In this document: positions 1 through 64,000 of the stretch, in pieces | How the letters are laid out: each line of letters opens with the position of its first letter | Numbering within the stretch: position 1 is the first letter of the stretch | Origin: Mesorhizobium sp. C432A | GTDB taxonomy: Bacteria > Pseudomonadota > Alphaproteobacteria > Rhizobiales > Rhizobiaceae | Direction: 5' to 3' | Assembly: GCF_030323145.1 (NCBI RefSeq) | Contig: NZ_CP100470.1 | Coordinates: 2,707,001 to 2,771,000 of the forward strand | DNA length: 64,000 bases | Translations under genes and position numbers: made by a program | The notes under the pieces: generated by a model | The model's input: only the letters and a program-made list of their open reading frames with translations | Database searches by the model: none | What the model was told of the DNA's origin: nothing

Positions 1-63
1 GCGGCAGGGTTTTGGCGGGGTCAAGGCAAGGTGACGACATCCTGATCGTCAGAGATAATGGGC

Positions 64-303
64 TCAACCCTGCGGCTTGCCGGCGACCAATTGCCTGAGC
101 GCATCGTTGATCCTGTCTTGCCAGCCGGGGCCATCTTCCTGGAAATGGTCGAGCACGGCGCGATCGATCCTGATCGAGACAAGCTCGCGAACGTTTGGTG
201 CGGCGGAGGGTTCGCGAATGGGAGGCGCGGGTTTCTTGACCGGCTTGAAGGCCGCTTCAGCGGCTTCCATCGGATTGGTCGGTCGGCGCGGGGGCGTTGC
301 CAT
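64..303 (-). CDS. BrnA-like antitoxin (orphan)
   Basis: A 79-residue protein resembling the BrnA antitoxin family of type II toxin-antitoxin systems, where the antitoxin binds its toxin and represses the operon as a ribbon-helix-helix DNA binder. Seen: a Pro/Ala/Lys-rich N-terminus, then a C-terminal segment with RIDRAVLDHFQ and the family-typical GPGWQDRINDALR. The frame is open upstream to 390, but the ATG at 303 gives the family-like N-terminus and has AGGA a few bases upstream. No BrnT-type toxin gene lies next to it; upstream is a broken second antitoxin. Its partner is therefore absent, elsewhere, or lost. Family call fairly sure, activity unknown. Confidence 0.7.
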   Translation of the reverse strand: MATPPRRPTNPMEAAEAAFKPVKKPAPPIREPSAAPNVRELVSIRIDRAVLDHFQEDGPGWQDRINDALRQLVAGKPQG

Positions 304-386
304 TGGTTGATCCTGAATGAGAGTGACTCTTGCCTGGAGCAAGTCGTGAGGAAAACTAGGCCGCTGGTCTGTGAAGACCAGTAACT

Positions 387-623
387 TCACTTGGTTCTCT
401 CTGCCATTGCCCTGTATTTGGCTTCAAGCCTGTCCAGCACCTCGTCGCCAGGCTAGACCCGGCCCGCATCGGCATCCGAAATGCCCTTTGCGAGTGCTGC
501 ATCGAGTGCTGCAAAGCGCTTCTCCAAGTCCGCACTGTCCGTCACGGCAACCGTCGTTCCAAGAATCCATTTGCGATAATAGCAATCTGTCGGCCGGACC
601 GTGAGCCAAATCGCGTCCGACAT
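387..623 (-). pseudogene. Broken ParD-like antitoxin gene (in-frame TAG)
   Basis: Reading from the ATG at 623 gives 56 residues ending GISDADAGRV, then TAG at 455-453, then the same frame continues PGDEVLDRLEAKYRAMAER to a TGA at 387. The two halves joined read like ParD-type antitoxins, in which a helical region is followed by a DEVLDRLEAKY-like tail that wraps the toxin. The stop terminal GTGA would overlap a GTG start, the usual ParD/ParE coupling, but after about nine toxin-like residues the frame runs into the BrnA gene. Inference: the antitoxin has an amber mutation and its toxin has been deleted. The family assignment is from the tail only. Confidence 0.55.
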
Positions 624-700
624 GAAGCCGCACCAGCTTCAACGTTCTTGCATTCCGCAGGCAGTGCCACTACGTCAATTCCAGCAAGCGAGGATTTGCC

Positions 701-1003
701 ATGTCGACCGGACCGAACCGCATTCTCGATGAATTCGCCAAGCTGATGACCGATGCCGCGGGTGCCGCACAAGGCGTGCGCCGCGAGGTGGAGACTGCCT
801 TCAAGGGGCAGGCCGAGCGCATCCTCAACACCATGGATGTGGTGCAGCGCGAGGAGTTCGAGGCTGCCCGCGACATGGCTGCCAAGGCCCGCGAAGAAAA
901 CACCAGGCTGGCCGCCCGCATCGATGCGCTCGAGGCCAGGCTTGCCGAATTGACCGGACAGGCCGCACCTGTGGCTGCGGCAAAGCCCAAAGCAAAAAAA
1001 TAA
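701..1003 (+). CDS. ubiK: UbiK-type accessory factor (BMFP/YqiC family)
   Basis: A 100-residue protein of the membrane fusogenic/BMFP family (YqiC, UbiK). In enterobacteria UbiK binds lipids and UbiJ and assists aerobic ubiquinone biosynthesis. Seen: an amphipathic N-terminal half (ILDEFAKLMTDAAGAAQG), a VVQREEFEAARDMAAKAREEN heptad region predicting a C-terminal coiled coil, and a basic Lys-rich tail. Length and architecture match the family. It is monocistronic here, upstream of a YbjN gene in the same direction. The role in rhizobia is inferred by homology. Confidence 0.85.
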   Translation: MSTGPNRILDEFAKLMTDAAGAAQGVRREVETAFKGQAERILNTMDVVQREEFEAARDMAAKAREENTRLAARIDALEARLAELTGQAAPVAAAKPKAKK

Positions 1004-1319
1004 AATTTGAACTTTTCCACAAAGCACAATCCGAAAAAATGCTTTGCCGTGAATCGTTTACCGGCGATGCATGAATCTTTGTGACAGCGCCTTTCCACAT
1101 GCTGATGACGCAGTGCGAAAAATTAGGCTGTTCACGCGACTCCCGATCAATAGACTGAATTTGTTGCATGATTCGGAGCAGGGTCATGCGGCCGGGCGGT
1201 GGGGTCCGGTCCGGGGTCTTTGTGTCGTGAAGTCCTGGCCGTCCGAGTTCAAGACAAGATTGTTCGTCGTGTGTGCCCCGCGGAGCGTGTGGCGCTCCCC
1301 TGAACACAGGAAGCATTCC
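1004..1319 (+). other. Intergenic stretch upstream of YbjN gene
   Basis: 316 bases with no supportable gene. It holds A/T-rich sequence just after ubiK and, near the right end, a small hairpin (GGAGCG at 1282-1287 pairing with CGCTCC at 1293-1298) in what is probably the YbjN leader. No clear terminator with a T-run was found. Confidence 0.4.
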
Positions 1320-1820
1320 ATGGAACTTCTCGAACTCGAATTCTCCCGCGAAATCCATCCGGTGGATGTCATCGAGCAGGTCGCCCATAACAATGACTGG
1401 TCCTTCGAAAGGGCCGGCGATGACGAAATCTCGATCTCGGTTGCCGGCAGCTGGACCGACTATCACGTCTCCTTCTCATGGATGGAGGATTTCGAGGCGC
1501 TGCATCTGGCCTGTGCTTTCGACATCAAGGTGCCGGAAGCCCGCGCGCTGGAAGTGATGCGGCTTTTGTCGCTGATCAACGAGCAGATGCTGTTTGGCCA
1601 TTTCGATCTCTGGGAGCAGGAGGGCGCGATCATGTTTCGCCAGTCACTGCTGCTCGCCGGCGGGGTCGAACCGTCGAGCCAGCAGGTCGAGGTGCTTTTG
1701 TCGTCGGCGCTTGAAGCCTGCGAGTGCTATTTCCAGGCCTTCCAGTTCGTTGTCTGGTCGGGAACCTCGGCCAAGGATGCGCTGGCCGGCGTCCTGTTCG
1801 AGACCTATGGCAACGCTTGA
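1320..1820 (+). CDS. YbjN domain-containing protein
   Basis: A 166-residue protein of the YbjN family (type III secretion chaperone-like fold, loosely called sensory transduction regulators). The alphaproteobacterial members are conserved cytosolic proteins without an assigned reaction. Seen: the start MELLELEFSREIHPVDVIEQ typical of the rhizobial branch, mixed alpha/beta composition, no signal peptide or membrane segment. The ATG at 1320 was preferred over the longer open frame from 1071 because the extra N-terminus is not family-like. A tRNA-binding protein gene begins six bases after its stop. Function unknown. Confidence 0.82.
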   Translation: MELLELEFSREIHPVDVIEQVAHNNDWSFERAGDDEISISVAGSWTDYHVSFSWMEDFEALHLACAFDIKVPEARALEVMRLLSLINEQMLFGHFDLWEQEGAIMFRQSLLLAGGVEPSSQQVEVLLSSALEACECYFQAFQFVVWSGTSAKDALAGVLFETYGNA

Positions 1821-1826
1821 GCTTCC

Positions 1827-2186
1827 ATGAGTTCGAGCAGCGCGCGCAAGCCCGAGATCAGCTTTGCCGATTTTGATCGTGTCGACATCCGTGCCGGCAC
1901 GATCGTCGAGGCCGAGCCTTTCCCCGAGGCGCGCAAACCCGCCTTCAAGCTGAAGATCGATTTCGGCCCTGAGATCGGCGTGAAGAAATCCTCGGCACAG
2001 ATCACGAAATACTATGCGCCGGAAACGCTGGTGGGACGGCAGGTGTTTGCGGTGGTGAATTTCCCGCCGCGCCAGATCGGTCCGTTCATGTCGGAAGTGC
2101 TCACGCTCGGCTTCCCTGATGAGGAAGGCGCCGTGGTCCTTGGCGCCATCGAGCGCAAGGTGCCGGACGGCGGCAGGTTGTTTTAG
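1827..2186 (+). CDS. tRNA-binding protein (CsaA-like OB fold)
   Basis: A 119-residue stand-alone EMAP/tRNA-binding OB-fold protein, similar to CsaA and to the C-terminal domain of some aminoacyl-tRNA synthetases. Such proteins bind tRNA non-specifically and CsaA has been described as chaperone-like. Seen: [21 protein letters not shown] at the N-terminus, then KKSSAQIT and the conserved [18 protein letters not shown] near the C-terminus. No good ribosome-binding site precedes the ATG, so translation may be coupled to the YbjN gene just upstream. It converges on the glycosyltransferase gene. Confidence 0.88.
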
Positions 2187-2196
2187 GAAGATTGCG

Positions 2197-3219
2197 TCAG
2201 GCGGCCAGCTTGCGCCTTGTGCTCAGCGCCTCTTCGACCGTGTCCATGAACATTTCGGCGCAGGCTTTCCAGCTGTAGCGCATGGCGCGTTCGCGCGCCT
2301 CGGCGCGGTCGACATTGAGCGCGGCGAGCGAGGCCTCGCGCAGATCGGTCGACACCGCGCCGCCGATGCCGTCGCCGACAATGTCGATCGGTCCGGTGAC
2401 CGGATAGGCGGCCACCGGCGTGCCGCTGGCCAGCGCCTCGATGATGACGTTGCCGAACGTGTCGGTGCGGCTGGGGAAAACGAAAACATCAGCCGAGGCG
2501 TAGATCTCGGCCAGCTCATCGTTCGGGCGATGGCCGAGGAAGTGCGCCTGCGGGTACTTCGCCCTGAGCCTAGCCAGTTCCGGTCCTTCGCCGACGATCA
2601 CCTTGCTGCCGGGCAGGTCGAGATCGAGGAAGGCGCTCAGGTTCTTCTCGATGGCGACGCGGCCGACGCACAGGAATACCGGGCCGGGAAAGCCGAGGTC
2701 CTTCTTCTTGTCCGGGCGGAAGTGATCGGTGTCGACGCCCCGCGTCCACGGCCTGAGCTTGGTGAAGCCTCGCGACGCAAGGTCCTCCGCCAGCGACTGG
2801 GTGGCGACCAGCGTGCCTTGTCCGGAATTGTGGAAATCACGCAGCCAGCGATAGGCCCAGCTCTCCGGCACCGGCAGGCGGGCGCTGAGATATTCGGGAA
2901 AGCGGGTGTGATAGCTGGTGGTAAAGGGACGGCCAGCATTGCGGCAATAGCGCCGCGCCATGATGCCGAGCGGGCCTTCGGTGACGATATGGATATGGTC
3001 GGCCTTGCGAGCCTCGATCAGCCGCGCGACATGACCGGGCGTGGTCAGCGCCAGCCTGATGTCGGGGTAGGTCGGCAACGGCAAGGTGCGAAAGATGTTC
3101 GGGGTCAGGAAGTCGACCGCAACGTCGAAGGTTTTCAGCGTTTCGGTGAGCCGCTCCAGCGTGTGGACGACGCCGTTGACTTGCGGCCGCCAGGCGTCGG
3201 TAACCATCAGGATGCGCAT
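2197..3219 (-). CDS. GT4-type glycosyltransferase
   Basis: A 340-residue glycosyltransferase of the GT-B fold, GT4 family, related to alpha-mannosyl or glucosyl transferases that modify membrane lipids or polysaccharides at the cytosolic membrane face. Seen: N-terminal acceptor domain opening MRILMVTDAWRPQVNGV, the FLCVGRVAIEKN nucleotide-sugar domain start, and the E-x7-E donor-binding signature in FPSRTDTFGNVIIEALASG. The ATG at 3219 is preferred because the family starts at this point; the open frame runs on to 3294. Donor and acceptor cannot be read from the sequence. Confidence 0.88.
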   Translation of the reverse strand: MRILMVTDAWRPQVNGVVHTLERLTETLKTFDVAVDFLTPNIFRTLPLPTYPDIRLALTTPGHVARLIEARKADHIHIVTEGPLGIMARRYCRNAGRPFTTSYHTRFPEYLSARLPVPESWAYRWLRDFHNSGQGTLVATQSLAEDLASRGFTKLRPWTRGVDTDHFRPDKKKDLGFPGPVFLCVGRVAIEKNLSAFLDLDLPGSKVIVGEGPELARLRAKYPQAHFLGHRPNDELAEIYASADVFVFPSRTDTFGNVIIEALASGTPVAAYPVTGPIDIVGDGIGGAVSTDLREASLAALNVDRAEARERAMRYSWKACAEMFMDTVEEALSTRRKLAA

Positions 3220-3441
3220 TGCGGTCCTTTGCTCGGGTCGACGGTTGCCTTGATGCGATAGCGGTACGGCCCGGCTGCCCTCGCTTCGCTCCACCGCACC
3301 CGGGCAGGCACGAGGTCGAAGTAAGGCGGCTGAGCCGAATCAACTGAGGTCGCGCGCTTCATGCGCGCTCTTGGCCATGGTTTCATGACGGGCGGATGAA
3401 GCTGGTTTTTGGCCGAGCCCGCCTTCCAGATCATGCTTTGG

Positions 3442-4857
3442 TCAGGCGGGCACCTTGATCACCGCCCGCAGGCCGCCGAGCGGGCTGTCTTCCAGCGTGA
3501 TGTCGCCGCCATGGCTGCGGGCGATGTCGCGGGCGATGGAGAGGCCAAGGCCGGTGCCGCTGGCGTCGAGGTTGCGCGCTTCGTCGAGCCGCACGAACGG
3601 TTTGAACACGTCCTCGCGCTTTTCCGGCGGGATGCCCGGACCGTCATCGTCGATGGTGACGACGAGTGAGCCGCGGCCGTGATCGGCGCTGATCTCCACC
3701 GTCTTGGCATAGCGCAAGGCATTGCCGGCGACATTGGACAACAGCCGGGCGAAAGCGTGCGGGCGCACATGCACGTCCGGATCACCGGCAAGCACGGTCG
3801 ATAGCTTGCGCTTGTGCAGCGACGCCTCCTCGCCGAGCTTTTGGAAATAGGCCTCGAGATCGAAATGGCCGGCATCTTCCGACGCTTCGCCGCGGGCAAA
3901 AGCGATATAGCCTTCCAGCATCGACTGCATGTCGTCGATGTCCTGGTTGAGCGCGGCCTTGGTCTCGGGCTTGCCGCCGGCCAGCGCCAGCTGCAGCTTG
4001 AAGCGGGTGAGGATGGTTCTGAGATCGTGGCTGACGCCGGTCAGCATGGCGGTGCGCTGTTCCAGCTGGCGTTCGATGCGCTCGCGCATCTGGATGAAGG
4101 CAAAGCCGGCCCGGCGAACCTCCTCGGCGCCGCGTGGGCGGAAATCGCGCGGCATCGGCCGGCCCTTGCCGAAGCTTTCGGCGGCCTCGGCCAGAGACAG
4201 GATCGGCCGGATCTGGTTGCGAAGGAAGGGGATGGCAATCGTCAGCAGCACCAGTGACGTCCCGACCATCCAGATCAGGAAGATGTGGGTGTTGGAGGCA
4301 TAGGCCTGGCTGCGGCGCACGAAGACGCGCAGCACCTTGCCCTCGAGCTGGATGCGGACCTCGACGATGTTGGAATTGCCGACCGTGTCGATCCAGAACG
4401 GGCGGTTGATCTGGCGGGTGATCTCGGTGGAAAGGACGTCGTCAAGGATCGAGAAGAATGGCTTGGGTCCAGGCGCCGGCAACGGGTCGGGCGGCAAGAG
4501 GTCGACCTTCAACTGCATGCGGTCCTGGGCGATGCGGATGATGTTCGCGTAGTCGCCATCGTGCGGATAGGTCTCGATCATGTCGATGATCGCGGCGATG
4601 TCGCGCACGGTGGCCTGCGACAGGCGCTGCGTCACGGTTGCCCAGTGGCGTTCCATGAAGTCGAAGGCGACGACCGACTGCAGAAGGATCATCGGCGCGA
4701 TGACGATGATCAGCGAGCGGGCATAAAGCCGCTTGGGCATATAGAACGCAACCAGCCGCCAGAACCGCTTCCAGGCACGCGGCATTGCTTTCAGCGCGCG
4801 TGATACGCGCGCGCCAAAGCCGCCCTGTTCCGGCCGTTCCAGTTGCGTGGTCGCCAT
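3442..4857 (-). CDS. Sensor histidine kinase (EnvZ-like)
   Basis: A 471-residue inner-membrane sensor kinase. Seen in order: a membrane helix at about 48-66, a periplasmic loop to about 190, a second helix at about 192-212, a HAMP region, the phosphoacceptor His277 in TGVSHDLRTILTRF, an N box (NVAGNALRYA, about 374-384), and the G1 DDGPGIP and G2 GTGLGLS loops. The ATG at 4857 has AAAGGA six bases upstream. It is the last gene of a MarR / response regulator / kinase operon, 88 bases after the regulator. The layout resembles the PetP-PetR and CenR-type loci of alphaproteobacteria; the signal is unknown. Confidence 0.92.
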   Translation of the reverse strand: MATTQLERPEQGGFGARVSRALKAMPRAWKRFWRLVAFYMPKRLYARSLIIVIAPMILLQSVVAFDFMERHWATVTQRLSQATVRDIAAIIDMIETYPHDGDYANIIRIAQDRMQLKVDLLPPDPLPAPGPKPFFSILDDVLSTEITRQINRPFWIDTVGNSNIVEVRIQLEGKVLRVFVRRSQAYASNTHIFLIWMVGTSLVLLTIAIPFLRNQIRPILSLAEAAESFGKGRPMPRDFRPRGAEEVRRAGFAFIQMRERIERQLEQRTAMLTGVSHDLRTILTRFKLQLALAGGKPETKAALNQDIDDMQSMLEGYIAFARGEASEDAGHFDLEAYFQKLGEEASLHKRKLSTVLAGDPDVHVRPHAFARLLSNVAGNALRYAKTVEISADHGRGSLVVTIDDDGPGIPPEKREDVFKPFVRLDEARNLDASGTGLGLSIARDIARSHGGDITLEDSPLGGLRAVIKVPA

Positions 4858-4945
4858 TTGTCCTTTCGCTGGGTCAATGGCCGCTGGTCGATGCCGCTGG
4901 TCGATGGCCACACATCTATGGCCAAGGGCGGCCGTCAGCGGCATT

Positions 4946-5665
4946 CTATTCCACGCTGAGCCGATACCCAATACCGCGCACCGTCTGCAGCCAGACCGGA
5001 TTGGACGGATCGCGCTCGATCTTGCGGCGCAGGCGGTTGATCTGGACGTCGATGGTGCGCTCGCCGACTTCCGAATCGTCGCCGACAAGCTCGTGACGCG
5101 GGATCGTTTCGCCGGCCCGCGCGGCAAAGATCGCCAAGATCTCCTGCTCGCGGTCGGTCAGCTTCAGCGCCTCGCCGCCCCGCTTCAGCTCGCGCCTGGC
5201 GATCTGGAAGGTGTAGGGGCCGAAGACCAGCTGCTCGACCTTGGGCGTCGTCGCCGGGCCGCCGCGGCGCAGAATGTTATTGATGCGCAGGATCAGTTCG
5301 CGCGGGTCGAAGGGCTTGGGCAGATAGTCGTCGGCGCCGGCCTCGAGCCCAGTGATGCGGCTGTCGGTTTCCGATAGCGCGGTGAGCATCAGGATCGGTA
5401 CGTTCTTCTCCGCCCGCAGCGCCTTGGTGAGGTCGACGCCGGTCTCTCCGGGCATCATGACGTCGAGGACAAGGAGGTCGAAGTCGAGTCCTGCAAGCTT
5501 TCGCCTGGCCTCGCCGGCATTTCCGGCGACTGTGACGCGAAAACCATTTTCGGTCAGATACTGCTTGAGCAAATTGCGAATGCGGGTGTCGTCGTCGACC
5601 ACAAGCAGATGCGGCGCGTCATCGTCCGGCGCCGTCGGCTGGTCCACCCTCTCAATGGTCTCCAT
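4946..5665 (-). CDS. OmpR-family response regulator
   Basis: A 239-residue two-domain DNA-binding regulator. The receiver domain has acidic residues at about 24-26 (VVDDD), phosphoacceptor Asp68 in VLDVMMPGE, and the conserved Lys in LPKPFDP. The C-terminal winged helix ends with RTIDVQINRLRRKIE and VRGIGYRL. The ATG at 5665 has AGGGAAAAG upstream and overlaps the end of the MarR gene by 14 bases, so the two are translationally linked. Presumed partner of the downstream kinase. Rhodobacter PetR, next to a MarR protein, is the closest arrangement I know. Confidence 0.93.
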   Translation of the reverse strand: METIERVDQPTAPDDDAPHLLVVDDDTRIRNLLKQYLTENGFRVTVAGNAGEARRKLAGLDFDLLVLDVMMPGETGVDLTKALRAEKNVPILMLTALSETDSRITGLEAGADDYLPKPFDPRELILRINNILRRGGPATTPKVEQLVFGPYTFQIARRELKRGGEALKLTDREQEILAIFAARAGETIPRHELVGDDSEVGERTIDVQINRLRRKIERDPSNPVWLQTVRGIGYRLSVE

Positions 5666-6185
5666 GGCTTTTCCCTGACATGTTTGCAGGCACAATGTCG
5701 ATCTGCGCCCTTAGTTCCGGATTGACCATGGCTTCCAGGAATCGTTCGATCAAGGGACGCTCGCTGGCTCCGGAATCTTCCAATGCAGCACGGATGCGGC
5801 GTGACTGTGGCCGCGCCAGGGCCAGCGCCAGGGCGCGCCCCTTGGCTGTCGGATAGAGCTCCCGCTGGCGGCGGTCGCGCGGACCCTGCAATTGCACGAT
5901 ATGGTCGGTGTCGATCAACTGCTTGAGCACCCGCGCCAGGCTCTGCTTGGTGATCTTGAGCACGTCGAGCAGTTCAGCGACCGTCAGTCCCGGCCGGCGG
6001 TTGACGAAATGCAGCACCCGGTGATGGGCGCGGCCAAAGCCGTAATCGGCCAGGATCTGGTCCGGATCGGAAGTGAAATCGCGATACGCAAAGAAGAACA
6101 GTTCGATGATGGCGAAGTCGATGCCGTCCTCGTCGGTGATCGGCGTCTTGATCGGTTTTCCGGCAGCTGGGCTTCGATCCGTCAT
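5652..6185 (-). CDS. MarR-family regulator (PetP-like)
   Basis: A 177-residue MarR-type winged-helix dimer. Seen: the central DNA-binding block PGLTVAELLDVLKITKQSLARVLKQL and the wing QLQGPRDRRQRELYPT. Three in-frame ATGs lie between 6200 and 6185; the last is chosen because GGAG sits five bases before it. The gene starts about 20 bases from a 13-bp inverted repeat that is the obvious candidate autoregulatory operator. It heads an operon with an OmpR regulator and a sensor kinase. Ligand and targets are unknown; PetP of Rhodobacter capsulatus has the same neighbour. Confidence 0.88.
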   Translation of the reverse strand: MTDRSPAAGKPIKTPITDEDGIDFAIIELFFFAYRDFTSDPDQILADYGFGRAHHRVLHFVNRRPGLTVAELLDVLKITKQSLARVLKQLIDTDHIVQLQGPRDRRQRELYPTAKGRALALALARPQSRRIRAALEDSGASERPLIERFLEAMVNPELRAQIDIVPANMSGKSHGDH

Positions 6186-6204
6186 CATTTCTCCGTCCAT
6201 AGAG

Positions 6205-6237
6205 GGAAATTATGTCAGTACTATTGACGTAATTTCC
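6205..6237. promoter_or_regulatory. Inverted-repeat operator before the MarR gene
   Basis: GGAAATTATGTCA (6205-6217) and TGACGTAATTTCC (6225-6237) are inverted copies matching at 12 of 13 positions around a 7-base spacer. It lies in the divergent region between the MarR operon and ilvE, just upstream of the MarR start, and is AT-rich within GC-rich DNA. MarR proteins bind such palindromes, so autoregulation is the likely use. Confidence 0.72.
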
Positions 6238-6429
6238 CCGCAATGGTAATTTTTGACAAGCTTTTGGGCTGAATGCGAACGAAAAGGCAAGGGAGTGCGG
6301 TTTTTCCGGAACTTCCTGAGTTTGCCAGAGTTCGATTCTCCGCTTACGCTTCAAGGGCCGCCCGACGCGGCTGTCGCGCAACAAGAACAACACTAATGAT
6401 GTGCGGGTCGCCGCCCGCGGGAGGTTTCC

Positions 6430-7323
6430 ATGGCATCCGTTCCCTTCGACCAACTGGACGGCTTCATCTGGATCAACGGCGAGTTCGTCAAATGGGCCGA
6501 TGCCAAGATCCACGTGCTGACCCACGGCCTGCACTATGCCAGCGCCGTCTTCGAGGGCGAGCGCGCCTATGGCGGCGCCATCTTCAAGCTCAACGAGCAC
6601 ACCGAGCGTCTGCATGAATCGGCGCGCCTGCTCGGCTTCAATATTCCCTATTCCGTGGCCGAGCTCAATGACGCCTCGACCACGCTTCTGAAGAAGCAGG
6701 GTTTCCAGGACGCCTATGTCAGGCCGATCGCCTGGCGCGGCAGCGAACAGATGGGGGTGTCGGCGCAGAACAGCCGCATCAACTGCGCCATCGCCATCTG
6801 GCAATGGCCGAGCTATTTCGACCCGGCGCAGAAGCTCAAGGGCATCCGTCTCGATCTGGCGGAATGGCGCCGGCCCGATCCGCGCACCGCGCCGTCGAAG
6901 TCGAAAGCCGCCGGCCTCTACATGATCTGCACCATGTCCAAGCATGCCGCCGAGGCCAAGGGCTATGCCGATGCCATGATGCTCGACTGGCGCGGCCAGG
7001 TCGCCGAAGCAACGGGCGCCAACATCTTCTTCGTCAAGGATGGCAAGATCCACACGCCGAAGCCCGATTGCTTCCTCGACGGCATCACCCGCCGCACCGT
7101 CATCGGCCTCGCCAAGGACCGCGGCCTTGAAGTCGTCGAGCGCGCCATCATGCCTGAGGAACTCGAAGGCTTCGAACAGTGCTTCCTCACCGGAACGGCA
7201 GCGGAAGTGACGCCGGTCTCCGAGATCGGTCCGTACCGATTCGAGGTCGGCGAGATCGCCAAGACTTTGATGAACGACTATTCTGCTGCGGTGCAACCTA
7301 AGCATGCGATAGCCGCAGAATAA
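6430..7323 (+). CDS. ilvE: Branched-chain amino acid aminotransferase
   Basis: A 297-residue class IV PLP aminotransferase that interconverts Leu, Ile and Val with their 2-oxo acids using 2-oxoglutarate/glutamate, in the cytosol. Seen: EGERAYGG and HTERLHESARLLGF near the N-terminus, and the class IV signature around EATGANIFFVKDGKIHTP followed by FLDGITRR. Length is typical for bacterial IlvE. The ATG follows GGGAGG at good distance. It is divergent from the MarR operon and is followed by a possible terminator. D-amino acid transaminase or aminodeoxychorismate lyase are related alternatives, but length and motifs favour IlvE. Confidence 0.92.
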   Translation: MASVPFDQLDGFIWINGEFVKWADAKIHVLTHGLHYASAVFEGERAYGGAIFKLNEHTERLHESARLLGFNIPYSVAELNDASTTLLKKQGFQDAYVRPIAWRGSEQMGVSAQNSRINCAIAIWQWPSYFDPAQKLKGIRLDLAEWRRPDPRTAPSKSKAAGLYMICTMSKHAAEAKGYADAMMLDWRGQVAEATGANIFFVKDGKIHTPKPDCFLDGITRRTVIGLAKDRGLEVVERAIMPEELEGFEQCFLTGTAAEVTPVSEIGPYRFEVGEIAKTLMNDYSAAVQPKHAIAAE

Positions 7324-7350
7324 CGAAAGTCACAGCTTTTTTCGCAAGCA

Positions 7351-7380
7351 GGGGCGGTTTTGAGGCCGGCCCCTTTATTT
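7351..7380 (+). terminator. Possible rho-independent terminator of ilvE
   Basis: GGGGC (7351-7355) can pair with GCCCC (7369-7373), followed by TTTATTT. The stem is short with a 13-base loop, so this is only a plausible terminator. Confidence 0.4.
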
Positions 7381-7468
7381 CAGCATCTGTGCATTTGACT
7401 TTCGTACAATTCAGCGTCTCATGATGGTGTCGGCCCGGGAGGCTGGCAGCTATGGAGGGACTAGGTAC

Positions 7469-7783
7469 ATGGATACGAATACGCTCATTGCGCTCGTTGT
7501 ACAGGTAATTGCAGGTGTTGTCGGTGGTCAGGCGGTCGGCGTTGCGCTGAAGAATGCGGCGATGGGCCAGTTGACCAAAATCCTCGGCGGCGCGGTTGGC
7601 GGCGTTGGCGGGGCGGCGATCCTCGGCAGCCTGCTCGGCGGCACGGCCGACCCGGCAGCGGCTGCAACGGCAGCGGGCGGATTGGGCGATACGCTGAACC
7701 TCAAAAACCTGCTCGGCGGCGCCGGCGGCGGCGCCATCCTGACCGGCATCATCGGTGCGGTCATGGGCGCGATGAAGAAGTAA
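7469..7783 (+). CDS. Small glycine-rich membrane protein, unknown function
   Basis: A 104-residue hydrophobic protein with no recognised family. Seen: a short polar N-terminus (MDTNTL), then almost continuous Gly/Ala/Val/Ile/Leu with GxxxG-type spacing (VVGGQAVG, GGAVGGVGGAAILG, GGAGGGAILTG), ending MGAMKK. These look like glycine-zipper segments able to insert in or associate with membranes; two or three hydrophobic stretches are likely. GGAGGG lies nine bases before the ATG at 7469, so translation is well supported. A strong hairpin with a T-run follows immediately. Confidence 0.7.
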   Translation: MDTNTLIALVVQVIAGVVGGQAVGVALKNAAMGQLTKILGGAVGGVGGAAILGSLLGGTADPAAAATAAGGLGDTLNLKNLLGGAGGGAILTGIIGAVMGAMKK

Positions 7784-7784
7784 G

Positions 7785-7888
7785 CCTCTAGATCATTCAC
7801 CGTTTCACGGCGAATGATCTAGTTTGTTGTTTTACCCAATTCCGGACGGAAAACCGCTTTACACTTTTCCTGGAATTGCTCGAGACTC
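7785..7888 (+). repeat. Palindromic intergenic repeat acting as terminator
   Basis: Two hairpins lie in tandem. The first pairs CTAGATCATTC (7788-7798) with GAATGATCTAG (7812-7822) and is followed by TTTGTTGTTTT, a convincing terminator for the preceding gene. The second pairs CAATTCC with GGAATTG around CGGACGGAAAACCGC. I recognise this composite as one scattered through Mesorhizobium intergenic regions; a partial copy of its right half, TTTTCCTGGAATT, recurs near 12597. Confidence 0.65.
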
Positions 7889-8013
7889 AGGCTTCGTCAA
7901 ATGGGCGGCCGTTGGGCCGCCCATTTCTGTTTTGGGACGGACTGTTTGCCTTTCAGCAGTGGACGGCCTTCGCCCGCGCCTCTACATCACGCTGGAACAG
8001 CGAAAGGACAATC

Positions 8014-8652
8014 ATGGGTCAGCTCAATGCCGGCATCGTGCCGGTCACGCCTTTCCAGCAGAACTGCACCATCCTGTTCGACATGGATGACAAGCATGGC
8101 GTCGTCGTCGATCCGGGCGGCGACATCGACAAGGTGCTGGCGGTGCTGAAGGACAATGCGATCACCGCCGCTGCGATCTGGATCACCCATGGCCACATCG
8201 ATCACGCCGGCGGCGCCATGGAGCTGAAGGAAGCACTCGGCATCGAGATCATCGGCCCGCACGAAGCCGACAAGCTATTGCTCGACAATCTCGAGAACCA
8301 GGGCCAGCGCTACGGCATTGCCGGGGCGCGCAACTGCGTGCCCGACCGGTTTCTCGCAGAGGGCGAGACGGTTTCGTTCGGCTCACATATGTTCGAGGTG
8401 CTGCACTGCCCCGGCCATGCGCCCGGCCATGTCGTATACTACAATCGCGCGGCGAAGTTCGCTCATGTCGGCGACGTGCTGTTTCGCGGCTCGGTCGGGC
8501 GCACCGACCTGCCGGGCGGCGACCATGCGGCGCTGATCGCCTCGATTAAGAACAAGCTTTTGCCGCTCGGTGACGAGATCGGCTTCATCTGCGGCCACGG
8601 CCCGGGTGGCCGCTTTGGCGAGGAGAGGCGGACCAATCCCTTCCTGACTTAG
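8014..8652 (+). CDS. Metallo-beta-lactamase-fold hydrolase (GloB/YcbL-like)
   Basis: A 212-residue metallo-beta-lactamase-fold hydrolase close to the short glyoxalase II-like proteins (YcbL type), which hydrolyse thioesters such as S-lactoylglutathione, although substrates differ. Seen: metal-binding THGHIDHAGG, the second-site HCPGHAPGHVV, the bridging Asp in HVGDVLF, and a C-terminal GHGPGG. It lacks the separate C-terminal substrate domain of full glyoxalase II. The ATG at 8014 follows AAAGGACAATC; the longer frame from 7876 runs into the repeat. A bidirectional terminator separates it from the convergent BA14K gene. Confidence 0.9.
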   Translation: MGQLNAGIVPVTPFQQNCTILFDMDDKHGVVVDPGGDIDKVLAVLKDNAITAAAIWITHGHIDHAGGAMELKEALGIEIIGPHEADKLLLDNLENQGQRYGIAGARNCVPDRFLAEGETVSFGSHMFEVLHCPGHAPGHVVYYNRAAKFAHVGDVLFRGSVGRTDLPGGDHAALIASIKNKLLPLGDEIGFICGHGPGGRFGEERRTNPFLT

Positions 8653-8667
8653 CGATGTCTTTCTGCC

Positions 8668-8703
8668 AAAAAAAAGCGCTGGCCTTGCGGTCAGCGCTTT
8701 TTG
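8668..8703. terminator. Bidirectional terminator between MBL and BA14K genes
   Basis: AGCGCTGGCC (8675-8684) pairs with GGTCAGCGCT (8689-8698) across a TTGC loop, with an A-run before and a T-run after, so it can end transcripts from both convergent genes. Confidence 0.88.
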
Positions 8704-8717
8704 TGGGACAGGGAAGC

Positions 8718-9143
8718 TCAATTCGCGACGCAGAAATGCTGCTCACCGTCATTGCCGGTAAACGTGCCGCTGCGGGCATTGAAGCTCCGGTAGCGGTCCG
8801 AGCAGTATTCGTACCAGTCGCGGGTCCACGGCTCGGCATAGCGGTCGGCATAGACGACCCGCGGTTCGGCATAGTAACGGCGCACCGGCGCCGGCCGCAC
8901 TTCGCGGTAGTCGTAATCGTCATCATAGCTGCTGTAGCGCGGCTGCGGGTTGCTCAGCGCACCGGCGATCAGAGCGCCGGCCGCAAGGCCGACGACACCG
9001 GCCGCAAGCGCGTCGCCATTATGATGACGACCATGGCCATGATGCCAGCGGTTCCAGTCCTTGGCATTGGCGGCAGGCAAGGTGGCGAGGGTGGTCGCGG
9101 CGAGAGCGGCGCCCAGGATGGCGGTCTTGAAAATGCGATTCAT
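8718..9143 (-). CDS. BA14K family secreted protein
   Basis: A 141-residue exported protein of the BA14K family (named for a Brucella 14-kDa immunoreactive protein with lectin-like activity), common in Hyphomicrobiales. Seen: signal peptide MNRIFKTAILGAALAATTLA ending near PAANA-KD, a His-rich patch, a glycine/alanine hydrophobic stretch (GVVGLAAGALIAGAL), a Tyr/Arg-rich middle, and the family's C-terminal YCSDRYRSFNARSGTFTG with the final HFC. GGAGACC lies before the ATG. Probably periplasmic or envelope-associated; exact role unknown. Confidence 0.87.
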   Translation of the reverse strand: MNRIFKTAILGAALAATTLATLPAANAKDWNRWHHGHGRHHNGDALAAGVVGLAAGALIAGALSNPQPRYSSYDDDYDYREVRPAPVRRYYAEPRVVYADRYAEPWTRDWYEYCSDRYRSFNARSGTFTGNDGEQHFCVAN

Positions 9144-9335
9144 TTTGGTCTCCTTCGTGCCGGCCCGGATAGTTTTCGGGGATGCGGTCCAGCCTAGGGG
9201 ACGATTAATAGAAGACCGTGGCTGAACGGGGGCTGAACGGAATTGGCTGATACGATCCAGTTCTTGCGGCAAAACCAAGCGCGTACGCAAGGCGCTCCGC
9301 CTCGTCAATCTCCGTCCGGACTGTCTTGAGCCGGC

Positions 9336-9548
9336 TTAGCCGACCGACAGGTTGACGGCCTTCGGACCCTTGCCGCGCTTGTCCGGCTCGGTGTCGAATG
9401 TCACTTTCTGTCCATCCTCCAGACCGGAAAGACCCGAAGCCTGCACGGCCGAAATATGAACGAAGACATCCTTCTGCCCGTCGTCGGGTGTAATGAAGCC
9501 GAAGCCTTTGGCATGATTGAAGAATTTGACGGTGCCGGTCTGCGGCAT
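9336..9548 (-). CDS. Cold-shock protein, CspA family
   Basis: A 70-residue single cold-shock domain protein that binds single-stranded RNA/DNA and melts RNA structure. Seen: RNP1-like KGFGFI and RNP2-like VFVHISAV, with GTVKFF at the start and GPKAVNL at the end. GGGAG precedes the ATG at 9548. It is the first of two cold-shock genes on the same strand about 350 bases apart, each with a long untranslated upstream stretch as is usual for csp genes. Whether it is cold-induced or constitutive cannot be told. Confidence 0.93.
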
Positions 9549-9900
9549 GGGAAGCTCCCTTTGATCCCATAAAGTCCAGTTTCGGGCCGGCAAATGCCCG
9601 AAGGGAAATTTGTCCTTTATTTTAGCGCTATCGGCAAGAGAAAGTTTTGGCCAGGGCGGCAACGCTGAAGGCTGGTCAAATAGATTGTTGCACCGAAGGC
9701 AATTCGCGCCAGACGATTGCTCCGGCGATCAGCCACGCCATGGACCGGTAGAGCGTCCTTTGCCTGCGGCGACGGCGGACATGAAAAAGGCGCGACCAGA
9801 AACGTCGCGCCTTCGAAACTCTGGACGGCTGACAAAGCCGGTTCAAACACGCTTGAGGTGCTTTTTCGAGCGCCCTGACGGGCGCGCGGGCACCGCCGGT
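9549..9900 (-). other. Intergenic region between the two csp genes
   Basis: About 350 bases holding the promoter and leader of the 9336-9548 cold-shock gene and, at its far end, the terminator of the 9901-10113 cold-shock gene. I see no coding sequence in it. Confidence 0.45.
9782..9813 (-). terminator. Terminator of the second csp gene
   Basis: On the minus strand AAGGCGCGAC pairs with GTCGCGCCTT (plus-strand 9787-9796 and 9804-9813) and is followed by a T-run (plus-strand A-run 9783-9787). It lies about 90 bases past the stop of the 9901-10113 gene. Confidence 0.85.
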
Positions 9901-10113
9901 TCAGGCCGCGCGGAGGTTGACCGCCTTCGGACCCTTGCCCATGCGGTCGGGTTCAACGTCGAAGGTGACCTTCTGGCCGTCGACGAGGGTACGCAGGCCC
10001 GAGGCCTCGATCGCGGAAATGTGGACGAACACATCCTTGGCGCCGCCGTCGGGCGTGATGAAGCCGAAGCCTTTGGTCGCGTTGAAGAATTTAACGGTGC
10101 CGGTCTGGGCCAT
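9901..10113 (-). CDS. Cold-shock protein, CspA family
   Basis: A 70-residue cold-shock domain protein very similar to its neighbour at 9336-9548: the same [16 protein letters not shown] and KDVFVHISA blocks, differing mainly in the central loop ([11 protein letters not shown]) and near the C-terminus ([12 protein letters not shown]). It probably acts as an RNA chaperone. The two genes look like a tandem duplication. The ATG at 10113 has a GGAG-like site upstream and a strong terminator lies downstream. Confidence 0.93.
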
Positions 10114-10596
10114 TGGGGAAACTCCTTCACCCGTGTCAGTCTTATGGTTTGCCCGCCGCCTGGCATCGTGGGCAAGTCCCGGTGGTTGCTTCGGCAGTCC
10201 TGCATTTGCGCATGGTAAAACCCCCGCCGAAAACGGGGCCGTCAGAGATTCACAGTATCGGGGAAAGGTCGTCCAAAACGTTCCGCTCTCCGGGTCGCAA
10301 ATGCCCGAACACAAAATTTATCGCACGGAAACGTGATAGTTGCAAGATAGCGCCGCGGGCCGCGTCCATCGACGCATCCCAACGAAGGCGCTTCGATAAA
10401 CCTGGGTTCTTAAGAGTTCATCAGCCAGAGCCCGGCCACGCATGGTCCAGCGGTCTGGTCCAGGGCCAAACCAATGCGCGGGCCGGGCATCGCATGGCTC
10501 CCGCGCCGCAAACGGGGGTTGCATTTGGCAAGGCAATGGCGAGGATCGACAGGCGCGTTTTGCGCCGGGGACGGGGGTCTCGAGGGAGGCATATTC
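10114..10596. other. Intergenic region between csp and Kazal genes
   Basis: A 483-base divergent region. The left part should carry the promoter and long leader of the minus-strand cold-shock gene; the right part the promoter of the Kazal lipoprotein. It contains several GC-rich self-complementary patches around 10430-10500, but no frame with a good ribosome-binding site and family-like product. Confidence 0.4.
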
Positions 10597-11010
10597 ATGA
10601 GATTTCTTGCGACGATCTTCTCGCGCCAGGGTTTTACTATTCTCTTCCTGTCGGGTCTTCTTGCGGCCTGCACCGTCGTCGTCGATGACGGGCCGGGACC
10701 ACGTCCGCGCCCGCCACGGCCGGAACCGGAATTCTGCACCAGGCAATACGAGCCGGTCTGCGCGCGGCGCGGCGGTGACCGCCAGACCTTCGCCAATGCC
10801 TGCCTTGCCGAACGGGAAGGCTACCGCATCGTTCGCGACGGCCCTTGCCGCGACGGCGGCGGTGGTGGCGGTGGTGGCGAAGAGCCGACATTCTGCACGC
10901 GCGAATACGCCCCGGTCTGCGCCCGCCGCCATGGCGAGCTGCGCACCTTTCCCAACGCCTGCGAGGCCCGTGCCGCCGACTACCGCGTCGTCGAGGACGG
11001 CCCCTGCTGA
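10597..11010 (+). CDS. Lipoprotein with two Kazal-type inhibitor domains
   Basis: A 137-residue predicted lipoprotein. Seen: a hydrophobic leader ending in the lipobox LLAAC with Cys25 as lipidation site, a Pro/Arg-rich linker (about 30-45), a first Kazal-like domain with Cys47, 55, 69 and 84, a run of eight glycines, and a second with Cys100, 108, 122 and 137. Each domain has PVCARR, a TF-x-NAC core and GPC end, a reduced four-cysteine Kazal pattern. Kazal domains inhibit serine proteases; bacterial examples are uncommon and their targets mostly unknown. GGGAGG precedes the ATG. No partner protease gene is adjacent. Confidence 0.83.
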   Translation: MRFLATIFSRQGFTILFLSGLLAACTVVVDDGPGPRPRPPRPEPEFCTRQYEPVCARRGGDRQTFANACLAEREGYRIVRDGPCRDGGGGGGGGEEPTFCTREYAPVCARRHGELRTFPNACEARAADYRVVEDGPC

Positions 11011-11373
11011 TTTTTCCTTCTCCCCTGTCGGGTGAGTCCGCCGGAGGCGAATTCACCGTCCCACTGACACGATAAAAAAGGCGGCGAATGCCGGGACCCT
11101 GCGAAGCAGCGGGGACCGGGCGGGTGGACCGGACCACCCTTGGTCCTTCGCAGGCTCAGGGCGTTCGAAACTCGAAAAGCCAACAATTGGCTTTTCGTCT
11201 GCTGCGCGGACCGCTTCTCACCTCCAAGGGAAGAAGGATACCTTGTCGAGCGTGGCTTCGTCGACGTCGCGCGAGCGGCTCGACGAAGAACGTCAAGCAA
11301 GCCTCCGTTGCAGAGTTTTGCGCGAGATCGTCAGTCCATTGCTGGCAGGTACGCCAGGCGCGTCCCTGCCTTG
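11011..11373. other. Intergenic region with perfect hairpin
   Basis: 363 bases without a supportable gene between the Kazal lipoprotein and a convergent small gene. CGAAAAGCCAA (11173-11183) and TTGGCTTTTCG (11187-11197) form a perfect 11-bp stem with a 3-base loop but no T-run. The rest is compositionally ordinary. Confidence 0.45.
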
Positions 11374-11511
11374 TCAGCCCTTCGACTTCGGCTTCAGGCT
11401 GCTCTCGGCTTGCTTGACCGAGGAACCGAACGGGGAGGCGGCCTTGGCCACCACCTTGTCTTTCTTGGGCTTGCGAGTTTCGCGATTGCTGCGCTGCTGA
11501 CCCTTGGCCAT
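11374..11511 (-). CDS. Small basic conserved protein, unknown function
   Basis: A 45-residue, very basic protein starting MAKGQQRSNRETRKPKKDK and ending in a Ser/Lys-rich tail. Short proteins with this MAKGQ-x-RSNRE-x-KKPKKD opening recur in alphaproteobacteria, as far as I recall, with no assigned function; the composition suggests nucleic-acid or ribosome binding. GGAG lies nine bases before the ATG at 11511. It follows two other small genes on the same strand and may be co-transcribed. The longer frame to 11664 is not family-like. Confidence 0.7.
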   Translation of the reverse strand: MAKGQQRSNRETRKPKKDKVVAKAASPFGSSVKQAESSLKPKSKG

Positions 11512-11548
11512 CTGTCTGCTCCTTCGTACGTGCTGGGTGGGTGCGGTG

Positions 11549-11815
11549 TCAGACGGCCGGGCTGTCGGGGACAGCCGGGGCGTCCGCCACTTCGAGGTTG
11601 TCTTCCGTGGTGACCCGCTCATAGGTCTCCTGCTCGCTGCGGATGCGATATTGCGGCGAGCCATCCTTGACCGGCAATCTGCTCTTGATCTGAAACAGCT
11701 CGGCGGTCTTCTGGGCGAGCCCGCTGCGGCTCTTCATGCGCACGGTCTGGCCGACGGCGAAGAGGTGCGAGGGCGTGTCGGTGCGCGGACGCGCATTCTG
11801 CTGGAAGCGGATCAT
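11549..11815 (-). CDS. Conserved hypothetical protein
   Basis: An 88-residue soluble protein of unknown function. Seen: opening MIRFQQNARPRTDTPSHLFAVG, a centre with GQTVRMKSRSG and YRIRSEQETYERVTTEDNLE that could form a small beta-barrel, and an Ala/Pro-rich end. There is no signal peptide or cysteine. Its ATG overlaps the TGA of the upstream gene (ATGA at 11812-11815), so the two are translated together. The phrase about ratio of polar residues suggests a cytosolic binding protein, but nothing specific. Confidence 0.65.
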   Translation of the reverse strand: MIRFQQNARPRTDTPSHLFAVGQTVRMKSRSGLAQKTAELFQIKSRLPVKDGSPQYRIRSEQETYERVTTEDNLEVADAPAVPDSPAV

Positions 11816-12081
11816 GCTGCGTTCTCCTGGTCGCGCCTCAGCGCTGTTTCGAGTTCGAGGTAGTCGATGGCGACAAGCTGGCTGGTGGCCGGGTTCTTCA
11901 CCGCCCTTGCCGGCAAATGGATGAAGGTGGCGACGCGACGCCAGGCAAGCCGCGACATGCCCTCGATCAGCTCTTCGTCGTGATCGATGTCATAGTCGCC
12001 GGCCGGCAGTTGCCCTTCCAGCCCGCTAAGCACGAAGGGTGCCGCGAAATGGGCGATGGAACGGGTGGTGCGATCCGGCAT
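11812..12081 (-). CDS. Conserved hypothetical protein
   Basis: An 89-residue soluble protein of unknown function. Seen: MPDRTTRSIAHFAAPFVLSG, then LPAGDYDIDHDEELIEGMSRLAWRRVATFIHLP and a C-terminus YLELETALRRDQENAA. The pattern of an acidic turn followed by basic-hydrophobic strands suggests a compact domain. The ATG at 12081 is the first plausible start; the frame extends to 12201 without family-like sequence. It overlaps the next gene by four bases, forming a small operon of unknowns that may also include the 45-residue protein. Confidence 0.62.
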   Translation of the reverse strand: MPDRTTRSIAHFAAPFVLSGLEGQLPAGDYDIDHDEELIEGMSRLAWRRVATFIHLPARAVKNPATSQLVAIDYLELETALRRDQENAA

Positions 12082-12179
12082 TGGCTTGGCTCTGGTTCGT
12101 CGATGCTTTCCGGCATCAACCGGGAACTCAACCATCGGCGATTGGAATGAGTTTGGCGGGTCGAGTATCTCCGACGCCG

Positions 12180-12404
12180 CTATATGCCAAGCTTGACCCA
12201 AAAAACGATCTCAGATCAATAATCCGAAATTGTTGGCTATTCAAGCTGATTTCCGCCACGGCTCGACCGGTATAAAAAATTTCTCGTATAAACCCCTAAT
12301 AAATCTGCTATCGTGGAACAATATCAGCCAATTTCTTATTTAGAGCGCATCGGAATAATTATTCCGGTGCCCCTAAGATTATTTTTTACGAAAGGCAAAA
12401 ATAT
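12180..12404. other. AT-rich patch with perfect palindrome
   Basis: About 225 bases that are clearly richer in A/T than the surroundings (runs such as ATAAAAAATTTCTCGTATAA). The 16-base palindrome CGGAATAATTATTCCG occupies 12351-12366. It could be a promoter region for the small gene that follows, a binding site, or a scar of acquired DNA. No gene was found inside it. Confidence 0.5.
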
Positions 12405-12587
12405 ATGAGATTCATGAAAACGCCGGATCGTCCGACCGCAACAATCGAGCCAATCGTCCTCTTCCCCAAGGCAATGTCAGTGCGCCTGACGATAAGAAGC
12501 GACGAAGCGGCACGGCGCAAGATTGCCGACACCGACGGCACGCAACGGCGGGAGCGCCGGCTCGCCGAGAGCAACCGGCTGATTTGA
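12405..12587 (+). CDS. Possible small protein, unknown function
   Basis: A 60-residue frame starting MRFMKTPDRPTATIEP and continuing into an Arg/Glu-rich C-terminus (AARRKIADTDGTQRRERRLAE) that may be helical. AAAGG lies about ten bases before the ATG, directly after the AT-rich patch. It has no recognised family and no coding partner. A second in-frame ATG at 12414 is possible. It may be a small regulator or simply a chance frame. Confidence 0.35.
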   Translation: MRFMKTPDRPTATIEPIVLFPKAMSVRLTIRSDEAARRKIADTDGTQRRERRLAESNRLI

Positions 12588-12593
12588 ACGCTA

Positions 12594-12617
12594 CATTTTC
12601 CTGGAATTCCTCTAGAG
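12594..12617. repeat. Partial copy of intergenic repeat
   Basis: Contains TTTTCCTGGAATT followed by CCTCTAGAG, matching the right half of the repeat at 7785-7888 (TTTTCCTGGAATTGCTCGAG). It appears to be a remnant. Confidence 0.4.
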
Positions 12618-12790
12618 TTTCGAAGAGGTCCGCGCCCTTGGCGAGCCCACTCTTCCCTTGAACCTGCAGCGCCGATGGCCTAGATCGCGGCAAGCGGACA
12701 AAACACGGCAGGTTTCCCATCAACAGAGATCAGAGAAGAGCGGCGGGTGCTGGAGCTGGCGGACAGCCGCCGCTGGGCCTCGACCAATAT

Positions 12791-14425
12791 GTGCAGCAGG
12801 CGCTGCAGCTGCATCAGGCCGGGCGCCGGCAGGAGGCCGAGACGCTGTACCGGCAGGTGCTGGCGCGCAAGGCCAATCACCCGGCAGCGGCGCATTTCCT
12901 GGGCCTGTTGCTGCACCAGACCGGGCGCAGCCCCGAAGGGCTGGAGCTGATCGAGCAGTCTGTGCGTCTGCAGCCGAAGAATCCCGATTTCCTCAACAAT
13001 CTCGGCACGGTGATGCGCGATCTCGGCCGCGTTGCCGCGTCCGCCGATTTCTTCCGCGGCGCGGTCGATCTCAAGCCCGACCAGCTCGCGGCACGCGACA
13101 ATCTGGGTTCGGCGTTGAAACAGCTCGGCCAGTTCGAGGCTGCGGAGGACATCTATCGCGGCACAATCGGGCGCAATCCCTTCCATGTCCGCGCCCGCAT
13201 CGGGCTTGCCGAAACGTTGCAGGAAGCCGGTCGTCTGGATGAGGCGCTGGCGACCTTTCGCGAGGCGCTGACGATCCGGCCCAAGGATGCCGACCTGTTG
13301 CATGGGCTCGGCGTCGGGCTGATGGAAAAAGGCAAGCTCGATGAAGCGGCAGACCTGTTTCGGCAGGCGTTGGCGATCACGCCAGGCATGGCAAAGGCCT
13401 GGCTGATGCTGACGCAGGTCAAGCGCCAGAAGGAGCGCGACGCCGAACTCGCCGGCATGGAGGCCCAGCATGCCAAGGCGCCGGCCGACAGCCTGGCGCG
13501 CATGCAGCTGTCCTTCGGTCTCGGCAAGGCCAATGACGATTTGAAGGACTACAACAGGGCCTTCGACTATTTCGCTGAAGGCAATGCGATCCGCCGCAAG
13601 GGCATCGATTATGATCCGGTCAGGACGCGGGCCGAATTCGAGGCGATGAAGACGGTGTTCAACGCCGGCTTTTTCGAAAAGCACAAGCCAAGTGCAATCT
13701 CCGACGACACCCCGATTTTCGTCGTCGGCATGCCGCGCTCCGGCACCACGCTGGTCGAACAGATCATCGCCAGCCATCCACAAGTCTATGGCGCGGGCGA
13801 GCTCAGCATGTTGAAAACCGCGGTCGGCAAGCAATTTCCGCTGACCATGCCGGGAGGTTTCCCCTGGGGACTGGTCGATGTATCCGACGCGGAGTTTGCG
13901 GAGGCGGGCCAAGCCTATCTCGACATGCTGCATGAGCGCTATCCCAACTTCAGGCATGTCACCGACAAGATGCCCGGCAACTTCCTGCTCATCGGCTTCA
14001 TCCATATGATGCTGCCGAAAGCCAAGATCATCCATTGCGCGCGCGATGCGGCGGCGACCTGCCTTTCGATCTACAAGGTGCATTTCCGCGGCGACAACCA
14101 CCGCTACGGCTATGATCTGGGCGAGCTCGCCGATTTCCACAATATCTACACCGACATCATGGCGCATTGGCACGATGTTCTGCCGGGCGTCGTGCATAAC
14201 GTGCGTTACGAGGATTTCGTGGCCGACCAAGAGGGACAGACGCGGGCGCTGATCGGGCATCTCGGCCTGTCCTGGGACGACAAGGCGCTGTCGTTCCACG
14301 AGACCGACCGCCCGGTGCGCACGGCCTCGGCCGCGCAGGTGCGCCAGCCGATGTATCGGGGCTCGGTCGATCTCTGGAAGCGCTATGGCGACAGGTTGAA
14401 GCCGCTGCTGGACAAGCTGGCCTGA
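12791..14425 (+). CDS. TPR-repeat sulfotransferase
   Basis: At least 544 residues: an N-terminal array of tetratricopeptide repeats (about 1-230) and a C-terminal PAPS-dependent sulfotransferase domain (about 310-540) with the 5'-phosphosulfate-binding loop GMPRSGTTLVEQIIASHP and a 3'-phosphate site near IIHCARDAAATCLSIYK. Such proteins sulfate sugars or peptides; in rhizobia sulfation affects surface polysaccharides or Nod factors, but the acceptor here is unknown. The only standard start is GTG at 12791 with no ribosome-binding site, while the frame remains open to 12662 and reads NRDQRRAA, so the true N-terminus may lie at an ATC codon at 12719. Confidence 0.88.
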   Translation: MQQALQLHQAGRRQEAETLYRQVLARKANHPAAAHFLGLLLHQTGRSPEGLELIEQSVRLQPKNPDFLNNLGTVMRDLGRVAASADFFRGAVDLKPDQLAARDNLGSALKQLGQFEAAEDIYRGTIGRNPFHVRARIGLAETLQEAGRLDEALATFREALTIRPKDADLLHGLGVGLMEKGKLDEAADLFRQALAITPGMAKAWLMLTQVKRQKERDAELAGMEAQHAKAPADSLARMQLSFGLGKANDDLKDYNRAFDYFAEGNAIRRKGIDYDPVRTRAEFEAMKTVFNAGFFEKHKPSAISDDTPIFVVGMPRSGTTLVEQIIASHPQVYGAGELSMLKTAVGKQFPLTMPGGFPWGLVDVSDAEFAEAGQAYLDMLHERYPNFRHVTDKMPGNFLLIGFIHMMLPKAKIIHCARDAAATCLSIYKVHFRGDNHRYGYDLGELADFHNIYTDIMAHWHDVLPGVVHNVRYEDFVADQEGQTRALIGHLGLSWDDKALSFHETDRPVRTASAAQVRQPMYRGSVDLWKRYGDRLKPLLDKLA

Positions 14426-14432
14426 GCAGCGG

Positions 14433-14787
14433 CTAAAGCTCGATGAAGGGCTGGAAGCCGCCGAAGATCATGCGCTTCATATCGAAGGGCATGGGCCCCA
14501 AATCGGGTGTCAAACGGGGATCGGCCATCACCTTGGCCATTACCGGCGTCGCGGCTTTGCCTGGACGAATAGACGGCCCAATCAAAGACGACGATCTCGT
14601 CGTCTTTTGCCTGAACGGCACGCGGAAACGAGGTCAACTCACCATAGGGCACGTCGTCGGCGGTACATTCGACATAGGCGAGCGCTCCGTGTTCCTTCCA
14701 TATCGGGCCTGCGAGGTTGGCCAGCTTCTTGTAGTCATCGATATTTGCCTTCGGCACGGCGAGCACGAAACCATCGACATAGGACAT
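14433..14787 (-). pseudogene. DUF1428 protein gene with one-base frameshift
   Basis: The frame from the ATG at 14787 gives MSYVDGFVLAVPKANIDDYK through IVVFDWAVYSSRQSRDAGN, then becomes nonsense. The correct continuation, AKVMADPRLTPDLGPMPFDMK to FQPFIEL and a stop at 14433, is in another frame. The switch falls in AATGGCC (plus-strand 14535-14541), where one extra G would explain it; the total of 355 bases is one more than a multiple of three. Together the parts match the DUF1428 family (alpha/beta dimeric barrel, function unknown) at full length. It could be a real mutation or a sequencing error. Confidence 0.82.
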
Positions 14788-14809
14788 TGGGTTTTCCTTG
14801 GAGTATCTC

Positions 14810-14849
14810 ACAAAGCTCCTTACCGGCGTCAGCCGGTGAGGAGCTTTGT
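14810..14849 (-). terminator. Strong hairpin between VOC and DUF1428 genes
   Basis: ACAAAGCTCCT-TACCGGC and GCCGGT-GAGGAGCTTTGT form a long, nearly perfect stem with a GTCA-type loop. It lies between two minus-strand genes. There is no T-run, so it may stabilise mRNA or act as an inefficient terminator. Confidence 0.5.
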
Positions 14850-14858
14850 CAGCGGTGG

Positions 14859-15287
14859 TCAGTCTTTCTTCGCCGGCGCGTTCATCGCCCATTCGACCCC
14901 GAAGGGATCGCGCATGTTGCCCCACTGGTCGCCCCAGAACATCAGCTGCAGCGGCACTGCGACTTCGCAGCCGGCATCGACCGCGCGCTTCCACCAGCCA
15001 TCGATCTCGTCGGCGCCGAGATGGAGCTGCATGGTATAGCCCTGCGGCTTGACGGCAGGCATGCCGTTTTCGGGGTAGAAATCGGAAATCATCAGCGTCG
15101 AGCCGTTGATGTGGAGATGGATGTGCATGGTGCGGCCCTGCTCATCGGGCGGATAGAAGAACACCTGCTCGGCGCCGAAGGCCTTCTTGTAGAATTCGGC
15201 GGCCTTGAAGGCGCCGTCCAGCTGCAGATAGGGGGTCAATCCACCGAGAACTTTCGCGGCCGGCTGAATGGGGGTCTGGTCGGTCAT
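14859..15287 (-). CDS. VOC family protein (PhnB-like glyoxalase fold)
   Basis: A 142-residue vicinal-oxygen-chelate fold protein of the PhnB/YP_001338 type. Seen: LTPYLQLDGAFKAAEFYKKAFGA, the central HIHLHINGSTLMISDFYPE, and the final WGNMRDPFGVEWAMN, two beta-alpha-beta-beta-beta modules. Family members are glyoxalase/dioxygenase-like enzymes or binding proteins; most PhnB-type members have no known reaction. A small-protein length and position next to a DUF1428 gene on the same strand suggest co-transcription, as these two families often neighbour each other. Confidence 0.87.
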   Translation of the reverse strand: MTDQTPIQPAAKVLGGLTPYLQLDGAFKAAEFYKKAFGAEQVFFYPPDEQGRTMHIHLHINGSTLMISDFYPENGMPAVKPQGYTMQLHLGADEIDGWWKRAVDAGCEVAVPLQLMFWGDQWGNMRDPFGVEWAMNAPAKKD

Positions 15288-15507
15288 GTCTTGTTCCTCT
15301 TTGGGTTTGGTCTGGGCGCTTGGTCTGGCCTTTGCGAACCTCAGGACGAACGAGGCGGCGGCAATCCTACATGTCTGATGCGATTTTTTGGGCCGATGCG
15401 ATTTTTGGGGTGAAATGAACTTGCGTCGGCGGCGCCCAATCAGAGCGCAATCCTCGGTATGAGCAGGTTAGAAAAGGGGACTGCTTCTCCAACCCGCTGA
15501 GACGACA

Positions 15508-16122
15508 ATGATCCTCTATTACCAGACCCATTCGCCCTTTGCGCGCAAGGCGCTCGTCTTCGCCCATGAGGTCGGGCTTGCCGACCGGCTCGAGGTCATT
15601 CATCACGAGACCAGCCCGACCTTGCGCAATGCCCGTGTCTACGCCGAAAACCCGCTCGGCAAGGTGCCGGTGCTGCTGCGGCCGGATGCGCCGCCGCTCT
15701 TCGATTCCGATGTCATCTGCGCCTATCTCGATACGCTGCATGACGGCCGCAAATTGCTGCCGCAGGACGGCGAAGCGCGCTGGCAGGCGTTGCGGCTGCA
15801 GGCGGTCGCCCAAGGCCTGGCGCAGACGGGCATAGGCCTGCGCTGGGAGACGGAAAGGCGGCCCGAACAGTTGCGCTATGCAGCGCTTGCCGAAGGCTAC
15901 CGGGAAAAAATCGAGGCCAGCTATGACTGGATCGAAAGCGCGCTGGACGCCGAGACATCGCTCCATGTCGGCCATGTAGCGCTTGCCACCACGCTGTCCT
16001 GGATGGCGTTCCGCCAGCTGCCGTCGTTTCGCGCGCGGGCGCGGCTGACGCGCTGGTTCGAGGCGTTCGAAAAGCGTCGATCGATGCAGGCGACGCCGCT
16101 GTCTGGCGATACGCATGACTGA
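15508..16122 (+). CDS. Glutathione S-transferase family protein
   Basis: A 204-residue GST. Seen: thioredoxin-like N-terminal domain opening MILYYQTHSPFARKALVFAHEVGL, with the cis-Pro region NPLGKVPVLL and the glutathione gamma-glutamyl contact FDSDVICAYLD, then an all-helical C-terminal domain with HVGHVALATTLSWMAFRQLP. The catalytic position is probably Ser9 in the SPFARK motif, as in beta/theta-like bacterial GSTs. Likely detoxification or thiol chemistry in the cytosol. It ends next to the convergent DUF1127 gene. Confidence 0.9.
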   Translation: MILYYQTHSPFARKALVFAHEVGLADRLEVIHHETSPTLRNARVYAENPLGKVPVLLRPDAPPLFDSDVICAYLDTLHDGRKLLPQDGEARWQALRLQAVAQGLAQTGIGLRWETERRPEQLRYAALAEGYREKIEASYDWIESALDAETSLHVGHVALATTLSWMAFRQLPSFRARARLTRWFEAFEKRRSMQATPLSGDTHD

Positions 16123-16171
16123 GCAACGGTCGCCCCGCGGCGGCCTGCATCGATCTTTCCCGACCGCATGG

Positions 16172-16345
16172 TCAGGGCGCCCTGCAGATCCGCGGGCCGT
16201 TTTGCGCGTCGATGAGGATTTCCGGCCAGCCGATATCCTTGCGCAGTTCGATCGGCAGGGCCAGAAGCTCGCGCTCGCTGCGATAGCGGGCGCGGTTCTG
16301 TGCGTAACGGGCGGCGACGCGGCCTATGGATGACAAAATGGACAT
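16172..16345 (-). CDS. DUF1127 small protein (YjiS-like)
   Basis: A 57-residue protein reading MSILSSIGRVAARYAQNRA, then RSERELLALPIELRKDIGWP and ending RICRAP. The helix-turn with LPIELRKDIGWP is the hallmark of the DUF1127/YjiS family, short Arg-rich proteins that in several alphaproteobacteria bind RNA or influence phosphate and stress-related mRNA turnover. GGAG lies about eight bases before the ATG. It was found by direct reading and is well supported despite its size. Confidence 0.85.
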   Translation of the reverse strand: MSILSSIGRVAARYAQNRARYRSERELLALPIELRKDIGWPEILIDAQNGPRICRAP

Positions 16346-16493
16346 GATGCGTTCTCCTCAGATGAAGCCGGCATCATCGTGTCGGCATCCCAAGGACGCA
16401 GCAGGTTCAGCCGATCCGACAGAACGCTGAAAATATTTGCGGGAGATGCGAAAGCATGGACCGCAACACGGTGCGGCCCATGGTGGTAGTTCC

Positions 16494-18020
16494 TCAGCCC
16501 ACCGTTTCAGCCACCGAGCGGAAGAAATCCTCGGGGTCTTCGACTTCGGTCAGCTTCCGCTTGTCGACCAGCCAGAAGCGGTTGCCGACGGCGCGGATGA
16601 AGGAGCGGTCATGCGAGGCGAGCACACAGCTCGCCTGGTGCTTGAGCAGTTCCTCCTCCAGCGCTTCCTGGCCGTCAATGTCGAGATGGTTGGTCGGCTC
16701 GTCCAGCAGGTAGAAGTTGGGGTGGGTGAGCCTGAGCGCCAGCATCATCAGCCGCGCCTTCTGGCCGCCGGACAGCACACCGATCTTTTTCTCCTGCATC
16801 TCAATGACCACGCCAGCGCCGGCAAGCAGCGAGCGGGCGCGTTGCTCGCCGACATCGTAGCGGTGCGAGACCAGGGCCAGCGGCGTGTCGTCGCCACTGA
16901 TGCCGGCCAGCGCCTGGTCGCTGTAGCCAAGCACCGTCGACGGCGTCACCTTGACGTTCGGCACCGTGTCCGGCTCGGCGATGGCGTTGCGGATCAGATC
17001 GACGAAACGCGACTTGCCGACGCCGTTGCGGCCGAGCAGCACGATGCGGTCGCCCTGGCAGATGTGGCGCTTGCCGGTCTTGAACAGCAGCGTGCCGTCC
17101 GGCGTTTCCACTGCGGCGTCATCCAGCGTAATCAGCACCTTGGCATGGGTGCCGCGGTTGGCCAGCCGGATCGCGCCGGCTGATTTCTCGCGATGCGCCG
17201 ATACCGCGGCGTCTTCCAGCTTCTCCGCCCGTTCCCTGAGTTGCTTGGTCTTCACCGTCAAAAGGTCGCTGCCGGAATTGATGCCGATGTTGTTGAGCTT
17301 GGCGGCCTGCTTGCGCAGTTGCTGCGCCACCTTCATGTCGCGCTCGAACCGGCGCGCCGTCGAAGCGTCCAGGTCGTCGAGCGCTTGCCTCGCCCTGGAA
17401 TAGGGCAGTGCAAACACCGGCGAGTCCTCCGGGCGCAAGAACAGCGTGCGGTTGGTGACAGCGTCGAGAAAGGCGCGGTCGTGACTGGCGATGACCACCG
17501 GCACCTCGCGCGGCAGGGCGTTCAGCCAGCTTTCCAGCTGGCTGATCTTGGCGAGGTCGAGATGGTTGGTCGGCTCGTCGAGCAAAAGCACATCCGGATC
17601 GGTGACCCAGACGCGGGCGATCAGCGCCAGCCGCTGCCATCCGCCGCTCAGCGCCTGCATCGGCCGTTCGCGCATCGGCTCGGGCACGTCGAGCGAATCC
17701 AGCACCACATCGACGCGCCACATCTCGCTGTCGGCCTGCTCGGCCGGCAAGGCATCGGCCACCACCTGATGGAAGGTGCGGCTAAGAAGGGCAGGTGGAA
17801 CCGACTGCTCGACATGGCCGACACGCAGGCCGCGCGTGCGAGAAATGTCGCCCGAGGTCGGCTCCAGCGCGCCGGTCAGGCATTTAAGCAAGGTCGACTT
17901 GCCACGGCCATTGGCGGCGACGATGCCGAGCCGGTCGCCGGCGCCGATGGTGAGGTCGAGGCTGGAAAACAGCGGCGCACTCATGGTGACGCCGAGGGAT
18001 TTGAGGCTGATCAGGGCCAT
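16494..18020 (-). CDS. ABC-F family ATPase
   Basis: A 508-residue protein with two ABC cassettes and no membrane segments. First cassette: Walker A AANGRGKST, signature LSGGWQRLALIARVW, Walker B LLLDEPTNHLD. Second: GRNGVGKSRF, LSGGQKARLMML and LLDEPTNHLD. Between them is the charged helical linker (about 235-300) that in ABC-F proteins reaches into the ribosome. The family includes translation factors such as EttA and antibiotic-resistance proteins that dislodge drugs from the ribosome. The leader peptide and attenuator-like hairpins upstream favour a drug- or stalling-inducible role. Start ATG at 18020. Confidence 0.92.
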   Translation of the reverse strand: MALISLKSLGVTMSAPLFSSLDLTIGAGDRLGIVAANGRGKSTLLKCLTGALEPTSGDISRTRGLRVGHVEQSVPPALLSRTFHQVVADALPAEQADSEMWRVDVVLDSLDVPEPMRERPMQALSGGWQRLALIARVWVTDPDVLLLDEPTNHLDLAKISQLESWLNALPREVPVVIASHDRAFLDAVTNRTLFLRPEDSPVFALPYSRARQALDDLDASTARRFERDMKVAQQLRKQAAKLNNIGINSGSDLLTVKTKQLRERAEKLEDAAVSAHREKSAGAIRLANRGTHAKVLITLDDAAVETPDGTLLFKTGKRHICQGDRIVLLGRNGVGKSRFVDLIRNAIAEPDTVPNVKVTPSTVLGYSDQALAGISGDDTPLALVSHRYDVGEQRARSLLAGAGVVIEMQEKKIGVLSGGQKARLMMLALRLTHPNFYLLDEPTNHLDIDGQEALEEELLKHQASCVLASHDRSFIRAVGNRFWLVDKRKLTEVEDPEDFFRSVAETVG

Positions 18021-18039
18021 TTTGATTTCTCTGGTCTTG

Positions 18040-18055
18040 CCGGAGAGAACTCCGG
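18040..18055 (-). promoter_or_regulatory. Hairpin just upstream of ABC-F start
   Basis: On the minus strand CCGGAG pairs with CTCCGG around TTCT (plus-strand 18040-18045 and 18050-18055). It lies 20-35 bases before the ATG and could sequester or expose the initiation region as part of the leader's control. Confidence 0.5.
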
Positions 18056-18119
18056 ATCCACTTTGACGGTGTGCTTGCCGGCCATCAGGCTCAGCTTTGC
18101 GCACCACGAAGGGCAGACC

Positions 18120-18145
18120 AAAAAAATCGAGCGGGAAAAAACCCG
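18120..18145 (-). terminator. Attenuator-like hairpin with T-run in ABC-F leader
   Basis: Minus strand CGGG-TTTTTT-CCCG (plus 18145-18132) followed after a few bases by seven Ts (18126-18120). It stands between the leader peptide and the ABC-F gene, where transcription attenuation would act. The stem is short but a longer alternative fold with flanking GC sequence is possible. Confidence 0.55.
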
Positions 18146-18157
18146 TGATGTCCCCGG

Positions 18158-18223
18158 TCAGCCCTGCAAGCGAACTCGCAGGGCAGAAATCGGGCCACGC
18201 TGACGATGGTGATCGATAGACAC
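18158..18223 (-). CDS. Leader peptide upstream of ABC-F gene
   Basis: A 21-codon frame starting GTG and reading SIDHHRQRGPISALRVRLQG, preceded at five bases by a near-perfect AAAGGAGGG ribosome-binding site. The last eight codons overlap a hairpin arm pair (GCCCTGC at 18161-18167 and GCAGGGC at 18178-18184), so a ribosome stalled in the peptide would prevent that fold. Short upstream peptides of this kind control many ABC-F resistance genes by ribosome stalling. The peptide sequence itself matches no leader I know. Confidence 0.68.
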   Translation of the reverse strand: MSIDHHRQRGPISALRVRLQG

Positions 18224-18327
18224 GCAGCCCTCCTTTCAAGACAAGACGTCGAGTGTGCGGAGCGATTACACCAAAGGCGGGGGTGGAGGCAAGTGGGCGA
18301 CGGATGCGGCGGCGGTGGAGCGCTCTC

Positions 18328-18350
18328 CCTTCTCCCACAAGGGGAGAAGG
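18328..18350. repeat. RIME-like palindrome after uvrB
   Basis: CCTTCTCCC and GGGAGAAGG form a perfect 9-bp inverted repeat with a 5-base centre, ten bases past the uvrB stop. It resembles the short CTTCTCCCC palindromes dispersed in rhizobial intergenic DNA and may stabilise or end the uvrB transcript. Confidence 0.6.
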
Positions 18351-18359
18351 AAAGAGGTG

Positions 18360-21530
<3,171 letters not shown>

Positions 21531-21598
21531 GCCCCAAATATGGGCAGAGTCCGCCAAAATGGAAAGAGTGCAGTGGCAAGGGACACTAAGCGGGTCGA

Positions 21599-21626
21599 AG
21601 CTCCTGACACAAGGGTGTCAGGAGCT
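21599..21626. terminator. Hairpin between secreted-protein gene and uvrB
   Basis: AGCTCCTGACAC (21599-21610) pairs perfectly with GTGTCAGGAGCT (21615-21626) across AAGG. No T-run follows; it separates two minus-strand genes and may terminate or protect the upstream transcript. Confidence 0.5.
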
Positions 21627-21652
21627 GTGTCACGCAAAGCCGGGCCACCTGC

Positions 21653-22918
21653 TCAATTGAACCACAGCGCGAAGGTCAAAAACCCACCGCCACCGAACTG
21701 ACGCTGGATCTGGTCGAACTCGCCGCTGGTCACGATCTCACCGCTCTCGAGGTAGGGCGCGATGGCCGGGCCGGTAATCGACAGCACGAGGTCGAAAGGC
21801 TTCGGTTCTTCGAAGAAACGCTTCATGTTGATGCCCTGGCCGGTGCTGGCCGTGATGCGGAAATGCGGCAGCAGCTTGCGGCCTTCCAAAAGGTCTTCGG
21901 CCATGGTCAGAGTGGCGAGCCAGGCCTCGACCTGCTCCTCGCCGACTTCGAGCCCGGTGAGCGGGTTCTCGCCCTTCTGCTGCGGTCCCGGCAACCATTC
22001 GCGGTCATTGTCGGTCTCGGCGCGGATCGCCTTCCAGTCCTGGCGCGACAGCCGGATCATTTCGAGCAGATGGCGGCGCGCCGCTTGACGTCGCTCGGGC
22101 TCGACCACCGGCCAGTTGACGAGGTGAACCATGGAGATGAAATCCGCGATGCGCCATTCCGATGAGAAGATGCTGCTGCCCATGTCCCCGGCGGGAGGCA
22201 CGAGAATGTCCTGCAGCGGCAGTTTGGCGCGCGGAAACAGCATGTGGAACGAGCCGTCGAACATGGTCCTGAAATCATGCGCCAGCCAGAAATCGGCCTG
22301 CGCCATCAGGAATTCGGCATAGCCCTGCAGCCAGAAACCGTCGGCCCGATCGAAGCGGAATGTGAGCGAGGGAGCGGCGCCGTCCGACGAGATACCGCCG
22401 CGCGACAGCGCGGCCATGACCGCCGCGATGCTTTCATCCGGCGTGATACTGCCGTCCTCGTTGAGATCGATGCCGGCATGGGTGAGGTCGACGACCATGC
22501 CGATAGCGGCTCCCGCGGGCACCGAACCCAGTGTCGCCGCCGACCGTTCCAACCGGTCGCGAAAGGCGACCAGGATGGCGCGGAACTGCTCATAGGTCAG
22601 CGGTTCGGGATTGGGATTGTCCGGAACCGGCAGCCGCATCAGCGGCAGCATGAAGGATTGCGGGCTTTCGAACCCGTGGCGGTGCAGGCCGCCGGCCAGG
22701 ATTTCCAGGGCGGTGAAGAATTCGCCGGCGCCGGCGGCGTAGGCTGACGCCGGATCGCCTTTCGCTGCAGACTCAAGCGTTGTGAGCGCACGGTTGCGCT
22801 CAGCCACCGTTTTGGCCTCGAACAGCGCGGTCGCCGCTTCGGGCGCGGCGGCGCGGGCCGACGATAAAGGCAGCAACAGGAGGAAGGCGGACGCCAGCAG
22901 GCCTGCAAAACGTGTCAT
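21653..22918 (-). CDS. Secreted protein of unknown function with EF-hand-like loop
   Basis: A 421-residue exported protein. Seen: signal peptide MTRFAGLLASAFLLLLPLS ending near ARA-AAP; a mostly helical body; a DLNEDGSITPDE loop around residue 155 that has the D-x-N-x-D-G-x-I-x-x-x-E spacing of a calcium-binding EF-hand; and many aromatic residues in the second half (FWLQGYAEFLMAQADFWLAHDF). I do not recognise the family as a whole. Likely periplasmic, possibly calcium-binding. It reads divergently from the CapA-like gene. Confidence 0.75.
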   Translation of the reverse strand: MTRFAGLLASAFLLLLPLSSARAAAPEAATALFEAKTVAERNRALTTLESAAKGDPASAYAAGAGEFFTALEILAGGLHRHGFESPQSFMLPLMRLPVPDNPNPEPLTYEQFRAILVAFRDRLERSAATLGSVPAGAAIGMVVDLTHAGIDLNEDGSITPDESIAAVMAALSRGGISSDGAAPSLTFRFDRADGFWLQGYAEFLMAQADFWLAHDFRTMFDGSFHMLFPRAKLPLQDILVPPAGDMGSSIFSSEWRIADFISMVHLVNWPVVEPERRQAARRHLLEMIRLSRQDWKAIRAETDNDREWLPGPQQKGENPLTGLEVGEEQVEAWLATLTMAEDLLEGRKLLPHFRITASTGQGINMKRFFEEPKPFDLVLSITGPAIAPYLESGEIVTSGEFDQIQRQFGGGGFLTFALWFN

Positions 22919-23065
22919 CTCATTCCTCCACTATGCCATTGCGCAGACATTACACGCATTTGGCGCCGTGTCTGCCGGCGGCAGCGTTTCAAGGACTGAC
23001 GGTCGACACTCCCCGGGCAGACCGTCTACACAAGCTAACCGATTGGGCAAACGATTGGGCGTCGC

Positions 23066-24112
23066 GTGTCGAACTATCCGCTTTCCTACAAACTGTCATG
23101 GCTGCCGCGCTTCCTGAAACCATCTCTCGGCGGCGATGTCCGGGATTTTGCACCGAGGGCGGCGACGACGATCATCGATCCGCCGCCGGGGCGGAAGGTG
23201 CGGCTGGCCTTTGTCGGCGATATTTCGGCGGTGGCCAACCGTAGTGCGCCGGAGTGCGATCCGGAAATCGCAAAGCTCTTGGGCTCAGCCGATCTGGTGA
23301 TCGGCAATTGCGAAAGTCCGGTCGTCGAGCGGCCGAGCGTGGCGTTTGGCACGCGGCTTGGCACTCACCATGCGATGAGCGAGCGGTTTCTTGCCGCGGC
23401 GCTTGCCGCCGTAGGCATCGCGCGTGAAAAGCTCGTGCTGTCGCTGGCCAACAACCATGTGCTCGACCAGGGCGTCGCCGGTTTCGACGAGACCGTTGCG
23501 GCGTTGAAGCGGCTTGGCATCCGCACCATCGGCACCGCGAAAAAAGGACCGGTCGAGCAGGTCAAGGCCGGGCCGCTGACGATCGGCTTTGCCGCCTTCA
23601 CACTGTGGCGTAATGGCGACGCCGGGCCATTCACCGAGCTTGTCTCGATGCAAAGCGATCCGGCGGCATGGCCGAGAGGCGCGGCCGACAAGAACATCGA
23701 TCTCATCTGTGCGGTGCCGCACTGGGACTGGGAGTTCCGGCATTTTCCGCAGCCGCAAACGCAAACGCTGGCGAGGTTGCTGGCCGGTCACGGCGTGGGG
23801 CTGATTGCCGGGCACCACGCCCATGTCGTGCAGCCGGTGCAATGGGTCGGCAAGACGCTCGTGGCTTACGGGCTTGGCGACTTCCTCGGCACGGCGCTGG
23901 CGCGGCAGCCCTGGCCCGGCCGCATCGCCGGCATTTTCGTCGTCGATGTCAGCGCCGATCTCGGCAAGCGCGGCGCGATCGCCGGCTACCGGATGCATCC
24001 CTTCATGCGGCTGCGCGCAGGCGGGCATGAGCGGCTGGTTCCGGTCGAGGCGCTGACTGGCCGGATGAAGGGCAAGGTCGAGGCCAGGCTGAAGGCGATC
24101 TTTGGCGACTGA
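23066..24112 (+). CDS. CapA-family metallophosphoesterase-like protein
   Basis: A 348-residue protein of the CapA/PgsA family, calcineurin-like fold, linked in Bacillus to poly-gamma-glutamate capsule export and elsewhere to envelope functions. Seen: LAFVGDISAV, the GNCESPVVER metal-site block, SLANNHVLDQGVAGFDETVAAL, CAVPHWDWEF and AGHHAHVVQPVQ. There is no clear signal peptide or N-terminal anchor, unlike many homologues. Start is GTG at 23066 with a poor ribosome-binding site. No capsule genes adjoin it; the DUF3137 gene follows 46 bases later and may be co-transcribed. Confidence 0.87.
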   Translation: MSNYPLSYKLSWLPRFLKPSLGGDVRDFAPRAATTIIDPPPGRKVRLAFVGDISAVANRSAPECDPEIAKLLGSADLVIGNCESPVVERPSVAFGTRLGTHHAMSERFLAAALAAVGIAREKLVLSLANNHVLDQGVAGFDETVAALKRLGIRTIGTAKKGPVEQVKAGPLTIGFAAFTLWRNGDAGPFTELVSMQSDPAAWPRGAADKNIDLICAVPHWDWEFRHFPQPQTQTLARLLAGHGVGLIAGHHAHVVQPVQWVGKTLVAYGLGDFLGTALARQPWPGRIAGIFVVDVSADLGKRGAIAGYRMHPFMRLRAGGHERLVPVEALTGRMKGKVEARLKAIFGD

Positions 24113-24158
24113 CAACTTTCCCGTTATCATAGGTATAATAGGACTTTGCGAGGGGGCG

Positions 24159-25127
24159 ATGGAAGCAGCTGAGTTCATGCCTGATGAAGCGGTGGTCGCC
24201 GGCATCAGGAAGAATATCGAGATCTATGAGGCTGGACGGGCTTCGGCCTACCGCCAGGTGCGCTGGCGGGTGCCGGTGTTTCTGGGGCTGCTGCTGGTTT
24301 TTGTCGTGCTGGTGGCCTGGCTGTTCAACAAGGTCGCCGACTTGAACGAGCAATGGTTCTCGACGCCGCATGTGTTCCTCTATGTCGGCGGTTTCTTCGC
24401 GGCGCTGCTGCTGTACTTCCTGGCGATCAGGCCGGCGACGCGGCTGCAGCAATCGTTCCGTGACACGCTGCTGCCGATCATCTTCGGCTTCATCAGGGAT
24501 GTGCGCTATCAGCACAGCGTGACGCCGAATTCCTTCGACCGGCTGCCGCGCGCCGTGGTCGGCGCCTTCAACCGGCAGAGCTTCGACGACATCGTGTCAG
24601 GCCGCTACGAGGATTTTCCGTTCGAGCTCTACGAGGCGGAGTTGCGCCAAGGGTCGGGCAAAGGCTCGTCGACGGTCTTCAAGGGCGTCATCGTTGCGTT
24701 CGAGACAATCGCGCCGTTCCCCGGCATATTGGTCGCGACGCGCCGCAGCAACGCGGTGGTCGGTTTCTTCCGCGGCATCTTCGCCGGCAAGATGCAGGAA
24801 CTGTCCAGCGGCGATCCGCTGCTCGACGGCGACTACGAATTTCGCACCGACAATGTCGCCGCCGCGCAGCCGCTGGTGAGCGGCCGGCTGGCGCAGGCGC
24901 TGAAATGGCTGCACGAGACATGGCGCGATGATCCGGCGCGGGTGGCGCTTAATGGCAGCGATGGTTTCCTGCTCTTGCCGCAGCCGAAGAATTTCTTCGA
25001 ACTGCCCGCCATTTCCGTGCCGCTCGATTACACCAAGCACATCGCGCCGATGATCGCCGATATGGGCGCGATCCTGGCGACCGCGGCGCTGGTGCGCAAG
25101 ATCGGCGCGACGGATGGCGAGGCCTAA
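24159..25127 (+). CDS. DUF3137 membrane protein
   Basis: A 322-residue membrane protein of the DUF3137 family, function unknown. Seen: a polar N-terminus, two transmembrane helices (VFLGLLLVFVVLVAWLF and VFLYVGGFFAALLLYFLAI, about 45-105), then a large cytosolic domain with FKGVIVAFET and the GSDGFLLLPQPKNFFE region. It is often found beside LemA-like genes, but none is here. The ATG at 24159 follows GAGGGGG and gives the typical N-terminus; the longer frame starts inside the previous gene. Confidence 0.82.
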   Translation: MEAAEFMPDEAVVAGIRKNIEIYEAGRASAYRQVRWRVPVFLGLLLVFVVLVAWLFNKVADLNEQWFSTPHVFLYVGGFFAALLLYFLAIRPATRLQQSFRDTLLPIIFGFIRDVRYQHSVTPNSFDRLPRAVVGAFNRQSFDDIVSGRYEDFPFELYEAELRQGSGKGSSTVFKGVIVAFETIAPFPGILVATRRSNAVVGFFRGIFAGKMQELSSGDPLLDGDYEFRTDNVAAAQPLVSGRLAQALKWLHETWRDDPARVALNGSDGFLLLPQPKNFFELPAISVPLDYTKHIAPMIADMGAILATAALVRKIGATDGEA

Positions 25128-25228
25128 AGCGCCGCGCGTCGAAACGAATTCATGCGACGCGCTTCAGGTCTTGTTTTCATGCATATCGTTGCGCCAAAAC
25201 GGCGGTCCTGTTTGGGCGCATGCATTAG
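25128..25228. repeat. Composite palindromic intergenic repeat
   Basis: GCGCGTCG (25134-25141) and CGACGCGC (25155-25162) form one perfect hairpin; ATGCAT...GCGCCAAAAC and GTTT-GGGCGC-ATGCAT (about 25179-25226) form a second with an internal bulge. The element starts at the stop codon of the DUF3137 gene and has a form I recall from many rhizobial intergenic sequences. Confidence 0.6.
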
Positions 25229-25243
25229 CCAGGCTGCCGCTCG

Positions 25244-25738
25244 TCAGCAGTCGAAGCCGTAGTTCTGGCGATAATATTCGACGTCTTCTTGCGCCATCGT
25301 CTTGAACATCACGCAGACGGTGAAGCTGCCGACCTGGCGACCGTTTCTGGTGTAGCCCCAGTCGGAAATATCGTCCCGGTTAAATTCGAGTTCCTGGCCG
25401 GCCACGACATTGTGCACCGCTTGCGGCTCATTGGCCAATGTTCCTGCAAAGCCGGTCGCGGTCTTGTGGAAGGGGATGATCCAGAAATGCTCCGAGGCGT
25501 CTCCGTCCCTGACCTCGACCTTCAATTTGTAGCTGGTTGTCCCGGCTGGCGGCGCATCCGACAAGGACAGGAATTCATCGAGGCTGGCGCGCGCCTGCGC
25601 AATGGCCGCCGCCATGTCCGGATCGTCCTTGGCGACGCCTACAACCTTGTCGCCGCCCTGGCCGGAATCCTGCGCACCGGCCGGAATCGGCGCCAACGCC
25701 AGCACCAGGGACAGCATGGTTCGAACTGCATGCTTCAT
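25244..25738 (-). CDS. Secreted DUF2314 domain protein
   Basis: A 164-residue exported protein: signal peptide MKHAVRTMLSLVLALAPIPAGA-QD, a helix (DMAAAIAQARASLDEFLSLSD) and a DUF2314 domain with YKLKVEVRDGDASEHFWI, a GTLANEP loop and DDISDWGYTRNGRQVGSFTV. DUF2314 proteins are small single-domain proteins with no known activity, sometimes associated with ankyrin proteins in other bacteria. GGAG occurs before the ATG at 25738. Periplasmic location inferred. The final residues include one Cys at the C-terminus. Confidence 0.82.
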   Translation of the reverse strand: MKHAVRTMLSLVLALAPIPAGAQDSGQGGDKVVGVAKDDPDMAAAIAQARASLDEFLSLSDAPPAGTTSYKLKVEVRDGDASEHFWIIPFHKTATGFAGTLANEPQAVHNVVAGQELEFNRDDISDWGYTRNGRQVGSFTVCVMFKTMAQEDVEYYRQNYGFDC

Positions 25739-25838
25739 GAAATGGCGCTCCTGCGTGTCGATGCTGACACCATCATGCATCTATCTAGAGTTTTCCACGG
25801 CAGTGCGACAGCGTGGTACGGTCCGACCGGCAGGCCGC

Positions 25839-26354
25839 TCACAACCCGCTCGGCACCAGGCCTGCCAGCCAGTTCGCGGACCGCTTGGCCATGCCGACCG
25901 TTGCCGACGCGACGCGGCCGAGATCTGTCTTCACCACGGCGTAGCCGTTCCTGGTGCGGTAGAGCACGCCTGTTCCGCCATCGACCACTTGCTCGTAGGC
26001 GACGGGCCGTACCGCTGCTGCCTCCATGGCCGTCGTCGGGGAGCCGACGGGAACGCTCGGCCGATGGCTCAGTTCCGGCGGCAACGGGGTTTGGACATTC
26101 CGGCTGGCCGGCTTCAGTTCCGGGCGGGATGCGGCCGCCGCCAGTTGCGAAGAAGACGCCGACCCCTTGCTGCGGCAGATGCCAGAGACCAGCGGATAGT
26201 CGAAGTTCTTCTGGTGCAGCATCTGGCTTTTCATCGCCGCTTCGCAGTCGGCGATAGTCGCCCACTTCGCCGGCGTCTCGCCGATATATTCGCAAAGCTT
26301 GGCGTCGCAGTCGCAGCCGACAATGGTCATGGCGACAAGGGCGGTCTTGATCAC
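25839..26354 (-). CDS. Hypothetical exported protein
   Basis: A 171-residue protein with a short hydrophobic start (MIKTALVAMTIVGCDCDAK) that may be a signal or lipoprotein leader, a cysteine-containing segment (KLCEYIGETPAKWATIADCE and GICRSKG), a Ser/Pro-rich low-complexity middle, and a C-terminal YEQVVDGGTGVLYRTRNGYAVVKTDLG domain. Cys residues in the first half could form disulphides. Start is GTG at 26354 with AAGGA about eight bases upstream. No family recognised. It lies alone, between two unrelated genes. Confidence 0.62.
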   Translation of the reverse strand: MIKTALVAMTIVGCDCDAKLCEYIGETPAKWATIADCEAAMKSQMLHQKNFDYPLVSGICRSKGSASSSQLAAAASRPELKPASRNVQTPLPPELSHRPSVPVGSPTTAMEAAAVRPVAYEQVVDGGTGVLYRTRNGYAVVKTDLGRVASATVGMAKRSANWLAGLVPSGL

Positions 26355-26640
26355 GGTCTTGTCCTTCGGATTGCCCCCCGGCAGCCAGTCCTTCCATCGC
26401 GCGCGAACAAGGCGGGATTTTGGCCGCGATCACGCGATGAGCCGGGGGATGCGTTTTTCGGGTACGGCTCACTATAGGTGGATTTCGAGACACCCGGTAG
26501 CAGATATGGCGGGGGCGTGATGCATTTGCAGGAAGAAGCCTGAATAAATCTTGTCGGCTATGGCCGCGACAAGTGTTTCTTGGGCCGGTTTTCTACTACG
26601 ATACTCACGGGGCGATACAACAATATAGGAGGGGTTTGTC
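26355..26640. other. Divergent intergenic region
   Basis: 286 bases between the hypothetical exported protein and the membrane protein at 26641. It must hold both promoters; AGGAGGGG just before 26641 is the ribosome-binding site of the latter. No gene or strong palindrome was seen. Confidence 0.4.
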
Positions 26641-27273
26641 ATGGGAAGAATTGTCCGGTCCGCCGAGCCTGTGCCGAAAAGGGATTCAACGCTCGAGGGC
26701 ATTCCAGGCGATGCTCCGCTCGGCGTCGACGATGACAAGCAAGAAGATCAAGGATCGAAAGGCGGCGACGGCTATCTCGACCGGGTTGCGAAGTACGTGC
26801 CTGCCGAAGTCGTGGCATTTTTCATCTTCGTCAACTCCATCCTGGTCAATGCCACCGAGCAGCCGGTTGCCAAGGCGTTGACCGATGCGGTGGCGGAAGA
26901 GACCAAAGGCAATCCGGGGGACATTCCGGGTAAGGTGCAGGCAGCCATCTATAAGATTGAAATGGCCGGTATCAGCGTTTGGACAATTTCATGGATCATG
27001 TTGATCGTCGCGCTGGCGATGACGCCGGTGTATCTGAAATCGGTCAGCGATTCAGCGGACGATGCGGAGGCTCCGGGAGCCAACATCGTCATGTCGATGC
27101 TGGCCTTCCCATTCTGGGCCTATGCCGTCAACGCGCTGGCCCTCAGGCCATGGCATGACGGTGCGCTGGCCAGCATCATGCTCGCCACCTTCACGCTCAT
27201 CAGCGGCGCCATACGGCCGGAATATATAAGCGCCGGCCTCAATTTGATCCCGGGCATCGGCCCGAAGAAGTAG
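26641..27273 (+). CDS. Hypothetical membrane protein
   Basis: A 210-residue protein of unknown function. Seen: a long charged N-terminus with an Asp/Gly-rich stretch (DDDKQEDQGSKGGDG), then YLDRVAKYVPAEVVAFFIFVN, suggesting an amphipathic entry to a first membrane helix, and three more hydrophobic stretches (TISWIMLIVALAMTPVYL, VMSMLAFPFWAYAVNALAL, IMLATFTLISGAI). The AGGAGGGG ribosome-binding site is among the best in the window, implying good translation. The opening KYVPAEVVAFF is shared with several small unknown membrane proteins in bacteria. Confidence 0.72.
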   Translation: MGRIVRSAEPVPKRDSTLEGIPGDAPLGVDDDKQEDQGSKGGDGYLDRVAKYVPAEVVAFFIFVNSILVNATEQPVAKALTDAVAEETKGNPGDIPGKVQAAIYKIEMAGISVWTISWIMLIVALAMTPVYLKSVSDSADDAEAPGANIVMSMLAFPFWAYAVNALALRPWHDGALASIMLATFTLISGAIRPEYISAGLNLIPGIGPKK

Positions 27274-27311
27274 CTTGGCCCGCCGGGCAGGTCGCGGTGC
27301 AGGGCGCGTCT

Positions 27312-27712
27312 TCAGTCGTAGAGGTGTTCCAGCCTGGCGCCTGCTTCGAACAGCGCCGGCAGCACGATGTGCAGCTTGCGCACGGCGACGATCAGCCCGG
27401 TGCGACGGGTGGCCGGATCGAGGAAACGGTTGGCTGAACAGCGCCCGGGCGCCTTCGGGCGGAGCGAAGTCCGCCGCCGAAAGCACGGTGAGCATGGTCG
27501 CGTCATTGCCACCGATCTCGACGAAGGACACGCCTCTGTCGATCAGGCGCGGGATCATGTCGGTGAATTGCTGACCCCGCCTGGTGATGAAGATGGTGCC
27601 GTCAGCGCCGAAATCGCGTTCCAACAAAGTATCGGCTTCTTCACGCGTCGCTTCGCCGACCGGACCCTTGGCCCAAAAGACAGTCGGCGCCGGGATTTCT
27701 CCCAGCGCCTCC
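27312..27712 (-). pseudogene. Truncated, frameshifted gene fragment
   Basis: A minus-strand frame from about 27712 reads EALGEIPAPTVFWAKGPVGE and continues through IFITRRGQQFTDMIPRLID and FVEIGGNDATMLTVLS to ALFSQ; in another frame the sequence then continues FLDPATRRTGLIVAVRK to GARLEHLYD and a stop at 27312. The product looks like the last 130 or so residues of a larger protein, lacking its N-terminus and carrying a frame change near 27430. I cannot name the family. Codon bias resembles real genes, so recent decay is likely. Confidence 0.5.
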
Positions 27713-28288
27713 CTGTCAGATCAGGACACGGTCGCGGCAGCAACTTCCGCAAAGTCGTCGCGCCATGCCGGCCTTGATTTTGACGGTCCTGCCAGTCACC
27801 GCCCGAGGACAGTGCCCGTTCCAGACCACGCCGTTCTCCACCCTTGCGAGCTTCGTTCGGCGCGCCATCGAAGGTTTTCGCCGTCCTTCATGGCAGCATC
27901 GGTCCGCCGTTGGCGTTCGCACGCTTTCCGCGGCCCCGTAGGTCTCGGCATCCGTCCCTCGAACAAGCAAGCCTGCTCTCGCTTCGGGCCGTACGGGCCT
28001 CAGGAAATCCGCCTTTTCGCTTTGCCTTTCGGCGTGGCGATCGGTAGCCGCCTGAGATGGGTTAAACTTACGCCGGGTAAGGGTTTTGGGGAATGGGCGT
28101 GAGCCTGTGGATAACGGGATTATCGGGGACGGTTTGCCACAAAGCTCGGAATTTCGACTCCAGCTGCATTAGACAGCCCGCCCGCTTTTTGGCGCCTGAT
28201 CGGCTGTGCCCCTTGCTCCGCCGGCTGGCGCGGGCTTCAATGCAGGCAAAGCATCGAGCCTATCGGCTCGGTGCGGGGAGGGTGCGCA
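27713..28288. other. Intergenic stretch without clear gene
   Basis: 576 bases. A minus-strand frame at 27716-27868 would encode 50 residues with three clustered cysteines (CGSCC) and an Arg-rich start, but it has no good ribosome-binding site and overlaps nothing recognisable. The right part carries the promoter and GGGGAGGG ribosome-binding site of the lipid kinase gene. Nothing else supportable was seen. Confidence 0.4.
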
Positions 28289-29227
28289 TTGAAAGTCGGG
28301 GTGGTGCTCAATCCGATTGCCGGCGGCGGCCGGCTGAAACGGCATTGGCCGGAGGTCGCCGCATCGCTGAAAAAGCATTTCGGCGAATTCGAGCTGCGCG
28401 AGACGCAGGCCGAGGGCGACGCCGAAAGGCTGGCGCTCGACCTCGCGGCAAGCGGCTTCGGGCTGGTGATCGCGGCCGGCGGCGACGGCACCGCCAGCGA
28501 GGTGGCCGACGGATTGCTGCAGGCATTCGATGAGAGCGACCGGACAACCGAACTTGGCTTGCTGCCTTGCGGCACCGGCATCGATTTCGCGCGCGGACTC
28601 GGGCTGCCGAAAGAGGTGGATGCGGCGTTGAAGCGGATCGCCGAAGCCAAGGCGCGCAAGGTCGATGCCGGGCGCATCTGCTACATCGACGACCATGGCG
28701 CGCTGGCCAGCCGGCACTTCATCAATATCGCCAGCCTCGGCCTGTCCGGCGCCACGGACCGTGCGGTCAATGCCGACAAGCGCAAGGGCAGGATGTCGGC
28801 CAAGGCGCTGTTTTTCTGGCGCACCGTGGTCGAGTTCATCCGCTACCGCTTCCAGGACGTCAGGATCACCGTCGACGATGGCACCCCGGTCGAGGCGCGC
28901 ATGGCGCTGGTGGCGGTCGCCAACGGAAAGTTCTTCGGCGGCGGCATGATGATCGCCCCGGACGCCGAACTCGCCGATGGCCAGTTCGACATCGTCATCC
29001 TGCGCGCGGCCGGCAAGCTGAAGCTGATCTGGGATATTCGGCTGCTCTATGGCGGCCGGCACCGCAACCATCCGGCCATCACCATATTGCGTGGCCGGAA
29101 AGTGGTGGTCGAACCTATCGGCGATGTCGAGAAGAACGGCGCGCTGGTCGACATAGATGGCGAGTCGCCGGGGCGTATACCCGCGACGTTTGAGATCCTG
29201 CCCGGAGCGCTGACGCTGAGATATTGA
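28289..29227 (+). CDS. Diacylglycerol-kinase family lipid kinase
   Basis: A 312-residue lipid kinase of the YegS/DagK/BmrU family, which phosphorylates diacylglycerol, phosphatidylglycerol or sphingosine at the cytosolic membrane surface. Seen: VVLNPIAGGGR near the N-terminus, the nucleotide-binding AAGGDGTASEVADGL, LPCGTGIDFARGL, and C-terminal VEPIGDVEKNGALVDIDGE. TTG at 28289 is chosen because GGGGAGGG lies six bases upstream; a GTG at 28271 is possible. The substrate cannot be read from the sequence. It is monocistronic. Confidence 0.88.
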   Translation: MKVGVVLNPIAGGGRLKRHWPEVAASLKKHFGEFELRETQAEGDAERLALDLAASGFGLVIAAGGDGTASEVADGLLQAFDESDRTTELGLLPCGTGIDFARGLGLPKEVDAALKRIAEAKARKVDAGRICYIDDHGALASRHFINIASLGLSGATDRAVNADKRKGRMSAKALFFWRTVVEFIRYRFQDVRITVDDGTPVEARMALVAVANGKFFGGGMMIAPDAELADGQFDIVILRAAGKLKLIWDIRLLYGGRHRNHPAITILRGRKVVVEPIGDVEKNGALVDIDGESPGRIPATFEILPGALTLRY

Positions 29228-29319
29228 ATCAAGGCGTTGAGGGATTGATTCAGGTGGTTTGAGCGGCGATTCCGGCCAACCGGCCAAGGGCCTGAAATCG
29301 CAGGACATATTTACCCGGC

Positions 29320-30237
29320 TTAGCTTTCCAGCTTGGCTGGGAAACCGGGCGCGCGCAGATCCATGTCGACGGCATCCTCGAGCAGTTTGACGATCTGGGT
29401 CGACCAGGCGCCGCCGCCATATTCCTGTTTGCCCATCAGGAAAATCTCACTCACAAGCGGCGCCAGTTGGAGTGGCAGTCTGAACTCCCTGCCCATCGCA
29501 AGCGCAAAGCCGAGGTCCTTCAGTGCCAGGTCCATGGTGAAGCCAATGTCGTAGGAGCCGTTGAGGATGAGCTGGCTTTCGGTCTCATGGACGAAGCTGT
29601 TGCCGGAGGAGGCGACGATGGCGTGGTAGGATTGCGCGAGGTCGAGGCCGCCTTGCTTGGCCAACATCAGCGCCTCGCCGGCGGCGACGAGATGGATGAA
29701 GGCCAGCATGTTGGTGATCACCTTGATCACCGCCGCCGAGCCGACCGGACCCATCAGGAACGACTTTGCGCACATCGCTTCGATGGCCGGACGATGGCGC
29801 TCGTAAAGCGCAGCATCGCCGCCGACAAGCGCGGTGATCTTTCCGACCGCGGCCAGATGCACGCCGCCGGTGACCGGGCACTCAAGCGTCTCGATGCCTT
29901 TGGCCGCGGCGAGGGCGGCTAGGCGCAGGATCTCGTCGCGGCCGTTGGTCGACATCTCGATCCAGGAGCCGCCCCTGGGCAGACCCTCGAGCAGGCCGCC
30001 GGCATTCGCCAGCACCGCTTCGCTGACCTTGGGCGAGGGCAGGCAAGTAATGGCATTGCCGGCCTGTGCCGCCGCTTCGGCCGGGCTGGTCGCGGCCGTG
30101 GCGCCGAGCGCCACGAGGCGCTCGACGGCGGCGGGGTCGCGGTCGAAGACGATGACGACAAAACCGTTGCGCAACAGGCTGGCGGCAAGGTTGCCGCCGA
30201 GATGGCCAAGGCCGATGAAGGCGTAGCGTTCGCTCAC
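29320..30237 (-). CDS. NAD(P)-dependent beta-hydroxyacid dehydrogenase
   Basis: A 305-residue protein of the 3-hydroxyisobutyrate/6-phosphogluconate dehydrogenase-like superfamily. Seen: Rossmann motif FIGLGHLGGNLAASLLRNG, acidic end of strand 2 (VFDRDP) indicating NAD preference, substrate loop ECPVTGGVHLAAVGKITALVGG, and catalytic Lys region GSAAVIKVITNM. GTG start at 30237 overlaps the stop of the upstream enolase-superfamily gene (GTGA). It is the last gene of the three-gene operon and should oxidise or reduce the hydroxyacid made by the dehydratase pathway. Substrate unknown. Confidence 0.88.
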   Translation of the reverse strand: MSERYAFIGLGHLGGNLAASLLRNGFVVIVFDRDPAAVERLVALGATAATSPAEAAAQAGNAITCLPSPKVSEAVLANAGGLLEGLPRGGSWIEMSTNGRDEILRLAALAAAKGIETLECPVTGGVHLAAVGKITALVGGDAALYERHRPAIEAMCAKSFLMGPVGSAAVIKVITNMLAFIHLVAAGEALMLAKQGGLDLAQSYHAIVASSGNSFVHETESQLILNGSYDIGFTMDLALKDLGFALAMGREFRLPLQLAPLVSEIFLMGKQEYGGGAWSTQIVKLLEDAVDMDLRAPGFPAKLES

Positions 30238-31448
30238 GGCATCAGCGGCGTTTGCATCATCTGCAAATGCAGGTCCTTGCCGGTGTAGGGATGCGCGTCG
30301 CAGACCGCTTCGTCCAGCTCGACGCCGAGGCCCGGCTCCTTCGATGGAATGACATTGCCGTCCTGCCATTCGATCTTCTTCTTGAGCAGTGTCGCGTGGA
30401 AGCCGTCCCACTGCTTCAGCGATTCCAGGATGAGGAAATTGGGCAGCGTCACCGCCAGTTGGATGTTGGCGGCGCCAACGATCGGCCCACAATAGCAGTG
30501 CGGCGCGATCTGGATGTGGTAGGCCTCGGCCATGGCGGCGATCTTCTTGGTTTCGAGAATGCCGCCGGAACGGCCAAGGTCCGGTTGCAGGATGGTGGCG
30601 GCGCGGTTCTCGATGATTCGGGCGAATTCGAACTTGGTCGTCAACCGCTCGCCGGTGGCGATCGGGATCGACGTGCCTCGCGCCACCTGAGCCATCACTT
30701 CGGGCATGTCGGGCGGCACCGGCTCTTCGAACCACAAGGGATCGTAGGGCTCGATGGCGCGTGCCATGCGCAGCGCACCCGACGCGGTGAACTGGCCATG
30801 CGTGCCGAACAGAATATCGGCGCGGGTGCCGACCGCTTCGCGGATCGCCTTGACCATGCGGGTGGAGGCATCGATGTCGATCAGGCGCGGCTGGTGGCCG
30901 TCGAAGGCGGTGTAGGGGCCTGCCGGGTCGAGCTTGACGGCGTTGAACCCCTGCTCGACATATTCGAGCGCGCAGGCGGCCGCCAATTCGGGGTCATTGT
31001 AGACGTTCCGGCCGTCCGGCGCGTCCTCCGAATGGACGCTGCCGGTGTGCGGATAGAGATAGGTGTAGGAGCGCAGCGTCTCGTGCACCTGGCCGCCGAG
31101 CAGTTTGTAGACCGGCTTGTCGGCTTCCTTGCCGACAATGTCCCAGCAGGCCATTTCCAGCGCCGAGAAACAGCCCATGCCGGTAACGTCGGGGCGCTGG
31201 GTAAATCCTGAGGAATAGGCGCGGCGGAAGAAGGTCTCGATGTCATGCGGATCGTGGCCGATCAGGTAACGCTCGGCCATGTCCTCGACCAGCTTGGCCG
31301 TTATGTGAGCCGAGAAGGTGGCGTTGTAGGCCTCCCCATAACCGACCACGCCGCCATCGGTGGTCAGCTTGACGAATATGAAATACTTGCCGCCGATGCC
31401 CGGCGGCGGGTTGCCGACTACCCAGGTCTTGACGTCGGTGATCTTCAT
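30234..31448 (-). CDS. Mandelate racemase/muconate lactonizing-type dehydratase
   Basis: A 404-residue enolase-superfamily enzyme, likely a sugar-acid dehydratase. Seen: N-terminal capping domain with GGKYFIFVKLTTDGG and VGYGEAYNATF, KLDPAGPYTAFDG, metal-ligand glutamates in WFEEPVPP and GERLTTKFEF, and the C-terminal barrel His in APHCYCGP. The first metal-ligand position reads FGTHGQF rather than the usual Asp, so its chemistry should be treated with caution. GGAGGACC precedes the ATG. ATGA overlap with the upstream GMC gene and GTGA overlap with the downstream dehydrogenase show one operon. Confidence 0.88.
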   Translation of the reverse strand: MKITDVKTWVVGNPPPGIGGKYFIFVKLTTDGGVVGYGEAYNATFSAHITAKLVEDMAERYLIGHDPHDIETFFRRAYSSGFTQRPDVTGMGCFSALEMACWDIVGKEADKPVYKLLGGQVHETLRSYTYLYPHTGSVHSEDAPDGRNVYNDPELAAACALEYVEQGFNAVKLDPAGPYTAFDGHQPRLIDIDASTRMVKAIREAVGTRADILFGTHGQFTASGALRMARAIEPYDPLWFEEPVPPDMPEVMAQVARGTSIPIATGERLTTKFEFARIIENRAATILQPDLGRSGGILETKKIAAMAEAYHIQIAPHCYCGPIVGAANIQLAVTLPNFLILESLKQWDGFHATLLKKKIEWQDGNVIPSKEPGLGVELDEAVCDAHPYTGKDLHLQMMQTPLMP

Positions 31449-33060
31449 TCTTGGTCCTCCAGAACCAGTTCGGCGCCCTTCCATCCGGTCATGACCGAGG
31501 CGGCGTTGGTGTTGCCGGTGATGTTGGCGGGAAAGATCGAGGCGTCTATGACGCGCAGACCTTCGAGCCCGTGCACTTTCAGGCGCGGGTCGACGACGGC
31601 GGCCCCGGCGTCCGGCCCATGCGGCAGGTCGAGACCGGGTGATAGACGGTGCCCGAGCGCTTCCTGAAATCCTGGATCAGGTCGGCATCCGATTGGATCG
31701 ATGGGCCCGGCAAAACCTCCTCAGTGATGATCTCGGCCATGGCGGGCATCGAGGCTATCTTGCGCACGAATTTCACCGCCGCCAGCATCTCGTCGACATC
31801 GGCGTTGGTGGAATAAGCGTTGGCGACGATCCTGGGATAGTCCAGCGGATTGCTGGAGCGGATCATGATCTCGCCGCGGCTGGACGGGCGGCAGTTGGAG
31901 AGGCCGATGGAAAAGCCCGGCCACGGATCCGGCGTCAGGATCGGCCGCTCGCCGCTCTTCGGAATGACGGTCGAGAAAGCCTGGAAATAAAGCTGCATGT
32001 TGGGGCGCGAAAACGCCGGGTCGGTTCGGAAGAAGCCGCCGCCATGGTTCATCGACAGCGACAGCGGGCCGGAGCGGGTGAGGATGTACTGCATGCCGAC
32101 CAGCAGCTTGCCCCACCAGGGCCGCAGGATTTGGTTGAGCGTCGGCACGTTTCCCTTGAAGGTATAGTTGATGCCGACATGGTCCTGCAGATGCGCGCCG
32201 ACATTTTCGTTGGCGTGGACGACCGGGATGCCAAGCCCCTTGAGCAGTGACGAGGGGCCGACGCCGGACAGTTGCAAGAGCTGCGGCGAGTTGATCGAGC
32301 CGGCGGACAGGATGACTTCGCGGCCGGCCCGCGCCGTCTTGGTCTCGCCGTTCTGCAGATATTCGATGCCGACGGCTCGCTTGCCCTCGAACAGGATCCT
32401 GCTCGCCAGCGCATTCGTCTCGACGCGGACGTTTTTGCGCTTCATCGCGGGGCGCAGGAAGGCGCGCACGGCCGACATGCGGCGGCCGTTTTTGGTGGAG
32501 ATCTGGTAGGTGCCGACGCCTTCCTGGGCGGCACCGTTGAAGTCGGGGTTGAGCGGCAGCCCGGCTTGCTGGCCGGCGGCGAGGTAGCGCCTGGTCAGCG
32601 GATGGACGGCGTTCGTCGTGTCGGTGATATGCAGCGGCCCGCCGGTGCCGCGCCATCTATCGGCGCCGGCCTCATTGTCCTCAAGCGCCTTGAAGCCCGG
32701 CAACAGATCGTCATAACCCCAACCGGGATTGCCGGCATCGCGCCAGTCATCAAAATCCTCGCGCGCGCCTCGGATCCAGACCATGGCGTTGATCGAGCTT
32801 GAGCCGCCAAGCAGCTTGCCGCGCGGCCAATGGTCGACATTGCCGGCAAGGCCGGGGTCCGGCTCGGGCTTGTAGTTCCAGTTGACCGCGGGGTCGAAGA
32901 AAGTCTTGCCGTAGCCAAGCGGCATCTGGACATAGAAGCGGCGGTCGCTGCCGCCGGCTTCCAGCACCAGCACGGAGTAACGGCCGGAAGCCGACAGCCT
33001 GTCGGCGAGAACCGAGCCGGCTGAGCCGGAGCCGACGATGATGAAGTCATAGGTCTGCAT
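31445..33060 (-). pseudogene. GMC oxidoreductase gene with frameshift near the 3' end
   Basis: An FAD-dependent choline-dehydrogenase-like oxidoreductase. Frame 1 from ATG 33060 gives 487 good residues (FAD motif VGSGSAGSVLADRLS; GKLLGGSSSINAMVWIRG; VYHPVSTCRMG) and then stops early at 31579. In the next frame the missing family C-terminus follows: PDAGAAVVDPRLKVHGLEG, then NITGNTNAASVMTGWKGAE to a TGA that overlaps the next ATG. Inserting one base near 31612-31617 restores 538 residues. The truncated form lacks the catalytic Asn segment GNTNAAS. The intact-end overlap with the next gene shows the break is recent or an assembly error. Confidence 0.9.
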
Positions 33061-33284
33061 GATTGGTGTTGGCGGCTCCGCAAAACTGGCTGCAGCCTAT
33101 CCGCGGCAGGCTTCCGAAGTCGCGGTGCCTTCCGGCATGCGTTGTGAAAAATGCGACCGTGAGACGCCTGGCCGGAAAAGCTGCCATGGAACCGACATTG
33201 CGCCGGGAGCCTCGCCCGTCGCGTTGACCTCTTGGGTCCATGACGCTAGGGGATCGAGGGCAATCGTTTCAGGGGATCCGGCAG

Positions 33285-33680
33285 ATGGTGCATTACGCGG
33301 ACGGACGGCCGATCGGCGATCTGACCTTGCGTACGCTCGCCATGCCGGCCGATGCAAATGCGGCCGGCGACATCTTTGGCGGTTGGGTGATGGCGCAGAT
33401 GGATCTTGCCTGCGGCATCCGTGCGGCCGAGCGGGCCAAGGGTCGCGTGGTGACGGCGGCTGTCAAGGAAATGTCCTTCGCCAAGGCGATGAAGATCGGC
33501 GACACGCTGTGCATCTACACCCATGTCGAGCGCGTCGGCCGCACCTCCATGACGCTCAAGGTCGAGGCCTGGGCGCAACGCTACCTCTCCGACCTGATGG
33601 AGAAGGTCACCCACGCCGATTTCGTCATGGTGGCGCTGGATAGCGACGGCAAGCCGAAGCCGATTCCAACCGAAAGTTGA
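33285..33680 (+). CDS. Acyl-CoA thioesterase (YciA-like hotdog)
   Basis: A 131-residue hotdog-fold thioesterase that hydrolyses acyl-CoA to free acid and CoA, YciA subgroup. Seen: LRTLAMPADANAAGDIFGGWVMAQMDLA with the catalytic Asp in GDIFGG, then VTAAVKEMSFAKAMKIGDTL and GRTSMTLKVEAW. ATG at 33285 has AGGGG upstream and gives the usual N-terminus; an earlier ATG at 33240 adds fifteen residues that are not family-like. Acts in the cytosol, probably on medium-chain or branched acyl-CoA, as a hexamer in its relatives. Confidence 0.9.
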   Translation: MVHYADGRPIGDLTLRTLAMPADANAAGDIFGGWVMAQMDLACGIRAAERAKGRVVTAAVKEMSFAKAMKIGDTLCIYTHVERVGRTSMTLKVEAWAQRYLSDLMEKVTHADFVMVALDSDGKPKPIPTES

Positions 33681-33795
33681 CATCGTCGATTCTGCCAAGC
33701 TTGCGCTTATGTAACATCCCCCGCGCGGGCGATGCGCTGCGCGACATCCAATGGTTGCCTTCACATCCGATTCTGCGGGCGGCGGAGGGAAGACA

Positions 33796-34011
33796 ATGCG
33801 TCAACACATGCTGAACGGCTGGCTCGTGGCGGCCCTCGTCGCGGTGATCTGCCTGCTTGGCACGACCGCTTATACCGAGATCAGGAAAGAGCTTCCAGGC
33901 GTTGCCTGCACGCACGACCGGACCGTTGGCAACGAGCGGACTGCCCAGCGGTCTGCAAGGGTAGAGACGTGCGGCGCAGTGTGTTGCAGCAACCCTGCGT
34001 CAAAGGCCTGA
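33796..34011 (+). CDS. Hypothetical small membrane protein
   Basis: A 71-residue protein with one N-terminal hydrophobic helix (NGWLVAALVAVICLLGTTAY) serving as anchor or signal, followed by a polar region with four cysteines (VACTHD, VETCGAVCCS) that could form disulphides in the periplasm. GGAGGGAAG lies six bases before the ATG at 33796, which supports translation. No family was recognised. It stands alone between the thioesterase and the HxlR gene. Confidence 0.55.
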   Translation: MRQHMLNGWLVAALVAVICLLGTTAYTEIRKELPGVACTHDRTVGNERTAQRSARVETCGAVCCSNPASKA

Positions 34012-34180
34012 GGGCCCGTCAGCGGAAGACCTCGTCAGCCTCAAAATGATGATGCGCCGGCGAACGAAACGCTGCAGCTATGTCGCGATGGCGTGACCAA
34101 CGATGCAAGGGCGGATCCAGTTAAACCCGGGTACGCGTCGTCGACGGCAAAATCCGTAAACTATTGCTGGGCAACGGTTT

Positions 34181-34549
34181 TCAGGCGTGCACGCCATCGA
34201 ATCTTTCACGCGCCGCCTGGACCCGCGAGGTGTTCTTCCGCGCCCATTCGCCGAGCGCGCCGACCGGCACCAGCAGCTCATGGCCGAGCTCCGTCAGCTC
34301 ATAGTCGACGCGTGGCGGGATGGTCGGGAACACGGTTCGGGTGACGAAGCCGTCGCGCTCAAGACCGCGCAAGGTGGTGGTCAGCATCTTCTGCGAAATG
34401 CCGCCGACAGCGGCGCGCAACTCATTGAAACGCAGCGGTCCGCCGCCCAGCTTGCCGACGACCAGAACGGTCCATTTGTCGCCGACGCGCTGCAGGATTT
34501 CCGAGACGGCGCGGCAGTCTTCGGTGTTGTGCGGGTGCCTCAGTAACAT
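34181..34549 (-). CDS. HxlR-family transcriptional regulator
   Basis: A 122-residue MarR-like winged-helix dimer. Seen: Cys in EDCRAVSEILQRVGDKWTVLV (the HxlR redox/aldehyde-sensing cysteine position), LRFNELRAAVGGISQKMLTTTLRGLERDGFV as the DNA-binding helices, and the wing PTIPPRVDYELTELG. AAGGAGG lies seven bases before the ATG at 34549. It is divergent from the FMN reductase gene with an inverted repeat between the two starts, and probably controls that gene, as HxlR proteins often regulate oxidoreductases in response to aldehydes or oxidants. Confidence 0.9.
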   Translation of the reverse strand: MLLRHPHNTEDCRAVSEILQRVGDKWTVLVVGKLGGGPLRFNELRAAVGGISQKMLTTTLRGLERDGFVTRTVFPTIPPRVDYELTELGHELLVPVGALGEWARKNTSRVQAARERFDGVHA

Positions 34550-34593
34550 AACGGTGCCTCCTTGCGCTGCCATTTGTCAGTATCTCATATAGC

Positions 34594-34616
34594 GCTGGTA
34601 TCCAAACGATACCAGC
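34594..34616. promoter_or_regulatory. Inverted-repeat operator between HxlR and reductase genes
   Basis: GCTGGTATC (34594-34602) and GATACCAGC (34608-34616) are a perfect 9-bp inverted repeat with five bases between, in the 89-base divergent region. The core GTATC-N5-GATAC is of the sort bound by HxlR dimers. Confidence 0.7.
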
Positions 34617-34638
34617 TTTTGCATATATGGAGAGCCCC

Positions 34639-35244
34639 ATGTCCAAGCCCAAAATCGCCATCGTCGTCGGTTCGACACGCGCCGCGCGTTTCGCCGATGT
34701 GCCCGCCCAGTGGATCGCCAAGATCGCGAAATCTCATGCCGACATCGACGTCGAGACCGTCGACCTGCGCGACTGGCCGCTGCCCTTCTTCGACGAGGTC
34801 GCCTCGTCCGCCTGGGCGCCGTCGCAGAACGAAGTTGCCCAGCGCTGGCAAAAGAAGGTCGCCGAATTCGACGGCTTCATCTTCACCGCCGCCGAATACA
34901 ATCATGGCCCGACGGCCGTGCTGAAGAACGCCATCGATTACGCCGCCAATGAATGGAACAAGAAGCCGGCCGGTTTCGTCGGCTATGGCAGCGTCGGCGG
35001 CTCGCGCGCTGTCGAACATTTGCGTCTTGCCGCGGTCGAATTGCAGATGGCGCCGGTCAAATCCGCCGTTCACATTGCCTGGAGCGATTTCCTGGCGGTG
35101 CGCCAGGGCGAGAAGAAGCTCGAGGAGATCGAGCATCTGAACCAGGCTGCCACGGCGCTGGTCAACGACGTTGCCTGGTGGGCCCGCGTGCTCAAGGCAG
35201 CGCGTCAGGCCGACGCGATTGCCGGCGAAGCCCAGGCGGCCTGA
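34639..35244 (+). CDS. NADPH-dependent FMN reductase / quinone reductase-like
   Basis: A 201-residue flavodoxin-like-fold NADPH-dependent FMN or azo/quinone reductase. Seen: the FMN phosphate loop VVGSTRAARFADVPAQW, the second FMN site TAAEYNHGPTAVLKNAIDYA and VGYGSVGGSRAVEHLR. GGAGAG precedes the ATG at 34639. The HxlR regulator transcribed away from it and the palindrome between them suggest induction by reactive electrophiles or oxidants. Its T-rich terminator directly follows. Reaction: reduces FMN or small quinones with NAD(P)H in the cytosol. Confidence 0.88.
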   Translation: MSKPKIAIVVGSTRAARFADVPAQWIAKIAKSHADIDVETVDLRDWPLPFFDEVASSAWAPSQNEVAQRWQKKVAEFDGFIFTAAEYNHGPTAVLKNAIDYAANEWNKKPAGFVGYGSVGGSRAVEHLRLAAVELQMAPVKSAVHIAWSDFLAVRQGEKKLEEIEHLNQAATALVNDVAWWARVLKAARQADAIAGEAQAA

Positions 35245-35279
35245 GCCTTATCCTCCCAAGGATCGATGATTTTTCCAAA

Positions 35280-35304
35280 GGGCGGCGTTTGCGCCGCCCT
35301 TTTT
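35280..35304 (+). terminator. Terminator of the reductase gene
   Basis: GGGCGGCG (35280-35287) pairs perfectly with CGCCGCCC (35292-35299) across TTTG, followed by TTTTT: a textbook rho-independent terminator. Confidence 0.92.
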
Positions 35305-35409
35305 CATTCACGTGAAGAGGCGCTCTCGGCTCCCTTGGCCGGATGGTGGAGTCGGACCGGCAAACTCGCGCTGATGCCTTGACGATCCCGCGCGAAGGAT
35401 CGCCGCCTG

Positions 35410-36705
35410 TCACAGCCAACCGCCGGAAAACCCGGCCCGGCGCAGTCCTGTGGTGATGGCCGGCACGCGGCGCATCAATCGCCACAGGAAGTCGGACCGG
35501 TAGTTCTCGATCATCAGGGCGATCGGCCCCTGGTTGATGCCGACATGGTCCGGCGATACCCAACCGCAGGCGCGGCCGTCGTCGGCAGCGATCGTCGGGT
35601 TGAAGCTCGCGGTGAAGCCGTAAGGGTTGCCGTCGCGCAGGTCCATCTCGTGGAAATGGCGCAGCGCCGGCAGCACGATTTCCGGCGCAAAAGGCAAGGA
35701 GGCGATTGCCGCCCATGGCGACAGCGTGCCGTCATCGGGGCCAAACGGTGCGCCGCGGGCGAGATAACCGAAGAAGCGGCGTCCATCGGCTCGCCGCGCG
35801 ATCGGACCTGGGCCGTCGCTGGCGGTGACGCCCCAGCAATTCTCGCCATAGCCCGCGAACCCCCTCGGATTGCGGATTGCGTAATCGCGCTGCAGATACG
35901 TCGCCTGGCGGCTGTTTTCGAAATAGTCCCGGTCGTGATCGCGCATGAAGGCATCGCCGATGTCGCGAAAATCGATCCAGATATGCGAGAACTGGTGGAT
36001 GAAAAGCGGGCCGGCATAGACCATCTCGCGGCCGTAGATGGTCTTCCATTTGTAAGTGGACAGCCAGGCCGCGTAGCTCTCGGGCGGCAGCGAGTGGGTC
36101 GGCGAACCGAGACCCAGGACGTACAGGATCAGCGCCTCGTCAAATCCTTCCCAGCGGTAGCGGAGAAAGCCTTTTCCAGGCCGCCAGCCATGGGTGACGG
36201 TGGCGCCGCCGTTCTGCGCCCAGCGCCAGTCGGCACGGCGGTAGAGCGCATCGGCAAGCTGGCGGATTTCCAGTTCGAGCTCATCGTCCTCGTCGAAATA
36301 AGCGCCGGCGGCCAGAACACCGGCAAGCAAAAGGGCGGTATCGATCGTGGACAGTTCGCAATTCCAGACGCGGCGGCCGGTCTTCATGTCGAGGAAATGA
36401 TAGTAGAAACCCCTGTAGCCGGTGGCATCGGGCTCCGGCCCGTGCGGGGCGTTCCAGAAGAAGCGAAGCGTCGCGAGCGTCCGCTCGATTGCGGCATCGC
36501 GCGTCATGAAACCGCGCTCGACACCGACGGGATAGGACGACAAAGCGAGCCCGACGGCGGCTATGCTGGCAGGCGACGCCTGCGTGTTGCGGTCGGCGAC
36601 CAGGCCGTTGGCAGGGTTGGCCTCGTTGAGAAAATACTCGAAGGACAGGCGCTGGATATCTTGGAGAAGCTCGTCGTTTAGCGCGTGTTCGTTCGATGCA
36701 TCCAT
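35410..36705 (-). CDS. Glucoamylase-family protein (GH144-like)
   Basis: A 431-residue all-alpha (alpha/alpha)6-barrel protein of the glycoamylase-like domain family, related to GH144 endo-beta-1,2-glucanases and to the domain inside rhizobial cyclic beta-1,2-glucan synthase. Seen: SFEYFLNEANPANGLVADR near the N-terminus, the FWNAPHG block, GGATVTHGWRPGKGFLRYRWEGFDE, and C-terminal WVSPDHVGINQGPIALMIENYRS with candidate acidic residues. No signal peptide, so it is predicted cytosolic. Substrate may be beta-1,2-glucan, but specificity is inferred only from family kinship. ATG at 36705. Confidence 0.86.
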   Translation of the reverse strand: MDASNEHALNDELLQDIQRLSFEYFLNEANPANGLVADRNTQASPASIAAVGLALSSYPVGVERGFMTRDAAIERTLATLRFFWNAPHGPEPDATGYRGFYYHFLDMKTGRRVWNCELSTIDTALLLAGVLAAGAYFDEDDELELEIRQLADALYRRADWRWAQNGGATVTHGWRPGKGFLRYRWEGFDEALILYVLGLGSPTHSLPPESYAAWLSTYKWKTIYGREMVYAGPLFIHQFSHIWIDFRDIGDAFMRDHDRDYFENSRQATYLQRDYAIRNPRGFAGYGENCWGVTASDGPGPIARRADGRRFFGYLARGAPFGPDDGTLSPWAAIASLPFAPEIVLPALRHFHEMDLRDGNPYGFTASFNPTIAADDGRACGWVSPDHVGINQGPIALMIENYRSDFLWRLMRRVPAITTGLRRAGFSGGWL

Positions 36706-36963
36706 GACAATCGATATAGAGGCTTTGGCTGCTTTTGCCATTCTTCCAGCGGATCAATCATGGGTGAGGGCAGGCTGGGGCCGATAGCGAAAGGCGCTGC
36801 CGACGCACCGAATTCAAATCGAGGGGCTGCGAAGATCGGTTGGACCGCCATATGCACGGCCCTGCCATCTGGCCTGGCCGTCCTCCCCTGATATATCCGG
36901 CTGCGATCCATCACATGAGCATGCCCCGTGAAGTTACCCAGCCCGTCAGGCGTCGTTTCCCCC

Positions 36964-37842
36964 ATGACCCCGGTGCTGGTCTGTGCACTTGCGATCTTCC
37001 TTCTGTCCGCCATGGATGCGGCAATGAAGATCCTGGTCATCGCCGTCGGTGTCTACAACACGGTGCTGTGGCGAAGCATGCTTGCGAGCGTGGTCGCGGG
37101 CACGGCCTGGGCGGCGGGGCCGCGTTCCCTTCCCACGCCTTCCGTGCTGCGGCTACACGCGCTGCGCGCCGTGGTCGTGGGCATCGTTCTGCTGTCGTTC
37201 TTCTGGGGCCTTGCCAGATTGCCGCTAGCGGATGGGATCGGGCTTAGTTTCGTCGCGCCGCTGTTCGCTCTCCTGCTGGCGGCGCTGCTTTTGGGCGAAC
37301 GCATACAGCGCCAGGCGATCTGGGCCTCGCTGGCGGGCATCGCCGGCGTCGTCATCATCATGGCCGGACAGTTCGGGCAAGGGAACTATACCGGGGATGC
37401 CCTGCTTGGCACGGTGGCGGTGCTCGCATCGACGGTGTTCTACGCCTACAATCTGATCCTCTCGCGGCGGCAGGCGCTGGTGGCCAAACCAGTCGAGATC
37501 ATGCTGTTCCAGAACCTGTGCGTTGTCGCCGTCCTTCTCCCCGCCGCTCCCTGGCTCGCGGTTGCCCTGCCGGGCAATCTCTGGCTTCCACTGGCCGGAG
37601 TGACGGCGCTGTCGCTCTCCGGCCAGTTCCTGATGAGCTGGTCCTACGCGCGGGCCGAAGCGCAATATCTAATCCCAACGGAGTATTCTGCCTTCATCTG
37701 GGCGATCGTGTTTGGCTGGCTGTTCTTCGACGAGGCGGCGACCTGGACCACGCTGGCTGGAGCGGCCCTGATCGTGGCCAGTTGCCTGATCGCCTCGCGC
37801 TCCAATCCGAAGCTTGCCGAACCGATCGAAGCCGCGGTCTGA
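36964..37842 (+). CDS. DMT-family transporter (EamA type)
   Basis: A 292-residue drug/metabolite exporter with about ten transmembrane helices in two homologous halves. Seen: first-half helices from LVCALAIFLLSAMDAAMK onward, the internal IGLSFVAPLFALLLAALLLGERI block, and the second-half FSWSYARAEAQYLIPTEYSAFIWAIVFGWLFFDE. EamA proteins export amino acids or small metabolites at the inner membrane. ATG at 36964 gives the usual short N-terminus; GTG at 36928 would add twelve polar residues. It lies between unrelated genes. Confidence 0.88.
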   Translation: MTPVLVCALAIFLLSAMDAAMKILVIAVGVYNTVLWRSMLASVVAGTAWAAGPRSLPTPSVLRLHALRAVVVGIVLLSFFWGLARLPLADGIGLSFVAPLFALLLAALLLGERIQRQAIWASLAGIAGVVIIMAGQFGQGNYTGDALLGTVAVLASTVFYAYNLILSRRQALVAKPVEIMLFQNLCVVAVLLPAAPWLAVALPGNLWLPLAGVTALSLSGQFLMSWSYARAEAQYLIPTEYSAFIWAIVFGWLFFDEAATWTTLAGAALIVASCLIASRSNPKLAEPIEAAV

Positions 37843-37870
37843 GGGCGCTATTCGCTTTGACGGCAGAGTG

Positions 37871-39181
37871 TCAACGCACCACTTCGCGATGGCCGCTGGG
37901 CAGCCGGGTGGCGATCAGCTTGTCGATACGGCGGCCATCGAGGTCGACGACCTCGAAACGCCAGCCTTGCGCGTCGACGCATTCGCCGGTCGCCGGCAGA
38001 TGGTGCATGTGCGACAGCACATAACCGGCGACGGTCTCGTAGTCGCGGTTTTCCGGCAGGTCGATACCGAGAACGTCAGCCATCTCGTCGGCTTGCATGT
38101 ATCCCGCGAGCAGCCATGAGCCGTCCTCGCGCTTGACGGCGTTTTCCTCGTCGCCGGCATCAAGGTCGGCGCGGAAGACGCCGGTGATGGCCTCGAGAAT
38201 GTCGGCAGGCGTGACGATCCCTTCGAAATGGCCGTATTCGTCATGCACCAGCGCCATCGGCACGTCGGATTCCTTCAGCTTCTGCAGCACATCCAGCGCG
38301 TCGGCCTGATCGTAGACGATGGGGGCGGCGCGCACATGCTTGCGCGGATCGAGTGCGCGGCCGGCGAGCAGGGCGGCCAGCACGTCGCGCGTCTGAACAA
38401 CGCCAACCATGACGTCGACGCCGCCATCGCCGGCCGGCAGGCGCGAATGCTGGGTCTCCATCAAGAGCTTGCGGATGGCACCCTCATCGGACTGCAAATT
38501 GATCCAGTCGACCTCGGTGCGCGGCGTCATCACGGCGCGCACGGCGCGATCGCCGAGCCGCATGACGCCGGCGATCATGCGCCGCTCGTCGGATTCGATG
38601 GTGCCGTGGTGCTCGGCCTCGGCGACCAGCATCTTGATCTCTTCGTCGGTGACCTTCTCCTCGCTCTCGCCGCGCTGGCCAAGCAGCCACAATATGGCGC
38701 GGCCGGAAATGTCGAGCAGGAACACCAGCGGCGCCGAGACGGTGGCGAGGATGGTCATCGCAGGCGCTGCGCGGGCCGCAACACGCTCGGGATCGCGCAG
38801 CGCGATCTGCTTGGGCACCAGTTCGCCGACGATCAGCGAGAAATAGGTGATGATCGCAACGACAATGCCGACGCCGAGCGGATCGGCGATGTTTTCGCGC
38901 ATGCCGGTCGAGGCCAGGTACACCGACAGCCTGTCGCCCAGCGTGGCGCCGGAGAAGGCGCCCGACAGCACGCCGACCAGAGTGATGCCGATCTGCACTG
39001 ACGACAGGAATTTGCCGGGATTGGAGCCGAGCGTCAGCGCACGCCCGGCGCCATTGACGCCGCGGTCGATCATCGCCTTGAGCCGCGCCGGGCGCGACGA
39101 CACGATGGCGAGCTCGGACATCGACAGAAGGCCGTTCACACAGATGAGGACGACCACGGTGGCGATTTCGACGTATAGCAT
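37871..39181 (-). CDS. HlyC/CorC (CNNM-CBS) family transporter
   Basis: A 436-residue inner-membrane protein of the CorC/hemolysin C family, linked to Mg2+ or Co2+ efflux and sodium-coupled metal transport. Seen: N-terminal DUF21/CNNM domain of three or four helices (to about 170), a CBS pair (roughly 205-335, with MTPRTEVDWIN and QTRDVLAAL), and a C-terminal CorC_HlyC domain (from about 350, RADLDAGDEENAVKREDGSWLL). Length and order match the family. It is convergent with the DMT gene and read alone. Confidence 0.92.
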   Translation of the reverse strand: MLYVEIATVVVLICVNGLLSMSELAIVSSRPARLKAMIDRGVNGAGRALTLGSNPGKFLSSVQIGITLVGVLSGAFSGATLGDRLSVYLASTGMRENIADPLGVGIVVAIITYFSLIVGELVPKQIALRDPERVAARAAPAMTILATVSAPLVFLLDISGRAILWLLGQRGESEEKVTDEEIKMLVAEAEHHGTIESDERRMIAGVMRLGDRAVRAVMTPRTEVDWINLQSDEGAIRKLLMETQHSRLPAGDGGVDVMVGVVQTRDVLAALLAGRALDPRKHVRAAPIVYDQADALDVLQKLKESDVPMALVHDEYGHFEGIVTPADILEAITGVFRADLDAGDEENAVKREDGSWLLAGYMQADEMADVLGIDLPENRDYETVAGYVLSHMHHLPATGECVDAQGWRFEVVDLDGRRIDKLIATRLPSGHREVVR

Positions 39182-39251
39182 CAGGGCTCAATAGCATTGC
39201 GGCGGGCCGCAGGAAAATAGTCCGCGATGATTTTTGGAAAATGACAGTGGT

Positions 39252-39959
39252 TCAGGGGAATTGCCTGAGCACCCCGACAACAGCCTTGCCGTCGGTGAAA
39301 TAGGGATCGCCGCCGCCGTTGCGTCCGGTCCTGGTGGCGCCGATGCCCGGGATGTCGCTCACCGAGATCACCATGCCGGCCGCCGACAGGTCGTGGATCA
39401 CGAGATCGCGCTCGGCGTCGATGTCAGGGGCGATATGGTGGGTGATGGCGCCGGTATCGTGGCTGAGACCAACGCCGCGGTCGAAGCTGGCCGAGCCCAT
39501 CCAGAGCGTTCGGCCGTCGTCGCCGGTCGCATCGCTGCGCCAGAAGCGGACATGATGGCGCCGGTCGGCGCTCCCGCCGACCGGCTTTTCGAAGGCGAGA
39601 TCCTGGGCGCGGCCTTCGAACAGCAGCCGGCTGACCGGGGCGTCAGGATAGGGATGGTCGAACAGCACGCTCTCACCGATTTCGATCGCGGTCTTTAGCG
39701 TCACGCCATCGGCCGTATCCCATCCGGTCATGGCGAAGGCATGGACCATCTCTTTTTCGGTACCGACAAGGCCGATATTGATCGGGTCGCCGGGAATACC
39801 TTGCGGCGTGTGTGTCACCATCTCGAAAGTCTGCGTGCGAAAGCCGCGGTCGCGAACCGTCCAGAATTCCGGCGCAGCGACATAGGCGAGGGCCAGCCAG
39901 ACCGCCAGAAGAGCGGCGAGCCAGGTCAATGCGCGTCGTTGCAGGCTTCGTCGGCTCAT
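39252..39959 (-). CDS. LssY C-terminal domain protein
   Basis: A 235-residue membrane-anchored protein homologous to the C-terminal domain of LssY. Seen: basic N-terminus, one membrane segment (RALTWLAALLAVWLALAYVAAPEFW), then the domain with DPINIGLVGTEKEMVHAFAMTGWDTAD and HHVRFWRSDATGDDGRTLWMGSASFD. LssY-type proteins occur with envelope lipid phosphatases in other bacteria, but this domain alone has no known activity. The soluble part is probably periplasmic. It stands alone between two divergent genes. Confidence 0.82.
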   Translation of the reverse strand: MSRRSLQRRALTWLAALLAVWLALAYVAAPEFWTVRDRGFRTQTFEMVTHTPQGIPGDPINIGLVGTEKEMVHAFAMTGWDTADGVTLKTAIEIGESVLFDHPYPDAPVSRLLFEGRAQDLAFEKPVGGSADRRHHVRFWRSDATGDDGRTLWMGSASFDRGVGLSHDTGAITHHIAPDIDAERDLVIHDLSAAGMVISVSDIPGIGATRTGRNGGGDPYFTDGKAVVGVLRQFP

Positions 39960-40071
39960 GAAAGCGGCTCGATCCGTGCGGTATCTGTGCCTGACGGACC
40001 CTGGAAATCAATGGCCAGCGGCGAGCAGCCGTTCTATCGTCGGCCATCGTTTTTGCGGGGGGTGAGCAGCA

Positions 40072-40791
40072 ATGGATAAGAAGCCGGTGGGTCGCAGCTC
40101 GATGGCATTGACCGCGGACCTTGTCGCAAGGGTGGAGCGTGTCGAACCGGATCCGGGTCCCGAGCCCGGAACAACCGAGCATACAGACGCGGAGTTCGAT
40201 AGTCTTGTCGAGCAACTTCTGTCGGAGCATCGGCCTGAAGCGCTATGGGTCTTTGCCTACGGGTCGCTGATCTGGAACCCCGAATTTGCCCATGTCGAGC
40301 AGCGCCCGGCCACGGCGCCAGGATGGCACCGCTCGTTCTGCCTGACGCTGACCCGTTGGCGCGGAACCCGTGATTTGCCGGCGCTGATGCTGGCGCTCGA
40401 TCGAGGCGGCAGCTGCAACGGCATCGTCTATCGGCTGCCCGCGGAAGACCATGTCGGGCAACTTGGCCAGTTGATGCGCCGCGAGATCGATGCCAATCCG
40501 CCGACTAACGTGCCATGCTGGATCAAGGTCAAGACCAAGGATGGGCCGTTGCGGGCCTTGGCTTTCGTCGCCGCGCCAGACGGCAGGGCCTATGCGGGCC
40601 GGCTGCCATTGGAGCAGGTTGCCGACACGCTGGCGCGGGCTGCCGGGCATTGGGGCTCGTCGGCTCAATACCTGTTCCGAACCGTCAGCAAGTTGGAAGA
40701 GAGCGGTATCCGCGACAGGAACCTTTGGCGCATCCAGGATCTGGTGGCCCAGCAAATCATCGCTTCCACCAGGAACGCCAATCCCGACTGA
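40072..40791 (+). CDS. ChaC-type gamma-glutamylcyclotransferase
   Basis: A 239-residue ChaC-family enzyme that degrades glutathione to 5-oxoproline and Cys-Gly. Seen: the nucleotide-like YGSLIWNPEF glycine loop (VFAYGSLIWNP), the GWHRSFCLTLTRWRGTRDLPALMLALD block, and MRREIDANPPTNVPCWIKVKT where the catalytic acid is expected. Length matches bacterial ChaC. GGTGAGCAGC lies before the ATG at 40072. Cytosolic glutathione turnover; no linked pathway genes nearby. Confidence 0.9.
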   Translation: MDKKPVGRSSMALTADLVARVERVEPDPGPEPGTTEHTDAEFDSLVEQLLSEHRPEALWVFAYGSLIWNPEFAHVEQRPATAPGWHRSFCLTLTRWRGTRDLPALMLALDRGGSCNGIVYRLPAEDHVGQLGQLMRREIDANPPTNVPCWIKVKTKDGPLRALAFVAAPDGRAYAGRLPLEQVADTLARAAGHWGSSAQYLFRTVSKLEESGIRDRNLWRIQDLVAQQIIASTRNANPD

Positions 40792-40811
40792 TTTCTGAAC
40801 GGTGAAACGCC

Positions 40812-41603
40812 TTAGCGGCAGGCGCGGTAGCCGCTTTTGCGGTTCTTGATGTCGAAATGGAAATGGTTGCGGTGATCGTAATTGTAGCCGGGACCGAGCA
40901 CGGTGGTGAAATACTGGCAGCCGTCGGCACGCACATTGTTGAGGAAGCCGCGGGTGCGGAAGGCAAACAGGCCGGGCTTGCGCACGTCGATGTCGTCGCC
41001 GTTGTTGAGCTCGATGCTCATGACGTCGAGGGCGTTGCCCTTGCCGTGCTCGGACAGGACACCTTCGCCGGCGATGTTGCGGCAGGAATAGCTTGAGCCC
41101 TGGTGGATGGTCTTGACGCCCGAGAAATAGCGCCAGCGGGCGGAGGGAACCAGTTCGTTGCTGGTCCAGGCGGCGAAACTTGCGGCCATGTCGCAGGTCA
41201 ATGTTGCGGCGGGCTTCATCTGGATGCCGCCGATGGCGGAGACCTTGACCGGCCAGTCTATGCCGCACTGTCCCTCGTGGATCGGCTGGACATCGGTGTA
41301 GACGACGCGAAGCCGCTTCAGCTCGCCACGGCAATCGGTTTCGCTGGCCGGCATCTGCTGCGGCTCCGACTCCGACATCGGCTCGTCCATGTGCGGATAG
41401 GCGGCAGTCATATAGGGATTGGACGGGACGAGCTTCTGCATGCCTTCATATTGCGGCACGGCCGCGGTCTGCGAGCCGACATCGACGGCCGGCTGCAGCG
41501 ACAGCACGCTGCCAGTGTTGCAAGCCGAAACGGCGGCCAGCGCAAGACCGGCGGCCAGTATCGCTGCGCTTTTTGCCTTCGCGGCGCGAAATATTGCGGC
41601 CAT
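40812..41603 (-). CDS. Extensin-like domain lipoprotein
   Basis: A 263-residue lipoprotein with a C-terminal extensin-like domain, a peptidase-like fold also seen in DUF882/MepA-like cell-wall enzymes. Seen: N-terminal signal ending in the lipobox AVSAC, a Gln/Pro-rich linker (about 40-80), then CGIDWPVKVSAIGGIQMKPAATLTC, SARWRYFSGVKTIHQGSSYSCRN, GHAKGNALDVMSIEL-like region and the HFHFD near the end. The conserved His/Asp set suggests metal-dependent hydrolase ancestry. It lies next to a second, larger homologue in the same direction. Outer-membrane anchoring likely. Confidence 0.85.
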   Translation of the reverse strand: MAAIFRAAKAKSAAILAAGLALAAVSACNTGSVLSLQPAVDVGSQTAAVPQYEGMQKLVPSNPYMTAAYPHMDEPMSESEPQQMPASETDCRGELKRLRVVYTDVQPIHEGQCGIDWPVKVSAIGGIQMKPAATLTCDMAASFAAWTSNELVPSARWRYFSGVKTIHQGSSYSCRNIAGEGVLSEHGKGNALDVMSIELNNGDDIDVRKPGLFAFRTRGFLNNVRADGCQYFTTVLGPGYNYDHRNHFHFDIKNRKSGYRACR

Positions 41604-41735
41604 GGGCGGAATCCTGTCCTTGATCGGTGGGATTTTAACGATCAAGGGTAAAGGAAAACTCAGCGTTCCCGTTCATGCCTGCGGCCGAAATGCGGCAGCC
41701 AGACCATCACCGGCATGACGATCACTGAAGGGCCA

Positions 41736-42947
41736 TCACTGGCAGAAAGTGCCACCATTCCGGCGCGGTTCGAGATCGAGATGGAAATGCAGGGAATGGT
41801 CCGGGTCCGCGCCCGGTCCAAGCACGGTCTTGAACGGTCCGCAGGCGGCCTTGCGCACCGCATTGAGGAATTTGCCGTCCTTCTCGGGCGGCGTTGGACC
41901 GACTTCGACCTTTCTGCCATCTGACAACGTGAAGCTGGCAATATCGAGCGCGTTGCCGAAGGCATGTTCCGACAGATGGCGCGTGCCGTTGCGCGGCCGG
42001 CAGACAAAGGCCGATGCCTGGTTGATCGATTTCAGGTCGGCTCCGAACTCGGCTTTCGCCGCCGGCTGTATGATTTCGGCGGCAAAGCGGGCTGCAGCCT
42101 CGGCCATTGGGCAGTTGAGTTCGGTCGCGGGGCCGATGGCGATGGATTTTCCGAGCGACTTCAGCACCAGGGGATAGGGGATCGAGCAGCCGATGTCGGG
42201 ATTGCTTTCCGCCTTATGCTCCTCGAATTCGACACCAAGGGCCGTCAGCCGCTCGCGACAGGCGACTTCCGCCGCCGGCATTTTTGCATCGGGCAAATCG
42301 GCCGAGCGCGCATCGGGCAGCATCTTCTTGTCGCCGGCATCGGGTTTTTCAGGTGGTTGCGGAGCAACGGCCGGCGGCTGAGCTTCAGGTTCCGAAGTGT
42401 CTGGCTTTTGTGTCGGAATCGGCGCCGCGGCCGGCGGCTCGGGCTCGCTTTGCCTATCGGTCGATGGCTTCGGGGCTGACGGTCCGGGCCGCGCCTGCTT
42501 TTTAAAACCGGATTTTTCTTCGTTGAATCGATCGTCATTGGACCGGTTGGGCGCGCCAAGGGGGTTCGGACCTTCGGCCTTTTGCTTTTCGATCGGTGCC
42601 GCGCCGGTCTTCGGCGCCTCTGAAGGACGCGCCTCGGGCAGCGGGACAACGCGCGAGGGCTGCACCGGAACATCGGCGGGCGAGGGCTTTTTATCCGGGG
42701 TCTTTTGTTCCACCTGCTTTGGCGTGATGTGCCGCTTTGGACTGGGCTTCTGGCGGTGCTTGCTGCGCGGCTTAGGATGCGAGTCGACCTGCGGTGAAAA
42801 CAGCTGCTCCAACCGCTGTGACAGCGGCGTGTAATGCTTTTTGCGCTGTTTGGCGTCGGCTTGCGTCAGCAGGGGCGTCAGCAGCAGAGCCGTGACGACC
42901 ATGACCAGTGCAACCCTGGATGTTCGGGAAAGTACAAGCGACCCCAT
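41736..42947 (-). CDS. Extensin-like protein with long Pro-rich linker
   Basis: A 403-residue exported protein: N-terminal membrane or signal segment (VALVMVVTALLLTPLLT), then about 170 residues of Pro/Lys/Glu/Ser-rich low-complexity sequence that could span the periplasm, and a C-terminal extensin-like domain (about 225-403) with IPYPLVLKSLGKSIAIG, SINQASAFVCRPRNGTRHLSEHAFGNALDIASF and DHSLHFHLDLEPRRNG. GAGGACG lies before the ATG at 42947; a TTG at 42956 is less likely. The domain is a clear paralogue of the adjacent lipoprotein, suggesting local duplication. Confidence 0.85.
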   Translation of the reverse strand: MGSLVLSRTSRVALVMVVTALLLTPLLTQADAKQRKKHYTPLSQRLEQLFSPQVDSHPKPRSKHRQKPSPKRHITPKQVEQKTPDKKPSPADVPVQPSRVVPLPEARPSEAPKTGAAPIEKQKAEGPNPLGAPNRSNDDRFNEEKSGFKKQARPGPSAPKPSTDRQSEPEPPAAAPIPTQKPDTSEPEAQPPAVAPQPPEKPDAGDKKMLPDARSADLPDAKMPAAEVACRERLTALGVEFEEHKAESNPDIGCSIPYPLVLKSLGKSIAIGPATELNCPMAEAAARFAAEIIQPAAKAEFGADLKSINQASAFVCRPRNGTRHLSEHAFGNALDIASFTLSDGRKVEVGPTPPEKDGKFLNAVRKAACGPFKTVLGPGADPDHSLHFHLDLEPRRNGGTFCQ

Positions 42948-43010
42948 CGTCCTCAACGGCGCGAACGCCCGGAGGTTGCCTGCGGCCCATCACGAACGGT
43001 AACGACGTCG

Positions 43011-43436
43011 TTACGCGCCAATCGCTTCCAGCCCTTCTTCCAGCCAGTCGGCCAAAAGCGGCATGCCGAGCAGGTATTTCGCCGTGCGCTTGTTGGCGCG
43101 GTCGCGCGCGGCGGCAACCGCATCGGACCATTCCGCTGCGTCATAGTCGCCGCGGCCGACCCAGGCCAGCGCGATCAACTCGGCCGCTTCGTCGACGTTG
43201 AGGTCGTTGATCAGCTCGCGCAGCTCTTCCTCGGTGAGGTCTTCCGCGCTTTCCTCCGCCAGACCGTCATGGTGGTGATTGGCATGTGATTCACCATCGA
43301 GCTCGACCTCATGCTCGGCACCGTCGGCATAGTCTTCGTTGACGGCAGCACTCAGTCCCTTTGCCTTGAGAATGAACAGGCGCACGGTGTCCGGGCCGAT
43401 CGATAGCTCCCATTCCCGCTCACGGCGCTGTTGCAC
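43011..43436 (-). CDS. DUF3775 domain protein
   Basis: A 141-residue acidic protein of the DUF3775 family, unknown function. Seen: SIGPDTVRLFILKAKGLSAAVN, a run of acidic and His residues (HEVELDGESHANHHHDG), the central EESAEDLTEEELRELINDLNVDEAAELIALAWVGRGDYD characteristic of the family, and a C-terminal KYLLGMPLLADWLEEGLEA helix. GTG start at 43436 with a G-rich but weak ribosome-binding site. Cytosolic, possibly helical-bundle. It is monocistronic. Confidence 0.8.
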   Translation of the reverse strand: MQQRREREWELSIGPDTVRLFILKAKGLSAAVNEDYADGAEHEVELDGESHANHHHDGLAEESAEDLTEEELRELINDLNVDEAAELIALAWVGRGDYDAAEWSDAVAAARDRANKRTAKYLLGMPLLADWLEEGLEAIGA

Positions 43437-43578
43437 TCTCGGGCACCCCCGCTGATCATTTCCCGAATGATAGCGGATTTGCAGCGCGCGTCACGTCATG
43501 TTCTGATCCCTGGCTCCCGCCTTTGACCGAATTCAGGTTAGGCACGGCCGCACAAATAGTTTCGGCGGCTGCGGGTTT

Positions 43579-43603
43579 CCGGGATGAAAAGTCTGCATCC
43601 CGG
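43579..43603 (+). promoter_or_regulatory. Hairpin upstream of the TPR protein gene
   Basis: CCGGGATG (43579-43586) pairs perfectly with CATCCCGG (43596-43603) over a nine-base loop. It lies about 60 bases before the start of the secreted TPR protein and may belong to its promoter or leader. Confidence 0.45.
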
Positions 43604-43618
43604 CGTTAGCTTTTCATT

Positions 43619-43656
43619 ATCGTCATTTTCCCTCAAGATCGTCATTATCCCTCAAG
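43619..43656 (+). repeat. Tandem 19-bp repeat before a ribosome-binding site
   Basis: ATCGTCATTTTCCCTCAAG (43619-43637) and ATCGTCATTATCCCTCAAG (43638-43656) are back-to-back copies differing at one base. The second runs directly into the GGAGG ribosome-binding site of the following gene, so it could be duplicated regulatory sequence. Confidence 0.75.
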
Positions 43657-43665
43657 GAGGCTTCG

Positions 43666-44202
43666 ATGCATAAAAGAGTGTTGATCCAGGCGGCTGCGGC
43701 GCTTGTGGCGCTGCAGTTCTTTGCGGTTCCGGTGTTTGCGGCCGGCGGCGGTGGCGGTGGTACCGAGACCACCACCCAGTGCAAGAAGGGGCAGGTCTGG
43801 GACAAGAAAAAGCAGAAATGCGTCGCGCCGAAGTACGGCATGCTGGACGACGATAACATCTATGATGCTGGTCACGACCTGGCCATGGCCGGGCGTTATG
43901 ACGAGGCGATCGCCGTGCTCAGCCTTGCCGCCAACAAGCAGGATCCACGCATCCTCAACTATCTCGGCTATTCGCATCGCCATTCCGGCCGTGTCACCGT
44001 CGGCCTCGGCTATTACGAGGAAGCGCTCCGCATCAACCCGGATTACACGCTGGTGCGCGAATATCTCGGCGAGGCCCATCTGCAGATCGGCGATCTGGTC
44101 GGCGCCCAGGCGCAGCTGGCCGAGATCGAGAAGCGGACGGGCAAAGATTCGCGCGAATACGGCATGCTGGCCGAACAGATCTACCATTTCATGAGAAGCT
44201 GA
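43666..44202 (+). CDS. Secreted TPR-repeat protein
   Basis: A 178-residue exported protein: signal peptide MHKRVLIQAAAALVALQFF ending near VFA-AGG, a Gly/Thr-rich linker with one pair of cysteines (QCKKG, KCVAP), then two to three tetratricopeptide repeats (HDLAMAGRYDEAIAVLSLAANKQ; ILNYLGYSHRHSGRVTVGLGYYEEALRINP; VREYLGEAHLQIGDLVGAQAQLAEIE). TPRs bind partner proteins. GGAGG at six bases gives strong initiation. Ends with a clear terminator. Function unknown, likely a periplasmic assembly factor. Confidence 0.85.
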   Translation: MHKRVLIQAAAALVALQFFAVPVFAAGGGGGGTETTTQCKKGQVWDKKKQKCVAPKYGMLDDDNIYDAGHDLAMAGRYDEAIAVLSLAANKQDPRILNYLGYSHRHSGRVTVGLGYYEEALRINPDYTLVREYLGEAHLQIGDLVGAQAQLAEIEKRTGKDSREYGMLAEQIYHFMRS

Positions 44203-44226
44203 CCCCACCCCAACGGCTTTTCTGGG

Positions 44227-44255
44227 CCGGCTGCGAGCAATCGCAGCCGGTTTTT
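44227..44255 (+). terminator. Terminator of the TPR gene
   Basis: CCGGCTGCGA (44227-44236) pairs with TCGCAGCCGG (44241-44250) across GCAA, followed by five Ts. Confidence 0.92.
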
Positions 44256-44490
44256 GTTGTCGCAACTGCAACACGCTGCACATGCCGTGACGGCAATTGC
44301 GCAAGTCGGCTCATGATTTTTCAAAAAGCCTGCTTTTTCAGCGTGAAAAACGCGCGAGGATCGCTATATTGGGGAAAATTGCGGTGAAACGGTTCCGTTA
44401 GCCCGAGGCTGCCGGACCCGTTTTCTTTTTATACCCATCGACAAGGCTTTCCCCGAAATGCGGGGGTGGCGGCAGGAAAGGTCAGGCATC

Positions 44491-44964
44491 ATGAACAAGG
44501 TCCCGATGACAGGCGAGGGGTTCGCGTCATTGAAGGAAGAACTGCGCTGGCGCCAGCAGCAAGAGCGGCCGCGTATCATCGAGGCGATCTCCGAAGCGCG
44601 CTCGCATGGCGACCTGTCCGAAAATGCCGAATATCATGCCGCCAAAGAGGCGCAGAGCCTCAATGAGGGCCGTGTCAACGAACTGGAAGACTATATTGCT
44701 CGGGCCGAGGTGATCGACGTCACCAAGCTTAGCGGCGACAAGGTCAAGTTCGGCGCCACGGTGGTGCTGGTCGACGAGGACACCGAGGAAAAGAAGACCT
44801 ACCAGATTGTCGGCGACCAGGAAGCGGATGTGAAATCGGGCCGTATTTCGATCTCCTCGCCGATCGCGCGCGCGCTGATCGGCAAGGAAGTCGGCGACGC
44901 CATCGAGGTCAACGCCCCCGGCGGCGCCAGGGGTTATGAGATCGTCCAGGTGCAATTTATCTAG
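44491..44964 (+). CDS. greA: Transcription elongation factor GreA
   Basis: A 157-residue GreA, which enters the RNA polymerase secondary channel and stimulates cleavage of backtracked RNA. Seen: N-terminal coiled coil ([20 protein letters not shown] through [21 protein letters not shown], with the invariant Asp/Glu pair in GDLSENAEY at the tip), then the globular C-terminal domain with [30 protein letters not shown] and [12 protein letters not shown] at 44491 is preferred; a longer frame to 44458 is not family-like. It converges on the heptosyltransferase genes. Confidence 0.96.
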
Positions 44965-44987
44965 CACCTCAGAATTGCTGGAAGGTC

Positions 44988-45962
44988 CTATGCCGAAGCT
45001 TGGAGCTTAAGGGCTAATAGCTTTTCTGCTTCCGGCACCACCTGTGCCGGCATGAGGCGCTCCCCCGCTGCGGCCAGCAACGTTGAGGCATATTGCCCGC
45101 GCGGGCCGGTCAAACCCGGCTCGGTCGCCAGGAACACCGCGACCGTCGGCAGGCCGAAGGCGCTGGCGAGGTGGGTCAGACCGGTGTCGGCGCCGATAAC
45201 CAGCGTCGAGCGGCCAAGGATCGCGGCAATGTCTGCCAGCGGCGATCTCGGCACCACGATCGTTGACGGCACGGCTTTCGAGATCGCCTTGGCCACCGCC
45301 TTCTCACGCTCGTTCGACCAGGTGGTGACCGGCGTCATTCCGCTACCAACCAGCAGGCGAGCCGTTTCGATCCAGTCTTCGGCGGGCCATTTCTTGTCCT
45401 CGCGGCTGGTGCCGTGCAGCAGGAAGGCCGTCTTGCCGTCAATGCCGGCCAGGCCGCCGGGAGGCGGCACAATCCCGGATGCGAGCGCCGAAAGATCGGG
45501 CTCGTAGCCGAGCGCCAGCCCGAACAGCCGGCGCGTGCGTTCGATGGCGTGCAGGTTGCGCGGCACGGCGTATTTGCGCTGGTAAAACAACGTTGCCGAG
45601 GGCTCCCGCGCGCTTGCGCGGTCGAAACCTGCGATTGGTGCCGCTGCCTGTTTCGCAACCAGGGCCGATTTCAGCAGCCCCTGCGCATCGATGACGAGGT
45701 CGTACTCGCCTGCTTGCAGAGCGCGGCGCAAGCTTGTCGCCTCCCGCCATGTGCCGGCGTTGAACAGATGCTTGCGCCAGCGCCGGATGGCGACGGTATG
45801 GATCTTTGCTATCGCCGGATGCAGCGCGACGATGCCGGCAAAGGCCTCTTCGACGCACCAGTCGAAGGCGATATCGGGGCGCTTGCGGCGTGCATCTTCG
45901 ACGGCGGGGAAGGTGTGGATGACGTCGCCCATCGAGGAGGTCTTGACGATCAACACCTTCAT
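44988..45962 (-). CDS. waaC: Lipopolysaccharide heptosyltransferase I
   Basis: A 324-residue GT9-family enzyme transferring the first L-glycero-D-manno-heptose from ADP-heptose to the Kdo of LPS inner core, at the cytosolic face of the inner membrane. Seen: [26 protein letters not shown], the LLHGTSREDKKWPAEDWIE block, and the C-terminal ADP-heptose site GADTGLTHLASAFGLPTVAVF. It is the last gene of hldD-waaF-waaC; its ATG overlaps the stop of waaF by four bases, so they are translationally coupled. Length is typical. Confidence 0.92.
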   Translation of the reverse strand: MKVLIVKTSSMGDVIHTFPAVEDARRKRPDIAFDWCVEEAFAGIVALHPAIAKIHTVAIRRWRKHLFNAGTWREATSLRRALQAGEYDLVIDAQGLLKSALVAKQAAAPIAGFDRASAREPSATLFYQRKYAVPRNLHAIERTRRLFGLALGYEPDLSALASGIVPPPGGLAGIDGKTAFLLHGTSREDKKWPAEDWIETARLLVGSGMTPVTTWSNEREKAVAKAISKAVPSTIVVPRSPLADIAAILGRSTLVIGADTGLTHLASAFGLPTVAVFLATEPGLTGPRGQYASTLLAAAGERLMPAQVVPEAEKLLALKLQASA

Positions 45963-46966
45963 GCGGCGGCCGGGAGTTCCAGCAACCTGTCCGCCGCCGC
46001 TGCCACTCGGGCAACGTCCAGCGTCTTCAGGCAGTTGAGGTGGCCGAGCGGACAGACCTTCCGGTGGCAGGGCGAACAGGACAGATGCAACCAGATCAGT
46101 TCGCGCTGTTCAGCCAACGGCGGCGTGTTTTCCGGCGAGGTCGAACCGTAGACGGCAACGACCGGCGTGCCGACGGCGGCCGCGACATGCATCAGCCCGC
46201 TGTCGTTGGACACCGCCAGCCTGGCCGCGGCGATCAGGTCGATGGCGTCCTCCAGCCGTGTCTTTCCTGCCAGATCGACGACACCGGGCGCGAGTGCTGC
46301 GATCTCGGCGGTGACGTCGCGATCGTTCTTCGAGCCGAACAACGCGACCTTGAATCCTTTCGCCATCATCTCTCCGGCGAGGCCGGCATAGCTTTCGCTA
46401 GGCCAGCGTTTGGCCGGACCGAATTCGGCGCCGGGCATCATGGCGACGAATTTTCCCGGCTGCACTGCGAAGCGAGCGAGCAGATCTTTCTGATTGCCGG
46501 CGTCGACGGTGAGCCGCGGCGGCCGGAAATGTCCGCCTTGGGCGAGGCCAAAATAGGCCTGCGCGGTGCGCCGTTTGACGGCATCGGGCAGCGGCACGAT
46601 GTCGGTCAGCAGGCCGTAGCGCATTTCCCGGAGATTGCCGAAGCGGCGGGGGATGCGGGCAAAGAACGGGATCAGCGCCGATTTCCAGCTGCCCGGCAGG
46701 ACGTAGGCCATGTCGTAGCGGCCGCGCAGCAGGCGGCCGAAGCGGCGGCGAATGGTGAATTCGAGCGCGCCCGGTTGCAGCGGGAAATCGATCTGCTGGC
46801 GAATCTCGGGCATGCGCTTGACCAGCGGGGCCGCCCAGGCCGGGGCCAGCACGTCGATGGCGGCGTTGGGATGGACGTCCTTCAGCGCTGAAAACAGGCA
46901 CTGCGCCATGACCATATCGCCCACCCAGCGTGGGCCGATCACGAGGATCGTTGGGCTTTCAGCCAT
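45959..46966 (-). CDS. waaF: Lipopolysaccharide heptosyltransferase II
   Basis: A 335-residue GT9-family enzyme adding the second heptose to the inner core. Seen: [45 protein letters not shown] and [32 protein letters not shown], all diagnostic of heptosyltransferase II; a C-terminal Cys cluster ([16 protein letters not shown]) typical of WaaF is also present. It overlaps hldD by 28 bases upstream and waaC by four downstream. Together the three genes form the minus-strand part of the heptose locus. Confidence 0.94.
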
Positions 46967-47889
46967 TCGACATAGTCTCTGACGCCGGTTTCCACGCTGC
47001 GGAATTGCCCATTATAGCCGGCTGCGCGCAAGCGGGACATATCAGCTTGGGTAAAACTCTGGTAGCTGCCCTTGAGGTGATCGGGGAATTCGATGAACTC
47101 GATCTCGCCCTGGCCCAGCGTATCGATCACGGTCTCGGCAATGGCGCGGAACGGCTGGGCGCGGCCGGTGCCGCAGTTGAAGATGCCGCTCGAGCCGCGC
47201 TTCCACAGCCACAGATTGACGTCGGCGACATCGCCGACGTGAATGAAGTCGCGGCTTTGTTCGCCGGGGCCGAAGCCGTCATGGGCGCCGAACAGCTTTG
47301 GGTTTTCGCCGCGCCCGACCTGATTGAACAGATGGAAGGCGACCGAGGCCATGGCGCCCTTGTGCGCCTCGCGCGGGCCATAGACGTTGAAGTAGCGCAG
47401 GCCCGCGACCTGCGAATGATCGGTGTCGAACACGGTGCGCCTGACATAGTCGTCGAATAGTTTCTTCGAATAGGCGTAGACGTTGAGCGGCCGCTCAAGT
47501 GCGGGATCCTCGCGAAACTCCGAACCGCCGCCGTAGACGGAAGCCGAGGAGGCATAGAGGAACGGTATGCGCAGCGAAAGACAGCCATGCAGCAAGCGCT
47601 TTGAGAAGGCGTAGTTCACGTCCATCATGAACTTGCCGTTCCATTCCGTGGTGGTCGAGCAGGCGCCCTGGTGGAAGACGGCCTCGACGCGGCCTAGGTC
47701 GCCGGCTTCCAAGGTGGCCAAGAATTCGTCCTTGTCGAGATAGTCGGCTATCTGCAAATCGGCCAGGTTGGCGATCTTGTGGCCGTCGGTGAGGTCGTCG
47801 ACGACGAGGATGTCATCATGGCCTTCGGCATTGAGTGCGGCGACGATGTTGGAGCCGATCATGCCGGCCCCGCCCGTGACGATGATCAT
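46939..47889 (-). CDS. hldD: ADP-glyceromanno-heptose 6-epimerase
   Basis: A 316-residue extended short-chain dehydrogenase/reductase-type epimerase converting ADP-D-glycero- to ADP-L-glycero-D-manno-heptose with bound NADP. Seen: the dinucleotide motif [18 protein letters not shown], the catalytic Ser/Tyr/Lys set in [13 protein letters not shown] and [14 protein letters not shown], and [16 protein letters not shown] at 47889 gives the family start; the frame runs on to 47967 without motif. First gene of the hldD-waaF-waaC operon, divergent from the LysE gene. Confidence 0.94.
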
Positions 47890-48023
47890 GAAGGCCTCTG
47901 GTTGCTTGCGATTCCGGTCCTTATAAGGGAGGCCAAGCGTACTGTCGATGAAGCACCACGACGCCACAGTGAGACCGCGAAGCGGCCCGCTTTATTCGAG
48001 GCCCGCAAGCTAGGGGACAAAAA

Positions 48024-48656
48024 ATGCCGTCGACCGAACTGCTCATTGCGTTTTTCGCCACCACGGCGATCTTTGCCTATATTCCAGGACCGGCGATGCT
48101 CTATGCCGCCGCGCAGACCATGGCGCGCGGGCGCTGGTCGGGGCTGACGGCGGCACTTGGCATCCATCTTGGCGGTTATTTCCATGTCTTTGCGGCTGCC
48201 GCCGGGCTGTCGGTGCTCTTCCATGCGGTGCCGCCGCTCTACATGGCGGTCAAGCTCATCGGCGCGCTCTATCTGATCTGGCTTGGCGTGTCCTTGTTCC
48301 GCAAGCGCGGGGACGGTGACACGGCGCTGCCGGCGATCGAGCGCAAATCGGCGCGCCGGGCATTTTTCGAGAGCATCACCGTCGAAGTGCTCAATCCGAA
48401 GACGGCGATCTTCTTCATGGCGTTCCTGCCACAGTTCATCGATGCCTCGGCGGGTTTCCCGGTGTGGCTGCAATTCGTCGTGCTGGGCACCATCGTCAAT
48501 TTAATGTTCTCTTCGGCAGATATTGTCTGCGTGTTGCTGGCAGGCATGGTGATCGCCCGGCTGAAGCGCTCCAGCCGTGCGCAGCGCATCATGCAGAGGG
48601 CGGGCGGGGCGGTGCTGGTCGGACTGGGCGTCCACGTCGCGTTGCAGAAGAGCTGA
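48024..48656 (+). CDS. LysE-family amino acid exporter
   Basis: A 210-residue inner-membrane exporter of the LysE/RhtB family, exporting amino acids or similar small solutes. Seen: six hydrophobic segments, the family-typical IPGPAMLYAAAQTMARGRWSGLTAALGIHLGG start with the PGP motif, and LNPKTAIFFMAFLPQFID near the fourth helix. Substrate unknown. It is divergent from hldD and upstream of hldE, but a 124-base gap suggests separate transcription from the heptose operon. Confidence 0.9.
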   Translation: MPSTELLIAFFATTAIFAYIPGPAMLYAAAQTMARGRWSGLTAALGIHLGGYFHVFAAAAGLSVLFHAVPPLYMAVKLIGALYLIWLGVSLFRKRGDGDTALPAIERKSARRAFFESITVEVLNPKTAIFFMAFLPQFIDASAGFPVWLQFVVLGTIVNLMFSSADIVCVLLAGMVIARLKRSSRAQRIMQRAGGAVLVGLGVHVALQKS

Positions 48657-48780
48657 CGGCCGCCCTGACGTTGCGCTGCGCGGATTTGCGGTATATCGGC
48701 TTCGCCATGAACGATCCGGCCCGTAAATTGACAATTTTCAGCGTGATTGAGGTCGGCCTTTCCCTCGCATTGCCAGTGAC

Positions 48781-50274
48781 ATGATCAAGCACAATCCGCC
48801 TTCGCCCGAACCTTTGCACCGCGCCATTGCCCGCTTTGGCGACGTTGCCGTGCTGGTGGTCGGCGACTTCATCCTCGACCGTTTCGTCAACGGCGTCATC
48901 GAGCGCATCTCGCCGGAAGCGCCGATCCCGGTGCTGCACGGGCGCGGCGAGACCTCGACGATGGGCGGCGCAGGCAACGTTGTCGCCAACATCGTCTCGC
49001 TGGGTGCCAGCGCTATTCCCATATCGGTGATCGGCACCGATGTGGCCGGCGACAATCTGGTGCGCATGCTGCGCGAACTCGGCGCCGATACGGCTGATAT
49101 GGCGCAGGAGCGCGGTCGCATGACGTCGTCGAAGAGCCGCTTCAGCGCGCTCAATCAGCAGGTGCTGCGCTTCGATGAGGAAGAGATCAAGCCGCTCGAC
49201 GACAAGGAACGGGCGGACCTGGTCCGGCATTTTCGCGCCGCACTCACGCGCGCCGACATCGTCATTCTGTCCGACTATGGCAAGGGCATCTTGCTCGACG
49301 GCGTCGCCGCCGACCTGATCGCCATCTGCCGCGAGGCGGGAAAACCGGTGCTGGTCGATCCCAAGGGCCGCGACTATGCGCGCTATGCCGGCGCGACCGC
49401 CATCACGCCCAACCGCAAGGAGCTTGGCGAAGCTGTCGGTCGCCCGGTTTTCGCCGACGACGAGATCGTCGCGGCGGCACGCCAGCTGATTTCGGCACAT
49501 GGCTTCGACTTCGTCGTCGCCACCCGCAGCGAAAAGGGCATGAGCGTCGTCGGCGCGGATGAGGCGCGCCACATCGCCACCCAGGCGCGCGAAGTGTTCG
49601 ACGTTTCGGGCGCCGGCGATACGGTAATCGCGAGCTTCGCGCTGGCTCTGGCCGCGGGCGCCGATCGCGTCATGGCCGCCTCCATCGCCAATGCCGCCGG
49701 CGGTGTGGTGGTGGGCAAACGCGGCACCGCGCGGCTGACCGTGGAGGAACTCACCGGCGCGCTGTTCCGCTCGCACGGCCCCACCGCCCATAAGGACGCC
49801 ATCCTCGATGCCGCATCGGCCGCGCGCATGGTGGCGGCGTGGAAGGACGAGGGCCTGAGCGTCGGCTTCACCAATGGCTGCTTCGATATATTGCATGCCG
49901 GCCATGTCAGTCTTCTCCACGCGGCGCGCAGCCAGTGCGACCGGCTGGTGCTCGGCCTCAACAGCGATGCCTCGGTGCGTCGGCTGAAAGGCGCAGGGCG
50001 CCCGGTCAACGATCAGCATGATCGTGCCTGCGTGCTCGCCGCCCTGGCCTCGGTCGATGCGGTCGTGGTGTTCGAAGAGGATACGCCGCTGGCGCTGATC
50101 GAGGCGCTTCTGCCCGACATTCTGGTCAAGGGCGCCGACTACACGGTCGAAACCGTTGTCGGCGCCGATGTGGTGCAGAAGGCGGGCGGGCGCGTCGTCC
50201 TGGTCGACCTTGTCGCCGGCAAGAGCACCACCGGCACGATCGGCAAATTGCGCGCCGGCGGCGGTACCAACTGA
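48781..50274 (+). CDS. hldE: Bifunctional heptose-7-phosphate kinase / heptose-1-phosphate adenylyltransferase
   Basis: A 497-residue two-domain enzyme. The N-terminal ribokinase-like half (1 to about 325) phosphorylates D-glycero-beta-D-manno-heptose 7-phosphate at C1 and shows VLVVGDFILDRFV, GGAGNVVANI and the catalytic GAGDTVIASFALAL. The C-terminal half (from about 350) is a nucleotidyltransferase with TNGCFDILHAGHVSLLHAA forming ADP-heptose. It begins the hldE-gmhA-gmhB operon and gives two of the four steps for ADP-heptose. Length and fusion match the usual HldE. Confidence 0.95.
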   Translation: MIKHNPPSPEPLHRAIARFGDVAVLVVGDFILDRFVNGVIERISPEAPIPVLHGRGETSTMGGAGNVVANIVSLGASAIPISVIGTDVAGDNLVRMLRELGADTADMAQERGRMTSSKSRFSALNQQVLRFDEEEIKPLDDKERADLVRHFRAALTRADIVILSDYGKGILLDGVAADLIAICREAGKPVLVDPKGRDYARYAGATAITPNRKELGEAVGRPVFADDEIVAAARQLISAHGFDFVVATRSEKGMSVVGADEARHIATQAREVFDVSGAGDTVIASFALALAAGADRVMAASIANAAGGVVVGKRGTARLTVEELTGALFRSHGPTAHKDAILDAASAARMVAAWKDEGLSVGFTNGCFDILHAGHVSLLHAARSQCDRLVLGLNSDASVRRLKGAGRPVNDQHDRACVLAALASVDAVVVFEEDTPLALIEALLPDILVKGADYTVETVVGADVVQKAGGRVVLVDLVAGKSTTGTIGKLRAGGGTN

Positions 50275-50282
50275 GGGATTTC

Positions 50283-50855
50283 ATGTCCGGACTGAATGAC
50301 TATCTGGTCCGCTCGGCGGCCGCGATCACCGCGACAGTCGAGCGTGACCTGACCGCCGAGATGGAACGTGCTGTGAGTGCGGTCGTCGCCGCGCTTTCCT
50401 CGGGCAAGGCGCTGCTGGTCTGCGGCAATGGCGGCTCGGCCAGCGACGCCATCCACATTGCCACCGAACTGGTCGGCCGCTTCCTTAAGGAGCGCAAGGC
50501 CTACAATGTGATTGCGCTGCCGGCCAACGCGGGCATGCTGACCGCCTGGGGCAATGACTATGGCTTCGACACCGTGTTTTCGCGCCAGGTCGAGGCGCAT
50601 GGCGCGCCCGGCGGCGTGCTGCTTGCCATCTCGACCAGCGGCAATTCGCCGAGCATTCTGGCTGCCGCCGAACAGGCTCGGATGATGGGCATGACGGTGG
50701 TCAGCCTCACCGGCGACAGCGGTGGCAAACTCAAGCCGCTCACCGACATACTGCTCAACGTGCCCTCGACCTCGACGCCGATCATCCAGCAGGGACATCT
50801 CTGCCTCTACCACTATCTCTGCGAGGTGGTGGAAGACCGTCTGTCGAATGGCTGA
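50283..50855 (+). CDS. gmhA: Phosphoheptose isomerase
   Basis: A 190-residue SIS-fold isomerase converting sedoheptulose 7-phosphate to D-glycero-D-manno-heptose 7-phosphate. Seen: VCGNGGSASDAIHIATELVGRF with conserved glycines and Ser, LAISTSGNSPSILAAAEQA, and zinc/substrate-contact regions toward the C-terminus ending PIIQQGHLCLYHYLCEVVED. It lies eight bases after hldE and overlaps gmhB by eight bases. First committed step of heptose synthesis. Confidence 0.95.
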   Translation: MSGLNDYLVRSAAAITATVERDLTAEMERAVSAVVAALSSGKALLVCGNGGSASDAIHIATELVGRFLKERKAYNVIALPANAGMLTAWGNDYGFDTVFSRQVEAHGAPGGVLLAISTSGNSPSILAAAEQARMMGMTVVSLTGDSGGKLKPLTDILLNVPSTSTPIIQQGHLCLYHYLCEVVEDRLSNG

Positions 50856-51513
50856 CACCGGGGCCTACGGTCCATACCCGCTGGCTGAGCCCGGCCTGTG
50901 GGTTGAGCGGGTGGGTTCGCGGGTGTTTCCAGCCAACGCGCCGGCGCTGTTCCTCGACCGCGACGGCACCATCAATGTCGACACCGGCTATCCCGACGAT
51001 CCAGCCAAAATGGCGCTGCGCGACGGCATCGTGCCGGTCATCGCGGCGGCCAACCGGGGCAACATCCCGGTGGTCATCGTCACCAACCAGTCCGGCATCG
51101 CGCGCGGCTATTTCGGCTGGAAGGAATTTGCCGCGGTCAACGGCCGGGTTCTCAAGCTGCTTGCCGCCGGCGATGCCTTCGTCGACATGGTTCTGGCCTG
51201 CGCCTACCACGAGGCGGGCAGCGGGCCACTGGCGGTCGCCGACCATCCAATGCGCAAGCCCAATCCGGGCATGCTGCTACAGGCCCGGCAGCGTCTCGGC
51301 CTCGATCTCAAACGCTCGCTGATCGTCGGCGACAATCCCGCGGATATGCAGGCCGGACAACGTGCCGGCCTGCCGCGCGGCTGGCTGGTGGATGGCGAGG
51401 GAAGTAATGAGCCGGGCTTCGAGGTTCTGCCGCTGCGCAACCCCGATGATCTGGTATGGCTTTTGGGGCTATCGAGTCGCTCGCCCGAATCTAGGACGAT
51501 CATGGGGCGCTGA
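50848..51513 (+). CDS. gmhB: D-glycero-D-manno-heptose-1,7-bisphosphate 7-phosphatase
   Basis: A 221-residue HAD-superfamily phosphatase removing the 7-phosphate of heptose bisphosphate. Seen: the HAD motif LFLDRDGTINVDTGYPDD, VVIVTNQSGIARGYFGWKE, the zinc-site-like CAYHEAGSGPL, KPNPGMLLQARQRLGLDLKRSLIVGDNPADMQAGQRAG. ATG at 50848 overlaps gmhA, and the last codons overlap the convergent Lrp gene by 14 bases. The zinc-binding cysteines typical of Escherichia GmhB are only partly visible here. Confidence 0.9.
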   Translation: MADTGAYGPYPLAEPGLWVERVGSRVFPANAPALFLDRDGTINVDTGYPDDPAKMALRDGIVPVIAAANRGNIPVVIVTNQSGIARGYFGWKEFAAVNGRVLKLLAAGDAFVDMVLACAYHEAGSGPLAVADHPMRKPNPGMLLQARQRLGLDLKRSLIVGDNPADMQAGQRAGLPRGWLVDGEGSNEPGFEVLPLRNPDDLVWLLGLSSRSPESRTIMGR

Positions 51514-51979
51514 ACGCCACCAGCCCTTCGTCCTTGACGCGGCGGATGGTCAGCGCGGTGCGCACCGTGTCGACATTCGGCGCCGAAGCCAGTTCTTCGA
51601 TGACGAAGGTCTGGAAGGTGCCGAGATCACTCGCCACGCAATGCAGCAGGAAGTCGGATTCGCCCGAGACCATCCAGGCGTCGCGCACGATCGGCCAGCC
51701 GCGAGTGCGCTCGGCGAAGGTTTTGAGTTCCGCGTCGGCCTGGTGATGCAGGCCGATCAGGCAGAAGGCGACGACATCCATGCCGAGCGCCGGCGCGTTG
51801 AGCAAGGCGCGATAGCCTCTGATGATGCCGCTTTCCTCCAGCCGCCGGACACGGCGCAGGCAGGGCGGGGCGGAAATGCCGACACGGCTCGACAGTTCGA
51901 CATTGGTCATGCGCCCGTCGGCCTGAAGCTCGCGCAGAATCTTCCAGTCGATGGCGTCGAGGTCGGCTTTCAGGGGCAT
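51500..51979 (-). CDS. Lrp/AsnC-family transcriptional regulator
   Basis: A 159-residue Lrp-type regulator. Seen: helix-turn-helix region DAIDWKILRELQADGRMTNVELSSRVGISAPPCLRRVRRLEESGIIRGY and a C-terminal RAM ligand domain with FCLIGLHHQADAELKTF and SGESDFLLHCVASDLGTFQTFV. Lrp proteins respond to amino acids and form octamers. It is divergent from trxB with 256 bases between, and overlaps the end of gmhB by 14 bases. Targets unknown; regulation of its neighbours is possible. Confidence 0.92.
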   Translation of the reverse strand: MPLKADLDAIDWKILRELQADGRMTNVELSSRVGISAPPCLRRVRRLEESGIIRGYRALLNAPALGMDVVAFCLIGLHHQADAELKTFAERTRGWPIVRDAWMVSGESDFLLHCVASDLGTFQTFVIEELASAPNVDTVRTALTIRRVKDEGLVAFSAP

Positions 51980-52235
51980 GGCGGTCTCGGCTTAGCGCAA
52001 GAATCTTTCGCGCTCTCGTCCTTAAACGACTTTTGTGTCGATGCCAGCCCTTTGGTCGGGCGATTTCGCAACCGTAACGAAAGCGGCCATTGCGCGAATA
52101 TGCCTGTAGGCCGAAGCTTTCCGGGGACGACTGCCTGATCGTCTTGCTGGTGTGGTTGGCAACCCTTACATTACCAGCAACATTTCACGTCGTTTTCCAA
52201 GGCACACTCGATTGTCTGCCCCGCAGAGGCTTTAG

Positions 52236-53210
52236 ATGACCACCAAGCACGCGCCTGTCCTTATCATCGGTTCCGGCCCGGCCGGCTATACCGCCGCAGT
52301 ATACGCCGCGCGCGCCATGCTCAAGCCGATGCTCGTAGCAGGCTTGCAGCAGGGCGGGCAGCTGATGATCACCACCGATGTCGAAAACTATCCGGGCTTC
52401 GCCGATCCGATCCAGGGCCCGTGGCTGATGGAGCAGATGCTGAAGCAGGCCGAGCATGTCGGCACCGATATCATCAACGACATCATCACCGAGGTTGACC
52501 TCAATGTGCGGCCGTTCCGCGCCACGGGCGATTCCGGCACCACCTACACGGCCGACGCGCTGATCATTGCCACCGGCGCGCAGGCGAAATGGCTGGGCAT
52601 CCCCACCGAACAGACCTTCATGGGCTTCGGCGTGTCGGCCTGCGCCACCTGCGATGGTTTTTTCTATCGCGGCAAGGATGTCGCTGTCATCGGCGGCGGC
52701 AATTCGGCGGTGGAGGAGGCGCTCTATCTCTCCAATCTGGCGAAGAGCGTGACCGTCATCCACCGGCGCAACGATTTCCGCGCCGAGCGCATCCTGCGTG
52801 AGCGGCTGTTGAAAAAGGACAATGTCCGAGTCATCTGGGACACGATCGTCGACGAGATCACCGGCCGGCCCGGCAAGACGCCGCTGCCGCCTTCGGTCGA
52901 AGGGCTGAAGCTCAGAAATGCGGTGACCGGTGAGGTCACCCACCTCCAGGTGGACGGCGTCTTCGTGGCGATCGGCCATGCGCCGGCGGTGGAATTGTTT
53001 GTCGGCAAGCTGAAGCAGAAGCCGAACGGCTATCTGTGGACGGCGCCGAATTCGACCCGCACGGACGTTCCCGGCGTGTTCGCCGCCGGTGACGTGACCG
53101 ACGATATCTACCGTCAGGCGGTGACCGCCGCCGGGCTCGGCTGCATGGCCGCGCTCGAGGCGGAAAAATACCTGGCCGGCATCGAGGTGCACCGCGAAGC
53201 GGCGGAATAA
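52236..53210 (+). CDS. trxB: Thioredoxin-disulfide reductase
   Basis: A 324-residue flavoenzyme passing electrons from NADPH to thioredoxin. Seen: FAD-binding LIIGSGPAGYTAAVYAARA, redox-active CATC in VSACATCDGFFYRGKDVAVIGGGNSAVEEALYLS, the NADPH-binding GGGNSAVEEA, and the C-terminal FAD site VFAAGDVTDDIYRQAVTAAG. Length and motif order are canonical. It is followed by the LsrB-type regulator, and the pair together with the sRNA region forms an oxidative-stress-related neighbourhood. Confidence 0.96.
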   Translation: MTTKHAPVLIIGSGPAGYTAAVYAARAMLKPMLVAGLQQGGQLMITTDVENYPGFADPIQGPWLMEQMLKQAEHVGTDIINDIITEVDLNVRPFRATGDSGTTYTADALIIATGAQAKWLGIPTEQTFMGFGVSACATCDGFFYRGKDVAVIGGGNSAVEEALYLSNLAKSVTVIHRRNDFRAERILRERLLKKDNVRVIWDTIVDEITGRPGKTPLPPSVEGLKLRNAVTGEVTHLQVDGVFVAIGHAPAVELFVGKLKQKPNGYLWTAPNSTRTDVPGVFAAGDVTDDIYRQAVTAAGLGCMAALEAEKYLAGIEVHREAAE

Positions 53211-53290
53211 TATCTATCAAGACGGCGTCGCAAGCCGTTCAAAAGCCTGATTTTTCATTCAGACGCCAAGAACAGAACGAGGGGAATTCA

Positions 53291-54187
53291 ATGGCGTTGG
53301 ACTGGGACAAGCTTCGCGTGTTTCACGCAGCGGCGGAGGCTGGGTCGTTTACCCATGCCGCCGAGACTTTGCACCTGTCGCAATCGGCGATTTCACGCCA
53401 GGTCAGCGCGCTCGAGCATGACGTCGGGGTGCCGCTTTTCAATCGCCATGCCCGCGGCCTGGTGCTGACCGAGCAGGGCGAAATGCTGTTCCGCACGGCG
53501 CATGACGTGCTGATGAAGCTGGAGACCATCAAGTCGAAGCTGACCGAGGCAAAGGACCGGCCCTCCGGCGTGCTGAGGGTAACGACCACCGTCGGGCTCG
53601 GCGCCGGCTGGCTGACCGAGCGGGTGCAGGAATTCATCGAGCTCTATCCGGAAATCAGCCTGCAGCTGATCCTGGCCAATGAGGAACTCGACCTCACCAT
53701 GCGTCAGGCCGACTGCGCGATACGGCTGCGCCAGCCGCAGCAGCCCGACCTTATCCAGCGCCGCCTGTTCACCGTGCATTTCCACCTCTATGCCTCGCCG
53801 TCCTATGTCGGCAAGCACGGCAAGCCGACCTCGGTCGCCGATCTGAAGAACCATCGCATTGTCACTTTCGGTGTGCCGGTGCCGTCGCATCTGTCGGAGC
53901 TGAACTGGCTGGAAACGATCGGCGATTTCGACGGTGGGCAAAGGGTGCCGACGCTGCAGATCAACGACATCTTGTCGATCAAGCGCGCCGTGCAGGGCGG
54001 CGCCGGCATCGCCATGCTGCCCGACTACGTGATCTCCAAGGAATCGGATCTGGTGCAGCTTTTGCCGGAGACCGAGGTGCCGTCCTTCGACACCTATTTC
54101 GCCTATCCCGATGCAATGAAGAACCAGGCCAAGCTGCACGTCTTCCGCGACTTCATCATCGCCAAAGCGCGCAGCTGGTCATTTTAA
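53291..54187 (+). CDS. lsrB: LysR-family regulator, LsrB/VtlR type
   Basis: A 298-residue LysR-type regulator closely resembling LsrB of Sinorhizobium (VtlR of Brucella/Agrobacterium), which activates the AbcR small RNAs and affects oxidative stress and symbiosis. Seen: N-terminal HTH DKLRVFHAAAEAGSFTHAAETLHLSQSAISRQVSALE, and an effector domain. Only one cysteine occurs (Cys142), whereas Sinorhizobium LsrB is reported to use several in redox sensing. trxB lies just upstream and an AbcR-like RNA with a LysR-type box lies about 800 bases downstream, exactly as in other rhizobia. Confidence 0.9.
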   Translation: MALDWDKLRVFHAAAEAGSFTHAAETLHLSQSAISRQVSALEHDVGVPLFNRHARGLVLTEQGEMLFRTAHDVLMKLETIKSKLTEAKDRPSGVLRVTTTVGLGAGWLTERVQEFIELYPEISLQLILANEELDLTMRQADCAIRLRQPQQPDLIQRRLFTVHFHLYASPSYVGKHGKPTSVADLKNHRIVTFGVPVPSHLSELNWLETIGDFDGGQRVPTLQINDILSIKRAVQGGAGIAMLPDYVISKESDLVQLLPETEVPSFDTYFAYPDAMKNQAKLHVFRDFIIAKARSWSF

Positions 54188-54209
54188 ACATGGCCTTGGG
54201 AGGTGCTGG

Positions 54210-54707
54210 TCACCTCCGCCAAGGCGTCAGCCGTGGCAGCCAGCCGGGAACATTGCGGCGGTAGGTCTCGTATTCGCCACCGTAGCGGCGGGCGAGAGTC
54301 GGCTCCTCATAGAACCTGACGAAAGAGCCCATGACGATCGCGCCGATGGCGGCATAGGCAGCGACGCTCCAGCTTGAAAACAGCAACGCCTGGCCGAGGA
54401 TGATCGACAGCACGGCGACGTACATCGGGTTGCGGACATGGCGGTAGACGCCGCCGATCACCAGTCTCTCGGTGGGTGCTACAGGCGCCGGCGTGCCCAG
54501 GCCTTCGAGCGCGAAGCGGGCAAAGGAATGGACGAGCAGGGCGATGGCCGCGACGATCAGGAGGGAGCCAGCCGGCAAGAAGCCGGGCACCGTCGACAGC
54601 GGCAGACGGTAGCGGTCCGTCAGCAGCCAGGGCACCAGCCGGGCGACGACACAAGGTGCGGCGATGAAGAAGACCGCGCTGCCGGCGATCGCCTGAGGTG
54701 TCCGCAT
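54210..54707 (-). CDS. Isoprenylcysteine carboxyl methyltransferase-like membrane protein
   Basis: A 165-residue integral membrane protein of the ICMT/PEMT methyltransferase family. Seen: about four hydrophobic segments and the SAM-binding GGVYRHVRNPMYVAVLSIILGQALLF region, with FYEEPTLARRYGGEYETYRRNVPGWLP at the C-terminus, the family signature for binding S-adenosylmethionine. Bacterial members methylate lipids or small thiols, often unknown. GGGAG precedes the ATG at 54707. It lies between lsrB and the sRNA locus on the opposite strand. Confidence 0.82.
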   Translation of the reverse strand: MRTPQAIAGSAVFFIAAPCVVARLVPWLLTDRYRLPLSTVPGFLPAGSLLIVAAIALLVHSFARFALEGLGTPAPVAPTERLVIGGVYRHVRNPMYVAVLSIILGQALLFSSWSVAAYAAIGAIVMGSFVRFYEEPTLARRYGGEYETYRRNVPGWLPRLTPWRR

Positions 54708-54924
54708 GTCAGGTCTCCCTTCTTCCGGCCGACCCTTCCCATCCCGCTGCCGCAAAAATAAACGCCTGCTGCCCGATTCAACGTCATTCGGCTTTTTGCC
54801 CGCGAGCGCGAGAATCAGCCCGACTTGCGGTTCTGCGAAGGCAACAGCACGGTCGCGCTATTCATTTGGCAACTTTTCGTGGTCCTATGGCCCCTAGACA
54901 CGGGTTAGACCACAGCCTGTACCT
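54708..54924. other. Intergenic region upstream of the sRNA promoter
   Basis: About 217 bases between the methyltransferase start and the LysR-type box. It contains a GC-rich left part and no supportable gene. The sRNA regulatory sequence begins at 54925. Confidence 0.4.
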
Positions 54925-54947
54925 TTTTGCATGCGTGTGTTGCAAAA
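54925..54947 (+). promoter_or_regulatory. LysR-type binding box upstream of the sRNA
   Basis: TTTTGCA (54925-54931) and TGCAAAA (54941-54947) form a perfect inverted repeat with nine bases between, containing the T-N11-A pattern of LysR boxes. Its centre is about 54 bases upstream of the likely start of the AbcR-like RNA, the usual position for a LysR activator. LsrB encoded upstream is the obvious binder. Confidence 0.8.
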
Positions 54948-54954
54948 TAGATGC

Positions 54955-54983
54955 TTGTTTCTTGGGCATGAACAGCACATATA
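54955..54983 (+). promoter_or_regulatory. Likely promoter of the AbcR-like RNA
   Basis: TTGTTT (54955-54960) and CATATA (54978-54983), seventeen bases apart, make a fair -35/-10 pair placing transcription start near 54990. The alternative -10 TATATA at 54980-54985 gives a wide spacer. Confidence 0.55.
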
Positions 54984-54989
54984 TAGATC

Positions 54990-55104
54990 ATCTCCTGGGC
55001 GCGTTCTCCTCCCATTAGCGCCCTCGAGTGTTCCCCTCTGGAGGTTAGCCTTAACAGGCACTTCCAATCAAACTCAGCCGGATCTTCATTGATCCGGCTT
55101 TTTT
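54990..55104 (+). ncRNA. abcR: AbcR-like trans-acting small RNA (alpha-r15 family)
   Basis: A roughly 115-nt RNA gene. Seen: hairpin GGGCGC (54997-55002) with GCGCCC (55018-55023) whose 15-base loop holds CTCCTCCC, an anti-Shine-Dalgarno motif; an unpaired middle with CCCCTCTGGAGG; and a rho-independent terminator at 55076-55104. Size, exposed CUCCUCCC loop, terminator and position downstream of an LsrB-type gene are those of AbcR RNAs, Hfq-dependent repressors of ABC-transporter and other mRNAs. The LysR-type box and promoter upstream complete the unit. Exact ends are inferred. Confidence 0.82.
55076..55104 (+). terminator. Terminator of the AbcR-like RNA
   Basis: AGCCGGATC (55076-55084) pairs perfectly with GATCCGGCT (55091-55099) across TTCATT, followed by TTTTT and further Ts. 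Confidence 0.93.
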
Positions 55105-55295
55105 GTTTCCGGGCCTGCCGTAGCCAGCGAAAAATCGAGCAAAATCGCCGCGTAACAGTGACATGTAACCTCAGGTAACATGCCGCAGGCGCGATTCATC
55201 GTTTAAGCAGATCATAGGACGCGGTGTGGTTCGACCGGGAGATGGGGGCATCACTCGGAAGATCCGGGCTCAGGCGGCTACCGCGTCCGAACCTA
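55105..55295. other. Intergenic region between the two RNA candidates
   Basis: About 190 bases with no supportable coding frame. It contains the near-repeats GTAACAGTGACATGTAAC and CAGGTAACATGC and a GC-rich right half that should carry the promoter of the second RNA candidate. I see no LysR-type box in it. Confidence 0.4.
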
Positions 55296-55410
55296 TTCGT
55301 CTGCCAGTGCCGTATGGCGCGGCGGATACGTGCGGCGGACCTGCCGTTTTCCTCCCAAGAAGACGGTCCGCAATAAGAGCGGCGTCCGGATCATCCGGGC
55401 GCCGTTTTTT
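55296..55410 (+). ncRNA. Candidate second small RNA with exposed CUCCC loop
   Basis: Downstream of the AbcR-like gene a hairpin CCGTTTTC / GAAGACGG (about 55344-55366) exposes CTCCCAA, followed by a strong terminator GGCGTCCGGA / TCCGGGCGCC (55381-55403) with a T-run. The 5' end is set at about 55296 only by analogy to the 115-nt size of the first RNA; no convincing promoter was identified. In Sinorhizobium and Agrobacterium two AbcR RNAs lie in tandem, so this may be the second copy. Confidence 0.48.
55381..55410 (+). terminator. Terminator of second RNA candidate
   Basis: GGCGTCCGGA (55381-55390) pairs with TCCGGGCGCC (55394-55403), one G-T wobble, followed by GTTTTTT. It reads on the plus strand while the adjacent gene is on the minus, so it must end something transcribed from the left. 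Confidence 0.85.
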
Positions 55411-55432
55411 GTGCGGATCATCCTTCGGCCTG

Positions 55433-57484
55433 TCAGGCAGCCTTGCCGTTGGCGTTCATCGCCTCGTCGGCCAACCGTCCGGTCAGCTCGGCCATGTGAT
55501 CGAAGGCGCAACGATAGCTGGCGACGCCGGAGGTCGCCGAGCGCAGTTCGACGATCAGGTCGCCGATCTCGGCCTGCGGCATGGTCGCCTCCACGACATC
55601 CCATCCCGGCCAGTCAGGCCGCGCGTCGTAGCCAAGGATCTGACCGCGCCGTTGCGGGATCAGCGCAATGATCTTCGAAGTGGCTTCGGACGGCGTGACG
55701 ATCTCGACCTTCATGACCGGCTCGAGCAGCACCGGCGAGCAGGCCGCCATGCCTTCCTTCATGGCCAGCTTGGCCGCCATCTGGAAAGCCATGTCGGAGG
55801 AATCGACGGCGTGGTAGGAGCCGTCGGAGAGGTTGACGGCGACATCGACGACAGGGAAGCCGAGCGGGCCGGATTTCAGATAATCGCGCACGCCGGTTTC
55901 GACCGACTGGATGTAGGTCTTGGGCACGACGCCGCCGGTGATGGTGTCCGAGAACTGAAAGCCGGAGCCGCGCGGCAGCGGCTTGATCTCGATCACCACA
56001 TCGCCGAACTGGCCATGGCCGCCGGACTGCTTCTTGTGGCGGCCGCGCTGCTGGACCGTCTTTCGGATCGTCTCGCGATAGGGGACGGCAGGCGCATGGC
56101 CTTCGACCGGAATCTGATTCTTGCCTTCCAGCCGCTCGCGCACGACCCGCAGATGCATCTCGCCATGGCCGGACAGCACGGTCTCGGCCGAGTCCTGGTT
56201 GTGGCGCAAGGTGAGCGAGGGATCTTCCTCGGCCAGGCGCTGGATGGCCGCCGACATTTTGACCTCGTCCTTGCGCTCCTTCGGCCGCAGGGCAAAGGCA
56301 AAGACCGGCTGCGGCGGCGTCAGCGTGACCAGCGGCTTGATACCGCCCTTCGTGGAGCTCAACGTCTGGCCGGTCTTGACCTCGTCCAGCTTGCCCAACG
56401 CCACCGTGTCGCCGGCCTTGGCAGCGGTGAGCTTGGACTGGTCCTTTCCGAGCATCTTGTAGATGCCGGAGACCTTCGCCGTCTCGCCATTCGACAAATA
56501 GAGTTCGGCTGCATCGGCGATCTGGCCGGAGAGTACGCGCGACACGGACAGCTTGCCGCCATGCGCGGTGTGGATGGTCTTCATCACCTGGACCACGGTG
56601 TGATTGCCGTCGGGGACGCCGAGCCGTTTGCGCGTCGCCTCGACATCCGGTGCGTCATGGCGGATCGCCTTCAAAAGGCGCAGCACGCCGTTGCCTTTTT
56701 CGGCGGTGCCGATCAGCACCGGCGTTATGGCGCCGGCGCGCAGGTCGGCGGACAGATCGTCGAAAACCGCGTCTTTCGGCGGCTCGATCTCCTCCAGCAA
56801 CTGCTCCATCAACTGGTCGTCATGGTCGGCAAGCGTCTCCAGCATGGAGAAGCGAGCCTCCAGTTCGCGCGCCTTGTCGTCAGTTGGAATTTCGGCAACC
56901 TGGCTTTCGGCATATTCGCGGTAGATGTAGGCGCGCTCCAGCGCCAGGTCGATCGAACCGATCACCACATTGTCCTTGCGCAGCGGAATCTGGCGCAGCA
57001 ACAGCGGCGCCGCGCTCGTCGGCTGCAGCATCTTCAGCGTATCGCGTACGCCGGCGATTGCCTTGTCGACCTTGTTGAGGAACAGGATGCGCGGCACGCC
57101 GAGATCGTCGAGCTTGCGCATGATGAGCTGCAAGGCTGGGATCTTCTTCTCGTCGGCCTCGGCGACGACCACCGCGAGATCGCAGGCTGCCAGCACCGGC
57201 TCGGCCTCGAAGGAGAATTCGATCGATCCGGGACAGTCGACGAAGGTGATCTGCTCGCCCATGAATTCGGTGGTGGCAAAGGTCGCCTCGACGCTCATGG
57301 CGTGCGCCCGCGCCTCGGGCGAATGATCGGAAACGGTGCTTCCCGATGAAACGGGATTTTGGCGGGGGATGGCGCCCGTACGGGCGAGGATGGCTTCGAG
57401 AAGTGTCGTCTTACCGCTTGCAAAGGGACCGACTATGGCAATGCATTTCGGTCCCGTGCGTCGTCCTCCGGCGCGAGTACCCAT
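55433..57484 (-). CDS. Divergent elongation factor G-like GTPase
   Basis: A 683-residue EF-G-type translational GTPase paralogue. Seen: P-loop GPFASGKTTL, switch II VDCPGSIEF, NKVD guanine-specificity motif, then EF-G domains II to V (GKLSVSRVLSG; ITPVLIGTAEKGNG; RGRHKKQSGGHGQFGDV; GWDVVEATMP). The switch I segment GSTVSDHSPEARAHAMSVEA lacks the RGIT-type Thr that normal EF-G uses for GTP hydrolysis. It is therefore probably a specialised EF-G rather than the housekeeping FusA. ATG at 57484 has no preceding S12/S7 genes, unlike a housekeeping fusA. Role unknown. Confidence 0.85.
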   Translation of the reverse strand: MGTRAGGRRTGPKCIAIVGPFASGKTTLLEAILARTGAIPRQNPVSSGSTVSDHSPEARAHAMSVEATFATTEFMGEQITFVDCPGSIEFSFEAEPVLAACDLAVVVAEADEKKIPALQLIMRKLDDLGVPRILFLNKVDKAIAGVRDTLKMLQPTSAAPLLLRQIPLRKDNVVIGSIDLALERAYIYREYAESQVAEIPTDDKARELEARFSMLETLADHDDQLMEQLLEEIEPPKDAVFDDLSADLRAGAITPVLIGTAEKGNGVLRLLKAIRHDAPDVEATRKRLGVPDGNHTVVQVMKTIHTAHGGKLSVSRVLSGQIADAAELYLSNGETAKVSGIYKMLGKDQSKLTAAKAGDTVALGKLDEVKTGQTLSSTKGGIKPLVTLTPPQPVFAFALRPKERKDEVKMSAAIQRLAEEDPSLTLRHNQDSAETVLSGHGEMHLRVVRERLEGKNQIPVEGHAPAVPYRETIRKTVQQRGRHKKQSGGHGQFGDVVIEIKPLPRGSGFQFSDTITGGVVPKTYIQSVETGVRDYLKSGPLGFPVVDVAVNLSDGSYHAVDSSDMAFQMAAKLAMKEGMAACSPVLLEPVMKVEIVTPSEATSKIIALIPQRRGQILGYDARPDWPGWDVVEATMPQAEIGDLIVELRSATSGVASYRCAFDHMAELTGRLADEAMNANGKAA

Positions 57485-57731
57485 GGCTGACCTCCACTCA
57501 GGCTTGGCCCTTGGAGTGCGATCAGCAAAAGTGGAAACGGTTTTGCGCCGATCGCACCCTGTCGTGAGCGGCGGCCGGCCTGTTCGACCGTCGCGGGGCG
57601 GGGTTGTTTCTCTTAGCCACCTGCCCAAGCCCATCGTCCCACGGGTTAGCCGGCAGGGCAAGGAAAATAGGAATCCGGTGCGCCGTCAGGCGGCCGAGGC
57701 AAGACCCCGGGATCAGAACCGTCCGGCGATT

Positions 57732-58592
57732 TCAGCTTGCCTGGGTGCGGCGCGTGGGCGTGGCGGCTGCACTCTGCTTCACCACCATCTCGGCGTAGCG
57801 CGACAGCAACGGGTTGAACAGGTCTGGGCGTTCCCAGAACGGTGCATGGCCGGCGCCTGATATGACATGGCATTGTTCCCACAGCGAGCCATAGGCCACC
57901 GTCTCGAAGTAACTCAGCCGCACCAGCGGATCATGCTCTCCATTGATCACCGCAACCGGGAACGGGGCGTGCTCGACCACCTGTTTCTGGTCGGCGCCCT
58001 TGCCGGCAAACATGCTGCGCGCCACGCCGGCGCGAAGCCTGCCGTCGGTGCGCCTGATGGCTTCGCGGAAAGACGGACTGGCGGTATCGCCGAAGCAAAG
58101 CGCCTCGAAGCGCTCGATGTCGCGTTCGGAGTAGACCTTCTTGGAGGCCAGCAGCATGTCCCAGTTGGCGTGAAAGCCGCGCAGCATGCCAAGCGGCCCC
58201 CGCGACACCGGCGGCGCTCCGGTCAGCACCAGGCCGCTGACCGCATGGTGAAAGCTGGCCAGTTCGACCGCCACATGGCCGCCGAGCGACCAGCCGAAGA
58301 TGATGGCGTGGCCGATGCCCAAAGCGTCGAGAAGCCGGGCTGTGGTCTGGGCAAGGCCGGTAATCGTATAGGCGGTCGCCGGGTCGCGGGCATCGGAGGA
58401 CTCGCCGTGGCCGGGAAGGTCGAAGGCGATCAGCCGATGGCCGTCGGCAAGCGGGCTATCGAACTGACGGGCAAACACGGCGCGCGAACTGCCCGACCCA
58501 TGGATCATGACGATGGGCATGCCGGACCCAGACGACTGGCTGAGGCGCAAGTCGGCCTGCGGCGTGCGGATGGTGCGGTGAGTGATGCTCAT
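57732..58592 (-). CDS. Alpha/beta-hydrolase
   Basis: A 286-residue alpha/beta-hydrolase. Seen: oxyanion region VMIHGSGSSRAVFARQ, HRLIAFDLPGHGESSD, the nucleophile elbow GWSLGGHVAVE, the acid in VINGEHDPLVRL and the catalytic His in ISGAGHAPFWERPD. It resembles esterases, lipases or hydrolytic dehalogenase-like enzymes; substrate unknown. No signal peptide, so cytosolic. Its start is divergent from the methyltransferase gene. Confidence 0.9.
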   Translation of the reverse strand: MSITHRTIRTPQADLRLSQSSGSGMPIVMIHGSGSSRAVFARQFDSPLADGHRLIAFDLPGHGESSDARDPATAYTITGLAQTTARLLDALGIGHAIIFGWSLGGHVAVELASFHHAVSGLVLTGAPPVSRGPLGMLRGFHANWDMLLASKKVYSERDIERFEALCFGDTASPSFREAIRRTDGRLRAGVARSMFAGKGADQKQVVEHAPFPVAVINGEHDPLVRLSYFETVAYGSLWEQCHVISGAGHAPFWERPDLFNPLLSRYAEMVVKQSAAATPTRRTQAS

Positions 58593-58739
58593 GCTGGATT
58601 AGACCTTGAGATTTGCCTGACCGCCAACATCGCATCGCTGGCTCTATATGTTCTTTAAACATGTGGTTAAGAAAGGATTTCTAAAGAGATAGCCGGCACG
58701 ATCGCTGGCTCCATGGCAATCACGCGCGGAATCCCGACA

Positions 58740-59291
58740 ATGGAACCAGTCCTCGATCTTCTTGTCTCGATCTGCAGCATCGCGATGCTTGGCCAATATG
58801 TCTGGTCGATGCGGGCGCATTTCCAATCGCAGGCGATGTCTCCAGGCGCCATGGTGATTTCGGCGGCGGTCATCGCCACGGCGCTGTTCTTTCTCGCCAC
58901 CCTTTGGATCCAATCGCAGCCGGGTTCGGCAAAGCTCACCGGACTTGCCGTCGAACTGGCGAGCTCTGCCCTGTTCTGGTGGGCGATCGTCACGTCGCGC
59001 AAGGTGCGGCTGCGCTTCGTCTTCGCACCCGACGATCCGCACAGCCTGCTGACCCACGGCCCCTACGGCCATGTCCGCCACCCCTTCTATACGTCCTACA
59101 TCGTCTTCTGGATCGGCTGGGGGATCGCGACCTGGTCGGTCTGGGCGTTGGTGCCGGTCGCCGGGATCGCTATCCTCTATGTGTTTGCGGCGCTGGACGA
59201 AGAGAAGAAATTTTCGCGCACGCCGCTGGCCGGAGCCTACGCGGACTATCGCGTACGTGCCGGCCTGTTCTGGCCCCGGCTGGGGTGGTAG
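58740..59291 (+). CDS. Isoprenylcysteine carboxyl methyltransferase-family protein
   Basis: A 183-residue integral membrane methyltransferase of the ICMT/PEMT type. Seen: four to five hydrophobic segments, PHSLLTHGPYGHVRHPFYTSYIVFWIGWG with the conserved RHPFY SAM-binding motif, and DEEKKFSRTPLAGAYADYRVR at the C-terminus. It is a second family member in the window (the other is at 54210-54707) but the two are not very similar. ATG at 58740 gives the typical start; an earlier frame to 58713 is possible. Substrate unknown. Confidence 0.85.
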   Translation: MEPVLDLLVSICSIAMLGQYVWSMRAHFQSQAMSPGAMVISAAVIATALFFLATLWIQSQPGSAKLTGLAVELASSALFWWAIVTSRKVRLRFVFAPDDPHSLLTHGPYGHVRHPFYTSYIVFWIGWGIATWSVWALVPVAGIAILYVFAALDEEKKFSRTPLAGAYADYRVRAGLFWPRLGW

Positions 59292-59339
59292 CCGGCACCG
59301 GGGCAGGGTAGGTTCTGCCAAACTTAGGGATCACCAGAG

Positions 59340-59735
59340 ATGAAGATCATTGCCTGCGGCAGCGTGCCGACCATCATCGCGCCGGACCAGTATTTCACCG
59401 GCCGCGTGCTGCAGACGCCCATCATCGAGAAGGAAGCGCCGGCCCGGCTCAGAGCCACGCTGGTCAGCTTCGAGCCCGGTGCGCGTACCCACTGGCACAC
59501 GCATCCGCTCGGCCAGACGCTTTATGTCACTGCGGGGGCCGGCCTTGCGCAGGCATGGGGCGGGCCGATCCAGCAGATCAAGGCGGGCGACGTGATCTCG
59601 TTCGAGCCCGGCGAGAAGCACTGGCACGGCGCGGGTGCAAAGACGACAATGACCCACGTCGCCATGCAGGAAGCGCTGGACGGCGTCCACGCAGATTGGA
59701 TGGAAGCGGTCACCAGCGAGCAGTATGGCGGCTGA
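59340..59735 (+). CDS. Cupin-domain protein ((R)-mandelonitrile lyase-like)
   Basis: A 131-residue single cupin. Seen: metal ligands in THWHTHPLGQTLYVTAGAG and GDVISFEPGEKHWHGAGAKTTMTHVAM, the two cupin motifs. The close family includes manganese-dependent (R)-mandelonitrile lyases and small enzymes or metal-binding proteins with no known function. Cytosolic. Ends shortly before a bidirectional-looking hairpin shared with the convergent aminotransferase gene. Confidence 0.88.
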   Translation: MKIIACGSVPTIIAPDQYFTGRVLQTPIIEKEAPARLRATLVSFEPGARTHWHTHPLGQTLYVTAGAGLAQAWGGPIQQIKAGDVISFEPGEKHWHGAGAKTTMTHVAMQEALDGVHADWMEAVTSEQYGG

Positions 59736-59749
59736 GGTCTGCTCTTGAC

Positions 59750-59778
59750 AAAAACCCGGCTCGAAAGGCCGGGTTTCA
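59750..59778. terminator. Terminator between cupin and aminotransferase genes
   Basis: AAACCCGGC (59752-59760) pairs with GCCGGGTTT (59768-59776) across TCGAAAG; A-run before and TTT after allow termination from both sides. Confidence 0.85.
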
Positions 59779-59793
59779 TGTCTCGGAGCCTGA

Positions 59794-61098
<1,305 letters not shown>

Positions 61099-61271
61099 TC
61101 AAGGACCTGTGAAGATCGCCTTTTTGGAGCGCGTGCATGACGGTTTCAGTCTGCGTTGCGGGCTCTGCAATCGACGCTTATCCCCGGCAAGAATAAATTC
61201 ATCAACGGCCGCTAAAACCTTTGACGGCAGGATCGCCAGCCATTTCGCCTGTCTCGCGGAGCGAGGAACCC

Positions 61272-62171
61272 TTGTCGCGCAGTACCGGGCTTGCCCACAT
61301 CATCCGTCACGATGACGGCACCGCTTCAGGTGTCTGGGGTCCGTACACGCTGCAGAGCGCCTTTCAGCCGATCTTCGCCTTCAAGGAGGGCAAGCTCTCG
61401 ATCGCAGCATTCGAGGGGCTGATCCGGCCGTTTCGTGTCGGCGAGCCGCAATCGCCGATGAACTTCTTCCGCACCTGTCCGGCCGGCGACCGCCTGCACA
61501 TCGAGGCGCTGACGCGCACGCTGCATTTGCTCAACGCCGGCGCCTGCCTGCCGCAAGAGGCTTCGATCTTCGTCAATTTCGATCCGTCGGTGTTTACCGA
61601 GCGCTCCATCGCCGACAACGCGTTGCGCGACATGCGGCTGGTGCTGCACGAAGCCGGGATCGATCCGCGCCGCATCGTGTGCGAGGTGACCGAGCAGAAG
61701 TCGGCGTCGCAGGAAACGCTCTACAGCTTTGTCGAGGCGCTGCGGGCCAATGGCTTTCGCATCGCCGTCGACGATTACGGCGCCGATGAATCCGACATCA
61801 ACCGCATCAAGGAGCTCAAGCCCGACATCGTCAAATTCGATGCGCACTGGATCACGCAGCTCATGGAATCGGGCGCCGGCTTTGCCCTGCTGACTGCCAT
61901 GGTGACGAACTTCGAACTACAGGGCATCCGGACGGTGTTCGAAGGCATCGAGGAAGGCTGGCAGCTTGAATTGGCCGAGAAATCCGGCGCATCGATGGTG
62001 CAGGGCTTCGTGCTGGCAAAGCCGGAACTGGCGCCGACCAGCTTTCGCGCTTTCGGCAAGGATGGGCAGCCGTCTGTCGCGGCGGCCGAGCCTGGCAAGA
62101 CGCCTGCCGGCCCGACTGCAGCGCCTCCGGCGCGGCCGGGCAGGGTGTTCGGGCGCAGGACCGGGCCATGA
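61272..62171 (+). CDS. EAL-domain protein, divergent
   Basis: A 299-residue EAL-domain protein, the c-di-GMP phosphodiesterase fold. Seen: FQPIFAFKEGKLSIAAFEGLIRP (EGL for EAL), IFVNFDPSVF with catalytic Asn, CEVTEQKS, VDDYGADESD in place of the usual DDFGTG, VKFDAHW, and FEGIEEGW with MVQGFVL. Key Glu and Asn residues remain, but loop 6 is atypical, so activity is uncertain; it may only bind c-di-GMP. TTG start at 61272 has GAGG close upstream. It overlaps the second EAL gene by four bases. Confidence 0.85.
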   Translation: MSRSTGLAHIIRHDDGTASGVWGPYTLQSAFQPIFAFKEGKLSIAAFEGLIRPFRVGEPQSPMNFFRTCPAGDRLHIEALTRTLHLLNAGACLPQEASIFVNFDPSVFTERSIADNALRDMRLVLHEAGIDPRRIVCEVTEQKSASQETLYSFVEALRANGFRIAVDDYGADESDINRIKELKPDIVKFDAHWITQLMESGAGFALLTAMVTNFELQGIRTVFEGIEEGWQLELAEKSGASMVQGFVLAKPELAPTSFRAFGKDGQPSVAAAEPGKTPAGPTAAPPARPGRVFGRRTGP

Positions 62172-63028
62172 CCGGGCAGCGCGAGAGGCGTCGCGATATC
62201 GGCGAAGCGATCTTTGCCGACGAGGTCGGCATCGAATACGGCGTCTATGGCGCGTTCCGGCTGAAGAGCGCCTACCAGCCGATCTTTGCGCCACGCGGTG
62301 GCGCGTTGGCCGCGGTTGCCGTCGAGGCGCTGATCGAACCGCAGCGCGCTTCCATGCCGGTTGCACCGGCCATGTTCTTCGACAGTGTTGCGCCGGGCGA
62401 CCGCCTGTTTGTCGAGACGATGTGCCGGATGCTGCATCTGAAAAACTTCCGCAACATCGGCGTCGACGGGCTCGACCTGTTCTTCAATTACAACCCGATG
62501 ATCAACGATCATCTCGGGCGGGCGCTGGCCGAGATCCGGCTGATGACGCGGCATCTCGGCGATCTCGACCTGCATGCCGCCATGCTGGTCTGCGAGATCA
62601 CCGAACAGGCGGCCGACGATAATGTGCTGGCCCCGCTGGTGCGCGAGATGCGGCGCCACGGCATCCGCATCGCCATCGACGATTTCGGCACCGGCCACTC
62701 GACCGCGGAGCGGATGAGCCTGCTTCAACCGGATATTGTGAAGATCGACGGCGGCTGGTTCGCCGAATTCTGCCGCCACGCTGCCGCCGAGCGCTTCTTC
62801 CGGCCGCTCGTCTCGTCGCTGCACGATCGCGGCGCCAAGGTGCTGGTGGAAGGCATCGAGCAATCCGTGCATCTGCGCGTCGCGCTGGATGGCGGCGTCG
62901 ACCTGCTACAGGGGTTCCATCTCGGCCGCCCGGCGCTGGCCGGCACGATCTTCAACCGGGAGCCGCTGTCGATCGAGGCGCTGCTTGGCGCCGACAACAA
63001 GGTGGTGCCACTGCATCTGCGGCGCTGA
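62168..63028 (+). CDS. EAL-domain phosphodiesterase
   Basis: A 286-residue EAL-domain protein with nearly canonical residues: YQPIFAPRGGALAAVAVEALIEP, the Asn in LFFNYNPMIND, CEITEQAADDNV, the full DDFGTGHS loop, VKIDGGW, VEGIEQSVHL and LLQGFHLGRP. This one is likely active, hydrolysing c-di-GMP to pGpG. No GGDEF, PAS or membrane domains, so it is a stand-alone cytosolic enzyme. ATG overlaps the TGA of the preceding EAL gene, tying the pair together. Confidence 0.88.
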   Translation: MTGQRERRRDIGEAIFADEVGIEYGVYGAFRLKSAYQPIFAPRGGALAAVAVEALIEPQRASMPVAPAMFFDSVAPGDRLFVETMCRMLHLKNFRNIGVDGLDLFFNYNPMINDHLGRALAEIRLMTRHLGDLDLHAAMLVCEITEQAADDNVLAPLVREMRRHGIRIAIDDFGTGHSTAERMSLLQPDIVKIDGGWFAEFCRHAAAERFFRPLVSSLHDRGAKVLVEGIEQSVHLRVALDGGVDLLQGFHLGRPALAGTIFNREPLSIEALLGADNKVVPLHLRR

Positions 63029-63128
63029 TTTGTGCTCGCGCTTGCCGCCGCTTCGCGGCTCGTTCCGGACCGGACGCCAACGGGCGCGATGCCCGGTTGG
63101 GCTTGCGGCCTTCGGCCGTAGCGCGCAT

Positions 63129-63329
63129 TCAAAGAGGGCGAACTCGGCCCGCGTGAAGTTCAGCCAAAGCCTGCTCGGCAAACTTATCCAGCCGGCCAGC
63201 CTTGGCGTCCGCCTCGATCTGCATATCCCACACCTCTGCCTGATACGCTGCGAACCATTTGGTAAAGGCCTTTAGTTCTTTGGTGTTCAGGGCTGCGATG
63301 GATCTTTCAATCTGTTCGAGCTTGGTCAT
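63129..63329 (-). CDS. Orphan antitoxin-like small protein
   Basis: A 66-residue protein starting MTKLEQIERSIAALNTKELKAFTKWFAAYQ and continuing into a charged C-terminus. It resembles the small helical antitoxins that precede RelE/ParE toxin genes in many bacteria. However, the 100 bases downstream on the same strand hold no toxin; the next coding sequence on the other side is the EAL gene. It is therefore an orphan antitoxin or a domesticated regulator. Small size and lack of motif keep confidence moderate. Confidence 0.6.
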   Translation of the reverse strand: MTKLEQIERSIAALNTKELKAFTKWFAAYQAEVWDMQIEADAKAGRLDKFAEQALAELHAGRVRPL

Positions 63330-63365
63330 GGGGCGAAACTAGCATGGCCATCGTCCAATTCCAGA

Positions 63366-63396
63366 CAAACAAAAAGGCGGGATAAATCCCGCCTTC
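63366..63396 (-). terminator. Terminator downstream of third csp gene
   Basis: On the minus strand AAGGCGGGA pairs with TCCCGCCTT (plus 63373-63381 and 63386-63394) followed by a T-run from the plus-strand A-run at 63370-63374. It lies about 165 bases past the csp stop, before the antitoxin-like gene. Confidence 0.88.
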
Positions 63397-63559
63397 CCAT
63401 TTTCGGTAGCCTGATCGGAGCTTTAAGTCCGGGCCGGCAGCTATCTGCTGATCCAGCTTGTCGGGTCTTTCTGCTCCAGCGCGCTTCTCGCGCGACCGTC
63501 AGTACATCCGTGACTTGCCGCGCGCCCCGAACTCTCGTCCGGCGCGCGCTATCGCAAAA

Positions 63560-63772
63560 TCAGGCTGCCTTGCTCAGAGAACCAGCGGACGACTTGCCTG
63601 TGCGGCGGTCCTGCTCGATCTCGAAGTTGATTTTCTGGCCTTCGACCAGGGTCGACAGTCCAGCGCGCTCGACAGCGGAGATGTGAACGAAAACGTCCGC
63701 ACCGCCCGAATCAGGCTGAATGAAGCCGAAGCCCTTGGTGGCATTGAACCACTTGACCGTACCAGTTGCCAT
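63560..63772 (-). CDS. Cold-shock protein, CspA family
   Basis: A 70-residue cold-shock domain protein, third in the window. Seen: [18 protein letters not shown] with the RNP1 motif and [15 protein letters not shown] with RNP2. It differs from the two tandem copies at 9-10 kb by KWF instead of KFF and by a Ser/Lys-rich C-terminal tail ([13 protein letters not shown]). RNA-chaperone role inferred. A terminator lies about 165 bases downstream. It is near the window's right edge; nothing further is seen after 63772. Confidence 0.92.
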
Positions 63773-64000
63773 ATGAATAGTCCTCGCATTTGCTTTGGTT
63801 TGACCGAACCGAGGTTCAGCCGGTTTGTATCGAGATTTTGGAGATAGACGTCAGCAAACGCGAAGATCGCGAGGCCCGGATCGATCGGCCGAAATATCAA
63901 TGGAGCTGATATAGGCGGGTTTCGCACCAAAAACAAGATGGCTCGAAAAATGGCGTTGCGGTGGCGCCGCCCAAAGGCCGCCCCAATCGCATGAAAGCGT

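Follow-up and report, generated by a model that had tools for sequence, protein, structure and literature searches.

The window, which is the whole 64,000-nucleotide stretch of Mesorhizobium sp. C432A DNA that was analysed, contains in order a trxB-like gene, lsrB, a PEMT-type methyltransferase gene, the small RNA gene abcR1, a second RNA-like element (RNA2) and an EF-G-like gene (Table 1). A cmscan search at gathering thresholds finds a single RNA in the 64 kb, a member of the ar15 family (RF02345), with a score that is modest (44.8 against a cut-off of 40 bits) and a match that covers the model from end to end (1-112 of 112). The first-pass annotation, made from the DNA letters, had described an AbcR-type RNA gene of 115 nt with a promoter, an exposed loop and a rho-independent terminator, and each of these elements was recovered: the full-length ar15 match exceeds the cut-off and spans exactly 115 nt, CUCCUCCC lies inside the 15-nt apical loop of the predicted fold, and the terminator stem (55076-55099) is followed by T. 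The predicted promoter, for which an E. coli-type scan of abcR1 returned nothing, has the alphaproteobacterial form CTTGTT-N17-ACATAT, ends 7 nt before the predicted start at 54990, and was compared with the CTTGAC-N17-CTATAT promoter given in the excerpted text of PMC8844928. The predicted fold of AbcR1 consists of three hairpins (-46.2 kcal/mol, z -6.27) and is equalled by 0 of 200 shuffles; the two features that mark ar15 members, the linker UUCCCCUCUGGAGGUU and a three-hairpin fold with an anti-Shine-Dalgarno loop, are both present. In function, the family is characterised by repression of ABC-transporter mRNAs that depends on Hfq.

Table 1. Features of the lsrB-abcR1-RNA2 locus (positions within the window)
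Feature	Position	Strand	Basis
trxB-like thioredoxin reductase gene	52236..53210	+	Pfam Pyr_redox_2, 168.9 bits; name after PMC11975290
lsrB/vtlR ortholog, LysR-type, 298 aa, one cysteine	53291..54187	+	Pfam HTH_1 and LysR_substrate; PDB 9hh1
Methyltransferase-like gene (PEMT/ICMT) between lsrB and abcR1	54210..54755	-	Pfam PEMT, 54.3 bits
Predicted LsrB/VtlR box, perfect inverted repeat TTTTGCA-N9-TGCAAAA, -65 to -43	54925..54947	+	Sequence, conservation
Published LsrB consensus GCAT-N3-TG-N3-T (GCATGCGTGTGTT), -61 to -49	54929..54941	+	Sequence, published motif
Predicted -35 CTTGTT and -10 ACATAT of abcR1, 17-nt spacer	54954..54982	+	Motif comparison
abcR1 (ar15) small RNA gene	54990..55104	+	Rfam RF02345, 44.8 bits
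Anti-Shine-Dalgarno CUCCUCCC in 15-nt apical loop of AbcR1 stem 1	55006..55013	+	Sequence, fold
abcR1 intrinsic terminator	55076..55104	+	Stem 55076-55099, then T
Triple GTAAC direct repeat (55152, 55165, 55175), putative activator box of RNA2	55152..55179	+	Sequence, conservation
RNA2, candidate second small RNA, below every Rfam cut-off	~55213..55410	+	Model R1, covariation
RNA2 stem-loop 1, GGACGCGGT/ACCGCGTCC around core GATGGGGGCATC	55217..55288	+	Fold, alignment
RNA2 third hairpin GCGGACC...GGTCCGC, CCTCCC (55351-55356) in loop	55335..55371	+	Fold, alignment
RNA2 terminator-like hairpin and T run	55379..55410	+	Fold; 9 of 14 pairs changed on both sides
EF-G-like gene, convergent flank	55433..57661	-	Pfam EFG domains

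Matches to ar15 were found in all 61 genus genomes searched and in 114 of 151 family genomes (99 of those above the cut-off). In the excerpted text of the M. huakuii 7653R sRNA paper, AbcR1/2 are described as not discovered in 7653R. The presence of AbcR in Mesorhizobium is nevertheless not counted as new, since M. loti MAFF303099 is named in a supporting-figure legend of the AbcR comparison in the excerpts of PMC3712013.

The regulator gene upstream encodes a protein with LysR HTH and effector domains, preceded by the trxB-like gene, that matches PDB entry 9hh1 end to end (477 bits, E 1.2e-142). The label of this entry states only the LysR family, and 9hh1 is taken here to be A. tumefaciens LsrB because its cysteines (144, 236, 244 and 273) carry the numbers given for that protein. 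According to excerpts of PMC11975290, lsrB is consistently found in an operon with trxB in Rhizobiales, C144 and C273 are conserved among the proteins of A. tumefaciens, S. meliloti and B. abortus, and the C273S substitution raised sensitivity to H2O2 while sensitivity to paraquat and ampicillin was unaffected; C144S was without effect by itself. Of these positions, the window protein has a cysteine only at the equivalent of 144, with alanine in place of C273 and no cysteine at the equivalents of 236 and 244. Among the lsrB-picked loci (the best 80 of 386 relatives, L123-L202), a single cysteine, at 142, is present in LsrB of 80 of 80, as is alanine at the C273 place (79 by pattern, L161 by eye). 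The cysteine pair is thus missing, and the C144-C273 disulfide cannot form in these proteins. The ortholog name LsrB is kept on the basis of full-length similarity and locus order; judged from the sequence, the redox mechanism does not carry over.

The first-pass annotation had also placed a regulator and its small RNA side by side and named the regulator as the likely activator. The downstream position of abcR1 relative to lsrB stands, while adjacency does not, as the abcR1 start lies 802 nt past the lsrB stop with the opposite-strand methyltransferase gene intervening. The proposed activator is an LsrB ortholog by sequence and by the published trxB-lsrB order, and would be expected to activate abcR1 here. 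The arrangement recurs within the genus: an abcR linker lies 3' of lsrB on the same strand in 79 of the 80 lsrB-picked loci (best 80 of 386), with no abcR linker within 3 kb after lsrB in L160, and in a second genus set (58 copies, comprising the window and 57 from other genus genomes) all 57 of the latter have an LsrB match 5' of abcR and on its strand.

The inverted repeat upstream of abcR1

A TTTTGCA/TGCAAAA inverted repeat about 54 bases upstream of the start, proposed in the first-pass annotation as its own reading of an activator site, is confirmed in position (centre at -54 relative to 54990) and agrees with the literature, since the published LsrB/VtlR consensus sits inside it at exactly the published location. 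In the excerpts of PMC8844928, the GCAT-N3-TG-N3-T consensus of S. meliloti PabcR1 lies between -61 and -49, removal of that part of the promoter led to a more than 22-fold drop, gel shift demonstrated LsrB binding to PabcR1, and an lsrB mutant had no detectable AbcR1. The excerpts of PMC7486931 contradict PMC8844928 on this point: abcR of S. meliloti was not controlled by LsrB under the conditions used there. For A. tumefaciens the same excerpts report VtlR (LsrB) binding to PabcR1 by gel shift and a 15-bp shared motif. As a dyad alone, the repeat is unremarkable, given that 158 perfect inverted repeats with 7-bp arms and 3-12 nt between them occur in the window, and its significance derives from conservation across the genus loci. 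All 79 lsrB-picked loci with abcR keep the perfect repeat, and 70 of the 79 keep the published consensus, its TG being lost in the other nine (best 80 of 386 relatives). The corresponding counts in the second genus set are 57 and 54 of 58. The two sets overlap (29 lsrB-picked stretches are identical to one in the second set); merged, they give 104 distinct 100-nt upstream stretches, in which the perfect repeat is kept better than the consensus (103 versus 94).

The TG of the published consensus is therefore not always kept, and a wider comparison, over the distinct upstream regions of every type of abcR copy, points the same way. GCA-N9-TGC occurs in 161 of 204 such regions (0.8% of mono-shuffles) and GCAT-N3-TG-N3-T in 132 of 204 (0.9% of mono-shuffles), with 109 versus 100 of 133 regions in the genus and 52 versus 32 of 71 in other genera. 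Because it fits more abcR upstream regions, the symmetric dyad GCA-N9-TGC is the better description of the site; it is drawn from 204 regions, whereas the A. tumefaciens motif, in the excerpts of PMC7486931, came from aligning two promoters plus one further match. A genome-wide search for TGCAT-N3-TG-N3-TGCA gave four matches (reversed control, 0). The three besides abcR1 all lack the TTTT/AAAA arms and lie inside a large ORF, about 90 nt before a transporter-like gene, and overlapping several predicted ORFs; the second of these (L229, G000:C1:2627316-2627332, minus strand) is a possible further LsrB target.

Boxes of LysR-type regulators resemble each other and LsrB binding in the genus is a prediction, so another regulator of this type could in principle occupy the dyad; this is unlikely, however, given that both the sequence and the position of the published LsrB/VtlR consensus are found within it and that abcR follows lsrB in nearly all of the lsrB-picked loci. 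LsrB is thus the favoured owner of the site. It would most likely bind the dyad at -65 to -43 and recruit sigma-70 RNA polymerase to the CTTG-type promoter, yielding the 115-nt AbcR1. As its counterparts do in S. meliloti and A. tumefaciens, AbcR1 would most likely use the CUCCUCCC loop to keep ribosomes from binding transporter mRNAs.

Besides abcR1, the genome contains one other ar15 gene (C1:5763247-5763342), which is unlinked and lies about 3 Mb away on the chromosome. Among unlinked genus copies (26 loci, of which L056 was dropped for want of an exact linker, leaving 25), the dyad occurs in one and GCAT-N3-TG-N3-T somewhere in 150 nt in two, indicating that as a rule only the lsrB-linked abcR has the LsrB box. 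A common conserved promoter block, GTTCGT(C/G)(C/G), precedes 17 of the 25 (L002 and 16 further loci), and two (L049 and L051) match the RpoH-like promoter pattern GTTGAAACGTC...CCCATAT that distinguishes another type of abcR, to which L040 and L047 were assigned by eye. Three genus genomes (G165, G168 and G180) contain an additional ar15 copy on a separate contig (L033, L034 and L035; 99.5-108.8 bits), possibly acquired from another genus; L033 has an LsrB box, and no exact copy of the linker is present in L034 or L035.

A second RNA-like element behind abcR1

In the alignment of the 58 genus copies a conserved island lies 3' of abcR1. It corresponds to RNA2, which starts about 110 nt past abcR1, outside the interval covered by the first-pass annotation, and which has one match, and hence a single copy, in the genome of the window. 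RNA2 has a 9-bp closed stem around GATGGGGGCATC, followed by a variable part, the third hairpin and the GC-rich terminator-like hairpin; from the first stem to the T run it measures 161-230 nt in the 30 loci with a recognised end. The terminator-like hairpin was not listed by the mechanical terminator scan. Both the core and the GTAAC triple upstream of it are found in 58 of 58 genus copies of the second set and in 78 of 78 lsrB-picked loci with at least 300 nt behind abcR1, 75 of which also contain the start of the third hairpin (best 80 of 386 relatives). Across 37 loci, the third hairpin region keeps CTCCC in 33 and CCTCCC in 30, four being without CTCCC. Among the 19 second-RNA loci read, one (L219) has neither the closing arm of the third hairpin nor the T run.

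A covariance model of the first stem (R1), built from 18 sequences (alignment A1, 18 of 53 distinct genus sequences), matches 22 of 247 family genomes in 11 of 109 genera, with E from 9.6e-4 to 5.8e-19; 4 of these belong to the genus and 18 to 10 other genera. In an order-wide draw of 199 genomes, the only matches were four genus members. These counts come under the stricter filters that apply to R1 scans of more than 40 genomes, in which weak matches are lost. An abcR linker (TTCCCCTCTG) lies 5' of RNA2 on the same strand within 1.5 kb in 22 of 22 R1-positive genomes. In the 18 loci from other genera, the flank contains LsrB in 16 (the exceptions being L212 and L219) and a methyltransferase match in 9. 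At L218 (G064), RNA2 is preceded by three consecutive abcR linkers, and one of the three lacks the dyad.

Covariation was assessed in two alignments of 24 rows each from the 37 loci, A3 (first stem) and A2 (third hairpin and terminator), with rows chosen for spread and, in A2, also for a recognisable end, so that L219 is in A3 and not in A2. Every row of A1, A2 and A3 (18, 24 and 24) agreed with its source locus at each letter. In each alignment 9 of 21 pairs show changes on both sides. A3 has 25 such cells, compared with 9.6 for shuffled and no more than 12 for slid versions, and A2 has 23, compared with 5.3 and no more than 6. These figures are not probabilities, since the rows are related and each structure was itself predicted from the alignment used to assess it. 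No shuffle attains the observed A2 value on any of five measures, and 4 of 500 attain one of the five in A3. All nine both-sided pairs of A2 are in the terminator-like hairpin, and the third hairpin stem varies on one side only. A coding function was considered and rejected: the ORF from the ATG of RNA2 ranges from 6 to 149 codons in 36 loci with no reading frame kept, and the spacing between the first and third hairpins is spread over the three frames (15, 11 and 10 of the 36). RNA2 is structured and non-coding.

The region upstream of RNA2 contains direct GTAAC repeats at a nearly fixed distance from the first stem. Three copies are present in 24 of 28 loci and two in the remaining 4; in 20 of the 28 they stand at -64 to -66, -51 to -53 and -41 to -43 before the stem, and in 4 more the triple is kept with small position shifts. 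This geometry would suit a direct-repeat activator of the OmpR kind. GTAAC-N5-GTAAC did not serve as a regulon marker, having only two genome matches (the other one overlapping the 3' end of a predicted ORF) against 6 for the reversed control. ChvI and CenR were rejected as owners of the box, as their motifs in the excerpted literature differ; those of ChvI in the excerpts of PMC9731502 (TTGC-N3-GCAA, and N-GCC-N8-GCC in S. meliloti) are unlike the GTAAC repeats.

The conserved stretch 55142-55410 abuts the stop side of the EF-G-like gene (55433). In 13 of the 18 loci from other genera, the flank 3' of RNA2 contains an EF-G match. The stretch might accordingly be a control or terminator region of this convergent gene and contain no separate RNA. 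That reading is improbable, because RNA2 and its box are kept in five loci without EF-G in the flank (L212, L216, L221, which has a shorter flank, L223 and L225), the T run is on the plus strand, opposite to the EF-G-like gene, and the GTAAC box keeps its distance to RNA2.

Taking RNA2 as an RNA unit in its own right, its relation to known families was examined at the level of Rfam 15, in which nothing matches at cut-off. The best weak matches are Scr1601 (26.8 of the required 100 bits), ar14 (20.3 of 58.8), RcsR1 (18.6 of 60) and CcsR1 (18.2 of 65.3), those to ar14 (NfeR1) and CcsR1 lying over RNA2 hairpins and far below the cut-offs for membership. Anti-Shine-Dalgarno loops occur in both of these families. 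The location directly behind abcR1, the CCUCCC loop and the terminator-like end are also what would be expected of a highly diverged AbcR2, the RNA found in tandem with AbcR1 in Sinorhizobium. Such an origin is quite unlikely, however, as RNA2 in the window lacks the UUCCCCUCUG linker, abcR1 is the sole ar15 match in 54750-55450 at E up to 5, and a separate second ar15 copy exists elsewhere in the genome. A further proposal, that RNA2 is a decoy capturing AbcR1, starts from its GGGAGAUGGGGG core, which looks like a Shine-Dalgarno sequence and might form a duplex with the loop of AbcR1 (-15.7 kcal/mol for the two sequence excerpts, uncontrolled). It is very unlikely and was rejected, since 180 of 200 mono-shuffles give a whole-molecule duplex with AbcR1 as good or better.

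A separate, independent RNA2 was not found in the literature searched, with subscription papers and supplements outside the search. By the strands of their flanks, two unannotated candidates of the M. huakuii 7653R catalogue (MH_s25 and MH_s39) would fit, and both were rejected on gene order. All 15 complete genomes compared have abcR1 on the strand of the speF RNA and 238-599 kb downstream of it, so that abcR1 is expected at 3.75-4.11 Mb in 7653R if the same order holds there, and Table 1 of the 7653R paper, as excerpted, has nothing between 3491875 and 4347901. In 14 of these genomes (G153 differs) the best suhB match is on the strand opposite to speF and 50-64 kb ahead of it, which is also the arrangement in 7653R. 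RNA2 is most likely absent from the M. huakuii list of 40 candidates, on the assumption that 7653R shares this gene order.

Interpretation and significance of the locus

The locus very likely represents the Mesorhizobium lsrB-abcR1 module with a second, independent RNA unit directly behind it. The lsrB-abcR1 part is a new member of a known module, LsrB activation of abcR1 being established in Sinorhizobium and Agrobacterium. As described in excerpts of PMC8844928 and PMC3712013, AbcR1 of S. meliloti (alpha-r15C1, with AbcR2 as alpha-r15C2) is likewise in the intergenic region adjoining lsrB, and that locus shares with the window the LsrB motif at -61 to -49, a CTTG-type sigma-70 promoter and anti-Shine-Dalgarno loops. 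The two loci differ in that S. meliloti has AbcR2 in tandem, with an RpoH1 promoter, whereas in Mesorhizobium a different RNA-like element takes the tandem place; the second ar15 of Mesorhizobium, unlike AbcR2, lies far from the first, lacks the LsrB box and in most copies has a different promoter block. The locus is thus a variant, with AbcR1 under the predicted control of LsrB, the other AbcR elsewhere, and a conserved RNA-like unit in tandem.

For RNA2, an activator reading the three GTAAC repeats (at about -65, -52 and -42) would most likely drive a structured non-coding RNA of ~160-230 nt that ends at an intrinsic terminator and exposes a CCUCCC loop of its own. Given this exposed loop, RNA2 is most likely also a trans-acting anti-Shine-Dalgarno RNA. 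A parallel for an sRNA under a two-component response regulator is the ChvI-activated ChvR of Caulobacter (excerpts of PMC9731502). RNA2 probably constitutes an undescribed family of trans-acting sRNAs, in fixed tandem with LsrB-controlled AbcR1 in at least 11 genera and with a GTAAC-reading activator.

If this is true, two anti-Shine-Dalgarno RNAs would be placed under two different sensors at one locus. The AbcR1 part extends the well-studied regulator-sRNA pair to Mesorhizobium, where, according to the excerpted text of a published sRNA catalogue, it had yet to be discovered, and the symmetric definition of the box, GCA-N9-TGC, accounts for a larger number of promoters than the consensus now in use. 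That Mesorhizobium LsrB has lost the second cysteine brings into question the generality of the LsrB disulfide model. RNA2, if transcribed, would be a new sRNA family that comes with a ready-made regulatory box.
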